A stretch of DNA of 64,000 nt, taken from contig OX442315.1 of assembly GCA_949358305.1 (NCBI GenBank), forward strand, positions 17,510,427-17,574,426, written 5' to 3'. The stretch is from Strigamia acuminata. Lineage: Eukaryota; Arthropoda; Chilopoda; Geophilomorpha; Linotaeniidae. The notes below the pieces were generated by a model that searched no databases, had not been told where the DNA came from, and saw nothing but the letters and a program-made list of their open reading frames with translations. Below, one piece after another: positions 1-64,000 of this stretch; position 1 is the first letter of the stretch, and each line of letters starts with the position of its first letter. The position numbers and the translations under genes were made by a program.

Positions 1-957
1 TGAATGAAATTTGAATTTGTGAATTGTTTATGATGAAATTGTTTATTTGATAAAGAATTTATTCATGGTGTTTTTGATAAAATTGAGAATTAATAGAGAG
101 AAATTACCTGAATTTGCTAATGAATAGTTTTGAATTTCAGAATATTTTGTAAATTGTTCATTGATAAAGTGTTTTGATGGAATTGAATATTAATAAGATA
201 TATTGTTCAGATTTATTAGTGAATTTGTTTCTTTTTCGGGGGATTTTGTAAAGAATTACTAATAGAGAGTTTTCTTGAATATTTACTGATGAAAATTTTG
301 ACAATTTTGAAATTGAATTATATAAAGATAATGACAATGAAAATTGAATTGTTTTGAAGTGGATTGTTTGATAATTGATTGTTTTTCAGGATATTTTGTT
401 GAATGTTTACTGATAGTTATTTAGTGTTTTTTATAAATGACCGTGAAAATTGAATTGTTTAATTATTGAATTTATTTCAGAAAGTGAAAGTGTTTGTTTT
501 GTGAAAGGTGTTTATTAATAAAAAGGAATTGCTTCGACCCAAAGGATTGTGTCTTCTCTACGTTTAATAAATCATTGCGGACTCTAGACGTTACGCGTTT
601 TCAAAATACGTAACGGATTACCTGCTCTCAGGTGTTAAGAAAGAAGAGGAGTTGGAAGAAGAGACAGCATTGAGCGTCAAGGTGACTGAGCGAAAGAGGA
701 AGCCAAAACCCAAAGAGGAACTTAAAACTCAAAAAAGGGAAGGTGAAACCCCGCAACAGCACCGTATACGAGTTGTTAGTGCTGATCTTCAAGCTGAATT
801 GTTTCCACACGAGGTGGAGCAATTAGGAGAACTATTGATACGGGAACAGAGTGATCTAGACGACGCAGACGAGAAGGACATTTTCCAAGACGTTGAGGAG
901 CAACCAAATTTAGAACTTTCATATTTGTGTATTAATAAAGAACAATCTCCAATTAAG

Positions 958-2076
958 ATGGCTAATGCTTCGCCATCGCCAGAAATGTTGGCAATACAAA
1001 CAGTATTACAAAATTTAGTGGTTAATAGAAGAAATCCAGTTGATTTTGATCCAGCCACTGGAAATATCGACACATGGTTAATTGGATACGAAGATACGAT
1101 TGCCGATGATACTGAAAGAATTAAACATCTGTCAATTGTGCTGAAACATTCTGCATCATCGTGGTATTTAGACCAACTTCCATTACATCCGACTAGAACT
1201 TGGACTGAATGGAAAGATGCGTTGAAAACAAAATTTCGACGACAAATAACAGCAATTTTGGCGAAATTACAAGCAATGCAGCACAAGGACGGAACAGCTT
1301 TGGAACACATGCAGAAAATATTAAAGGAATGCTCTTATGCAAGACCGTCGTTCACGGAAGATCAAAAGATATTTCACGTGTTTCAAGGACTGAAGAAGGT
1401 GATCAGAGATAAATTAGTAGCCAATTACCCAAAGACGTTGGACCAATTAACATCACAACTTGGATTGTTGGAAGCCCACGCATTCAATGAGGATCCTGCA
1501 GAAGTTTTACTAACCCTACTGCAAAAAGCTGTTGATACAACAGGTGAGGTGACACCGAGTTGCTTGGTAGAACCGAGCGACGTCAATAAAACAAAAGACG
1601 AGTTGTTAGCAGAGGTCAAAGTGCTAAGACAACAGCAGCAGTTTGGGGACGTTCAATATGCAGAGGTCACTCCAGTCTTCTACCAAAATCAATGGTATAC
1701 GCCACATCCAAACCAGGCCCAGTTCTATAATAGAGGAAACTTTAGAGGGCGACCTGGACAACAACGTGGATGGTGGAATAACAATAGCAATTGGAACCAA
1801 GGTAGAGGATGGAACAATAATAAAGGTCAAAACAGAGGCAATTGGAACAATCAGTGGAATAATTCTGGCCAAGGATTCCAACAACAACAACAGCCACAAC
1901 AGCAATGGAATCCACCGCAACAACAACAACAAGGTCAAAGACAGGGGAATCCAAATAACCAAGGTCACCCACGAAATCCAAACTATAAAGGTAAAAATTT
2001 CATTGAAAATTACCAAGGAGGCCGAGGTCAACGAGGAGCCCCACATGGTGGACCAGCTAATCAATCGGGAAACTAG
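958..2076 (+). CDS. gag: Gag of Ty3/Gypsy element
   Basis: This is the capsid/nucleocapsid polyprotein of the retrotransposon. The first ATG of the frame is at 958 and the stop is TAG at 2074-2076. The frame stays open upstream through 652, so an earlier non-AUG or spliced start is possible. The N-terminal two thirds resemble a retrotransposon Gag capsid: a tryptophan-rich helical block, with a segment like 'SSWYLDQLP' around residues 65-75. The C-terminal third has no CCHC zinc knuckle. It is instead extremely rich in Gln, Asn, Gly, Trp and Arg, with RG and WNN repeats, from about 1720 to 1960. Such a tail could bind RNA or condense, which is inference. Pol lies in the -1 frame and is reached through the slippery site at 2067-2073. 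Confidence 0.85.
   Translation: MANASPSPEMLAIQTVLQNLVVNRRNPVDFDPATGNIDTWLIGYEDTIADDTERIKHLSIVLKHSASSWYLDQLPLHPTRTWTEWKDALKTKFRRQITAILAKLQAMQHKDGTALEHMQKILKECSYARPSFTEDQKIFHVFQGLKKVIRDKLVANYPKTLDQLTSQLGLLEAHAFNEDPAEVLLTLLQKAVDTTGEVTPSCLVEPSDVNKTKDELLAEVKVLRQQQQFGDVQYAEVTPVFYQNQWYTPHPNQAQFYNRGNFRGRPGQQRGWWNNNSNWNQGRGWNNNKGQNRGNWNNQWNNSGQGFQQQQQPQQQWNPPQQQQQGQRQGNPNNQGHPRNPNYKGKNFIENYQGGRGQRGAPHGGPANQSGN
2067..2073 (+). promoter_or_regulatory. -1 programmed ribosomal frameshift site (GGGAAAC)
   Basis: The heptamer GGGAAAC fits the X XXY YYZ rule in the gag frame (G GGA AAC) and is followed directly by the gag stop TAG at 2074-2076. The pol frame is the -1 frame and is already open across this point. 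This explains how a Gag-Pol fusion could be made without a separate pol start codon. I did not identify a clear downstream stem-loop or pseudoknot. Confidence 0.75.
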
Positions 2077-5000
2077 AATGGCCACAAAGACGGAAAAACA
2101 AGAAGAAATTCAAAAAGAGAAAATTAGAAATCATTGAGTTGAACGCCACAGATGAACTTTTGCAGATTCCAGTAGTAGTGAATGGTTTGGAAGTCACTGG
2201 TGTCTTGGATTCCGGAGGTTATCGCAACATCATTAATGAAGATTTGGTAAGAACTCTGCAGCTCAAATACCAACCATGTCCACATGTTCGACTTAGAGTT
2301 GTAGATGGTTCATTGATAACCCCAGTAGGAAAAACCAGGATTACCATTGATGTTGGACAACAACAACATACTATTGAAGTGCTGATTGTCAGCGGATTTG
2401 GCAACCATTTACTGCTAGGAGATAATTTTTTGAGATCTGCAAGGTGCCAGCTCGACTATGACCAACAGAAGATCTTTGTAGGGCCAAAAGATAAACAACA
2501 AGAAGTATTCCCAATGTCCAAGAATTACACTGAACAAAACTATATTGCACGTGTTTTAAAACCAATAACGATACCAGCTTTACATGAATGTGTAGTACCA
2601 ATAAAAATAGCAAAGAAAGTTGATGATGAATTGTTTGTAGAACCATTAAGTGGAGTAATTGATCGATTTGGCGTGATTTGTTGCAAGACATTGACTAAAT
2701 TCAGAAAAGGTGAAGGAGTTCTGCGTGTTGCGAATCCAACTAAAAAGACAATCTATTTAGGAAAAAACTCAGCAGTTGCAAAAGCATTTTACGTGATTGA
2801 GTCTGGCTTGTTAGATGAAAAAAGAGCTGATCAATTTGACTTTAGCAAGGCCATGGCAAATGAGAATATGACACCAACTCAACAGGAATTGATGCGACAG
2901 CTGCTAGAGAAGAATTCGGATAGATTTGCAACATCTGACAGTGACTTAGGCAGAGCACAGGCAATAAAACATCGTATTGATACAGGAGACTCTCCTCCAA
3001 TCCACTTGCAACCTTATAGACGATCCATTAAGGAAAAAGAAATCGAGGAGGCTGAAACAAAGAAGTTACTTGAACAAGGAGTAATTAGAGAATCCGAGAG
3101 CCCATGGAGTGCACCAGTACTACTCATTAAGAAAAGAGACGGCAGATGGAGATTTTGCGTTGATTGGAGACGTTTAAACGCAGTAACGAAGAAAATGGTT
3201 TATCCCTTACCACGTATCGACGACACCCTAGATCAACTAGCGGGTGCGAAGTATTTTTCGATGATGGATCTCATTCAGGGATACCACCAAGTCGAAATAG
3301 ACGAACAAGATCGTGAAAAGACAGCGTTCACGACGTCAAGCGGACATTATGAGTTTAATGTCCTCGGAATGGGATTATGTAACAGCCCAGCCGCCTTTCA
3401 AAAATTGATGAATAAAGTGCTTGGGAACCTCTTGGGAAAGGTATGCATAGCGTACCTCGATGATTTAATAATATTCTCGAAGACATTCGAACAGCACCTC
3501 GTGGATGTGGACGCAGTTTTTGAAAAGCTCAGAATGGCAAACCTGAAAGTTAGGCTGAGTAAATGTACGTTTGCCACCGACACCATTCGATACTTAGGAC
3601 ATGTGGTTGATGCTGATGGAGTTTCACCAGATCCCAGGAACCTGGAAGCAGTCGCGAAGTTTCCACTTCCTGTGAACGTTAAACAACTACGTGGTTTTTT
3701 AGGACTCTGCTCTTATTACCGAAAATTCATCAAGGGATTTGCAGACATTTCTAAACCTCTGGTGAATCTCACTAAAAAGGACGAGAAGTTTGACTGGGGA
3801 CCACCCCACGATACAGCGTTCATCACACTCCGAAATGCATTAATAACAGTACCGGTGTTGGCGCATCCAGACTTTGCACAGCCATTCATAGTATCAACCG
3901 ACGCAAGTGCGTATGGAATGGGAGCCATTCTGAAGCAAAAGATCAACAACCAGGAGCGAGTTGTAGCGTATGCAAGCAAACTGATGAGCACAGCGGAACA
4001 AAACTACACCGCCACTGAAAGAGAGTGTCTCGCTATAATGTTTGCAGTACAGAAATTCAGACCTTACTTGTACGGACAGAAATTCCAAATAATAACCGAC
4101 CACCAACCCCTCCAATGGCTGAAGTCAGTCCGAAACCCCAATGGACGTTTAGCCAGATGGGCATTGCAATTAGTAGACTTTGATTTCGATATAGTGTATA
4201 AAAGCGGCAAAAAGCACACAGATGCCGATGCACTAAGTAGGATACCAGACCAGATGAGTGAAGAAGAAATAAAAAAATTACCTTCGCTTTTCTTGGAAAA
4301 TTTGGACCTCCCTGCACAACAGAGGATGGATCCCAAACTACTGGACCTAATTACAGCAGTTGAAAACCTAGAGCAACTTCCAAAGAAGAGGAGACGACCG
4401 CTTAAGCAGTACGTGCTCCACGAGAAAACGTTATTTAGGAAGAAAAACTCTTCAAGTTCCCTAAATACAGAAGGATTATTGCTAGTAGTTCCGAAACAAC
4501 TCCAGAAGGATGTATTGCATGAAATGCACGACGGATTACTAGGAGCTCACTTAGGTTTGGCAAAAACATGGAAACGAATAAGAACAAGATTCTTTTGGAC
4601 AAGAATTTACACTGACGTTAGAAAATACGTCTTGTCCTGCCAAAACTGCGCAAAAGCAAAGTCGATGACAACTCCAGCTAAAGGACTAATGCAACCGTGG
4701 TCAACCGTCTCAAAACCATTCGAGCGGATTGGAATGGACACACTTGGACCTTTCCCATTGTCAAAACTAGGAAATAAACATGTTTTCGTAGTGACTGATT
4801 ATTTGTCAAGATCTGTGATTGCAAGAGCTGCACCAGTAGGAACAGCTCTAGAAGCAGCAAAGACTTTGGTTTATGAAGTGATTCTTAAGGAAGGCAGCCC
4901 AAGAGAAATTTTAAGCGACCGTGGAACGGAATACAGGAACCAAATGATTGAAGAAGTATCTAATCTATTCAAAAGTTTGCATAAAACCACCTCAGGATAC

Positions 5001-5897
5001 CACCCAAGGACCAATGGATTAACAGAAAGATTTAATGCGACATTCGCAAAAATGTTGCAAAGTTATGTTAATGATGATCACACCGATTGGGATGAGTTCC
5101 TGCCATTTGTCCTGTTTTCCTACAACACGGGAGTTCATGAAACAACAGGTTACACACCGCACTATCTTCTTCGAGGATATGATGTGGATTTGACAATAGA
5201 TGTTAACCTAAATCTGCCCCAAAAAGAGTTCACGTTACGCACATCAAAATTCATGCAACAGGCTAGGAAAATTGCAAATGAACGACTTCAAAAGCAGTCA
5301 GAGAAAAGTAAGAAAAGATTCGACAAAGATAGAGTCAACAAAGAATTTGAACCAGGTGAATTGGTTTATTTGAAGACCATAAATAGAAAAGTTGGCCTGT
5401 CAGAGAAGCTTTTACCTCAATTTTCCGGCCCCTACGAGATTGTGCGACGAACAGCTCCAAATGACTATGAAATTATTAATTCCACACGAAAGAAAAGTGA
5501 TATTGTTAACGTAGAAAGGTTGAAACCGTATAAAGCAAGAATTGAAGAAGACATAGATGAAGCTTTGAAAGAAATGCCAGAGAAGAAAGTGAAATTTGCT
5601 GAAAAAGTGAAGAAAATCAGTAAAAAAGGAGAAATTGTAGTTGAAGAACTGGATAAACCAAAGCAAACCAAAGCAAACCAAAGCAAAGCAAAAGAACGTT
5701 ACATCGATGATAGTGAACAAATTTCCCTCAAATCATTGTTTGAACCGCAAACAGAACCCGAAAACACTGGAAAACAACTTAAAAATCCGCCACTAGATGG
5801 CGCGAATACGCAAAACGACGACTATCGTTCGCGCAAGCTCAGACCGAAGGCGAGAAAATCCTACCGCCATTGCTACTCCACATTTTCGCCGAGGTAA
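2073..5897 (+). CDS. pol: Pol of Ty3/Gypsy element (PR-RT-RH-IN)
   Basis: The frame is open from before the frameshift site to the TAA ending at 5897. The aspartic protease has a D-S-G-G active site (about 2208-2220). The reverse transcriptase has the YLDD catalytic motif near 3451 and the conserved FCVDWRRLN and FxVLGMGLCNSP blocks. RNase H begins near 3895 (STDASAYGMGA) and ends with a DHQPLQW block and a DADALSR block. The integrase has an HHCC zinc finger (about 4530-4660) and a D,D,E core: Asp in 'GMDTLGP' near 4737, Asp in 'LSDRGTEY' near 4917, then the Glu region. A Lys-rich tail with a KQTKAN-type repeat follows. There is no chromodomain. All catalytic motifs appear intact, so the enzyme set could be functional. 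Confidence 0.93.
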   Translation, partial: LEWPQRRKNKKKFKKRKLEIIELNATDELLQIPVVVNGLEVTGVLDSGGYRNIINEDLVRTLQLKYQPCPHVRLRVVDGSLITPVGKTRITIDVGQQQHTIEVLIVSGFGNHLLLGDNFLRSARCQLDYDQQKIFVGPKDKQQEVFPMSKNYTEQNYIARVLKPITIPALHECVVPIKIAKKVDDELFVEPLSGVIDRFGVICCKTLTKFRKGEGVLRVANPTKKTIYLGKNSAVAKAFYVIESGLLDEKRADQFDFSKAMANENMTPTQQELMRQLLEKNSDRFATSDSDLGRAQAIKHRIDTGDSPPIHLQPYRRSIKEKEIEEAETKKLLEQGVIRESESPWSAPVLLIKKRDGRWRFCVDWRRLNAVTKKMVYPLPRIDDTLDQLAGAKYFSMMDLIQGYHQVEIDEQDREKTAFTTSSGHYEFNVLGMGLCNSPAAFQKLMNKVLGNLLGKVCIAYLDDLIIFSKTFEQHLVDVDAVFEKLRMANLKVRLSKCTFATDTIRYLGHVVDADGVSPDPRNLEAVAKFPLPVNVKQLRGFLGLCSYYRKFIKGFADISKPLVNLTKKDEKFDWGPPHDTAFITLRNALITVPVLAHPDFAQPFIVSTDASAYGMGAILKQKINNQERVVAYASKLMSTAEQNYTATERECLAIMFAVQKFRPYLYGQKFQIITDHQPLQWLKSVRNPNGRLARWALQLVDFDFDIVYKSGKKHTDADALSRIPDQMSEEEIKKLPSLFLENLDLPAQQRMDPKLLDLITAVENLEQLPKKRRRPLKQYVLHEKTLFRKKNSSSSLNTEGLLLVVPKQLQKDVLHEMHDGLLGAHLGLAKTWKRIRTRFFWTRIYTDVRKYVLSCQNCAKAKSMTTPAKGLMQPWSTVSKPFERIGMDTLGPFPLSKLGNKHVFVVTDYLSRSVIARAAPVGTALEAAKTLVYEVILKEGSPREILSDRGTEYRNQMIEEVSNLFKSLHKTTSGYHPRTNGLTERFNATFAKMLQSYVNDDHTDWDEFLPFVLFSYNTGVHETTGYTPHYLLRGYDVDLTIDVNLNLPQKEFTLRTSKFMQQARKIANERLQKQSEKSKKRFDKDRVNKEFEPGELVYLKTINRKVGLSEKLLPQFSGPYEIVRRTAPNDYEIINSTRKKSDIVNVERLKPYKARIEEDIDEALKEMPEKKVKFAEKVKKISKKGEIVVEELDKPKQTKANQSKAKERYIDDSEQISLKSLFEPQTEPENTGKQLKNPPLDGANTQNDDYRSRKLRPKARKSYRHCYSTFSPR

Positions 5898-6872
5898 ATG
5901 CGAGCTTCTTGCGTGAACCAAAGCTTAAATTTTGATATTTATCTGTCATTTTGTGAATTGAATTGTGTTTTTTGAGGTTTGTGAATACATTTTAAGTGTT
6001 TTTAGTATGATTTTGAGTTGAAATATTAGGTTAAAAGTGTATAAAATACCGAACTTCGCGAAACGAAACAAATCGCGATCTTCGCTTATTCGTGTTGAAA
6101 ATTTTCTTAGACTTTGGATTAATTTTAATGAATAGGAAAATATGTTAGAAATGTTATTTTACATAGTATTAGCAGATAAAAATTGGTTTTAGTAAGTTTA
6201 AAATTTTTAATAATGTTGAACTTGATGACACGAAAATCCGAGGTCGCGAGGCGAAGTAATTAAAGCGAATTTAGTGAAGTTTATCGTAATTTGAATAAAA
6301 CTGATTATGTGAATTGTAAATAAATTTTCAAACACAAAAATTTTGTAAATGTTCTAGGATTTAGAGAGTTGATGTTTTAGAAGAGAATTCAAATTTTTAA
6401 AGAAAATAATGAAAACCAAAAACAAATTTATTTTTTGAAAAGAGTTAAATTATTTTATGAGAATTTATTGTGAAATTTAAATGTTGTATTTTATTTCTGA
6501 AGGTTTATTGTAAAAATGGATGAAATAATTTGGTTAATTATAATTCGAACCAATTTGAATTGTTTAATTAGTGTTTAATTTTCATTCTTATTTGAGTTTT
6601 GAATTTAAGTTTTGTAAGTTTTTCTTGAATAGTAAGTTAAGTTGGAAATTATGATTGTATAATTTATGAAGTAATATGACCAATATGAGAAATATTGTAT
6701 TTGAAACAGATTAAGATTTTTCTTTTGTATGTACATTAATCTAAAAGGGAGTAAAAAGAGATGTAAATTGTTTTATTTGACACTATGAATTGAGATCTAA
6801 TATTTGGTAAAAAAAGAATTGTCTTCATCCGAAATTTAATTTTAGAGACCAAAATTACGCAAAAAAGGGAGT
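5898..6872 (+). other. Gypsy 3' untranslated region and polypurine tract
   Basis: This AT-rich, non-coding stretch follows the pol stop. The purine run AAAAAAGGGAG at 6861-6871, just before the proposed LTR, is a good polypurine tract for plus-strand priming. No env-like reading frame was found. Confidence 0.6.
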
Positions 6873-7450
6873 TGCTACGCGTACAGGCCGTCCCGATCAA
6901 CGGACGACCCGTATCGCGTAATTCGGCTATAATTCGGATAAAAGTTGCTAAATTTCGTCCATAGATGGCGTTGGCAATCGATTACATCATTGCCTCGTCA
7001 CTGGACTTATCAATTAGTTAAAGGGGGTAACAGGAGCTTTCCTGTGAAGTGAATCCGCCCAAGTTTGACAGTTCTCTTTTGGCTCTCACTTGAGAGTGAA
7101 CTCAAATCCCTCCTATCCAATGTCAGCCTGTTCTTGGCTGGCTGCAGAAATTGTTATTAATTTAATCACTATTTAATAGTTTCAGATTGCATCTCAATTC
7201 AGAGTGTCACTTATGATTTATAATTAGAGTTTATATAATTTATATAATTTATGTAGTTCATTATTTGAGTTTAAGAATTGTGCCAATGTAAACAGAGTAA
7301 ACTCATCCATTTGAAAGAATAATCAAACAGCTTTGCTGTCTGGTTAAATAAAAACTAGATTGAATTTAAACCTAATTAAAATGACTCTTTATTTCCTATC
7401 AAATCCCAGTTGTGTGGGTAGCCTCAAGTGGGCCTAAATCCCACATAACA
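6873..7450 (+). repeat. Probable 3' LTR of the Gypsy element
   Basis: The segment starts TGCTACGCG right after a polypurine tract and can end at ...CACATAACA, giving TG...CA ends. It is more GC-rich at its start than the element interior, contains TATA-like sequence near 7230-7250 and an AATAAA near 7348. The matching 5' LTR is outside the window, so the borders cannot be verified here. Confidence 0.4.
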
Positions 7451-10400
7451 ATACACTGAACTTTAATCAGATAATCACCAATCCGAAATTCCTGTTCCAA
7501 ATTTCGGACGATTTGAACATTGAACTTAAAAAAAATATCTACAATTTAATCTATCTCGAATTCTCGTTATAAAAATCGACTTTTTTTTCACAGCTCATTT
7601 CACTGATCCTCTGAGTGGCCGTTGGCCCGTTATTCCTTAATTGAGTCAAGTGAAGCAGCCCACCACTCCGTCAGCTGTTTGAGCCAATTGCTCATCATAT
7701 CGATCACGTGGCTCTTTTTTCTTCTTCTTCTTTTTCTTTTTCCTTGCCAGTTTGGACTCCCCCGTTTACCATTCAGCCCCACGTCGCGCCTCTCTCCCCA
7801 CTCACCATTTCAACTTAATGTTTCACCATCTGCATTCACTCGTCACCCCGAAACGCCCTCTCTCGTTTTAGTCATTTACATGACTAAAACTCTAACTTTT
7901 ATCCTTTCCTATTAGCATTTTATGTCAAAACGTATAAAAACACGCAAGTCACGTGTCAATTGACTAAATACCAGCTAGCAGCATCCGATTACTGTGTTAC
8001 TAAGTGCTTGGCGCCATCTTTGCAGTCTAATCACTGAGAAAGATGCGGCGACGGTGCTCGCTAGTTTCACGTGGTTGGCATAGCAATTGGTTGGCAGGCT
8101 GGCAAATGAAACAGAAAGGTACAGAAATAAATCGTTACTCACTTTCTAAAGAAGACGATGCTGCAAGGGCGGCGTCCGCAGCTCAACTGATCATTTCTTT
8201 GCACCGCGGCGCCACTCTGCGACCCTGGCGCGTGCTTCCCGCGCCTCAACTGATGCGCCACTAATCAATAAGCGCGCAGAATCCGAGGCTGGTTGGATGG
8301 ATAAAAGATGGCAACACTGTCTAACCGTGAATTGGGATTATTATAATTTTGTTTTGTTCGCAAATTGCAGCATTTTATTACGGTGAAATTGAATTGATGT
8401 GTTGCCGAGGCAACCGACGACTGAAAAAGAAATTTGTTTGCTGTTGCGAGAGTTTCTTTAAAAAGGAAAAATTCCATTTCTCTTTTAAATGCATCAATTA
8501 TTATCATTATTTTATTTTCCGGTTTAGATTTTTTTCTTTTTTTTAATTTGAAGATTGTTCATGGACATTTTTATTTTTCATACATTCCAGTTAATTTTTT
8601 AAGTATTTAGGTCATTTAAAATTGTTTTTACTGTTTATTTTTATTTGCACAGAGTGACAGACGCAGACGAGTTTGTTATTTTTTAATTTATTTTTATTTA
8701 TTTATTTTTTTCTTTATAAAACTGTTTTCTTTTGTTTTGTAGTGTTTGTCCTTGTTCTTCTTTTATTTGCTTAGCATGTTTTTGTTTCGAAACGGGAATT
8801 GCACAGGGAGAATACAAACATAAATGTCAATTTGTGATTCATTTTATATTGCGAAAGATATTAAATTCCCAACTCATTCAGCGAGTGTTTTTCGTCGCGT
8901 ATCTTATCCGCAATAAAAAGCCATTTCCATTGTGGGAATTGCGGGGAATTACGAAGCGCTTCGCAGAAATAATTAAACGTTCAGCCGGCAGATGACAGCG
9001 CAATGCGCAAAAGAAAATTGAATCGATCGACGTCGCACCGAAAAAACACAAAGATCTTTTTTTTATTCAATAAATTAAACCGATTTTCAACCTTTCCGCA
9101 GCATTTTTCAACACTAAAATTAAAATAATGACGTCATTTATTGATCCCAAAAAATCCCAATATTAAATCGTTATAAAGAAAGAGAAGAAGATGATGGCGG
9201 AAGTGAAATGCGTGCGTGAGAAATCCAACTTACTAACAAACCGGCTACTCTTCTATCCAATAAGCAAAAATATGACTGTTGACTGTTTTACATACTGCCG
9301 AACAAGCGTCATCAATCTCCTTTCTTGTCTACACCTTTACGAATATAACGTCATTGTTATGTAAATTATACAACTTGGATTCATTTGTGACCACTGCCGT
9401 CTGATTCATCCTGCATCCCCCATCAAAAAAAATCGGCAATGGACGCAATAAAACACGCGTCCATTATCGCCGGCGAATTAAAATCAGTAAGTATGCACAG
9501 TAAATTGAAAAGGAAACCAGTGCAAGTATTTTATTTGTCGCGATCAATCGTTATTTCTACGAGTGTGTGGTGTGGGTGAATTAAAATGGAAATGGGCCAG
9601 GCCAAGCCAAGCAAGCCGAGCCTCATGTCGAGGTATGCGAGAGGTAGCGACAATTGTCGCTTCGTTCAAGTCGGCCGATCAATTTCATTGCGAACATTGT
9701 TAGTGGGTATGTCTAGACATTGTCTTAAAAATTCAATTTCATACTGAAATAGTAGCGGAACATGTTAAATGAAATTAGACGAGTGATTATATGTGATTTA
9801 TAGAGAATTTTATGCAGGGATTTGTTAACAACCTCTGCAGAATTCTTTTGTGTGCAAAATTTTTCTGTTTTTATGGTGAAAGAAGCAATAATAATCCATA
9901 TTTGTGATTTGTAAATACGCTACTTCATTGACTTTATTTGTTTTACCATATAAAATCCGAAAATGAAAAAGGAAATTTGTAAATAATTATTTTATAAATA
10001 ACATTTATGTTTTCCAATCAGAGCACAGAGTTTCCCAGAGCTCAGTGGAGGGCAAGCTTGTTTATTTTTATTGGCATTGCTTTGTCATAGAGCAAGCTCG
10101 TTATTAACTCCTCAATGGTGAACATCAAACTGGGCTAATTGTCTAGCAAAGATTGGCGGAGAATTATAAAATGTCTGTGGCATTAACCTTGCCAATCTGA
10201 ACGCCATTTTCTAATGTCAACCTAAAATGAAAATACTAATCAAGTTGGATGAGTTTCATTCTTCATTTGGCCGCGATCGTTCACTAATTTGTCTGTAAAT
10301 GAAATAATTATTGCTAACATAATAATTAAATGTGTATCCTCATATATAAGACTTACCTCTTATATTAAATCAAGATAGACCTTATCTGAGATAAGATAAG

Positions 10401-11922
10401 ATAAACATCTGGGCGTTTTGTGCTTCGATTTGAATCACTTCAAATGAGTATAAACACAGGTAAGACACATTTAGCGTGAAAGACACAATACAACTAACTT
10501 TTAAGGGGCAAATGAGGAGTATTAGCGGCGGATTAATAACATCTTGGTGCCCCTAATATAGGCAGTCAGTTGGGGGTCCCATGATAGGACAAGGTACAAA
10601 ATGCGTGCAATTTTTTGTGTGCTCTAATCTGAGGGGTAGGGACGAAATGTCTGGAGATTACTTAAAATCTAGCGACAGATTTGCTTTTTTATATGTAGTG
10701 ATTTTTTTTTCTAGTTGAAATTATCAGATTGGCATTTTTAATAAAAGACAAAATTTGAAATGAGGAAATCGGTATGAGGCAATTTCCGGTGACGAGGGAA
10801 TTTGTTGTTCAAATCCATAGAAATCGTAGAAACTCACTGCCAATCGTAGAAATTCAATGGCCAACTATAAAAATTCCATTCGAAATCGTAAAAATTCATT
10901 GGAAATAGTTGTCGTTATCAAAACTGGACTGAATTTAATTTTTATTGAATGAAAAAATGGTTTTGACGTGCATAATTACGTTAATTGTACATCATGTTAC
11001 AAATTAAGCCTAATTAAGTAATTATATTAGTCTATCAGGTTCAGATTGGTTTTAGGCAAATTATTACTCATTTCACACTCACTTAGGCTTTGATTCTGGC
11101 TTCATAGATGGATGCACAGAGACCCCATCAACATTATTTGTGTCAAGAAAGAAGAAAAATTGATTTTTTTTTGTCATTTTTTCTTCTATAGTTGGCCTAC
11201 TTTTTTGCTCCATTGTGTAGTTTTTGATCATCATTCACTTTCTTTTTTAGTTTATTTGTAAAAAGTTTTTTCGCCGCTAAATAAATGTAAGTTTAAATCA
11301 CACACACACATCAATACTTCCACAAGACGCATTCATAAAGTCATGTTTTATAGTTTAAATGTGTGCGCATGCCCACTGCGACTGAAAACAGAGTAAATCA
11401 GCCGCCATTTTTGAAGTTAGATCGAGACGAGCAGTTAAAACGTTTGAAAGGTTTGTTTAGTCTAAATTATACTTTATGAATGCATTTTAAACACGTTTAA
11501 AAGCGCGGCTAAAGTAGCTAAGTTACAAACTAAGCAACGTATTGCAATGATGTACAATCCTAAGTCACATAAAATGTCTACGATAACCTAATTTAGTCAA
11601 TGCCAACAACTTCAACTTGGTACCTACAAACTACGACATGCATTGACCAATCAATTTTCCAGTTCAATCTAGTCGTGATTTATTGAGCATTTAATCGAGT
11701 CCTTGCAGCATGTCCTCGTCAATTGAAATTGAATTAAACAATTGAAAAAAGAAAGGAAAAAGTTGATGATGTATAAAGTGTGTCAAGTCATCTAAATTCC
11801 ACTCGTGACCGCCCTGCTGGCCAAAGGACAATTCAATTGACTGAAAACTGAGACTTAGACTAGCAAAATATATTTATTGATATTTTTACTCTTAAATTTC
11901 AGATGGGCACGTCAGAGGGAGC
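7451..11922. other. Intergenic region, no confident gene
   Basis: No protein family was recognised. Two possible upstream exons for the downstream glycosyltransferase were seen. The first has an ATG at 8043 and a donor after 8119 (AAAG then GTACAG); its phase would fit the acceptor at 11901 and add about 30 N-terminal residues. The second has an ATG at 9439 and a good GTAAGT donor, but its phase does not fit. Around 10815-10910 there are imperfect short repeats of a 'CGTAGAAATTCA' type. One MITE copy lies at 11326-11485. Confidence 0.5.
11326..11485 (+). repeat. MITE copy 1 (GCATTCATAAAGT inverted termini)
   Basis: The left end reads GCATTCATAAAGTCATG and the right end is its approximate reverse complement (ACTTTATGAATGC). 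The interior shares a block around CAGCCGCCATTTTTGAAGTT with the copies at 13391 and 15692. No coding capacity is seen, so this is a non-autonomous terminal-inverted-repeat element. Confidence 0.7.
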
Positions 11923-12927
11923 ATGCCCCGGCCCAAACATCGCGTGTGGATGCTCGGATTGGGTTTCCTCGTCTTCTGTACCATGCTCTACCTTCCTATA
12001 TTATTCAGTTTTCGACCACCGATGATCGAATGGTTGTCCATGAAGCGAGATCTTCGTTTCTACGTGTCCGAAACGAACGACACCGCCATTATATCTCCCA
12101 TCGAGACCTGTTTAGCGGCATCTGACCACGAATTGTTCATCATCGTCGTAGTTTGCTCATCCATAGACAACATGGCGGCGCGTGTTGCCATCAGAGCCAC
12201 TTGGGGCTCCGTAGCCACGTACAACCAGTCGCAATTCCGATTGCTCTTTTTTCTAGGCCGTTCCGAAAACGATAGTTCACAATCTTCCATTTTTAGAGAA
12301 AGCGAGGAGTACGGTGACATCGTGCAGGAGGATTTCCTGGACACGTACAACAACCTGACGTTGAAGTCGGTCATGATGTTGCTGTGGGTCGGGCGCCATT
12401 GTCAACGCGCCAAATTCCTCCTCAAGACGGACGACGACACGTTTGTGCACTTAGAAGCTTTGCGAACCGCTCTCAAGCAGCGCGATCAACCCAATTTGCT
12501 TTTAGGAAGTTTAATCTGCGGCGCCACGCCAATCAAGGACCGGAAAAACAAGTGGTACGCGCCCAGCGTCATGTTCCGGGAGAACGTTTATCCGAATTAT
12601 CTGTCAGGTACTGGCTACGTGGTGTCGCGAGATTTGATCCGTCCGTTACTCAAGACGGCGCTAGAAACTCCCTACTTCCACCTAGAAGATATTTTTATTA
12701 CGGGGATTTGTGCGAGGAAAAATCGAATTCGGCCTCAAGATCACGTGGGATTCAGTTACCAACGACGGAGGATGGATCCATGTTTGTTTCGAAGAGTTAT
12801 CACTAGTCACAGGATGAATCCCAACGATATGAGAAGGATGTGGTATCAGATGCGTCAAGTCGAGGGCTTGTGCAACGTGACGAGGAAAATGAGACTGAGG
12901 AATTATCACCCGCAGAGATGCTACTGA
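11923..12927 (+). CDS. Beta-1,3-galactosyltransferase-like protein (GT31)
   Basis: This single-exon frame encodes 334 residues and is a predicted type II Golgi membrane glycosyltransferase of family GT31. It has a short basic N-terminus, one hydrophobic anchor (about residues 9-29), then a luminal catalytic domain. Family motifs in order are RVAIRATWG (about 87), a FLGRS block, EEYGDIVQEDFLDTYNNLTLK (about 127-147), the metal-binding DDD in KTDDDTF (about 168-172), a YPNYLSGTGYV block, and EDIFITG (about 257). The family transfers Gal, GlcNAc or GalNAc in beta-1,3 linkage; the exact donor and acceptor cannot be told from sequence. The start is the ATG at 11923. The frame stays open back to a good acceptor at 11901, so an upstream exon could extend the cytoplasmic tail. 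AATAAA lies 71 nt after the stop. Confidence 0.9.
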   Translation: MPRPKHRVWMLGLGFLVFCTMLYLPILFSFRPPMIEWLSMKRDLRFYVSETNDTAIISPIETCLAASDHELFIIVVVCSSIDNMAARVAIRATWGSVATYNQSQFRLLFFLGRSENDSSQSSIFRESEEYGDIVQEDFLDTYNNLTLKSVMMLLWVGRHCQRAKFLLKTDDDTFVHLEALRTALKQRDQPNLLLGSLICGATPIKDRKNKWYAPSVMFRENVYPNYLSGTGYVVSRDLIRPLLKTALETPYFHLEDIFITGICARKNRIRPQDHVGFSYQRRRMDPCLFRRVITSHRMNPNDMRRMWYQMRQVEGLCNVTRKMRLRNYHPQRCY

Positions 12928-12997
12928 CTTTGTACGATCGTAGGTTGTTGTTACGTTCGATGATGGTTAATTTATCAAAATAATGCTTCCATTTTGA

Positions 12998-13003
12998 AAT
13001 AAA
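12998..13003 (+). terminator. Polyadenylation signal AATAAA of the GT31 gene
   Basis: A canonical AATAAA lies about 70 nt beyond the stop codon of the galactosyltransferase-like gene. This supports a short 3' UTR. Confidence 0.5.
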
Positions 13004-13390
13004 TTGATATGTGATACAGCGAATTGTTACGAGGTGGATAATGCAGGGTATTATTTCGAGTTGTTTAGTCATTTGTACACACGTTACGGTAGTTTATTGA
13101 TTATTTTTTTACATAGACGCCGATTATCAGTCATATCTTTATTGTTTGTAATGCATAGTATATTTACCGAGCCGATATTTTGTTAACACATTTTCTAAGG
13201 TATAAAGATAAAAAGGTTTTTGTTGTATAGAATAATCGATGATGATGATTTTTTTTCCCCTTTTTTTTCTAATTGTTTGTATTTTTTGAATTGGTTTTTT
13301 TGTCAGTGTTTAAGAGGAATAACGTTGAATTGTTTTGATACAGAAGTGAAATTAATTAATTAAGAATTTAAATGAGTAAATTAGACAGAA

Positions 13391-13523
13391 AGGTGCATTC
13401 GTAAAGTAATTTGGACTAAATAATGCTTGTCTCGATCTAACTTTAAAAATGGCGGCCGATTTAGTGTTTTTTCAGTCACAGTGGACATTTAAACAACAAA
13501 ATATGACTTCATGAATGCGCCTT
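13391..13523 (-). repeat. MITE copy 2
   Basis: The ends read AGGTGCATTCGTAAAGTAA and TGACTTCATGAATGCGCCTT. The interior contains AAAAATGGCGGCC, the reverse complement of the internal block of copy 1, so this copy lies in the opposite orientation. It sits between the GT31 gene and the first alpha2/delta gene, in a stretch (12928-14092) with nothing else recognisable. Confidence 0.75.
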
Positions 13524-14092
13524 CGTAATGGGAAAAATGAAAAATGTGACGAAAAGTGTTACTGATTCCGTCTTTATTTCTGCAGTGCATTATTAATAGA
13601 ATATTTATGACGTTCAATTTACTGGGGCGGTCGATTGAATGGATAATTTCACGAAATCAATTTATAGATGAGGAAAAAATCAATAGAGAAATGCGTTAGT
13701 TTTGAATTATCTGATTGAATTGTTTCAATTGTATTGATATTTACATTTGGAGTATTTATGAGAAATAAAAATAAGTAATGATTGTTTTTTTTATGTTACA
13801 CCAGAAAATTTTATTTATTTTTTTTTTCTTGGTAAAAATAAATTTTATTTCAGACCGGAAGTTGGGTTTGAAAAGTAGTTTATTTTAGATATCTTTGGAT
13901 CTGGAGCAATGAACTATTTTAAAATTTAAAAAAAAAACAAAGTGTTCGTTGGTAAAGCTCAAACTATTTGGTTTGACATTTACCGCAGCAGATGCAGTAT
14001 TAGTTTTTTTTTTTTTATAATAAGAAGAAGACAAAAAAATTGATTTAACATCTGTCATCTGTCGGTGGCTTTTGAAAACATCATTGAAGAAA

Positions 14093-17000
14093 ATGGCTGC
14101 GGAGCGATGGATGCTGCGTCTGCTACTGATAATTTTCCTGTTTATCAACTTCCCAGACAACACGACTGAATTAACTGACTGGCAAATAACGTAAGTGGAT
14201 CCTAAAGTTCTTATTTCCGAGTTAATCCGACGACGAACGTGCACTACGTAAATATAAAAATCCCAAGGTGAAAAGTTGTTTTCTTAGTAAACAATTGTCG
14301 AATTGAATCATGGGAGAGGACGCGACAATAAAACTGAATAAATTATATGCACATAACGACTGGATAAAAAAAAAAATAATGTCACGAAGAAAATATTTTT
14401 TTAATGAATTTATTTGAGTAAATCAGATAAGTTATGTCTGGTTCAGAAATTCAGAATGTTGACGTTGATAATTTGATATGTTGATTTAACACTTAGTGCA
14501 AGTGCTGCTTGATTGATTAGACTGCGTGTAACCTTCGAGTTGCCAAAAGTAATAATAAAGTAATAAAAGATCCTGAATTAATTTTTTGGTTGTGTTTTAA
14601 TTAGGACGCCGCGATATGTTAATGATTTAGCGCAAGCATTAGTTAGTTTGATGAACCGGACAACCGATATTAGTCATCTAGAAACGGTAAATTAAATTAT
14701 TAGCATCAATTATATATGGTAATAATCGTCTCTTTCCCATCAGATTTACGGAGATTTAACTGGAGCGGAATTAAAACAAGTTTCTCAAAAGCATTTGTTG
14801 AAAAAAATGGCGAAAGATGTTGGAGCGCTGTTTGGAGAAAGAATGGCAGCTTTAAGAGTACTTTTTTCATATTTTATATTTTTTTAAATTTGTTTTTAAT
14901 GGCCATCTTGGTAAAATTTTATTTTTACGAACAAAAATTCATATTTAGACCCAAAAAATTCATCTTTAGGCCAAAAAATTCATTTTTAGGCCATAAACAA
15001 TGATTTTTGACAAAAAACATCCAATTTTTGTGTGAAAAATTGAACCAAAATGGCCATCCCCTGATTTTAGTTACATATTTTCAGCGATTGGTTGAAAGAG
15101 CTGAACATGCCGTTACGAATCATGTTTTTAATGCGAAAGTAAGAAGCTGATGTGCACATGTAATCATAAATTAAACGTGATTTAAATTGGATTTTAGAAT
15201 GGCGACGTTTCTTTTATAAACGTGAAAAATATCAATGAAAATAACTCCAAATACAGTCCTATTTTCAAGAGTAAAGTTGATTTTTCTGCATCGGCTGTAC
15301 ATGTATCCGAGGGAATAATCGACAAAGGTAATCATCTAGTTTTAGTCTAAGTTTAATTTAAGAAACAGTTATTTAAAAAAAATTAAAAAAGATTAGATCC
15401 GGTTGTGGAAAATGAAATCAAGTGGTCCGCCATTTTGGATGAAACTTTTAAAAGAAACCGTGAACTATATTCCGGCTTAAGTTGGCAATATTTTGGCAGC
15501 CGGACTGGAATACTAAGAGTTTATCCAGGTTTGAAGAAAAAAACACACTCGAAAGAGTTAGAAATAATGGAATGGTTAGTAAATTTTAATGATGTCATTA
15601 CACAGCTGCAAAATGGCGGAATGCAGAAGCTGTTTCAGATCCTTACGATGTACGTGCCAGAACTTGGTAAGTTCATCACAATAAGAATACAAGGCACATT
15701 CACAAAGTCATATTTAACTAGCAGTTAAACATGTTTTGTTGTTTAAATGTCGTGCGCAAGCCCACTGCGGCTGAAAACAGACTAAATCGGCCGCCATTTT
15801 TGAAGTTTGATCGCGAGAAGCAGTTTAAATATATTGTTTAAAATGCTGTTTACTCTAAATTACTTTCTGAATGCGCCTACAGTTTGAACTCGAAGTTTTG
15901 CATTTTGAACAATGGCATAACAAAGAATACAAACGAAAATGTTATAATGACGAATTTAACAGTCCAAAATGTAATCAATTTGAAACAACAATGTTAAAAT
16001 AACGTTTAAAAATCGCGAATTTTTCAGTGATTTTTGGTGTGGTGAAAACCCAGTGATGCGGGTTAAAAAAACCAACCGCAACTCCTATGCGTCATATTTA
16101 CACAAAGGCAGTTTAAAATGAAAGCAAATATAACTAAACCTAAACCAAAATGCAAATTTTTATTTTATTTATTTATTAAAAAAAAATTACCCATTGAAAT
16201 TGAAATTGCATAGGTACATTGAAGCATCCACTTCACCCAAAGACATGTTGATAATGATTGACACGTAAGTTTTGATATTTCCCTCCAATAATTTAAAAGC
16301 AAAGAAATATAAACAAAATTTTCAGGAGTGGAAACATCGGTGGTCGCACTTTGCACTTGATGAAAAAGTCAGTGAAATCTCTGCTGAACACATTGGTTGA
16401 AAACGACTATGTCAACATCGCTGCGGTTAATATTTAATGACCTGGCGTGCACATGCTTTTTTTAATCGACTAAATTATTTTTATTATAGTTTAGTGAAAC
16501 AGTTGAATGGATTTCATGTTTCCACACGTTAGTACGAGCGAGCACTTACAACAAACAGGTACATTTAGAAATATTTAAAAAAAAAATATTTAAAAAAACA
16601 ATAATATAATTTATTTAGGTTTTATTCGATGCGATTAATAGAATAGATGCACAGGGTGAAACGACTAACCACACGAAAGCTTTGGAATTTGCATTCGACG
16701 AATTCAAAAAGGTTTTAGTTCCAAAAAATATATATATACATTCATATTAATGAAAAATTTTGCAAAGAAATCGGTTGGTTCTGACTGTCACAAAATAATA
16801 TCAATTTTCACATACGGCGAAAGTGATGAGAATCTACAGCAAGTTTATATGGAAAAGAACAATCAAACATTAGTACGCGTTTTTACATATGTAATTGGGC
16901 GCAATGACGGTCCTTTTGACAACATCAAAGCCATGGCTTGCGACAACAAAGGTTGGAATTGAATTAATCAAAATCAAAGAATTTTTTTTCAATAATTTTT

Positions 17001-20000
17001 GTCGTTCAGGTTGTTTCAGCTCCATTCCAACATTGGATGCCATTCCAAATGGCATACAGAACTATCTTAATGTTATTAGGCTACCAATGGTGTTAGCTCA
17101 TGGAAAACAATTCGAATGGAGCAATATTTATAGTGATGCTATGGTTAATACACTTTATTGCGTTATTGATTTGTTTTCTCTGACGTATCGCTTGATTTTA
17201 GGCTTTAGGGCAGGTTACGACGATTAAATTACCCGTGTATAACCGCTCGGTGGATGATGTAAGTGGATAAGTTTGTGAATTAATTTTTAATTAATTGGAT
17301 AAATTCAATCAGAAGAGTCAGTCGTTTGTTGGTGTCATTGGAATAGATATACCGGTTAAAGATCTCGAAAAGCTAGCCCCAAACAGACAGGTGAGTTTGG
17401 TCGTTTTAGACATTTCTGCAGTTTCCGAGTTGAAGTAATGTAAAAGTGATGTTGCAGTTGGGTCCGGTTGGATACAGCTTCGCTGTCAATCACAATGGAT
17501 TTGTCGTGTTTCATCCTAACTTGAAAACCGGCGGCCATTATCTCGATGAGCCGTTGAGAGTGGACTTGGTCGACTTGGAAGAGGACTCGCTTTTAATAAA
17601 TGAGGTTTTAAAATTTTAAAATTTAACTAAAAAAAATTTTTTTTAAATGATTTTGTGGAATTTCAGCTACGAAGAAAAATGATAGACAGATTAACGGAAT
17701 CTGTCGAGGCGACGTCAATAGAGACGATGCCAAATCAGCGATACGTTAACACGCAAGAGAAAACTTATTTGTTCACGGCTGTGGCTAACACGCCATTAAG
17801 CCTCGCTTTGGTTTTCCCAACTGATAGAAGTTATTATTTGACTATCGACGCGTATAAATTCAACGTTTTAGCAGGTATTTTTGTTTGTTTGTCATTTGAT
17901 GAATGGAATTTTAAATTTTTAACGGATTTTGTAGGTTTGGCTGCGATGCAGAAAGATAATATGGTTATAGCGCCGTGGCCTTTTTGTCCAGGATACCCCG
18001 ATGCGCCTCACGCAAATCTCGTTCATCTTATCAAGGAAGGAAGAAATTGTTGGTCTTACTATAAATATTTAAATTATATAAAGTTATTTTTAGGATTAAT
18101 TTGAATTTTTGAATAGGTAATAATGAAATGGTTCTACATTTACTTTGGGACATCCAAAAGACAAAATCTCTTCCACATACATGGAGAACTTTATTGGAAA
18201 GGTGAGGGGATCTGGAACTTAAGTACTGTAGAGAAAACTCGCTGCCCCTGTTGGTCTAAATCGGTTTTTTTGGTGTTTTTTTTTAGGAATTCCTACTTTT
18301 CGGATTATGTTAAAGCTATTTTCATGGGCACTGAAGGAGGGTTAACACGAATTCACCCGGAAAGGTAAATACAATATTAAGGAAAAATTATTTCATTAAT
18401 GAAATCGCATTTTTCTTAGTTATTCATCTGTAAAGAAGTTTCGTGAGTATGCGGATACATGGAATGCAGATTATTATCGGCGTGCAATGTATGCGAAAGA
18501 TATTTGGATTTTTTCAGTCATTTCAGACCCGGGTTTGTCTAATATTATGCGCGATTTGATACTAGAAAATAAAATAAAATTAAATGTTGAATTAGGTTTG
18601 AATGGTAATGAATCGCGGAACATTATCCAAGCGGTGAGAACTGTAATCACAAAAGAAAAGAAAACATTCATTCCTGGAGGTATTTGATTGAGATATTGCA
18701 TTATAAAATCAACATTGCAATTTTTTTTACCGCGTTAGTTGTTGGAGTTCAGTTTGCAATAGAAGGTCTCATAGAATTACTCGTGGAAGGAAATTTTGAA
18801 GCTTTAGGATTCTTTGGGAGTAGACTTGCTAATAATTATAAAATTGATCAATTGCCTTGCAATCAGCAAGAGGTTTGGGTTAGGGTTATGGCGCATCGTT
18901 TTCTTTTTAAATACACGTTTTATTTTTTAGGTTATTTGTTATTTAGTGGACGATGGCGGCTACGTAGTTGTGACCAGTCAATACAATAACGTGGAAACGG
19001 TATAAACGATTCATTAGATTTTTATCAAATAAAGTAGTGTAGACGTTTGTGTTATTTACAGCCGAATACTTTTTTGGGCGACGTGGATCCTGAACTCATG
19101 TGGGTGTTGTATGAAAATCAAGTTTACGTTCGGTAAGAAATAAAAATCAAATTTTCTGTTTTTACCGTTTTTACAAACTGAATGGACATCAAAAACAGCC
19201 ATAAACCATCACCAAAAACCGCAAAATGAAAAACCACATTGGAGTTGGTTTTTAATTCGTTTATGCCGGGTTTTGGTTTTTACAACAAAATTCAAAATGG
19301 CCTCCACGAAAGTTCGATCACTTTCAAGTGTCATAAACACTTTCATGCGAAGAATCCACCTCCGAAAATGTGAGTAAATGCTAAATTGTGTTCAAATAAG
19401 AGGGCCATAACCACAATTCGTCAGTGGAATGGAAAAAAGGCATTTTTATTTCAATACTGTTTTGGCCGTTTATATAAACTGCATGAACGGTATAAACAGA
19501 AACTTTGAAGCGTCTATTGTAAAAATGAATTAATTTTTTCAACATTCATCTAGAAAGCAGACGTATAATTATCAGGCGCTATGCCCAGAAATGAAAAGTG
19601 ATATGAAATATGGAGTCCAGGACCCCGCTGCTGGCAGTGCATCTCGAATTGTAAGTAGGGGCACACGAATCTGACCATTATTAAATATTGTGTTGATGAA
19701 TTGGATTCATTTTAAATTTTCAGTCTAGCCTAACTGTAGGATTTAATTGGTTGTGTGATCTATTTTCTTGGTTTTATGTGAAATTTAGTTTATGCAGGTA
19801 AGATCTGCAGTAATTAATTGAATTTACTTGCAATTTAGTATACGCTAGTATGTAATATATTTTTGAATAGTTTTTTCCAGTTTTTATGGCCTGTGACGTC
19901 TGAAGCTGTGATTGTAGTTGGGCCTATTAGTGACGAACCTTGCGTGACAGTTCAGCATCAATATTATTACGGAGAAAATATCTCCTACGATGGAGATTTT

Positions 20001-20473
20001 AGTTGTAATGCTTGTTACCGGTAGTTAAAATATATATATTATTTTTTTTTAAATTTAAAATAATTTTATTTTATTTACTTTTTTAAATTTTAGAAAGATA
20101 AGTGCGATGCGAATGCAAGGAACAAATCTTCTTTTTGTAGCCATTGATGCGCCATGCTCAATGAGCGGTTTTATATGTCCTGACGTTTTGCGTCTTCACC
20201 AGAAACCAGAAAGGGGTAAATTGACTGAACTAAGTTATTTTTGATGTAATTAAGATTAATTTTCGATTTTATTTTAATTAGTACCATCGGAAAAATTGTG
20301 TAAACGGACTGCGAGGTATCGGAAGAGGCCAACTGGGTGTTTTGCATTCGATGACAAAGTAAATATTTAATACTGAGTTAAAATAAATCCAAAAATAATA
20401 TTGTTGTTTTAATTTTTTTGTTTCATTTTTAAAGGAGATTGTGGAAGGATGTAGCAGTGAGCTGACAACCTAA
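14093..20473 (+). CDS. Alpha2/delta calcium-channel subunit-like protein, paralogue 1
   Basis: This multi-exon gene has more than 20 small exons. It starts with a signal peptide (ATG 14093, hydrophobic LLLIIFLF core; donor after 14190). The VWA_N region includes the family-typical LSWQYFGS (about 15475). The VWA domain runs about 16212-16960, the Cache region about 17315-18060, and a Cys-rich C-terminal half extends to 20473, aligning throughout with paralogue 2 and with alpha2/delta-3-type subunits. Such proteins are extracellular and promote trafficking and gating of voltage-gated Ca channels. Two features are odd. The VWA metal site is changed: DTSGN instead of DxSGS, and FTYGE where paralogue 2 has FTDGG. 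The protein also ends EGCSSELTT-stop, without the hydrophobic C-terminus expected for GPI anchoring. A MITE lies in the intron 15666-16212. Exon borders are by eye. Confidence 0.88.
15692..15878 (+). repeat. MITE copy 3, inside an intron of alpha2/delta paralogue 1
   Basis: The left end is AGGCACATTCACAAAGTCA and the right end TTACTTTCTGAATGCGCCT. The interior shares GGCCGCCATTTTTGAAGTTT with copy 1, in the same orientation. It lies in the intron between the exon ending in the RART(W) codons and the exon encoding [11 protein letters not shown], and should not affect the coding sequence. Confidence 0.8.
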
Positions 20474-23363
20474 ATATTATAGCAACAAAAAAAAATGCAA
20501 ATAACAAATTTCGTCTGAATAAGAAATTTTTTTATTTCTGTTGCTGGGGTTAGAATCTTCCGGAGTCTTAATTTGTAAGTTAGTAGATTAAGTTTGTGAA
20601 CATTTCATTTATGTATGAAAATTCATAGGTTTGTTCTACCTATTCAGTATGTAATATTAATTGTATACTTTTTTACTACATCTGCCTTTTTGTTAACTCT
20701 CCGACACCTGACAGTGGGGACAAGCTTATTGATTTGATTTGATTTGATTGTCATCAACCCTAGTCGTTGAATTTCATTTTTTTTTTATTTAAAAAAAAAC
20801 AAGGCTTGCACGCTTAACTTACTTGTTAGGCTTTTCTGCGTGCCTTCAGCAAGTATTGAGTATGCCTGTTGTTTATGTCTTCACTGAGCATGCTCAGTTT
20901 AATTTTTATTTATAGCCAAATGCTTTTTTTTTCAAAGTGTCATTTGGTGAGGTTGTGTTTTCAGTGTTTTCAGATGATTTGCAATGATTTCGAAGCTCAG
21001 GTGTTGGGGAGTTAAATATTTTGTTACTTTTTAACTTAAGGTAATTTCTTCTACACTGAACTCGCTGTAGACCGAGCACAGGCGGGTCTATCAAAAGGTG
21101 CAAGGATACATAAGCAACCCGCACCCCCTTAAAAAAAGATTTTTATTGTTTTTTCCAAAAAACTATGCAAAAATAAATAAATAGTGGCGTTTTAGAGCAA
21201 TTTTTGCTAAGAAGGGGGGACAATCTTCCTCTACATCCTCCACATCCTCCCAGTTGACGCCTGTGTTCAATCATTTGCGCCTCCTGCACTTTTGTTTACA
21301 ATTATTTAGCCCTAGAAAATATTCCTGGGCTACGCCCCTGCTGACATGTCAGGTAAAAACTCTAAAGAAAGGTTTTTTCGATAATGTATGTTTAATTTAA
21401 TCAACAGATTAAGCACTAATCATTGAATATTAGCGTATAAACACACTCGATGATAACACCCTAGTTGAAAAGTCACATTTCAGTGACGTTTCGGTCACTT
21501 TTTGGGTCACGTTTCGGTTAGCCCAGTCTAGACGGTGGCAATTACGAGCTTAAAATCATGGGTCAGTGCCAGAAGGTGCTCCGTCTAGAGGGTTATCCAG
21601 ACTAGAGGTAGTTTTTTAGTACCTATCTGTCATTAAAGGGGATCCATGTCCCAGGTTTTTGCCCGGTCTAGAGGGAGTTCACTGTATTTAACGCCATGTT
21701 AGCACTACAACTGAAATCAGTTTCTAAAACTGTGGTCAAATACAAAAAGATATTCAAGCGAGAAAGACTCTGAATCCCGCTTATATTTTTTGGGATATTC
21801 ACTGATCTCATGCCAGATCTCGCCCATCACTCAAACAATAATGCCGACGACCCGTATGACGGGATATTTTAGTGCAAACGAACCGACTACTGTAAATCAA
21901 AAATCGTATTTTAATTTATATCGATGTTTATAATTCTTGTTGTGCCTGTGCAGAGGGTTAAATATTTACGTGCTAACTGATTTCAAGTTGTGCACTTTAG
22001 ACCATTCAGTATTTCTATATAGACAAAATGCCTTGATCGAACCCTTTTTGCAGTAATCTCGTGTCTTTTCAAGACTTATTTAGAGGCTAATCAATCAAAA
22101 ATATGTATTTATCTAGATAACCTTGATCTTTAATTATCTGTATACGAGAGAACTATACTTTTTTAATTATTTAATTTATAGTAAATCAAAATTTCATGAT
22201 ATTTACTCTGGTTATTAAGTTACCACCAATTTAATTCACGTATTGAGAGGAATAAGTGATAAAATGGCTATGCAATATATTAACTAATGCAGAATGAGAG
22301 CAATAAAAAATGTTTCATTAATTTAACAGCTGTGTAAAATAAATTTAAGCAGGTAATCGTGCGTGCGTGCGAACGATAGCTGTTAAATTTGATCAAAATT
22401 GCAAATAAAACTCTTAACTGTGTGGTTGTGACTGCACTGCACTGTCTGCATTTGGTATTTTGATTCCAAATTCAGGGTGGCGGCATGTGGTGTAGCAGAA
22501 GAACCGCCACATGCTCGTTTCAGTTTAAAAAAAGAAGTATTCTAATACTGGCTGTTGCAGATGTTCAGTAACGTTAGAATCGGGTAAATTACCTTGATTC
22601 TCATTCTTGCCTTACCGCAGTTATTTAATTATTTTTTTTTGTTTGCAAAATGGAGGACGATGCGGTGCTAGTCTTGGCTTAGCAAGGTTTGCATTTCTGA
22701 TATTTGATGAATACAGGATGTTGCTTATAATTTTAAAAAAGGCGTAATTTTTTTTGTTAGAAGTTCGTGTAACACTTCGATAATGTAAAACGATTTGCCC
22801 TCGCTTTTTTAGAAAATAAAAATCAAACTGAGCCATGTTGTTTTTCATTATCGGTATGTGTTGATTTATTGTTGTTTATTATCCATAAAATATTGTGTAT
22901 TTAATACTCATTTTTCCACTACTATTAATAAATTGGATGTTAACAAACTACCAAACCGTCTCAATCTCAAATTTTACAAATTCCAAACATGAATAAATTA
23001 ATAACGTGTACAAATGTTGTGTGTATAGATTTTTCACAAATTTTGATGTACGTTTCTGTACAAGACAATCCGGAATAGCTGATTACTCCCAGGGGTACAT
23101 CAACAGTTTTAACAACAGGGGGTTGGTGTTCCATACCAAATGATTTAGTCAGTCAAACTCCCACACCGCGTCACCGTTATCTGCTTATAAAAAGAATCAA
23201 GAATGAATTTTTATTATTCTAAATGTTTTCTTTTTTTAAATTGTTAATCGTAAAGGAGAAGACTGGCCAAAATACTCTCTTCTATGGAAATAGAATCGTG
23301 CAATATAACGTTTTGTATACTTCTGGCATCTGATGGTAGATTTCGCAACTAGCACCTGAAAAC
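20474..23363. other. Intergenic region between the alpha2/delta paralogues
   Basis: No gene was recognised. The region holds a pogo-like MITE (21052-21686), a CCTCTACATCCTCCACATCC-type microsatellite near 21230, and otherwise AT-rich sequence. Confidence 0.6.
21052..21686. mobile_element. Pogo/Tigger-like MITE with TA target duplication
   Basis: The left end TA-CACTGAACTCGCTGTAGACC and the right end GGTCTAGAGGGAGTTCACTG-TA are imperfect inverted repeats starting near CAGTGAACTC, each flanked by TA. Related CTAGAGG and TCTAGAC blocks recur inside (about 21530-21610), as subterminal repeats do in pogo-type elements. There is no transposase frame, so it is non-autonomous. Both family and ends are judged by eye. 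Confidence 0.55.
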
Positions 23364-26300
23364 ATGGCTTCTGCACGGAGGATGCTGCCTGTGTTGTTAA
23401 CATTTTTCCTCGTAATCAAATTACCTCATACTCACATTACAGCGGAATTCACCAAATGGCAAATAATGTAAGTCGTACATAAAATTACAATTAACGATGA
23501 CATTGTAATTGCAAGTTGGCAAATTGTATTTATCAAACACAGCAATGGTACGGGTGGGCTTTCCTGCTTGACATTTATACATTGAAAAACAGAAAAAATG
23601 TAGAAATTCACATAACAGAAATACATTTTGTCGTTTAACACTTTGAGAAATAATTTTTTAAATACCACTTTCTATGGCGTATTGGTGGCTAAATAATTAA
23701 TTTCTATATTTAACGTGCGACGCTATAAAAGCTGATCTATGATTTATGATGAAAACTTGACTGCTTTGAAAAAGATTTTGTATAAAGTTGTTTACAATGA
23801 CAATTAAAGAGCATCAAGCTTTTATTTCAATTGTAACTACGTTATTATTAATCTTAATTGTTATTATTATTATTAGGACACCTAATTACGTCTCTAATTT
23901 AGCTGAAGCACTGGTTAGATTAATGAACAGGACAGCTGATATTGATCACCTTGAAACAGTATTTATTTAATTCACTGTTTTTATCACAATATCTTATATA
24001 TATTTTAAATTAGATTTATGGAGATTTAACAGGAGCCGAATTGAAACAAGTTTCCAAAAACCAACTCTTAAAAAAAATGGCTAAAGACAGTGCAAGTGTG
24101 TTCAGTGATAGAATGGCGGCACTCAAAGTGAGTTTATTATTTCCTATTCCATCAAATTGAATATACATAAATAATGTTTTGTTTTATTGTCAGAGATTGG
24201 TTGAGAGAGCAGAAAATGCAGTCATGAATTATAGTTTTAATCCGATGTACCAAGTATGCTGCAAATTTTATAATTCGCTATAATTAATTAATTTATTGTA
24301 TATTTTTTATATTAATTTTAGGAGGGCGATGTTTCGTTCGTAAATGTGAAAAAAATCGATGAAAATGATTTTCAATACAATCCAAACTTCAAAAATAAAG
24401 TCAATCTCAATACGTCGGCAGTTCACATTCCAGTGGAAATATACGAAGGATGTAAAATATTATTTTTTGGGTAGAAAAAAAATATATTTAAAAATACTTA
24501 AAAACTAAAATATTTATTAGATCCGATTATTCAAAATGAAATTAAGTGGTCTGGTATTTTGGATAAAGCTTTCAAAAGAAATCACGAACTATATTCCGAT
24601 TTAAGTTGGCAATTTTTTGGCAGCCAGACTGGAATGATGAGAGTTTATCCAGGTTTGCAATGAGAATTAACATCAAAATTAGATTTAAAAAAATGTAATT
24701 ATCGTTTCTTTTTGTAGCTACTAAGTGGCGGGATCCTCCAGAAGATATTCCCGACTTATACGATGTTCGTAGACGACCTTGGTAAACAATTTAATAGAAA
24801 ATAAATAAATAAATAAATAAATAAAAACAAAAATGACTTATTCAGGTACATCGAAGCATCTACGTCTCCTAAAGATATGTTGATATTGATTGACACGTGA
24901 GTTTAATTTAATAATGACGATAATTAAAAAATAAAATATAATTTTTTTTTAACAATAAAAAAAGATGAAAATAAAAATGAAAATATATTTAAAGAATGTT
25001 ACTGTAGGAGTGGAAGTGTCCATGGACAGACATTGCAAATCATAAAAATGTCGGTGAAAGCGCTACTCAATACCTTGGGAGAAAATGATTATGTCAACAT
25101 CGCTTCGGTTTGCACTTATTCCATCAATTTCGTGTTGGTATTGATTACCGTTACGTTTTGTTTGCAGTTTAGTAAAACGGTCGAATGGATTTCCTGTTTC
25201 CACACTTTTATTCAGGCAAGCAGCGTCAATAAACTGGTACGTGATACCCGAATTGATTATTTTTTATTTTCCAATTTTTATTTTAATAAATTGTACATGT
25301 ATTTGGAATAAATTCAGATATTGTTCGAAGCCATTGAGAGATTAAAGGACGGTGAAACGGCAAGCTACAGTGCGGCTTTGGAATTTGCATTTGCGGAATT
25401 CAAAAAGGTTTTATTTATTTATTTTACAAAATTCAAATTTTTATTAAATTTTGATACTCAGTTTGACGCAACCAAGAAACCAACAGACGGATCCGACTGC
25501 CACAAAGTTATAATGTTTTTTACTGATGGTGGCACTGAGGATCCGATACAAGTTTATAAGGACGAAAACAACACAGCGGTAAACAAACGAATCAATAAAT
25601 CATTAAGGAAATAAAAATAAAACTGACGATTCCGTTATTTAATATTTTTAAGGTGCGAATTTTCACATTTGCGGCAGGTCCGCACGCTGTTCCCGTTCAC
25701 ACGATTAAAGCAATGGCGTGCAACAATAAAGGCACGATATCTCTTCGACGAAGAAACCATTTTTATACAATTTTTTAAATTTTTTTCTAGGATATTTCAC
25801 TTCTATTTCAAGTTTGGGTGCAATTCGAGATGGTGTACAGGACTATGTTAATGTTCTTAGCAGACCGATGGTATTATCTGGAGAAAAACAATTCGAATGG
25901 ACTAATTTCTACGATGACGTCATGGTAATTGTATTAATAAAACACAATTTTGTATTTTCTTCTAAAAATTCTACCTAAATTGCAGGGTTTAGGAATGGTA
26001 ACAACTATTACATTACCTGTATACAACCGGTCATTGGATGGTGTAAGTATAGACGAGGTAAATGTACGAGTAGGAGTCGTCTCTATCTTTTCTGTTTGTT
26101 TTTAATTAGGTTGGTCAGTCAATCGTTGGGGTAATGGGAATTGACATACCCGTTAAAGCCCTCGAAAATCTTGGCCCGAATAGACAGGTAAGTTTGAATT
26201 TAAGAGATTTGAATTGCAATTGATTAATTAGTTACGATTTATATTGCAGTTAGGTCCGATTGGTTACAGTTTTGCTATTAATCACAATGGATTCATCGTG

Positions 26301-28948
26301 TTTCATCCAGATATGAAAACACAGGTTGAAAATATGAAAAATTGAAGTTATGACACTCACTTTGTCGTGGGTTTTTAGGGTGATTATCTCGACGATCCTC
26401 CGGAAGTCGACTTAGTCGACTTGGAAGAGGATATTACGTTAATGACTGAGGTTTTGTTGGTTTAAAAAGAAATATTTTATTGGTAAATGAATTATTTCAA
26501 GTATTTGTAACGACAAATGTTTTAGTTACGAAAAAAAATGATCGATAGACAAAGTGGATTCGTCATCTCGAATACAATAGAGACATTGCCAAACCAGAAA
26601 TACGTTTGCAAGCAAGAGAAAACTTATTATTACACACCGATACCGAACACAACGTTCAGCCTTGCTTTAGTCTTCCCGACTGGTAGGAATTACTACTTAA
26701 GCGTCGATGCGTCCAAGTTTAACATGTCGGAAGGTCTGGGCTTACCAAAGGATAGTGGAGTTGTAGCACAATGGCCTTATTGCAAGGGTTATCCCGACGC
26801 TCCAAATGCGAGTCTTTCCGATCTCATTAAAGAGGGGAAAAATTGTTCGTAATTATTTTATTAAGTAAATTAAGATGGACGATTTGTTTGTTAATGTTTT
26901 CGACTTAGGTAACGAAGATAAGGTTCTGCATTTACTTTGGGACATTCAAAAGACTAAATCTCTTCCACATACTTGGAGCACGTTGCTCGACAAGTGAGTG
27001 ACATTTATTTGCTAATTTAATCGATTTATTTAATTTAAATTTTTGTTTTGTTTTGTTTAGTTATCCTACATTTTCTGATTACGTTAAAACCATTTTTTTG
27101 GGAACGGAAGGCGGTTTGACTCGAATATATCCAGAAAGGTAAATTTGGTGAAATTTGTTTTATTGCGGGATATGAAATTTGAGTTTTATTTTTGTTTTTT
27201 ATTTTTTATTTTTTTTAGCGATTTGTTTGTTAAAAAGTTTAAGCCATACGCGGATACTTGGGATACGGATTATTATCGCCGTGCACTCTATGCAAAGAAT
27301 ATTTGGGTTTTTTCTGTGATCGTGGAACCTGGTAATTTAATTTTGAACGTTTTTGATATTTGGATGGAAATAATGGTGTTTTTTGGTATTTAGGTCCAAC
27401 CGTAAATGATTCTCAGGGTGTTATCCAAGCAGTGAGGAGTGTAATCGCCAAAGAACAGAGAACGTTCATTCCTGGAGGTGCAATAATGAGTTTTAAACCG
27501 TTGATTGGTTTAAAACTTGCATTTTTTTTATTTATTTCCTCGAGTTTAGTTGTTGGAGTTCAGTTCTCGATAGACGGCCTTATGGAATTACTTTTGGAAG
27601 GGAATTTTGGTGATTTAGGATTCACTGAATCCCATTTGTCTAATAGTGATAGGGATCAATTGCCTTGTAATCAAGAGGAGGTGAGAAAGACAAAAATATG
27701 GGAAAACGTAATATTTAATTAATTATTTCTTATTTTTAGGTTATTTGCTATGTAATAGATGATGGTGGTTTCATTATTGCAGCCAGCCAGGACAATAGAT
27801 TGGAAAAAGTAATTTTCTGGATAATATTTTCGCCTGTGTGGGAATCGGGATTACGGTAACCATTAAACTGGTATTTTTCAGGTAACTAAATTTTTAGGTG
27901 ACGAGGACCCCGAGTTAATGTGGACTTTATTCACAAATCAAATTTACATACGGTTAGTAATAGAATTTAATTTTTTTCTTGTTTTTAAAATAACAGTTCA
28001 CTTTTGTAGAAAGAAAACGTTCAATTATCAAGCATTGTGTCCAGTTGTCCGGGATGCTTTTGCCAGTGCACCTCGAATCGTAAAAATAAGAAATAATTTA
28101 TTTTTTTCTAAATATTAAAAAAATAATAATAATTTTCAGCCTTTTAGCATAAGTCACCTTTCTTTCCATTGGTTATTCGACGTAATTACATGGTTTTACT
28201 TCAAATTAAGTTTCTGGAGGTAAAATTTAATTATAAAATCAATAAACTATAAAATATTGGCAAGTAAAACTATGTAAATAATTTACATGGATACATTTAA
28301 TAGTTTTTTCCAGTCTCTGTGGTCGCCTGCTGCGGAAGGAATATTTGAATTCGGTTCGATCCACAAAGAAAAATTTCGGTGCGTTACGGTGCAGCACCAA
28401 TATTATTTTGGTGAAAATACTTCATTCACAGGAGAATTTAGTTGCGCCGGTTGCTACAGGTAATTAAATTAAATTCAAAAAATATTTTATCAATTAATTA
28501 TTTATATTTCAGAAAAATAAGTGCAACGAGAATGCAAGGAACAAATCTCCTTTTCGTAGCCATTGAAGCCCCGTGCTCGGAGAACGGCGGTTTCGTTTGT
28601 ACCAGCATTGTGCCTCCAAACCAAAATCCCGAAAGGGGTATAAATTAAAAAATAAATTCTATAAATGCGTTTAATACTTATATATTTATTTTAAAACTCG
28701 AATAGTACCCTCGCCAAAATTGTGTACACGCATTCCAAGGTACAGGAGGAGACCAACCCCGTGCTACGCGCATGACGACAGAGTAAATATATATATTAAC
28801 CTAAATATCCAAAAGTGGGACTTAAGTCAATCATTTTTTGTAGGAGAATGTTGCAATTTGTAACAAAGGATCCACAACTCCAATTGCAAGAGAAAATATT
28901 ATTCTCAGCCTAATTATTGTTGCATTTCTTACAAGATGGGGTCGGTAA
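23364..28948 (+). CDS. Alpha2/delta calcium-channel subunit-like protein, paralogue 2
   Basis: The exon order matches paralogue 1. The start is ATG 23364 with a signal peptide (donor after 23467). VWA_N includes LSWQFFGS. The VWA domain keeps a normal MIDAS: DTSGS split by an intron (24897/25014) and FTDGG near 25520. A Cache region (about 26100-26860) and Cys-rich C-terminal half follow. It ends with Cys, a small linker and a hydrophobic stretch ([11 protein letters not shown]) just before the stop, as expected for a GPI-anchored or membrane-tethered alpha2/delta. It most resembles the alpha2/delta-3 (straightjacket) type. The intron at 25732-25790 begins with GC instead of GT. It has one extra intron in the VWA domain (after ACAGCG near 25580) that paralogue 1 lacks. 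It arose with paralogue 1 by tandem duplication. Confidence 0.9.
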
Positions 28949-29694
28949 ACAACTAGAGTATTAACAGAAAATACTTCGCGCCATTTCTACAGTTCTAATA
29001 CGTTAATTGTATACAATTTCTACAATTTATGTAGCGTGGTTTTTATTGCAGATATTCACTTTTTAATTTAAAGGAAAAAAAAGAATCATCCCTTCCTTAA
29101 TTCCATCCCATGAACATTTATTTTTTTACAACATCATGCCTGTTAAACGATTAGAATTTGCATTTAAGTTTTGCACGTTAGAACCATCCAATAATCGCGA
29201 AGGCTTGTACGATACTGCGGAAGCAATATCACACTACCATTCTCCTTACTTTGTATTTTAATTGCTTTATTTAAAGAACAGACGTTTGATTCGTAGTTAA
29301 GTGCTCCTTAGGAAGAGATTAATTTACTCTATTAATGTGTACAGTTCTTTGTTTAAGAGTAAAAATTAATTTTGATAAAATTAACAAAATGTGGGTGCAA
29401 TAACATTAAACCCATTTTTTGTCCATTCAGTTATTTTATTTTTTTTCTGGACTAGTGTAAAGTCACGTTCAAAAAGCACAAATCGATGCAAACCAAAAGC
29501 ATTAATTTGCCAAAAGTCTGTGCCTTTTGGATGTGTAAAAAGTTTCTATATAACTAAAGAGAAAATTGTCTAATGAATGTTTAGGGCGAAAATTAAAATG
29601 GCGTAACTAATTAAAATGGTTAAAAGGATCAGAAAAAGCTTTCCGTTAATTAGTATATTTAATATACACCTAAATCTATACAATTTCTAATTAC
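28949..29694. other. Short intergenic region between alpha2/delta 2 and CPT2
   Basis: This AT-rich sequence lies between two convergent genes. No gene, RNA or repeat was recognised. Confidence 0.6.
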
Positions 29695-32600
29695 CTAGTG
29701 ATTTAATACACTGTAAATGTCACTAAAACTAGATTCCAAACACTTGACAAAACCGGGTCCATCTCGATGAGGTGGATATGACGTAACCACACTAGCTGCC
29801 ATGTCGTCAGTGATTAAATAGCCAATTCCTAAACCATCTTTGACGACCGGACCAAAACCACCTACTGCGGCGGCAGGACTCGATAAAGTCGATGTCGATA
29901 CAATAATGTGATTCATGAGCTGATACGAATCGTCTTTGAATATGGCCGGCACTTTCATGTTCCTTTCCGCGGCCAAATACTTCAAAGCGAATAAATGTCG
30001 ATCAAATCCTTGGCCTAAAAAAAATAATTTTTATTTGAAAAAATTAAATCAAAAAACCTACAAACACTCATTAAACGCACCCATAGCGGCATTTTTTGTT
30101 AACTCATTGTGCAAGTTCGAACATTTGTCAAGCAGTGGACGCAAATCACTAGCGGAAAGTGGAGTTTTAGAAAATGCTTCGCTGCATTCCTTAGTTGCGG
30201 CCGTCGCTGGACGAATCGTCTCGGTTCGGCCGTGCCGAAATGCCGACGTACTGCACGATTCGTACGATGCAACTGTGCGACCAGTTTGCCGGTGATACGC
30301 CATCTTTAAAAATAAATTTAAAAAAAATTATTCATATTGACACGAATTTTGTTTCATTTTAAACTTGTACTTGGAACGCAAGTTGCATCACTGAATCGGG
30401 ACTGATTCTCTTCTGTTTGAGAAAAGTTTTTCCCAGTTTTTGAAACTGCACTACGTCGACTGCCAAACCGTTGGTAGTCGCGATGTATTTATTTTTAGCA
30501 TCGGTGACAAACTGTTTGCATTTATCGTCCAGTTTGAACTCTAAAATGATGAATAATAATGAGATTTTCGAGCCATTCATTCGATTCGTGCATCTTACGT
30601 ATTTGCGTAACGGACACGCTCGGATCGACTTTCACATTGGTGGAGTAATTTGGAGTAATTTGTGGTTTTTGAGTTGAATCTTGAAAAATCTCGTTAAAAA
30701 AGCGTAAAACTGCTACTCCGTCGCCCCAAGAATGCTCGAAATTAACGGCCGCTTTCCCATCTTTAGCTACGATCAATTGAAAACATTTATCGAACCATCT
30801 ATAAACAAATCATTTAAATACACATCAACACCACAACAAATCAAAACATCGTTACCTATTGTTCCCATCACCGTACAACATATTTCTAAACAAATTGATC
30901 GGATCACTTCCCGGTTTCGCATCATCCAAAAGGAGTGCAAAAAGCGCCGTATCAACGCGATTCAGTGCGGATGAATTACCACATTGAATCATTTGCTCTC
31001 GAGCTTGTGCCCACGTATTTCGGTTTTCACTCGTCAAATAAGTAACAGGAAACTCGGGAATAGTCGTTTTGACGTCCTCGATTATATACTTCATACATTT
31101 ATAAATGTGGCCTGCGTCTAGTATGTTTCCATTCTCATCAAAAACATCAAATGTAAATAAATTTCCATTTTTAATCACTAGAATGTGTTTCGCAGATTCA
31201 TCCTTAAAAAGTCTATCTTTGTCCTTTTCCGGTATTCGCGTGCCGTTGAATAAGTTCGAGTATTGACTCATGTCTAAGGGAAAAGCTTTGAAAAAATAGG
31301 CGCCGTACCACGAAACTGCACTAGGAAGGAGCCTAAATATAGAAAATAAATCTTTTTTTACTTATTATTTCAACATTATTTTGTAGAAATTACCTGGTAA
31401 CTCTTCTAAAAGTATCGTTATTGCTCTTGGCTGGGTTTAAATGATAAACCTCCGGTTCCAAAATCCCAGCTCGCAGAGACTTGAGGAACCTCAATGCAGA
31501 TATCAACATGTTGCTTGACCGAATTAACTGAAATATAAGCGAAATAATTGTGTAAAATTGAAATAAAAGCGAAATAATTGTGTAAAATTGAAATAAAAGC
31601 GAAATAATTGTGTAAAATTGAAATAAAAGCGAAATAATTGTGTAAAATTGAAATAAAAGCGAAATAATTGTGTAAAATTGAAATAAAAGCGAAATAATTG
31701 TGTAAAAGTGAAATAAAAGCGAAATAATTGTGTAAAATTGAAATAAAAGCGAAATAATTGTGTAAAATTGAAATAAAAGAGAAATAATTGTGTAAAAGTG
31801 AAATAATAGTGAAATAATAGTGTAAAAGTAAAATAAAGGCGAAGTAATTCGGAAAACCTATTTCCAATCAACTATACCTGATCGTTATAATCAGCTTTTG
31901 GGTCATCAACAAACGACATAAATGGGTTGGAATTGAGTACAATAGACTCGCGTGACCTTAAATACATATCAAACCATGGTCCTGAAACGAAAAAAAAATA
32001 CATTTTTATTGTTTTTAACCAAAAATAACAATTATTTGCCAATTGTTACCTGAAATATAACTCGTGTGTTTATTTTTCCTGTCCCGAAGTTTCAATTCTT
32101 CGTGTAAAGCTAAAATAAACAGAAAAAAAAGAAAAAAATGCATCCGGTCATTCTATTATTGACGTGAGCTTTACTGATTCCAATGTCGATTATTACATTT
32201 CCCTTCCTCCGCACGAAAATTTGTAACAATCTGGCGTGTTTTATTCAGTTGTTCCTGCGATACCAAAGGTGTTAACGAAGTCAAGTATCGCTCGCAGGTT
32301 TTATCCAAGTCCGGAATTGGAAGCCGAGGAAGACTCGGCTGAAAATGTAAGGTAGGCGTCGAACTTCGTTGAATATATTGATAATCATCCTGCGAACTGC
32401 TGAAAATAGAAAAAATAGAGAAAGTTTGCATTCATCTATCACCCTCAATGCACTGATATTTTTAACTCGTGTCATAACTTTAGATTTGTTATAATATTTA
32501 CCTGAAATGTCTACTTTGGCCGTCGTTGATGTCTGAATTAGTTGCGCACTATTTAATCATATTGAAAAGTTTATTAAAAAGAAATAAAACGATGTTTTTC

Positions 32601-32722
32601 TAAGATTTTTAAATTTTTTAAAATACTACCTTAAATTTGCTTCTATTTAACAGGTAGAATAGCGATGGTTGGATGTTTACATTGCTAAATTCGTGTAAAT
32701 GTCTTAATTTTAGTACAGCCAT
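29695..32722 (-). CDS. CPT2: Carnitine O-palmitoyltransferase 2, mitochondrial
   Basis: CPT2 sits on the matrix side of the inner mitochondrial membrane. It converts acylcarnitine and CoA to acyl-CoA for beta-oxidation. I read eleven exons: 32722-32630, 32548-32502, 32399-32197, 32109-32050, 31981-31878, 31527-31394, 31332-30856, 30798-30599, 30540-30371, 30303-30081 and 30014-29695. They total 2031 nt, giving 676 residues; the human protein has 658. The N-terminus is basic with an SRHFSS segment, consistent with an import signal. Family blocks seen include [32 protein letters not shown], the catalytic His in [17 protein letters not shown], the [16 protein letters not shown] block and STSTLSSPA. 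The second exon needs an AAATAG acceptor. Intron 5 is filled by a 30-bp minisatellite. Confidence 0.95.
31530..31855. repeat. 30-bp minisatellite in CPT2 intron 5
   Basis: About eleven tandem copies of a 30-bp unit (plus-strand core AAAGCGAAATAATTGTGTAA) are nearly identical in the middle and drift at the right edge. The copy nearest exon 6 grades into the real splice acceptor of that exon on the minus strand. Because 30 is divisible by 3, several frames stay open across the array. This gives spurious long ORFs made of a 10-residue repeat. Confidence 0.95.
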
Positions 32723-33214
32723 ATTTTTATCAATTGAAGATACGAGTGCGGCTTTAAATTCCAATCTAAATTGTTTGTGGAATTCGTCGCTTAAGGGCGC
32801 TGTTGCAGCAACGTCATCTGTCATTAAAATTCATCTACGGTATGTCCGGTTTTTTTTTATTTTCAAAACTTATTACAATCACTTATTTCAGATCACAATT
32901 CGCAAGTTCTTGCACATAAAAATATTTTTAAGTCTTCTTTCTTGTTTCTTACGTTGAGCAAGCGAAGGTTTGCACTTCATATACCATACCTGAGTCTGAA
33001 ATGCAATATTCCATCAACACAAAATAATAAAAAAAAATAATAATAAAAATAATATTGTATTAAAAAAAAATTATATATAAATCCTTCAACAAACAGATTA
33101 CTAATACTGTAAAAACTACAAATATTTAGAACGAGGAAATGTCAATGTTTGTCGTCGTTTAAATGAGATTAAAAAGATAATTCAATTCGTGACAAAAACA
33201 TTGCAGCTGTAAAA
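32723..33214. other. Intergenic region between CPT2 and STIMATE
   Basis: This 490-bp AT-rich spacer separates two genes on the minus strand. It should contain the CPT2 promoter and the STIMATE 3' UTR. No motif was identified with confidence. Confidence 0.5.
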
Positions 33215-34748
33215 TCACGTGATCGCTGTGAACACTAAATGTCTCTGTTGGAGATTCTTTTCCACTCCTTGTTCGTCGTCCTCGATATTGAGTAATATTT
33301 CAGATTCGGCGTCTTCTCTTTTGTCCTCTTTTTTATACTTGACCGTCATTCGGTTATTGCATCCAATGTCAACTTTTCTTCTTTTGTGCATTAAAAAGTT
33401 GTCGACTACCCAAAACATTATTACCTGGCAATAAAAAAGAATAATTCATCCGAATTAGAACGATCTTAATTCCAAAACACACAAACGTAAAGAATTAATT
33501 AAAGCATTAATTAATCATTTACTTACATTGACAATAAATGGAACTATTAACATGACTATGGTTAATTCTAACTTGGGATTTGTTGGGGGCAAAATTAACA
33601 TTCGCACCTGCAAATTTCATTTCAAAAGAAAATTAATTCTAAACAGAAGCAGAAAAAAATGAATTTTTTACGCTACTTTTTCCCAAATTTCAAATTGAAT
33701 AAGAATAGTCATGAGCACTTTTTCAATAGACATTAAGAGAACGTACAAAACGGATTGTACAAGCCAAGCTTTCCACAGCGGAGGTTTGCCTGAAACAAAC
33801 AAGTAATATAACCAAATGTAAAGATAAAACAAACATTTAATTTCTTTACCGTATTCGCCAAAATTGAACGAATCCCAACCCCAGTGTCGAGCCATCCACT
33901 GACACGATCTGATGCCGAGGTAAATAATAAACAAACCGGCAGTAGAATCAAGAAGAAAACTCACTATATACCTGAAAATTAAACAAAAATTATGAAATCT
34001 GATTTACAAACCACACGCAGATGTTCCCAAACGTTTTCACATTACGACACACTATCGCGACTTACTTCCTCCAGACGCATTTAAATTTTTTCAATTATAC
34101 TTATCGACTAGAGCGAAAAATCGTCATCGCATAACCACAAGTTAGATGAAAATACGTTGCTATTTGTTACCGTTTTAGCTTAACTTTCGCACTTTGCAAT
34201 TTCTTATGATTTTCAATTTTTATATCTTTACAACAAAAAAAATTGCATAATTTTTCGCAACACACAGTTTGGGAAACCTGCACTACACGTCTTAAATCAC
34301 TAGTACCATGTACACGGATCGCCTTGAAACATACTAGCAAGATAAACATTCGCAAAATGAACACTCATAGCACCAATCCCTTGTTTCGACGTGTCATAAA
34401 ACCTGCAATGAAAATCAAATAAAATCAATCGAAAAATCAATTTAAAAAATAAATAAATAAATAAATAATACAATGTACCAAACAATCCATGGTCTTCTTT
34501 CTCGTATCGGCTCACAGAAGCGTTTCACTGTTTTGAAAATGTAATTTGATATTAATTTGATATTAAATTCGATGTTTTTGTTGATTTTGTCTCTACTTAC
34601 GCACTAGGCACATGAAAGCAAGGCTAGCCAAAATTCCCTGTATAAGTAAGCCGAATCCATCGGTTAGCGCTCCTCGTGGACATTGCTGAGGAATTTCAGT
34701 GTCAAAAGACGAATTTGGGCTCGGAATTGGGAGGAAATTGTTACTCAT
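33215..34748 (-). CDS. STIMATE: STIMATE/TMEM110-like ER membrane protein
   Basis: In vertebrates this family is a multi-pass ER protein that promotes STIM1 conformational change and store-operated calcium entry at ER-plasma membrane junctions. Exons read on the minus strand from ATG 34748 give an N-terminus ending in [16 protein letters not shown] (first membrane segment), then an EPIRERRPW block, [20 protein letters not shown] and DPCTWY (about 34300-34410). Next come a membrane segment with [22 protein letters not shown], a further membrane segment with [14 protein letters not shown], and the family hallmark [10 protein letters not shown] (about 33385-33415). The C-terminal tail is charged, with an ESEILL motif, and stops at 33215. 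About six to seven exons are seen. The function is inferred from the family. Confidence 0.92.
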
Positions 34749-36452
34749 GACAACTTAGAGATTTGAATTCTGCTCTCGTTGACTGCGGTGGATAGGAATC
34801 AGCAGTTTGTTGAAGGCATTATCAATTGAGATTCGATTGGAGTAATTATTGGAAGTTAGTTTTGGAGATTCCACCAAAAAAGTGAAATTAGCAGCGCAAA
34901 ATGTATAGTTATTCATCACACAAACTCCTCCTAGTTCGTAATCGGATCAGCTGCGCGAAAAGGCGAAAAGCCGCTAACATGGGCTATCAGCCAATCATAT
35001 TTTATGCTTATTGGTTGGTTATATGTATACATTAGTTTCGTATTTTGTTTTTATATTTCTAAATTATTTTTAATTTTTAAGTAGTAGTTGTGGAAAAATA
35101 TGAAGGTTTTTTTTGTTTGATGTTTTTAATGCGAGATTTTCTTTTTTTTCTTTTTTATTTTAGAATGCGAAGTACGAAATCACGGCTTACTATTTTAACT
35201 CCAGTGTTCAATCAATTTGTTTTTTCCTTGCTCGTAGTTCGTATTGTTTTCTTTTTTCTTTTTATAGAAACATATTTTTTCCTTCCCGAAATAGGAAAAA
35301 CAACCATTATTTGTAAAAATTGACATTTTTCCTATTTTCATACCGAATAAATTTATATTAAATAAATATTTTATTTTTGAAATTGCTTTTCACTTTTTAT
35401 TGGATTTTTGTGGTCAGAATTTTTTGTTTTCTAAAATTTCACTGAATAAAAATTTAAAAAGAAAATAAAAAACATTAATTTGCGGTGCATTGTTTCTGTA
35501 ATCAGCGCTGAGTAATAAAACTATAAAGCAAAACAAAATTAAATTAAATAAAATTCAAAATATAAAATCTCTAATTCTTTATTCATCAAAGCTTATGAAA
35601 TCGAGTTTACGCTACAACTTCGCTATTGCCTATTTTCCAACAAAAACTCGTATCAATCTGCTGGAAACCACGCAAAACCCGAAAACACATTCGAGACCCT
35701 GATCCTGAGGCTTGTCCTTGATGCAAGGCTTAATTGACGTCATACTCTTGTGCCACTAAAACCAAAACTGCAGCCGGCCCTGTCAAGTTTTCCTCGCCGA
35801 TCATTTGAGTAATCTGTTTGGACAATTACTGGTGAGAGTTTAAAAACAACGTGGCCTGCAATACACAAATTAACCATCGAAACTGGAGAACTCAGGAAAC
35901 ACGAATGGCAGTTTTTTTTTTTACCGATAACCAACAATTTTTTGACAAAAGAGCGCAGTTCGTGCCACTTACAATATAATGACAACAATAAACACTCACC
36001 CAAGTTGAACGGTAAGAATATCCCATCGATTTTACTTAATTCAACCACTCGCTAACCTAGAACAAAGTATAATCCTCACAAAATCAAATTTAAAACAAAA
36101 CCTTTAATTGAATTTTATTCAATTAATTTTTCTTTACGGTACCCCCCTAAAGAAAACAAAAGTTTTACCAGAATCGAAAACTATTGAAAATAGGATTAAA
36201 TCGAGCTCTTAGTTACCTTGTTATCGTGTACAGCACGTCCGTGAAACTTTTAAGCCTAATTATTAGAATCATTTGGATTTAAATGGTGAAAAGTGTAGGA
36301 ATATTGTTAAAAATAGGGCTCGAATCGTGTTGTTTATTCTCTGCGTCATTTCCTCTTGATTTATCACTTTTTGAAGATATTTTTTTTCTTTCTCGCGATC
36401 TCGCCCCCGAATTTCAAACACAGATGAGTAATTGGTGAAACACTGAAATAAA
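34749..36452. other. Divergent intergenic region STIMATE/SFMBT
   Basis: This stretch separates the minus-strand STIMATE start from the plus-strand SFMBT start and must hold both promoters. It also includes a possible small minus-strand gene (35740-36052). The rest is AT-rich without recognisable features. Confidence 0.5.
35740..36052 (-). other. Possible small spliced gene, unrecognised
   Basis: The minus strand shows splice-like signals. An exon ends FNL(G) with a GTGAGT donor near 36000, a short middle exon begins TGGCACGAACTGC after ...TTGTAAG, and a last exon follows TATTGCAG near 35858. One chain of frames is continuous across these and stops TGA at 35740-35742. A second frame of the last exon ends ...LVLVAQEYDVN and also looks coding-like, so the true frame is unclear. 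I recognise no family. It could be a real small gene or chance. Confidence 0.2.
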
Positions 36453-39400
36453 ATGGAAGAGGAGAAGAAAAACAATTGTGATAAAGGTACGTAATGATCA
36501 GGCAAAAAGATTTGGTTCGTCATTTTTGTATTTGTGATTTTGATTTATTTCTAGATAAATCTTGCGAAGATAATTGTAAAAAAGAAAACAGTAAAATTGA
36601 GAAAGAAGAAAGCAATGGTAAAGAAGGAGTTTGATAATTGTGAATTAAAATTATTGCATGAAAAAATTAATACACTCAGATGATACAGATTTTATATGGG
36701 ATGAATATCTGGAAGAGACGGATTCTGTTTCAGCTCCACCCACATCGTTTATTCATGTATGATTTAAAACATTTGTTTGTGTCATTTAAATGTTGGGCAT
36801 TTTCCATGAGATGGTTTTTTAAAATTTTATTTTAGGTGGAAAAGTCGCTTCAAAGTTGTTTCTCAGAAGGGATGAAATTAGAAGTGAGAAATAAAGAACA
36901 AGATGACGCTTACTGGGTCGCATCTGTTGTCATGACATGTGGTCCATTATTAAGGTAAAAATTGGCAAATAAAATTGAAATTTAAGCCTAAAACTATTGA
37001 AAATTTAGCTCTGTGCTATTTTTTTTTACCATGAAATTGAATTTTATAAATCTACCTTAATTACTCTGATAAAACACCTGTGCTCTATTGACAGAACCTG
37101 CAATTTAGATATTGAATTCAATTAATTTGATAAATTTAAGCATTTATTTTAATATTCTTGATCAATTTAGACATTTATTTAAGTTGTTTTGGGTCAATTT
37201 AGACGTTTATTTTAGATGTTTTGGTCAATTTAAACATTTATTTTAGTTGTTTTGGTCAATTTAGACATTTATTTTAGTTGTTTTGGTCAATTTAGACATT
37301 TATTTTAGTCGTTTTGGTCAATTTAGACCTTTTGTCGTTTAGCATTTGGTGCGAGCATTTATGGTAAAAACAAATTAAAACTAAAATTGGTTTTTGCAGA
37401 CTACGTTACGAAGGGTACGGCGAAGACCGGTCATCGGATTTCTGGTGCGATATTGCTACGAATGAAGTTCACGCAATCGGCTGGTGTTCGGAAAATGGGA
37501 AGGAATTGATCCCGCCATCAGCAATTAAGCATAAATTTTCAGATTGGAGTCAGTTTCTGAATACGGCTTTAGCCGGTTCCATAACGATACCAATTTACTT
37601 ATTAGAAGCAGTAATTTCCGTTAGCTTATATTATCTTTTTAAGTGTAACTGGTATTTTCATCTTACAGTTTATTGTTAATGTTTAGAATGGAACGAATCC
37701 TATCGACTTAATCACGCAAGGCATGAAAATCGAAGTGCAGGAGAAGCTGAACCCTCTGAACGTTTGGATCGCGACTGTAAACAAATTAAAACGACAAACT
37801 TGAATTGTGACTCACATTTCTGCTTCTTTATTCAGGTGCTGGAAAACGTCGGTGGAAGACTTTTATTACGTTACGATGGCGCGACGGCGTCGGAAGATTT
37901 TTGGCTGTTTTATTTATCGCACAGATTGCATCCCGTCGGTTGGGCATCTGTAAATAAATTCAAGTACAAACCACCGGAAGGTATTAACTCATTTTGTACA
38001 TGAATTAAAATGGCGGTTTTTTTACAAACTGTTTATTTTTACCAAGCGCTCGCAACACGGCGGTTGACGGACGAATGGGTGGACATTTTACAGCAAGCTT
38101 TAGAAGAAGCGAAACAGTCTCCGCTTCTTCAAGATATTTTCAGAGTAAAATTTGAGTTTGTGGGCTTTGAATTTGATTTTTTTGTTGATTTTTTTTATTT
38201 TATTTTTTTTTTAGTTACAAGATCCAATTAGAGAACACACTTTTAAAGAGGGGATGAAATTGGAGATGGTTAACCCCAGCAATTTGATTCAAATTTGCCC
38301 CGCGACAGTCACCAAAGTGTTAAACGCCGAATATTTTCTCGTGCAAATCGACGACAACAGTTTATCAGATAAACAACCACAGGTGGTGAGTTGCCACGCA
38401 GATTCATGCCTTATTTTCCCGAAAGGATGGGCTAAGGGTAATGACCTTGCAGTCATGCATTCTAAAGGTGAGTGACATCGGACACCGGACATCAAACTTG
38501 CTATTAACTATTTATGTTTATCGTACAAATTTATGGATTAGCTGGCTGGATGAATTCGAAAAACGAATTCGAATGGGACGAATATTTAGCCTTTTGCAAG
38601 GCGGAAGTGGTTCCCGACAATGTTTTTAATTTAGTAAAAAAAATTTTTAAAGTTTTTAAATTTATCATTTTAAATTTTTGTTAATTTCTAGTCAAATTTT
38701 GATCACGGGTTTGAAAAAGGAATGAAACTCGAGGCTGTGAATCCTTTTCAACCGCATCAAATCTGTGCAGCAACTGTCACAAAAGTAGTCAAACATTTGT
38801 TGTGGATTCAGCTAGACAGCATCGATACCTTCCACCCTAATCACATTGTTCCGTACAATTCCCACGAGATTTTCCCCGTCGGTTGGTGCGAGAGCAATCA
38901 TTACCCTCTGAAGCCGCCACTGCATATTCAGCGAGGAAACGGGCGAGTCGTAATGAAAGTTCCAATTTTTATTCAAGAAAAACCCAAAAAAGAAAAGAAA
39001 CGAGTGAATCCTGATGGTGGGCAATTTAATGAAGTTTTGTTTAGTTATTTATGTTTTTGTTTTTTATTTTCAGCTAAGGCTTGGTGCCCGAAGATTTATT
39101 TTAATCATCGTTGTTTTACCGGTCCGTATCTGAGCAACACGCGATTAGCTCAGCTTCCTCGCCACGTTGGTCCGGGTCCAGTCGTTCTCGTGTTAAAGGA
39201 AGTTCTCTCAAAACTCATCAACGTGGCTTACAAGTCGAGTAAAGTGTTACAAGAGTTGGAATTCAAGGGAAAACACAATTCGGACATGCAACAGTGTGTT
39301 TTAAAAGCAAAGTAAAACGATTATCGAAGTGAATTGTATAAAAATTAAAAATAAATATTTTTTTTCAGGTACAAAGGCAAATGCCATCGAAAGGTGGTTG

Positions 39401-40265
39401 AGATATTAAGCAACAGCGAACTCGTGAAAGAATTCTGTCGCGACATTTGTCTCAAACTCGACTGTTGTCCGTACTTGTTCGGGCCTAAACACGTTGGCGA
39501 CGATTGTCCACACAATTGTTCATTACTTACAAAAGCTCGATACGGTAAATTAAATTAAATTTACGATTCTGAGTTGATTTTTTTTTATTAATTTTTATTT
39601 TAAATTTATTAATCAAGCTTCTAGGACGTACTCCCGTAGGAAAAGAAAACTCGGTCGACCGCCGATGGTTAAAAAAGACGAGAATCAACCGAGTTCTCAA
39701 CAAGCGAAGCGCGGGAGGAAAGGGAAGCTGTTGGATAACGAAGATACGGAGAAAACCAATAATAAGAGCGAGGTGGATGCCGACAGCAACGAAACGGAAA
39801 TTCTAATGGACGACGCGGAAATTAAAAACGGACAAAATAAAGCAAATTCTGTTTGCAACGCGCCGCCTTTGCCAAATACCAATTCAGACGCTTCCAAAGA
39901 GACTTCGTTAAACGAAGGTGTCGAGAATAATAATAAAACACCGACTCGGGTATTTATTTTGCTTAATTTTGTTTCGTTTTGTGAAAATTTGCAATTTTTA
40001 GGATTTTATCTCGTCATCCATTTTACGTCTGGCGACTAATCCATTGCATTGGAGCGTCGAGGACGTGACGCAGTTCATGAGAGACACCGACTGTGCTCAA
40101 TTGGTGCGGTTGCTCAAGGATCAAGACATCGACGGTCAAGCATTACTTCTTTTAACATTACCTACCGTTCAGGAACATTTAGAGCTCCAGTTAGGGCCAG
40201 CGATGAAATTGTGTCATCAAGTAGAACGTGTCAAATTAGCTTTTTATTCTCAGTTTGCTAAATAA
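36453..40265 (+). CDS. Sfmbt: Scm-like with four MBT domains protein (SFMBT)
   Basis: This is a Polycomb-group chromatin protein that binds mono- and dimethylated lysine and, in flies, partners Pho in PhoRC. After an acidic Lys/Glu-rich start (ATG 36453), the protein reads through four MBT repeats. MBT1 has [10 protein letters not shown] near 36860. MBT2 has [10 protein letters not shown] near 37720. MBT3 has [12 protein letters not shown] near 38245. MBT4 has [12 protein letters not shown] near 38710 and ends FPVGWC near 38885. A SLED domain follows ([15 protein letters not shown] near 39075, continuing to 39540). Then come a low-complexity basic/acidic linker with a GRPPMVKK basic patch (39650-39950) and a C-terminal SAM domain ([11 protein letters not shown] near 40050 to 40262). 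I see no N-terminal FCS zinc finger. About thirteen exons are seen. AATAAA lies 52 nt after the stop. Confidence 0.93.
37130..37332. repeat. ~31-bp tandem repeat in an SFMBT intron
   Basis: About six copies of a unit near TTTAGACATTTATTTTAG plus TTGTTTTGGTCAA lie in the intron within MBT1. The central copies are almost identical and the outer ones diverged. Confidence 0.9.
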
Positions 40266-40316
40266 TTGAGATGAGAATTCAAATTTTTATTATTGTTGTC
40301 AAGACAAAATTATGTG

Positions 40317-40322
40317 AATAAA
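40317..40322 (+). terminator. SFMBT polyadenylation signal AATAAA
   Basis: A canonical signal lies about 52 nt after the SFMBT stop codon. It is 31 bp from the minus-strand AATAAA at 40286-40291, so the two convergent transcripts probably overlap. Confidence 0.6.
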
Positions 40323-40380
40323 AGATTATTTTAGTTTTTGAAAGATTTGTCTCGTTTTGATGAAAAAGAAAAGTGAATTT

Positions 40381-41310
40381 TTATAAGAAATGGGTTAATA
40401 ATAGAAGGGCGGAAATGATGTACAGCGGTGAGGAATGTAATGCGCAGGAGCCGTCTAAACACCAGTTTTGAAGCCACGTCGTCATGCCGTACACGAATAA
40501 GTTGTGGCTTTGATTACCGCATTGGTTTTGTATTCTTCTTGTTTCTTTAAAACACGATAGCTGCTGCTTTAAATACCTAGAAAATTATCGAAGTTTTAGT
40601 TGAGTGGAATGATATATATTTATTTATTTATCAATAATTTATTTATTTTACTTTTTACCTACAAGAGTCGTCTTCATCGACATCTAGTCGCAGCATTTGC
40701 TGCCAAATATTTCGCGGTAGCTCATTTAATTTACAAACTGGTTCCTGGCGAACACTTTCAATACAGTGAAGGTTTTCTAAAAGAACTAAAAGAAATATGC
40801 TAAATATGCTAAATAAAATATAGATTATTTTATTTTCTCAAAATTTACTTTTCAAGTGTCCCACTCTTTCGTCGCACATCCAAGTAAGAAGCTTGAATAA
40901 TCCATTGAGCATATAACTGAAGCGCATGCGCAGAATTAAGTGATCGCAGCTGCCATCGAGCTCGCTGTAGCAATCAACGACCTTTTTCAGATTACTTTCA
41001 TAAAAAAAAAATAAAGATAATAAAACAAAAAAAAAAATTAATAAAATGGCCGCACATGAATGGACGATTAAATTTTTCGAGAGAAATAATCTTACTTGCA
41101 GTGAAATTGAATTTCTGGGTCATCTATAAGTGGAGCTCTGCCTTCAACTGGTTCCATGTAAACTTCGAGTCCTCCAAAATCTCTTTCCAAATAAGTATGG
41201 AGGCAAATTCCCATTTCTGGTGCGGCTTCTGGACAGGCGTGATCAACCTCCGATGCACTGACACATTCCTTCAAGATGATGAGCAATGGTAAAAATAGTC
41301 CAGAGTTCAT
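40381..41310 (-). CDS. Cysteine-rich secreted protein, probably GPI-anchored, family not recognised
   Basis: Four exons are read on the minus strand: 41310-41096, a second near 41002-40853, a third near 40770-40670 and the last from about 40575 to the TAA at 40381-40383. The start MNSGLFLPLLIILKECVSAS looks like a signal peptide. About 14 further cysteines are spread over roughly 200 residues, including a VVDCYSELDGSCDH segment and CFKETRRIQNQC. The protein ends with small residues and a hydrophobic run (PLYIISALLLLTHFL) at the stop, typical of a GPI-attachment signal. I cannot assign a family; DUF19-like or other arthropod extracellular Cys-rich families are possible. A minus-strand AATAAA is at 40286-40291. 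Confidence 0.6.
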
Positions 41311-43059
41311 TGTACAATCAACACCTCGCAATTAAAAGCTCGCTCGTAACGGATTCATTAAATTAAACTCCTAATTAACCAAGCTAGAAGTTTCAACAAC
41401 TAACGAAAGGAAGTTTCCTCTCTTGGATCATGCAGGATGTCCGGCGTAGACGAGAACAAGTGAGGAGGGAGGCCGAAGTGAGAAGGTGGAGTTTCAGAGT
41501 TTGTATTTGGTCCAAAAAAAAAGGAAAGTGAAATAATTCACCCAAAGAAGGACGATAAACTGGAAGGAAGGATAGGGTTGCATTTTGCGAAGGCGATGCA
41601 CATGTTTTACATCAGTGTCATAGAGATGAGTAATACTCATAAATTCCTCAGAAATCTCAGTTCTTGTTACACATTGCGTATTTGTAAACAAAAAATAATA
41701 GTTTAATAAAATGGATCGTTGGGGTTGGTGTTGATGGTTTTATTTCCTCTTTAATTTCCTCGGATTATTATTGTTTCATTGGGTTAGAAATTAATATGAC
41801 AGTATTTATAAAAATTTTTTTTAATTATAAGACATTTAAAAAAAGTTGAAAATGATTATTAGAATTTATTAAAGAAGTGATACCCGGTATTTTAATATTT
41901 TTTTTAAAAAGAGTTTATTTCGGTAGTAAAATTATAATTTATAATAATAATAATTTTTGTGTACTAAGTACTAAGTACTACTTATTTATTTATTTTGTGG
42001 TTGTGTAATACGTCGAGAGACATCATTAATGTAAGCAAATATTGGCATGGAAACTACGTACATAATAAGTACACTCAATTCTGTTTTAATACGTAGATAC
42101 GTCCCAGAAAATGAAAACGTGCATAAAAAGAAATTAGCTGCATTCAAAAAGTAGTTTTATAACTGCTTTAGTTATTTTTGTTTTTGTTTTGTGATGTTAA
42201 AAGAAACACAAACACCAAAAACGCGACTTTTGAATGCAAAACTACTGTGTACTTTATTAAAAATCTTTATAAAAAAGCCGTTACATCAAATAAATCGTGT
42301 AAAAACAGAATTTAATTACTTTTCTGGACCGTGTTAAAATAAAACCGTGTAAAAAAGACCGTGTAAAAACAGAATTTGGTGTAAAGGATTGAGACTATTT
42401 AATGAGCAACACTTACACAGAATAACCAAAGACATTACTGTTTTTTCTTCTTGTATACGGTAACTCCCAGCAACTATTGTTTTTGGACTAACTCTTGTCC
42501 ACAGAGCAAAAACACGTACCAAAAAAACTAAAATAAAGTAAAACAATCCGTTAATCGTTGCTTAGAGACAGTATAGTGATTACAAAAAACAGACATTTAC
42601 AACTTCCAAGATGAAATACTGTAATTCTACCATAAAATTGAAAACGTTTGAAAAATATTACTCATTTAATTCTTTTATTTTCTCGTCAATAGTGAAGACT
42701 TAAAGACCGTTCTTATTTTTCTTCTGGATATTGTTTGACTTGCTGGAAAACCAACAATTTCGTCAGTTTTGTTTTTGATGTTTCATATTTTTTGGATACA
42801 ATCGATTTACAATGTATAAAGGTACAAATTGAGAAATAAATAATATCGATATAACAATTTACTTCTTATTTATTTATCACATACAATAATTGTACATACA
42901 AAATTATCGATTTGACATTAACTCGTCAGATAATTGCGTAATCAGTGGACATGATTTATTCATTTTTATTAAAAAGGTCTTCAAATCGACCAGAATTAAA
43001 ATTATGTTTTTAAAAAATATTATTACAAATTTTATTTATTTATTTATTTATTATTATTA
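41311..43059. other. Intergenic region, no gene seen
   Basis: AT-rich sequence with one short inverted-repeat element (42139-42236) and a small duplicated CCGTGTAAAA motif near 42330-42365. No gene was recognised. Confidence 0.5.
42139..42236. repeat. Short inverted-repeat element, possibly MITE-related
   Basis: TGCATTCAAAAAGT at the left and ACTTTTGAATGCA at the right form inverted termini about 98 bp apart. The ends resemble the GCATTCATAAAGT termini of the MITE copies at 11-16 kb, but the interior differs. Confidence 0.4.
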
Positions 43060-44379
43060 TTATTTAAATTCCTTTTCAATACTCGACATCAACTGTTCAT
43101 CCGTAAAATCAAAAGTAGATGGCACTGCTCGTTCTTGTATTTCTGCACAACGTATCCTAGTAACCAATGATCAAGACACAAGACATCAAACTAGCATAAA
43201 TCCTTAAAAAAACCTTTCGATATTTAATTACCTTAAAACCAATGGATCTCCATTAGGCCTTAAAGTTGATATGGTTTGGTCGTCAATCGACCTTGATATA
43301 CCAATTGGCTAATGAGATTTTTATTTTACAAAACAGGAAAATTAGTAAACCCAAAAAGGACAATCTACCGTCATAATCCTAATCGATTATTAATTAACCT
43401 TTTTAGCTGCATTTGCTTGTTTAAACTTCTCTGGATCGAATCCATCAATCACAACCTGAAATAGTTACAATGCATAATAAACGTCAAGATTAGAAAGTAA
43501 CATTAATGGTGTAGTACAGTATACTCAACAGGTTTTAACAAAACAAACAATGAAGAGATTAAAATGTACTATATGATTATATGATGAAGCCAAAGCAAAA
43601 CATGGCATTTTTCACGCTCTAGAAAGGAAACATTAATAACCCACTCGCCCTACATGCAAAACCTGAATCAATTGAACTTGACATTTTAAACTGACAAAAT
43701 CAATACGTTTGCCTGAACTATGACTTTTAGAAAGCTATTAGTTAATTTTGTACACACATTTTGAAAAATTAAATACCTTTTGATAGTCCCATTCGTCCTC
43801 ACTCTCTTCTTTTTCATTACTTGCCGTAGTTGAAGTTGAAGGTGCTGTTTTCGGATGTTTAAGTGCCGGTTGTCTCCTCAAAAGAAACTGTTTTCCTTTT
43901 GCTAGAATCCCTTTTGAATCTTTGTTATCACTGTCTTCTTTAGGGCTTTTTGTCAATCTAGAAGGTGCACTTGTGGATTCTGGTTTGTTTTTAGCGTCCT
44001 CTTTTTCTTTATCATTTTCTTTATCCTTTTCTTTCTCTTTTCCTTTCTCTTTTCCTTTTTCTTTATCCCTATTTCTTCTCCACCGACTTCGTTTATTCTG
44101 TTCTTTCGTAGTCATTTTTTCCACCGATTCAAAAGTATCCACAATAAAATGCATATCACTTTCCAGTGTTGATTCCTTATTCTTGTCAGGCGCCTTTTTG
44201 CTGTTGTGGTTGTTGTTGTTGTTGTTGTTGGATCTGTTTTGTGCTTTTTCTTTCTGCGGTTTGGAGTCTTGATTAGGAACCGACGTGGCTGCATTGTGCG
44301 TTTGATATAATTCCGGACTAGAATGGCTAAAGGATCCAACATGTGTTTGCTGCCCTGGTCTACTCGCATTCGAGCCCAT
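43060..44379 (-). CDS. Predicted N-myristoylated protein of unknown function
   Basis: I read four exons: 44379-43777, 43455-43399, 43308-43232 and 43156-43060, totalling 834 nt and 277 residues. The start MGSNASRPG fits the N-myristoylation signal (Gly2, Ser6), so membrane attachment is predicted. Residues about 55-185 are low-complexity and charged: an Asn run, then long Lys/Glu/Asp repeats of the KEKGKEKEKDKEND type. The C-terminal ~80 residues are not low-complexity. They read EWDYQK, then VVIDGFDPEKFKQANAAKK, PIGISRSIDDQTISTLRPN, GDPLVLR and a final helix ending IEKEFK. This C-terminal module is the likely conserved part. I do not recognise the family. TTTATT runs just beyond the stop supply minus-strand AATAAA signals. 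Confidence 0.7.
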
Positions 44380-44659
44380 GAATTTTGTGCTGCTGTTATT
44401 GCTGTGAAGGAAACTAGTTTTCTAACGGGTCGATTTTCTGTGGAAAGTGCGTGTCTCTCGCTCCAAAACACCGTTGCACGATGGGATATGTGTGCTGATC
44501 GTTAGTTTTCGCAGTGGGAGTTCTTGTCACCGTCAAATGTAAACTTTGATGATTGAACTTTGCTGCTGAACACACAAGAAAATAAATTGGATTTCATTTC
44601 CTATCATTATAATCTATAGTATAAATTATTACACCTCAAAAAAATTATTATATTTTTGT

Positions 44660-44754
44660 GATAACTGAGCTGCATCACTATTCAGTATGAATAGTAATCC
44701 AACTTCATGAGAATGGAGCAGAGCTTGGCCTGACTAGGGTTAGGTCCCTAGGAA
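44660..44754. repeat. Direct repeat, copy A (~95 bp)
   Basis: It begins GATAACTGAGCTGCATCACT and is about 85% identical to 45365-45458 in the same orientation. The two lie about 700 bp apart. The DNA between them is GC-richer than its surroundings and shows broken reading frames on the minus strand, which suggests a decayed mobile element. Class unknown. Confidence 0.75.
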
Positions 44755-45364
44755 TGGCAGGTGATCGAAATTTGCAGCGAGACACAGCTGGAAACTGACG
44801 GAGGCGATTGGCCAAAACTGATGGCAACGAGCAGCCAAAGACCAGTAGAACCGACATAAATTAGTGACATGCCCTGCAGGACCACTTAAATTGTCCTTCA
44901 TGACCATGAGAGCAGCCGACATCGGGCAATAGCACTGCCGTCCAGAGACCCCTCCCAATCGATGCTTGCTTACAAGAAAACAGTTGAGGCAAAAGACGTT
45001 GCCCAACGCTGCGCTGGTGTTGGGGAGTTGGATACGGTCGGCTCAACTTGAATTCGATCTTGTTTCACTTGACTTAGAAGCTGATCGTCCACCACAGCTT
45101 TGAATGCTGGACGATAATGGAAAAGGCCCAGGACAGAGCAGAAAAATTCAATTATGAATTCTTGGCGCACACAGTCTCGGCTCTATTAAACTAAGTAATG
45201 CTGATTTCTCCATGTAATTCGTATCGTTCAATTTTTCTCGTTTTAATTTTTTTTTGTTCGAGTCCTTTTTGTAAAAACAATGATTAGGATTTAACTGATG
45301 TTCAAACTCACGATGCTCACGAAAAGATTTCGGGTACATGTAGTCCTGTTGACTGCGCCAATGG

Positions 45365-45458
45365 GATAACTGAGCTGCATTACTATTCAGTATGGATAGT
45401 AATCCAACTTCATGAGGATGGAGCAGAGCTGGGCCTAATCTGATTAGGTCCACAGGAA
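45365..45458. repeat. Direct repeat, copy B (~94 bp)
   Basis: It begins GATAACTGAGCTGCATTACT and matches 44660-44754 over its full length with scattered substitutions and a small difference near the end. See copy A for interpretation. Confidence 0.75.
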
Positions 45459-45632
45459 AGAAAGCAAGTCCTTTCAGCTGTGATTTTTGGGTGTCACTGT
45501 TTATTCATAAAAGGGAGCTGCTAGGCAACGCACAGCCTAGCAACGTAAGTACAAATTGTTAAGTTTATTTATATCGGAGTTGTTTAAGTTTGCAAGACGG
45601 AGTTATGGATACATAACAATTTTAAATATGTT

Positions 45633-45638
45633 TTTATT
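45633..45638 (-). terminator. Polyadenylation signal of the factor C-like gene
   Basis: AATAAA on the minus strand, about 32 nt beyond the stop codon of the protease gene. Confidence 0.5.
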
Positions 45639-45669
45639 AGATTAAATTTCAAAAAATTCATTTGTACAG

Positions 45670-48006
45670 TCACTTTGAAAACATGTGTTGGTTAATCCAG
45701 TCAATAAAATTCCTGACCTTGACATAACTGCCGTATTCTCCAGCCTGAGCACATTCACTTCTAGATGTTCCTCCCCAACTAACAATTCCTTCGACAACCC
45801 AGTTGTTACCACTTCGATCCGTAGGAAGCATTAAGGCACTGCCTGAATCGCCACTGCAAGTATCTCGTCCAACTAATTTTGGAAAAATAATTCATGATTT
45901 TTTAATATAACTCAAAAGAATCTGCCTTACCGTCTTCATAACCAGCACATATCATGTTATCTGTAACTGTAATTCCTTTACTTGCGTATTCGCTTCTGCA
46001 TTTTTCAGTTGTCACGAGTGGAACTTGAAGGTTATTTAAAACAGGTGACATTTTCTTCTTCTCGGTGATACCCCATCCGATAACAGTTGCGATATTTCCA
46101 CTAATGCTTCTCATATCAATCGCAGAAGGCAAACATATCGGTTGAACACGAACAGTTAGTCGAAAAGACGACACAACCTCAATAAGTCCAACATCAGAAT
46201 CGAGTGATAACGGATCATACTTTGGATGGACAAATATTTCGCTTGCCTGGAATAAAATATAACTCATGAATTATTTAGGAAGAAATTGACTTTGTGTACG
46301 GTGTATACCTCTTGTACTTGCACTTCGCTATCATCCTTCGAATCATCCAAAAAGTATTTCCCAACATACACTTTAAACATGATGGGAGAAATTGCAGTTT
46401 TTAATCCTTGTCGAGTGACACAATGAGCTGCCGTTAGCACCTAAAACAATTTGATAAATTTATGATCTCTTGAACCAAATAGAATGATCTTACCATGCGG
46501 TCTGTTATTAATGAACCGCCACACATAAATGGCCATAGATTTCCTTCGTTTCTCCGTAGTGCTACGGCCCATGGCCATTGACCAATTTCGCTAGCCGTAC
46601 CGTTTATAATTAAGGGTATGCGGGGTTTGTTGGCTTGACCACAAACTGTAGATATTTAATTTGATCATTGAATAAGAAATTCGAAATTCTTAATTCTAAT
46701 TTTACCTGGTATACATATTGTTGGTAATCCCGTCCATTTACCATTTACACACGTTCTCGTCCTACTTCCCATTTGAGTGTAAAAATTTGAGTCACAAGTG
46801 TAAATCAGTTGAGTACCTTCTGGATATGGACCTAAGAATTTGTCAGCTGATTCAGCTTTGGTTCTAATATGTAGAAAAACTCGAATGAAGTATAATGAAT
46901 TTATTATTTACATATATTCATTTACTTGTGAGCTGTTGATGGTAGAAATAACTCGACTTTTCCATTCTTGGTTGGTTCTAACATTGGACACATCGAGGAT
47001 TCTTTTTCTTCAGCGTGTAAAAATACGTTTATTAGTTTCAATTAACAAAAAAATTAATCTTTAGAAACGAAACAATAATTACTTTTTCTGTCACATCGAG
47101 GCGGAGAATTTGACCATTCACCATTTTCACAATGAAGTTCCTTAGTACCAACTAAAGTGAAGTCAGAATCACACACATATCTAACTCTACTGTCTACCAG
47201 AATTATTTGACTATTTTCGACTTTCGAAGGTGGAGAACACTTTTTCACTGAAGGATTCACTGGCCATCCTCCGTCTGAAACAACTGTAAATTGTTTTTTT
47301 TTTAATTTTCAATTTTTACTTTTAACTTGGAAAAAAACTTCTTTGATTATAATTATTTTACCACAAATCGGTTCAACTCCACTCCACGATCCATCTTTAC
47401 GACACGTCCTCGTTACACTTCCAGCTGTTAATGAATACCCACTGAAGCAAGAATATCGCACGACTTCACCTTCCCTAGCGCCATAGGGGGATCCATTAAA
47501 TGGATCCACATTACCATTTGCAGGTGGCATAGCAGTTTGGCATCCTAATACTACACGAATGTCAAAATATAATATAAAAGCAATAAAAAAATAAAAAACG
47601 AGTGTTTTTGTTTTGTTTTTGTTACCTTCATCACACAACATTCCTCCTCTGGCTTGTGGACAAGTGAAACACCGATTTGTTACGTCGGACCTACATTCAT
47701 CACACTTTGCAAAGACCTTACATATAGCGGACTCAGTTTCGCAAGGTTTACACGACCAATTCGAATTTCTCAAAGTTGCGCATCTATAATTTCGAATAGG
47801 AAAATCACTGTAATTACAACACGTTCTAAACCGAAAATTTCATTTTTTCCTAACTGTTTAACAGGTACTGAAACTGTCTTTCCATTTAATCCACATGGAC
47901 ATGTCACACTTGTAGATGCACAATTTGGAATAACAAGTCCAATAGAGATATCCAATTTGTTAATAATAAGATAAATAAATAAGTAATATAATAATGTCGA
48001 GTGCAT
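45670..48006 (-). CDS. Limulus clotting factor C-like modular serine protease
   Basis: This is a secreted zymogen. From ATG 48006 it reads: signal peptide, a short Cys-rich segment, a second Cys-rich/EGF-like exon (CKPCETESAIC, about 47630-47785), three sushi/CCP domains (about 47365-47555, 47085-47270, 46705-47005), then a trypsin-fold domain (about 46650-45670). The protease start is preceded by CGQANKPR and reads PL-IINGTASEIGQWPW, so activation would cut Leu-Ile, like the unusual hydrophobic-Ile site of factor C. The triad is intact: His in TAAHC, Asp in SDVGL, Ser in CSGDSGS. Asp189 (RDTCSGDSG) predicts trypsin-like specificity. Residue 225 is Tyr. GDSGS replaces GDSGG. The LCCL and C-type lectin domains of Limulus factor C are absent. 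A role in immune or clotting cascades is inferred from family. Confidence 0.88.
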
Positions 48007-48127
48007 TTTGACGTATGATTTCAGGACTGTGGCAAAGTTGTGAGTGAATTTATTTGAGTTAATTTGTCGGGTTTTAATCGGAAATGTTTTTTTGGGGGAA
48101 ATTTTAGGAATCCCAATACGGAGAATC

Positions 48128-48869
48128 ATGACTAGGTACGGCGTAAAAACCGACGTCAGAATCAGAAAAGCAAAAAGAAAACAGGTTTTTACTGATGTAC
48201 AGGTAAGGGAGTGAAGATGACATCGAGAATTAGTGAACTGAATATTAAAATTGCTTAGGCTACCACTCACAACCAGCAATAAATATTACCAGGATGTTGA
48301 CATATTAAGTCAAGGTTAATGTTAGCTACTACCTGTCTACCTCGACCTTGTTGTTGTGTTTTGTGTAATTACATTGTTCATTTGAAAGTAATTACAAGGA
48401 AAAGAGTTGTTTATAATTCAAAAAACAGAACATAAAATTAAAGCATTTCAAACCGAGGTATATACAAATTCATGTATTTTTTTTCTTTTCTTTTTAAATA
48501 AATTTAAATTTAAAGTATTAACTAAACAGATCGTAAATGACATACTTTGGTGAAAATTTACATTTTTGCTTCGAGTTATCTAATCATGTCTTGTAGAATG
48601 TTTTATTTGCATACAGTACTGCAGTATTTTTGTTTAGGAATTGCTGCCTGCAGATATTCATGCCAAGCAACACAATAAAGTAATAACTTTGTATGAAGAT
48701 ATCTTGGTGGAATTGGTCGAAGTATGTGAATATTATATCAACTTTTTATGACCAAACAACACTACAAATTATGCTGACATTGATGAAACGTTTGAAGAAA
48801 TTTTTACACAAATTACTAGGTACTTATTCAAGGTCTGCACTTCAGAAAACTTTGTTGTCTTTGTTATAA
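48128..48869 (+). other. Candidate small three-exon gene, unrecognised
   Basis: An exon after ...AAATTTTAG (near 48108) holds ATG 48128 and reads MTRYGVKTDVRIRKAKRKQ... to a GTAAGG donor near 48204. The next exon starts after TTGTTTAG (near 48638), reads ELLPADIHAKQHNKVITLYE..., and ends before GTATGTG near 48720. Both are in phase. A third exon after ...GTTTGAAG (near 48803) could add about 23 residues to TAA 48869, with a CTGAC branch-site-like motif upstream, but its pyrimidine tract is weak. The result is about 75 basic residues, no recognised family. It would be transcribed divergently from the factor C-like gene about 100 bp away. Confidence 0.35.
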
Positions 48870-50674
48870 ATTTTATTAAAAAATTAAAAAAAAACATTTG
48901 CATGAATATTCCATTACGTCATTCGGATTTTCCACGTTTTTCCCCGAATGAAGAGGCAGTTTTCGATTGGATAGTTGCCAATCCTTTAAGAAGGTTATTG
49001 CACTTGAAACTGAAAGTTTGTATTGATTTGTTGTTAATACTACACTAAAATACGAAATAAATTCGGTTTTAGTAAACATCGCAAGGAACATTGCTTTGAT
49101 GGAGTTTTACTGCAGTACACCCACAAATAAATCAAAATAGAATGTCAATTTTGCTAAAAATGAAAAATCATTAAGTTATTTTTCCTCCAAAGGTTTTTAT
49201 TGCACACACGTGCTATATACTTTTAAATATGATTATCATTATCATTTTGAGGCTCCTGACCTGACAAAATGATTGGAAATTTTTGAAAATTTTAGAAACA
49301 CGGTTTTCAAATTTTTATTCGAGACCTTGAAAAGGTTTAATGTTTTTGTCACGGACACAAATAAATGAAAACACTAACTAAAACAATAAACTGTTTCCTA
49401 TGAAAATCCAATTTGTATCATTACGTTGTCTGGCTGGTCGCAAAATAGAATAGACTTCGATAGAGATCAGACCACACGCACGAGTTTTGTTAGTTCAAAA
49501 GGTTCCCACCAGATTAGCAATCTGGCGCACGATGCAGCTATTCGAGAACATCGACTCGCTTGGCGGGCGTTTTGAAGTTAAATTAAAGCCAAATAAAGAC
49601 GTTAGTACAAGAATTACTTCTTATGCTGCTTCTTCTACTTACGACATATAAGTTTCCCAATTTAAAAAAAAAATTATTAAATGAAATGAATTAAATTAAT
49701 AGTATTTTGCCATTGTGTTTATTCATTCATTGACAGCTTTTATCTCACAAGTTTTCTTATTTTCTGTTATTTCGGTGTTTGATTATTCCTGTGTTTGGGT
49801 GGCCAACTGGGAAGTTTTATTTTGATTACAGCAATTCAACATACAACTCAGACATATATTCTCAGAGTAATTTGCATTAGGGAAAACCACAGATACGCAC
49901 TTAGCATAAGGATAGAAGCAGTACCGTAAATCAAACAAGAGTGGGTCACCGATACAAACTGATCAGATATTCAGATCCAGTGCTCTTCCAATGTTCCAAT
50001 GAAAACAGGTGATTAAGGAAGGTCGTTCATAGTGATATACAACCACAACTCTAAATAAAAATACCTTGTAGAAATAAATGTAACAACAAAACAAACCAAA
50101 TGGACTGTGGGCTGGTTACATCTGTTGAAGCACAACATCGAACACCGGTGTTAGGATATCACTTAATTAATCCAATGAAATAAAATATAAATGTAAAACT
50201 GCAAACATAACTTAGAACAAAAGAATATTATGAATAAGTTCCAGAACGAGTCCTATCCAAATGCTCTTCTTTACGACTTGAACGTGTAATTAATCCATTA
50301 AGTTACAACCAAAAAATGCTAAAAGCAATTTCCTATTGGACAGGTTTATTTATGCACTACCTCTGGGCTGACTGAAATCTGAGTAAATCTAAAGATAAGA
50401 GAAGTGGCACCACTATTTCTTTTACGGTGTTGTATAGGTATTAAATATTACTTAGACTTACCAATAAATAAACTTATTATTACCAAATACATTTTCCTTC
50501 AGAAATACTAACAATAAATCATCTAGATTGCATCAGTCACCCCGGAATTTCCATGCGGGAGAAATAGAAAATTACATAATAAAACGTGAAAAAAAACACC
50601 TAAGAATAATTTGAAATTAATTAATGGGTGAATCCAGTGATACAGATAAGATTTTATGATACCCAAGACATAAC
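48870..50674. other. Non-coding stretch, nothing recognised
   Basis: AT-rich sequence without a recognisable gene, RNA or repeat. A frame near 48900-49050 on the plus strand looks mildly protein-like but has no supported splice sites. Confidence 0.5.
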
Positions 50675-50761
50675 TTTTCCATTTCGCGGCTTCTTTCTCG
50701 AACACCTGGCGAAAGTCACGTGGATCTATTAAATGGACAAGCGCATCCAAGGAAAAGCAAG
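50675..50761 (-). other. Candidate internal exon, unrecognised
   Basis: On the minus strand a long pyrimidine run and TTAG precede an 87-nt open segment reading LDALVHLIDPRDFRQVFEKE and onward, followed by a GTTATG donor. The composition looks coding, but I found no partner exons and no family. It may be chance. Confidence 0.2.
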
Positions 50762-53700
50762 CTAAAAAAAAAAAGAAATTTATTACACACTATGTTCTTC
50801 AATTAACCATGTTAATTGCTATTAATTTCAAGAGGAAAAGCAGCGCAACTATTTTGTGCTCAACCCTCTTTTGGCGCTTGGTATTTGGCAATATGTGCAC
50901 GTGGCTCGAATTAAATGATCACTAGCATTCAATTTTGTGGTGCACGAATTGAGAGTTAATTGTGTGAAAATGTTAGTCACGTGTTTGCCCTGCGTTGACC
51001 CGCGTATGTTCGCAATCTGGAACCCACTCGTCTTTTGACAGCTACGCCTATCAACAGTAGATCACGTGGGTTTTGGGACTTGGGAATGAAAAATCAAGAG
51101 AGAGGGGCGCGGGTTGCATAGTTCCACAAATCAACACGAGACCTGGTATTAAAAGAGACACACTACATGCAATTGAAAGAGGAAACCATCCATAAGATTA
51201 AAGTGTTTGGAGAGAGAGCGAGGGAAAAAAATTAAACAAAAAATAAATTAGGGCAAGAAGTGATATTAAGAAAAAAATAAATTATGTCTAAAAAATTAAC
51301 GAGCTAAGAAGGGTAGAAATGGAGGGGAAAGAGATGAAGTTGCGATTGGGATGAACGACATTCCCAGAGTTATCGCTTCGTTTAAAAAAAAAATTAATGT
51401 ATATATTTAAAATTAGCTTAATTTGAAGGTTGTGAACGAAGTTTATTTAGTTATGATGATTTTAGAACAGTTAAATTAGTTCTTAACGACGGGCAATGAA
51501 TAATTAATGCCGTTTTTATTTATTTATGTGTATAAACACAGTTTGGGATTCCGAGGAATCCATGACAGTTAGACCACGTGGTTAGACGAAGGTAAAAATT
51601 CGACTCAGCATGAGGCACTCAAAGACTATTTTTAATAGTTCCTGGGCAAGCAATAAATCGAATGAGGTCGTACAATATCATCTTTGTTTATTTTTATTTT
51701 CTCCGATGTCATGGAAAAGCTTAGCTAATCAAACACACTTGTACGAGAAAAGTACATAAGCGCTCTTCGTCCATCAGCGATCTCTTTGTATTTCATCATT
51801 CGCATGTTTTACCGAGCGGCGGCGCTTAGATCGCCGCAACGTGTGACAAACTACTGATAGCATGCATTCTCTGTTGGGCCGTTCGTAAGAGCGGGCGAAA
51901 AGCAAAAAAAATCGCAATGGTGCATCACGGAATTCACTTATAATGCCTCAATCGGATATACGACACCGAATGCCGGAACAAATTGTCAACGAAAAGATCT
52001 CAATTTTGTAGGTAAGATCAATTTTTATTTCAAAATTCCGTTTTTTCGTTTTTTGTATCATGTTTGATAAAATAGTTGTTTTTAATTTTTTGTTTTTAAT
52101 TGTTAACCGTCGCGTTAGGCCTAATGTGCATTCGGAAAATGTGGCGAAAAATGATCCGAATGAGGTTCGGTTGCACGTTTAATATAAACACATGAATGGG
52201 TAACGGTTTAGAATTATATACGGTACTTTATTTATGTGATGAAAAATTCCTGGAACATTTTTTTTTTGCGTTTTATTTGCATGTTAAATGAGCAAATGGC
52301 AGATTTGTTGGTAAAAGTTTGCACCGTGCGGCTCGCGCGCCGCTATTGAAGTAACTAACCCGGGACAGCGAAGGGAGCGCCGGGCACAAGGGGGCGGAAA
52401 GGAAAAGGAAAAAGAAGAACATGATATAACGCGAGGCTGCAGTCTTAAACTTGTCAACACTATTTGAACTGTCAGAGCAGCTAAGATGAACAGACCACTT
52501 GAAAAAGTAGGAAATGACCACAAAATGAGGGACGAAGGGGAACGAGTCGACCCCAATTAACGTCTTCATTAGACAAGATTTTTAAAGCTGATTTCGCCAT
52601 GAGTGATTTAGCATTTACCGAATTTAAGTAATTTATTTATTCAGTTTTACGGTTTTATGTGGAAATTGACAATTTTTAGCAAAAAAGAGAAAATTCGGCA
52701 TTTTTTTTACACAAGAAGATTGACAATTCGGCTTTTTTTAGTTAAAAAAAGAAAATTCGGTTATTTTGACAAGAAAAGGAGAAAATGCGACTTTTTTTAG
52801 CAAAAAAAAGAGTGAAAATTCTGCTTTTTGAATTGAAAAAAGAAAATTTGGCGCTTTTTTATTGAAAAGAGAGAGAATTCGGCTTTTCTGATGTAAAAAA
52901 AATGAAAAAATTTGGATTTTTTTTACTTTAAAAAAGAGAAATTCAGATTTTTTGACTTAAAAAAGGAGAAAATTCGGCATTTTTTGCTTTTCTTTTATAG
53001 AAAATTTATCTTTTTTAATTTAAAACTGAGAAATTTTGTTTGTATTAAAAGAATATAATGATAAAGCCTAAAGCCTTAATTTTATTGACGAATTGTGTAA
53101 TTTATACTGAATTTAATCAATTTTCCATAAGTTGTTCAATATTTGCAATTTTTATGTCAAAATGTGCATTTTTTGACGCATAAAATGAAATTCTTTTCAA
53201 CGAGTCCAAACCTACCTAAATCTAAGACATTTACTTTACTCAATCATTCAAAATGAAGAAATGTTTCTTTACATCTCTCTAATTTAATTCCCACCGTTGT
53301 TTATACACACAAACAAAACAGAAAAACCGCGTTAAAATCCACCTAATTTATAGCTTTTATATACAGCGGAATTTCTCAAGACCCTCACCAGGTGGCAACT
53401 TATTGTTGCATGCGATGCGACGTTTAAAGTATGGGTATAAATTCGAATAAATTAAATTACCCTAGACGACAAGTGGTTTTCACGGTCGATACCTTTTGCG
53501 TCGAGATTTGGCAAGCGATAAAGCAAAAAAAGCGCATTAAAACGGCATTTTTTAATACATTTATTTGATTTGACGGTGAGATTGGTGAATTAACATTATT
53601 CATGGGTTATAAAGCAATCAAAACGGCAGAATGCGGTGTGACATGGTCGTTGGTGATTCAGTTCACATTCGTGGACAGCTTGTTAGTAGTTTGGGCTTCC

Positions 53701-54850
53701 TTCTTTGCTTGCCCCATCTGGTTGGTTAGTTGCGGTGATTGGTGAACATGTGCGCAGACCCAGACACCGCAGACATGGCTGCAGCAAAGGGCACAGCGTG
53801 ATATGCATGAAGGAAAGGAGAGGAATGCGTTGAAGCGATGCAATATTAGTCGTTTATTTATTTTTTTGGGTTTTCGGTTTGTGTCTTTGGTCTTGGAGTT
53901 GGGAGGGGGGAGAGATGGGTACTTGGAGGGGCTGGAGGTTTATCATTACTCAGTTTTGCACATAACTAGTCACGGGTGTTTTGAATTATGTTATTTGGCA
54001 TTGGTGAAATGGTGGGAAAGATAATTTGACCAGAATTTAGAGTTGTCACTTGGAGTTGTGTCAGGGAAATGTTGTTTGCTTGGGAGGTGGCTTCTGGTTT
54101 GGGCTGCCAGATTTCCTGGAGGAAAAACAAATAGAAATAAATTTTAAAAGTAGGGTTTAATTTAAAATTTCAGTTTGAAAATGCAAAATTTTATCATTTT
54201 ATATTTAAAACGTTCAAAAATTTCATCCAAAAGTTGAAGTTTTATTCAAAAGTTCAAAAAGTTATTTTAAACAAGTCGAATTTTTTTTCAAACAATGTGT
54301 AAATGTTAAATTTATTCATTCTTTTGAAAAAATTTGAAAGTTTATTTTGAATATTTTAATGAAATGTATCTTTTAGGATGAAATGCCATCCAACTCTTGG
54401 TCATCTTTTTCTGTTTTGTCTCGGGGTGAAATTTAATTGGTTATTTATATTTTAGTTTGAACGGAAATTAATGCTTGCACGTAAATTTTCGGAAGCGATC
54501 AAGTCATTTGTTTATTGGTGTAATGTTTCGTGGGAATCTTAGCCAAGTGTAATTTAAACACAGATTAATGTGCGCGTTTGTGCGGAAATTGGGAGGGAAT
54601 TTGTTTAACATTTTATCCTGGAATGCGTTTTGTTTGCGGAAAGTCTCGAGTTGACTGTAGATGAAGAATTATCAATAAACACACGTTTCTATTCTGTTAG
54701 CTTTGTGTGATTAATGGCAAGTAAGTTGCCTTTTATACAAACAAAACTTGAGCAAACACTTAAACTCCTCGTTTTGCTTTTTCTAGCACAAGGCTTAGCA
54801 CTTGGGCAAACAGCAGTATAACTTGCGTTTAAAAGTAGAACCAACCTGGA
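50762..54850. other. Long non-coding stretch with repeats and a possible 5' exon
   Basis: No confident gene was found. A locally GC-richer block (51780-52011) ends in a strong donor (TTTGTAG then GTAAGATC at 52012) and could be the 5' untranslated exon of a plus-strand gene whose body is not visible here. Two small ATG-stop frames lie in it. A degenerate tandem array occupies 52670-52995. Confidence 0.4.
52670..52995. repeat. Degenerate tandem array (AAAAAGAGAAAATTCGGC-type units)
   Basis: Eight or so imperfect copies of a unit of about 35-45 bp combine an A-rich block, GAGAAAATTCGGC and a T-rich block. Copies differ by indels in the A and T runs. Because the A and T blocks alternate, the array could form many short hairpins. 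Confidence 0.8.
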
Positions 54851-54859
54851 TTGCTTTGG

Positions 54860-55129
54860 ATGAAAATTGCACTTTATGTAACACTTGTAGTCAGTCCAAA
54901 TTCAAAACATTTGATTTACAGCTTTTATCAATTGACAAAACGCTCTTTCCGTATTAAAAAAGATGCAATTTCACTAATAAAAAATGCAAAATTGGATCAC
55001 CTACACAGGACGCAGCAAATTTTGGACATTTTTAATACGAAGTTGCTGCAGTTTGTTTTATTTTGGGCGCTAATCACTTTTTTATGCGGTGATATTACAA
55101 TCGCAACTTTAAGTCTTATTTTATCTTAA
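54860..55129 (+). other. Open frame with hydrophobic C-terminus, doubtful
   Basis: An 89-codon frame ends in a predicted membrane helix (LLQFVLFWALITFLCG...) just 6 bp from the 3' end of the U2 sequence on the other strand. It faintly resembles the end of arthropod seven-transmembrane chemoreceptors, but I see no diagnostic motif. It could be a fragment, a last exon or chance. Confidence 0.15.
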
Positions 55130-55134
55130 TTATT

Positions 55135-55259
55135 ATGAGCTGAACCCAGATTTACTGCAATACTAGGACAACTCAGCAAGGCAGGAGCGAGCTCCAAAAC
55201 CCTCACATCGTTTCAAAAATCAAGCAAATATCACAGATCCCATTGGGATCGTATCAGAT
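55135..55259 (-). ncRNA. U2 snRNA, 3' portion (interrupted gene)
   Basis: Read on the minus strand this continues U2 from ATCTGATACG. It contains a perfect GATCCC-AAT-GGGATC hairpin, an Sm-site segment GATTTTTGA (55213-55221), stem-loop III with GGAGCTCGCTCC, and stem-loop IV with the near-invariant loop TATTGCAGTA. Stem IV pairs over CCTAG/CTGGG and GAGTTG/CAGCTC. The 5' part lies 6.4 kb away at 61620-61682, beyond a BEL/Pao element. The 5-bp CAGAT (55255-55259) is the target duplication. Confidence 0.92.
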
Positions 55260-55739
55260 TGTGAAAATCCCAGTTTGTGAATGTTAAAAGTTCGCTTTTT
55301 TGATGTAAATTCAGTTGGTTCAGGTTTCGAAAATTTCTAAGTTCTTTTTCAGTGTGTGAATACAAATAAATTCTAACTGCTCAACAAGAGCAGTCCTGCT
55401 TGGGTAAAGTGAAAGTTTGTACTGGTTTATTTTCGTTGAAAAACGATGTTAAATACATGAAATAATTAGTTCTTGGAAACAAGAACAAAACATACAAATA
55501 TAAATAGTTCTCAGAAAATGAGAACAAAAAGTCAAAAAAAAGGTCAAAAACTCTAAACAATAGAAAACGTCACCACATCTGGTGTAAATTTAGACACTTC
55601 TAGAATCACAACAAAAGACTCGGGTTTTCCCTTCAAAAAATTCGCAGAAGGCAATTAAAACAGATTACAGTAAAAACCCAAAATTTCCCAACACCAATTT
55701 AATACAAAATTAAAATACACTAAAACCCTAGTTTTTACA
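55260..55739 (-). repeat. BEL/Pao 3' LTR
   Basis: 480 bp, TG...CA ends, identical by eye to 61140-61619. In the minus orientation its first bases TGTAA supply the stop codon of the polyprotein. A minus-strand AATAAA lies near 55426. The inner flank is a run of nine C (sense strand) plus AG, not the purine tract expected next to a 3' LTR. Confidence 0.97.
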
Positions 55740-58700
55740 CTGGGGGGGGGTCGCTAACATCTGCGACAATGTCCTCGTGCGCTTCCAAAAGGCACAATCT
55801 TTGTATGGGACGCCTCAACTTCTTCCCTGTGGCGAGTCGGACCTCACAGGACCTCACTTTCCCATCCCGCCCAGGAAAAACAAGTGTTACCAATCCCATT
55901 GCCCACACTGACCTCGGTTGATTCTCGTCTTGTATCAACACGACGTCGTTAACCCTCAAATCCCTTTTGATGTTGTCGGTTCGAAATACCCTAAGCTCAA
56001 TCAGGTATTCGTGGTTCCAGCGCCTCCAAATCTGTTTTAGCAAGCGCTCACGAAGTCTCCATCGCTTCAAGAGTTCAACCGCACCAGCATCCATCTGTTT
56101 GGGGTCATGTTGATGAGTTCCTGGGAGCGAAATGTGACGTCTTCCAACTAGGAAGTGAGACGGTGTCAGCGGCTCTTTTTCCTGAGCATCTGCATACACG
56201 TATGAAATTGGTCGTGAATTTATCATCGCTTCCACTTCACACAAAGTGGTGGTCAACTCTTCGAATGTCAATACACGACGCCCCAAAATTTTCTTTAGTG
56301 ACACCTTAACCGTCCTCACCATCCTCTCCCAAAAACCTCCCCACCATGCTGCTCGCTCAACAATGAATTTCCATGTGATTTGGCGTTGCGAAAGAAAGTT
56401 ACCAATCTTGGTCGATTTAATGGCCCCCATCAAAACTCTTAATTCAGCATCGGCCCTCTTAAACGTTTTAGCGTTGTCCGAATATATTACCTCTGGTACG
56501 CAGCGACGAGCAAAAAATCTTTTTAATGCCATTACAAAATCATCTGTACTCATAGAAGATACTAACTCTAAATGAATGGCTCTTGTCACTGCGCACGTGA
56601 TGAGAGCAATGCAACACTTATTTCCCGCGCGTTGGTAAAGAGGGCCGGCGAAATCAATTCCTACTATTTGAAAGGGATCAGCTCTTCTGACTCGATCAAC
56701 TGGCAATGGCGCTTCTATTTGTCGCATCAAACGACCTTGGACTTTTCTGCAAATAAAACAATTATGAATTATCTTCTTTATACACGATCTCGCTCTTGGA
56801 ATCCAAAATCGCGTCCGTATTTCTGCGAGAGTGTCGCCGAGACCGCCGTGAAAAACTCGTTGATGCGCGTCTAATATCAAAAGTTCAGTAATTCGCTGTC
56901 CTCCTGGCAACACCCATGGTCCCTTAGCTTCTCTTCGAACCTCGCCCCACTCGAGTCTGGTTCGCACATGTAGAAGGTGGTGGTCGTCGAATGCGCAGTC
57001 GATTTGGCTCAACACGGAATCTGTCTCGACTCGTCGTCCCGCCTCAATTGATTTAATTTCACTCGAAAAATAAAGTTGCTGCACTGCACCAATCCAATAA
57101 TGCTCGGCGCGGCGTAATTCGTCTAACGACAATGGTGATCCGTTCCTTTCCTTTCGTTTCAAATTGTCCGCAAATCGTTGTACCCACCCCGTTCTGTGCA
57201 ACAAGCTCGTCCACGAACTGCATGTATTTAAATTGATTAAAAGTTCTTTCAAAGGTGGCTCGTCATCGATCACGACATTGACTTGTTCGTCGGCTTCTTC
57301 GTCGAATTCGGGTTCAATGTCCACCTGTGGCCAAGTGTTCTCGTTCTGTGACAACCATTTTGGCCCTTTCCACCAAATTTGGTCGTCCAACAGCTGTTGT
57401 GCGTCTATCCCTCTGGTCAGCAGGTCGGCTGGATTCTCTTTGCCGGGGACGTGGCGCCATTCCGCGTGTGGCGCGTTGAGTTGAATCTCCTCGACTCGTC
57501 GGGACACGAAAGGAATCGTCTTGCTGTTCCCCCGCTTCAGCCACGCCAACACTATGGTCGAATCCGTCCAACATATTGTCCTTGACGCCGGCAACTCGTT
57601 TAATTTAGCAATTAACCTCGATGACAGGAGTGCCCCCATCAATTCCAGTCGAGGCAACGTAATCGTTTTTACCGGAGCGATTCTAGATTTGGAGAGAATG
57701 AAACAAATTTTATTATTATTAGCATTGCCCACTCTGGCATAAATCACCACGCCATAAGCGAGCGGGCTGGCGTCGCAAAACACATGAATCTGAGCGTTCG
57801 AAAAGTCACTGCTGAAACCCATCCAACGTGGCACCTTAATCTTTGCAAGCAGTGGAACTTGATTTCTCCAACTTTGCCATCTCTCAGCTTCTTCTTCAGG
57901 CAATTTTTTATCCCACTCTAATTTCAATCGCCAAAGTCCTTGAAAAATTAGTTTTCCCGTTACACTGAATGGACTGACGAATCCGACTGGATCGAAAATG
58001 CTGGCCACCACTTGAATTACATGCCTTTTTGTGATTTGTTTTTCTTCTAATTTTTCCAAAAGTTCATTCATTTCGAGTGACAATACGTCCAAATTTATAT
58101 CCCAAATTAGACCCAAAACCTTCGTTATTGTTTTGTCGTTTGTCGCCGACGGTGTCATTCTTTCTCGCACCTGACTCGAGTTTGTCATCCACTTCGTGAG
58201 TTCCATGTTGGCCCCTTTTAATATCTCCGCGACCTCGTAACACGTTTTCGTCAGTATCGCCTCGTCGTGGTTGCTGTTGATAAAATCGTCGACATAAAAT
58301 CGCAACAATACTTGCAGAACCGTTTCTGGATATTGCTCGACGTATTTCATTAGATGCTCGCGGATGGTTGCGTTCAACAGGAAGGGGCTTGGTGTGGCTC
58401 CAAACAATACTCGAGTCTGCCTCAAAATTCGTAACTTCAACGGTCCCTTTCCATCCCACTCGTCACACAACCAAAAAAATCGCAAACAGTCCCTGTCGTC
58501 GATGTGAATGCCGATCTGGTGAAATGCCTTGACTATGTCCCCTATGGCGGCGTAAATGAAAGTTCTGAAATGGATTAACATTCTTATTATTTCAGGCAAC
58601 AGGTTCGGTCCAGTGAATAAGCAGTCATTTAAAGATTTGTTTTTGGCGCCATGTGACGAAGCGTCGCAAACGACACGCAATTTCGTCGTCTCTCGTTGCT

Positions 58701-61050
58701 CACGAACTACGGGGCTGTGTGGCAGGTAATAACATCTGTTTTTGTTGGTGTTTCCTGTTGGCACGTCTTCCACGATCCCCTCGGCTATTTGGCTGTTGAT
58801 TACTTCGCGATACTTGGCGTACAAACTCGGATCTTTTTTGAATTTGCGAACCAAATTCCAAAATCGACGAAGGGCGATGTTATAATTATCTTCCAACTCG
58901 TCCTTCGAGACCAACCAAGGTAGTCGCACTTCGTACCGCACGCCGTTCCATTTTAACGATCGTTTGAATCCTTCGAGTGCTTGTAGATCTTCGTCTTGTC
59001 TTCCGGTGGTGGATTCGTGCATGATTCCGATTGTGTCCAGCTCCCAAAATTTCTGTAATTTTAAATCTAAACTTTCTTCATATTTAGTCAAGTTTACTGG
59101 AATAATCAGATTTTTTTCTTTTCTGTCAATTTCTTCGTTTGACCCGTGAATGGTCCAACCAAACATGGTTTCAAGTCCCACCAATCCTGGCCCAAGTCTC
59201 TCAACACGACCGTTCACAATTTTCCAAAAATAGTCTATCCCAACCAAAATTGATACGTCACCGTGTCGGACTTGGTTCTGATCGATGTTTAGTCGAATTC
59301 CGTGTTTGTTCAGCATTGTTTGAATGTTGTCGTCTGCTCTCTTGACCACGGAGCTGGTGATCCACGGCACCACGATTGCTTGCACCTCAATCCGACTGTT
59401 TTCCCCGTCTCGTGCGCACAAAGTTACTCGAACTTGTTTGCGCTGTGTCGGCGTCGGTTCCCGTTGACCAAACGGCACAATATTCATTACAGCTTCCCCG
59501 ACCTCTTGTGCATTCAGTTCTTTTGATAACTTCTCTGTGATGAACGTCCGGTGGCTTCCTCCGTCGAAAAAGCATTGCACCGTCCTTTTCCTTTCATCCG
59601 ACTCAACGTCCACCATCAGCACCTGAAAATACAACTCATTTTTGTTAGCACTCCACACGGCTGTTGTTTTAATTTCCTCCGGGTCGTCGTCCTCGCAGAG
59701 CTGTGTATGATGGCGCCGCTTGCATTTCTCACACTTTATTTTCGCCGTGCATTTAGTCACCCGATGCCCTTTATCAAAGCACAAAAAACATCGACCCGCT
59801 CGCATCAAATTTCGTCTTTTCTTGTGGGGCGGCAGTGGGCAGGCTTCCGTCGCGTGCTCGGTGACCTCGCAATAAATGCACTCATTTGTGCTGATGGTGA
59901 GGGCGTTGACCGATGGCAGAGTCACTTTCTTTTTAACCCATTCAGTGTTTTTTGTAAACGTGGGTCGGCTTGTTTTCTTTTCCTCCAAATTTGACTCTTT
60001 GTTATAATCATTAGCGGCGGCCGTTCGCTCCCTCAACCCAATTTGCTTGTTTAAATAAGTGAGGAAAGCTTTAATGTCAGTCTCGTCGTCGTTGTCCCCC
60101 TGCGCGAATCCCATCGCGATAAAATCTGGCACGGCGGCCATCAATTTTGGGCACAACAGAGCGCCAAATGTGGCCACTTCAACTTCCAAGTTCTCCAGGC
60201 TGCGCACGTGCAACTCGCACTCGTCATACAGCCTCCTGAGCGCCGTCAAATCCCCAATCTTTTTCACCGCTGGCACTCTTTCTATGGCGCGCAAATGGGC
60301 ATTAATTACGACATTTTTCTTGCCAAAACGATTTTTCAAAAGTTCCTTGGCGGTTTCATAATTTTCATCGGTTGGATTAAGTCCAGCAACAACACTGGCC
60401 GCCGGCCCCTCCAAAAATGTTTTCAGATATACCAGTTTAGCCTTTGGTGTAAGTCTCTTATTGCTCCCGATTCCAATTTCGTAATTTGACCAAAAGTCGC
60501 ACCATTTGGTCGGGTCCCCGTTATATTTGTTCATATTAATAGTGGGTAATTTCATAGAACCTGCATCCTGCTCCTCGTTGACCGGTGGCGGCACGGCTGG
60601 TGGCGGCAAATGGACTTGGACCTGGGCGGCGATTTGAGCGGTGATGGCCTGTTGGTTCAGCAGCATCTGGGCGGCGATCGCGTCCTCCAGTTTTTTTTGG
60701 TTGGCGGCCGCTGTCGCCTCGTTCGCTTGTCCCACCTCGGCTCGTCGTATCTCGTCCGCGTGCTGCACTAAGTCCTCCATGTGGTCTATCAGGCGTTCCT
60801 GGTAGATGTCCGCTGTTTCTTGGTCGGCCGTGGCTTCATTGTCGTCGGTGATCAGGTTTCCAATCCGTTCGTCCAGTCCCGCCAAAATGTCCTTTTTGGC
60901 TTGTAGTTGGGCTCTGTGTCGCGCCAATTTCTTCAAATCGACCGGCACCTCTGCCAGCAAGCCGGCTGTCGAGTTGGTCAGCCGGGTGCACGCCGTTCTC
61001 GCGGTCGTGCGATTCCTCTTCAGCTTATCGATTTCCGAAATTTCGGCCAT
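55735..61050 (-). CDS. BEL/Pao Gag-Pol polyprotein
   Basis: This single frame of about 1771 residues runs from ATG 61050 (open further to a GTG at 61077) to TAA 55735-55737, which lies inside the LTR. In order it has an N-terminal coiled/Ala-Gln-rich region, a DUF1759-type Gag domain (KLPTINMNKYNGDPTKW, about residue 170 on), zinc knuckles (CxxC motifs around 59730-59890) and a Pao-type aspartic protease with D-G-G-S in FDGGSHRTF. Then come a reverse transcriptase with FYVDDF (about 58277), RNase H (FCDASPLAYG; TDSTIVLAWL), an integrase HHCC finger (HGGLGDTL...CFICRK), a D,D,E core (GIDFAGP, YSDNAKTF, GGFWERMV) and the C-terminal DUF5641-like domain (NDVVLIQDENQPR). No stop or frameshift interrupts it. 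Confidence 0.95.
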   Translation of the reverse strand: MAEISEIDKLKRNRTTARTACTRLTNSTAGLLAEVPVDLKKLARHRAQLQAKKDILAGLDERIGNLITDDNEATADQETADIYQERLIDHMEDLVQHADEIRRAEVGQANEATAAANQKKLEDAIAAQMLLNQQAITAQIAAQVQVHLPPPAVPPPVNEEQDAGSMKLPTINMNKYNGDPTKWCDFWSNYEIGIGSNKRLTPKAKLVYLKTFLEGPAASVVAGLNPTDENYETAKELLKNRFGKKNVVINAHLRAIERVPAVKKIGDLTALRRLYDECELHVRSLENLEVEVATFGALLCPKLMAAVPDFIAMGFAQGDNDDETDIKAFLTYLNKQIGLRERTAAANDYNKESNLEEKKTSRPTFTKNTEWVKKKVTLPSVNALTISTNECIYCEVTEHATEACPLPPHKKRRNLMRAGRCFLCFDKGHRVTKCTAKIKCEKCKRRHHTQLCEDDDPEEIKTTAVWSANKNELYFQVLMVDVESDERKRTVQCFFDGGSHRTFITEKLSKELNAQEVGEAVMNIVPFGQREPTPTQRKQVRVTLCARDGENSRIEVQAIVVPWITSSVVKRADDNIQTMLNKHGIRLNIDQNQVRHGDVSILVGIDYFWKIVNGRVERLGPGLVGLETMFGWTIHGSNEEIDRKEKNLIIPVNLTKYEESLDLKLQKFWELDTIGIMHESTTGRQDEDLQALEGFKRSLKWNGVRYEVRLPWLVSKDELEDNYNIALRRFWNLVRKFKKDPSLYAKYREVINSQIAEGIVEDVPTGNTNKNRCYYLPHSPVVREQRETTKLRVVCDASSHGAKNKSLNDCLFTGPNLLPEIIRMLIHFRTFIYAAIGDIVKAFHQIGIHIDDRDCLRFFWLCDEWDGKGPLKLRILRQTRVLFGATPSPFLLNATIREHLMKYVEQYPETVLQVLLRFYVDDFINSNHDEAILTKTCYEVAEILKGANMELTKWMTNSSQVRERMTPSATNDKTITKVLGLIWDINLDVLSLEMNELLEKLEEKQITKRHVIQVVASIFDPVGFVSPFSVTGKLIFQGLWRLKLEWDKKLPEEEAERWQSWRNQVPLLAKIKVPRWMGFSSDFSNAQIHVFCDASPLAYGVVIYARVGNANNNKICFILSKSRIAPVKTITLPRLELMGALLSSRLIAKLNELPASRTICWTDSTIVLAWLKRGNSKTIPFVSRRVEEIQLNAPHAEWRHVPGKENPADLLTRGIDAQQLLDDQIWWKGPKWLSQNENTWPQVDIEPEFDEEADEQVNVVIDDEPPLKELLINLNTCSSWTSLLHRTGWVQRFADNLKRKERNGSPLSLDELRRAEHYWIGAVQQLYFSSEIKSIEAGRRVETDSVLSQIDCAFDDHHLLHVRTRLEWGEVRREAKGPWVLPGGQRITELLILDAHQRVFHGGLGDTLAEIRTRFWIPRARSCIKKIIHNCFICRKVQGRLMRQIEAPLPVDRVRRADPFQIVGIDFAGPLYQRAGNKCCIALITCAVTRAIHLELVSSMSTDDFVMALKRFFARRCVPEVIYSDNAKTFKRADAELRVLMGAIKSTKIGNFLSQRQITWKFIVERAAWWGGFWERMVRTVKVSLKKILGRRVLTFEELTTTLCEVEAMINSRPISYVYADAQEKEPLTPSHFLVGRRHISLPGTHQHDPKQMDAGAVELLKRWRLRERLLKQIWRRWNHEYLIELRVFRTDNIKRDLRVNDVVLIQDENQPRSVWAMGLVTLVFPGRDGKVRSCEVRLATGKKLRRPIQRLCLLEAHEDIVADVSDPPPV

Positions 61051-61121
61051 TTTTACGTTCAAAATAATTTTCAACACTCACGTTCTTGACACAAATTTTT
61101 CAGGTCCGGGTTAAATTAATT

Positions 61122-61139
61122 TCCCGGGTTTCGGCACCA
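61122..61139 (-). promoter_or_regulatory. Primer binding site, tRNA-Phe
   Basis: Directly after the 5' LTR, the 18 nt starting TGGTGCCGAAACCC complement the 3' end of an animal tRNA-Phe including CCA. Minus-strand DNA synthesis of the element should start here. No spacer separates it from the LTR. Confidence 0.85.
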
Positions 61140-61619
61140 TGTGAAAATCCCAGTTTGTGAATGTTAAAAGTTCGCTTTTTTGATGTAAATTCAGTTGGTT
61201 CAGGTTTCGAAAATTTCTAAGTTCTTTTTCAGTGTGTGAATACAAATAAATTCTAACTGCTCAACAAGAGCAGTCCTGCTTGGGTAAAGTGAAAGTTTGT
61301 ACTGGTTTATTTTCGTTGAAAAACGATGTTAAATACATGAAATAATTAGTTCTTGGAAACAAGAACAAAACATACAAATATAAATAGTTCTCAGAAAATG
61401 AGAACAAAAAGTCAAAAAAAAGGTCAAAAACTCTAAACAATAGAAAACGTCACCACATCTGGTGTAAATTTAGACACTTCTAGAATCACAACAAAAGACT
61501 CGGGTTTTCCCTTCAAAAAATTCGCAGAAGGCAATTAAAACAGATTACAGTAAAAACCCAAAATTTCCCAACACCAATTTAATACAAAATTAAAATACAC
61601 TAAAACCCTAGTTTTTACA
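61140..61619 (-). repeat. BEL/Pao 5' LTR
   Basis: 480 bp, identical by eye to the 3' LTR at 55260-55739. It is flanked outside by CAGAT (61620-61624) and inside by the tRNA-Phe primer binding site. It should carry the element's promoter. Confidence 0.97.
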
Positions 61620-61682
61620 CAGATATTAAGCTGATAAGAACAGTTACTACATATGATCTTAGCCAAAAGGCCGAGAAGCGAT
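61620..61682 (-). ncRNA. U2 snRNA, 5' portion (interrupted gene)
   Basis: The minus strand starts ATCGCTTCTCGGCCTTTTGG at 61682, the classic U2 5' end. Stem-loop I (GGCC-TTTT-GGCT), the branch-point recognition sequence GTAGTA (complement at 61645-61650) and GTTCTTATCAG follow, then TTAATATCTG, where the BEL/Pao element interrupts it. Across the insertion the host sequence resumes as ATACG, exactly as U2 should. Total U2 length without the insert is about 183 nt. It differs from the usual animal U2 beside GTAGTA (CATATGTAGTAACTG), which weakens the branch-point stem-loop. AATATC can still pair with GATATT of the 3' half. Confidence 0.95.
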
Positions 61683-64000
61683 AACCAACTTTATTTTAAA
61701 CCGGAGGTCTACGATTGAACAGAGCACAATTGCACTGTTGCGGCTGCACGTAAATGTGAATTATAAATTCACAAAACACGAGGAAGATACGCAACACTTT
61801 AGAATCAAATCTACCTAACAGAATCTGATTTAATTAATCAGAAACATTGATAGGTAGATTAATAATTTTATAATTAATGTGGAATTTTTGTTTAAGGTTG
61901 CGCGCCCTCTGTCAGCAGAAGAATGCAATTCGTTTTGGCTCGTCGCCAGGGGTAAAGACACGAATTATTTAGGCGATCAGATCAGCAGTCAATTCTCATC
62001 TATTTTTGTTTGGTCACGTCACGAGGTCGTGTGAAATTTACCGATCTGTCGGGGGGGTCTGTTCTGTGGAATGTTTTAATTACGAAACGCGACGATTTAA
62101 AACCGGGGATTTGCGTAGAAATTTAAACTTAATTACAACACAACAACTTTGCCTTCCTAATCTTTAAACGCGGCTTAATTGCTACTCAACGTTTAACAAC
62201 CATCGTTAACGTCCGAAAAGAGTTATCGTCGTTGATCGTAAAGCGCGCACATTTTATTCCGAGCACGAAATGAGTGAGGACCGGTCGCGGTCGCGGTTGT
62301 CAGTTGCAAGTTTTGCTTGTTCCCAAAACAATTCGGTTTCTCCTTACTCGCAATATAAATAAATAGCGTAATGTCATTCTACGACTTTTCCGTCATCTCG
62401 TTAACGAGTTGAAGGGAACTCGGGTGTCGTAAATTTGCCGGTTTTTTGACGAGAAAAAATTGAAAGGGAAAAAATAAGCTGATTAAGCAGTGATTACGAA
62501 AATAGTGATGACATGTTGAGGTCGGGTTCGTATTGCACACTGGATCCATAAATTAAGATTTAACGCTTTTGGCTGTGGAATGTTTTTGTAAATATGTCGC
62601 TTGGCGTTAACGTGTTGCGTTTAAATATCGTACACTTGTGGGAAGTTGTTGACAGGGTAAATAAAATGAAGGCTTTGCAGAAAAGGGTTGTCGAGTTTGT
62701 TTTTTGTTCTTTATTTGGAAGTTGAGCGGTTTATTCCGGGGAAGGTGACTCGAGAAATTCGCGAATCGATGTCGCGGCGTCACGGAATGGCGACATCGCG
62801 CGACACATTGATGAAAGGGGAAATTAAAAATAAGCTTTTAGTAAGTAATGGTCCATTATTTTTTTTTTTGAAATTTAAAAAAAATATATATTTTTTTTTT
62901 TGGATTTTCGTCTGCGTGGAATTATGCCAAGTTCGACCGGAAAATTGAAATTTAAGTTAATGAAGTGAGTTTTTGGGATTTATGTGTTTTTAAATTTAAC
63001 ATGTTATTTTTTTGTAGAAGTAATTTGTATTTTTATTCGACTAATATTAAACACAGGAATGGGCGATGATTTACGGGTGGGAAATGCATTTTGGTTGCGT
63101 TTTATCATTTTTTTTTTGTCATTATATTTTTATAGCAATTTCATTTCGGGCGCACTAATCCCCAATATACGCGAGGACCAGCTATTAGTGTTTTGAGTCG
63201 TCGTTGCGAGTGTAGTGCGGTGTTGTTTGAAGGAAGCTTACTCGTGATTAGATCCTAAAGCCCCGCCACTGCTTAGGCTTCCCTGTTAGGCGAATACCAA
63301 TAAGTATCGTGTCTCTCTCTTTGATGTCAGCTTGTAATCCGCGTATTGCCGCGTCTAGTTTTCGCTTTCGCCTGAAATTTTTATGGGGTTTGTGGGTATG
63401 TAATGTTCTTCGAATGAGAAGGGAAAGAAAATAATTGGGGTGTATTTATGTTTTGTATTTAATCATTTAATGTGGTGTTGATTTTTGTTTTTTTAAAAAT
63501 AGTGTTTTGGTTGCTTTTAATTGATTTTGGAATTTTTTTTCTGGAAAAGGGAAAATTTGTTGGTTTATTTTGTGTTTTTTGTTGGAATGTGAGTGGGGTT
63601 TGGTGTTTGTTGTTGTGGGTGTCGATAGATGGCGTTGTGGTGGGGAGAAGGCGTTTAAACTCGAGTTTTTCATTCGGTTTTTTTGGACTAGATGGCGCTG
63701 TATGTTTTTGTAATGGCCTATATTCGTCGAAGTTTTTTTTTCTGTTGATTTTTTTATTTGGATTATTATTTTTATTTTTTTAAATTAAAAAGTTTTAAAT
63801 TTAAAAAAAAGAACCTTCAATTTTATTCCAAATATTTCAGCTATCGGAACACGTGTACACACTGACCGGTCAGACTAGTCACTATAGCAGGTTCTAAGGA
63901 AAAGGTCACGATTTTTTTTTTTTTTTTTTTTTTCTGAAATAGGAAAATTTTTTGTCCCAAAATTGTTAATTAGAAGATTTTAATCTCGGATTGAATTCCT
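61683..64000. other. Right-end region: U2 upstream flank, then no confident gene
   Basis: The first ~100 bp should carry the U2 promoter (PSE about 40-60 bp upstream of 61682). An AT-rich TTTAAAATAAAG lies about 10-25 bp upstream, but I could not identify a PSE. Further right are a TATAAATA near 62358, two TAGATGGCG motifs (63625 and 63690) and a 20+ poly-T run near 63912. No coding region was recognised; small T-rich frames look spurious. Confidence 0.5.

Follow-up and report, generated by a model that had tools for sequence, protein, structure and literature searches.

The window, i.e. the whole stretch of DNA analysed here, has a length of 64,000 bp and originates from the genome of Strigamia acuminata (G000:C3:17510427-17574426). 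The genome searched comprises 237.5 Mb in 157 contigs. In the window a U2-like gene on the minus strand is split by an LTR retrotransposon of 6,360 bp (55260-61619, minus strand), which lies between the two parts of the gene. The following features were identified at this locus:

61625..61682, minus strand: 5' part (nt 1-58) of a divergent U2-like gene, identified by Rfam U2 match, exact 5'-end pattern and alignment
61620..61624, minus strand: target-site duplication, copy 1, CAGAT on the plus strand and ATCTG in U2 sense, read from the sequence
61140..61619, minus strand: 5' LTR, 480 bp, 480/480 identical to the 3' LTR
61122..61139, minus strand: primer-binding site TGGTGCCGAAACCCGGGA, directly inside the 5' LTR
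55735..61077, minus strand: gag-pol as a single open frame of 1,780 aa, its final two codons within the 3' LTR
55742..55750, minus strand: run of nine C (element sense) at the place expected for the polypurine tract, read from the sequence
55260..55739, minus strand: 3' LTR, 480 bp, 480/480 identical to the 5' LTR
55255..55259, minus strand: target-site duplication, copy 2, ATCTG in U2 sense, read from the sequence
55135..55254, minus strand: 3' remainder of the divergent U2-like gene, 92% and 86% identical to the corresponding halves of two paralogues

Along the minus strand, U2 nt 1-58 are followed by ATCTG, the element (61619-55260), a second ATCTG and again U2 sequence, which starts with ATACG at 55254. 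These breakpoints and the CAGAT target duplication had been proposed in the initial annotation and were confirmed in the sequence at the same coordinates. The 5' part gives an Rfam U2 match at 61577-61682 with 76.2 bits (gathering score 46), which past 61620 extends into LTR sequence, and the exact U2 5'-end pattern was matched at G000:C3:17572081-17572108. When the two flanks of the element are joined, they align to canonical U2 loci with 76-78% identity over 192-195 bp, the join being one base short, and to the two divergent paralogues with 89.6% over 405 bp and 78.3% over 382 bp. Both paralogues are unoccupied, lie on the same contig and run uninterrupted across the insertion point. They are paralogous empty sites.

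Two further features were found in the window. Adjacent frames of 474 and 1,252 aa at 652-5897 represent a second LTR-type element, with matches to a Ty3-like capsid (below the cut-off), protease, reverse transcriptase, RNase H and integrase. A frame of 334 aa at 11923-12927 contains a Galactosyl_T domain (161 bits) and is probably a host gene.

Within the 1,780-aa frame of the inserted element, Pfam detected DUF1759, DUF1758, RVT_1, Peptidase_A17, Integrase_H2C2, rve and DUF5641. Peptidase_A17, the Pao retrotransposon peptidase, reaches 157.5 bits, and DUF1758 and Integrase_H2C2 also exceed the cut-off. RVT_1 and rve are significant yet stay under the curated cut-offs, and an RNase H domain was not found by Pfam in this frame. 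The 17-18 bases of the primer-binding site are the same in all 12 copies inspected. A tRNA-like fragment (L100, C1:44870015), which we take to be tRNA-Phe-like, has a CCA-ended tail to which the 18 nt after the 5' LTR are complementary. A genome search with the 5'-end pattern of a full tRNA-Phe gene as primer source gave no matches. The tRNA 3'-end pattern matched one exact place and one place with two mismatches, the exact one being the truncated, CCA-bearing copy. In this fragment (G000:C1:44869950-44870050), a tRNA-like 3' half that is truncated, the CCA is part of the DNA, as though a mature tRNA had been its template. At the position of the polypurine tract, the 13 copies inspected have a C-rich tract (element sense) whose place is constant and whose length varies.

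BEL/Pao elements (Belpaoviridae) are described with LTRs of 0.2-1.2 kb and a total length of 4.2-10 kb, with gag-pol in one or two frames encoding a Pao-type peptidase, reverse transcriptase and integrase, with an 18-nt primer-binding site for tRNA-Arg or tRNA-Gly, and with a polypurine tract of ~10 nt before the 3' LTR (PMC8742986). The 480-bp LTRs and the total of 6.36 kb are within these ranges, and the element likewise has gag and pol in one frame with a Pao-type peptidase, reverse transcriptase and integrase. It differs from this profile in two points, the primer-binding site, which fits the tRNA-Phe-like tail instead of tRNA-Arg or tRNA-Gly, and the C-run which replaces the polypurine tract. 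Because of the deviating primer-binding site, the name "BEL/Pao-type" rests on Pol, and placement in the genus Semotivirus is not claimed. A term search for a polypyrimidine tract in BEL/Pao elements found none in PMC3118150 or among the literature matches listed, and we do not claim novelty for the C-run.

Compared at 12 sites with two LTRs, the LTR pairs show 0 to 3 differences, the window pair none. Among the scored LTR places, the window site and four other sites have 100% (rounded) identity to the window LTR, from which we infer that the family was active lately. The initial annotation had described a young BEL/Pao element splitting a U2 snRNA gene. Its description of the element holds, the gene being a divergent U2-like copy and not a canonical one.

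Used as query against the genome, the split gene's 3' half revealed three places: the window, C3:17144440-17144587 (92%) and C3:18213130-18213277 (86%). Both unbroken paralogues (L070 and L071) carry the U2 5' end in place. Together with the window portions 55129-55259 and 61620-61682 they form a subfamily which spans 1.1 Mb of C3 and shares an upstream region. The three copies depart from canonical U2 alike, chiefly in the 3' half and immediately ahead of the GTAGTA that pairs with the branch site. The Rfam U2 scores of L070 and L071 are 143.5 and 141.9 bits, and canonical genes reach up to 189. Of 45 Rfam pairs compared on the alignment, canonical copies form 42, 42 and 41, L070 and L071 42 each and the window copy 41, in structure rows fitted to the Rfam alignment of L071 and biased toward that structure. 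In stem IIb, canonical genes have G-C at pair 1 and T-A at pair 2, where the three divergent copies have A-T and C-G, respectively; at pair 3, L070 and the window copy have C-G and L071 has T-A. The victim is a non-canonical U2, a member of a divergent three-copy subfamily which keeps the U2 fold.

The U2 part of the window copy agrees with L071 at 168/189 aligned positions (gaps left out), whereas the 150 bases upstream agree at 92/149. This difference, together with the paired stem changes, points to past selection on the structure of the subfamily. Between the window copy and L070 there is no such contrast between gene (177/188) and flank (139/150), and therefore the window copy may already have been weakly constrained before the insertion. 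The window copy is one base shorter before GTAGTA, and L070 is without one base of the Sm-like stretch. A recent relaxation of constraint seems likely from the equal similarity of gene and flank and from the bases missing in these two copies. The victim was also considered as a plain dead pseudogene. This was rejected as too simple, given the U2 part conserved relative to L071 and the paired change in stem IIb. A comparison of the promoters with those of U1 and canonical U2 showed no clear common element by eye.

In total, 88 U2 5' ends were found in the genome, 74 of them in an array on C1, 13 on C3 and one on C6. Three of them (C3:6874539, C6:12157221 and C1:62316795) showed no continuation by pattern and were left unread. 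The tandem array lies outside the window at G000:C1:62256203-62529593 and has a unit of 1,746 bp. Between nt 28 and nt 46, 37 of its 74 genes are intact and 36 are split; one gene (C1:62316795) is without an explained break. After the break, the 36 split genes continue into one of three LINE 3' ends, called family A (6 genes), family B (3) and family C (27). The spacing is ~2.05 kb in 26 cases, ~5.15 kb in 5 and odd in the remainder. The inserts, a LINE or its ORF1-only relative, are oriented antisense to U2 and flanked by a 17-bp duplication (U2 nt 41-57). At the 3' side, all 16 interrupted copies read end at the same base and are followed by antisense U2 sequence from nt 57 on. At the 5' side, U2 nt 41-57 are repeated in each of the six junctions read (L082, L083, L096-L099).

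A family-A insert (L083) encodes an ORF1 with three zinc knuckles and an ORF2 with AP-type endonuclease, reverse transcriptase and zf-RVT according to Pfam, and a family-C insert (L082) has ORF1 alone. In the family-A LINE, Exo_endo_phos and RVT_1 are above the Pfam cut-off, the AP-type endonuclease is located at the N-terminus, and no other nuclease was found by Pfam at E<=0.001. In a PDB sequence search, ORF2 matched LINE-1 ORF2p (9.7e-60) ahead of R2 (1.7e-17). Over the 3' 1.4 kb, families A and B have a similarity of 87%, and family C has no more than 24 bp in common with these two there. It is thus more probable that the bond was reached three times independently than that a single insert was simply amplified. 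Of the 48 matches listed for the family-A 3' end, 47 fall within C1:62.23-62.60 Mb; the other is a partial match at C1:58.00 Mb. With the family-C 3' end, all 40 scored places are in the array (102 candidates). The nine dispersed canonical U2 genes on C3 are all free of the array LINE.

PMC4640811 names Keno and Utopia as the sole elements known up to then to target U2. Keno is described there as a LINE with an AP-type endonuclease from frogs, fish, lancelet and hydra; its 3' flank is the same as that of Utopia, and downstream U2 begins at nt 39 (PMC4640811). Utopia is a LINE with a restriction-like endonuclease, known from interrupted U2 genes in a Phytophthora array, and arthropod Utopia makes no target duplication (PMC4640811). 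Measured against these descriptions, the array LINE resembles Keno in its U2 target and AP-type endonuclease, but is followed on its 3' side by antisense U2 from nt 57 and not by U2 from nt 39. It shares with Utopia the U2 target and the interrupted U2 genes in an array, and is unlike Utopia in its N-terminal AP-type endonuclease and antisense insertion, and unlike arthropod Utopia in its 17-bp duplication. By these descriptions it differs from both in site and orientation, and from Utopia also in the endonuclease. Dada elements, too, target multicopy small RNA genes; they are reported to be DNA transposons (PMC3706591), and nothing Dada-like was found in the window as far as tested.

We lean towards the view that the C1 array houses an undescribed U2-specific LINE lineage with an AP endonuclease, inserting antisense after nt 57, with families A and B full-length-like and C ORF1-only, in 36 of 74 genes. 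By analogy, this lineage would be the U2 counterpart of R1/R2 in rDNA. No other reports of such a LINE were found in the literature searched, which took in few subscription papers and excluded Repbase. The BEL element inserted in the window has no relation to this lineage.

The BEL duplication corresponds to U2 nt 60-64 (canonical numbering), only 2 bases from the nt 41-57 duplicated by the array LINE. From this closeness one could argue that U2 nt 41-64 is a general weak spot of exposed or open DNA for unrelated retroelements, BEL/Pao and LINE. We regard this as very unlikely. There is a single BEL event, its victim is a divergent gene and not an array gene, and the LINE has its own endonuclease and the same bond in 16 of 16 copies, so that no weak spot is needed. 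The closeness of both target sites may be a coincidence.

The initial annotation had raised a target preference of the BEL family for U2 or other snRNA genes, with chance as the alternative, and had set the flanks of other copies as the test. A genome search with the LTR scored 40 of 66 candidates, all 40 matching, and covers the family and its near relatives. These 40 places were assigned by hand to 23 sites, 19 with two flanks and 4 with one. Three tandem LTR places with identical flanks were counted as one site; they lie 6,601 bp apart at G000:C3:3642217-3655880 and represent the tandem duplication of one old insertion. Only one of the 23 sites, that of the window, is located in U2. All 19 two-sided sites show a 5-bp duplication, in 19 different sequences, and the flanks of different sites have no common stretch >36 bp. 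In a comparison of the joined flanks, or of the single flank where only one was available, to U2 and U1 genes, U2 was matched by the window site with up to 93% over 342 bp. The other 22 sites gave only words of 10-18 bp (E >=0.014), many of which are expected by chance.

An Rfam scan of the loci of these 22 sites, in which two of the three duplicate places of site S9 were left out, detected no snRNA gene at E<=1 except in two U2 paralogue loci that had been added deliberately. The nearest match to a small RNA gene is a 5S-like stretch in locus L024 with 27.5 bits (cut-off 38), ~630 bases from the LTR. It is probably due to chance, like several sub-threshold miRNA-type matches from the same scans. 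Of the 88 U2 5' ends, only that of the window has a scored LTR within 290 kb; for the second closest the distance is 294,726 bases.

A preference for U2 or snRNA genes, either by sequence or by tethering of the integrase to snRNA promoter factors, could draw on the one U2 insertion observed against 0.0016 expected among 23 sites (88 U2-like genes x ~190 bp in 237.5 Mb). The location of 22 of 23 sites elsewhere without an snRNA gene nearby, and the lack of a scored LTR near any of the 74 array genes or 13 other U2 5' ends, speak against it and make it scarcely credible. Strict U2 targeting by the family is refuted, and on these counts of scored sites we also reject a wider preference of the BEL element for U2 or snRNA genes. 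Least probable of all is that the split is an assembly join, since, in the assembled sequence, the LTRs are identical within an exact 5-bp duplication and the flanks are continuous as in the two unoccupied paralogues; an artefact is rejected on these grounds. The insertion in the U2-like gene is real and young.

We therefore favour, with a probability of about 0.93, the chance insertion of a recently active BEL/Pao-type element into a tolerated, divergent U2-like gene, by a family which does not choose snRNA genes. Chance, offered initially as the alternative, is the best reading of the site counts. A single U2 hit is improbable for one family taken alone; it is compatible with chance only as one element picked afterwards from the many transposons of the genome. 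Integration would have followed the normal integrase pathway, with a cut staggered by 5 bp, and the landing of the element in U2 would be fortuitous, the family selecting neither U2 nor other snRNA genes. That the victim belongs to a set of three divergent copies, and that intact canonical U2 genes remain elsewhere (9 of 9 loci on C3 and 37 of 74 genes in the C1 array), probably explains why the hit survived.

U2 targeting would have been new for LTR elements, and its refutation counts for that reason: a target preference does not follow from a single conspicuous insertion. More valuable than the targeting claim is the U2 subfamily of three divergent copies, in which paired changes appear to preserve the stems. 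The array LINE with its own site and orientation is likewise more interesting than the BEL insertion, although it lies outside the window. The half-split U2 array bears on the question of how splicing is kept going when U2 genes house a parasite.
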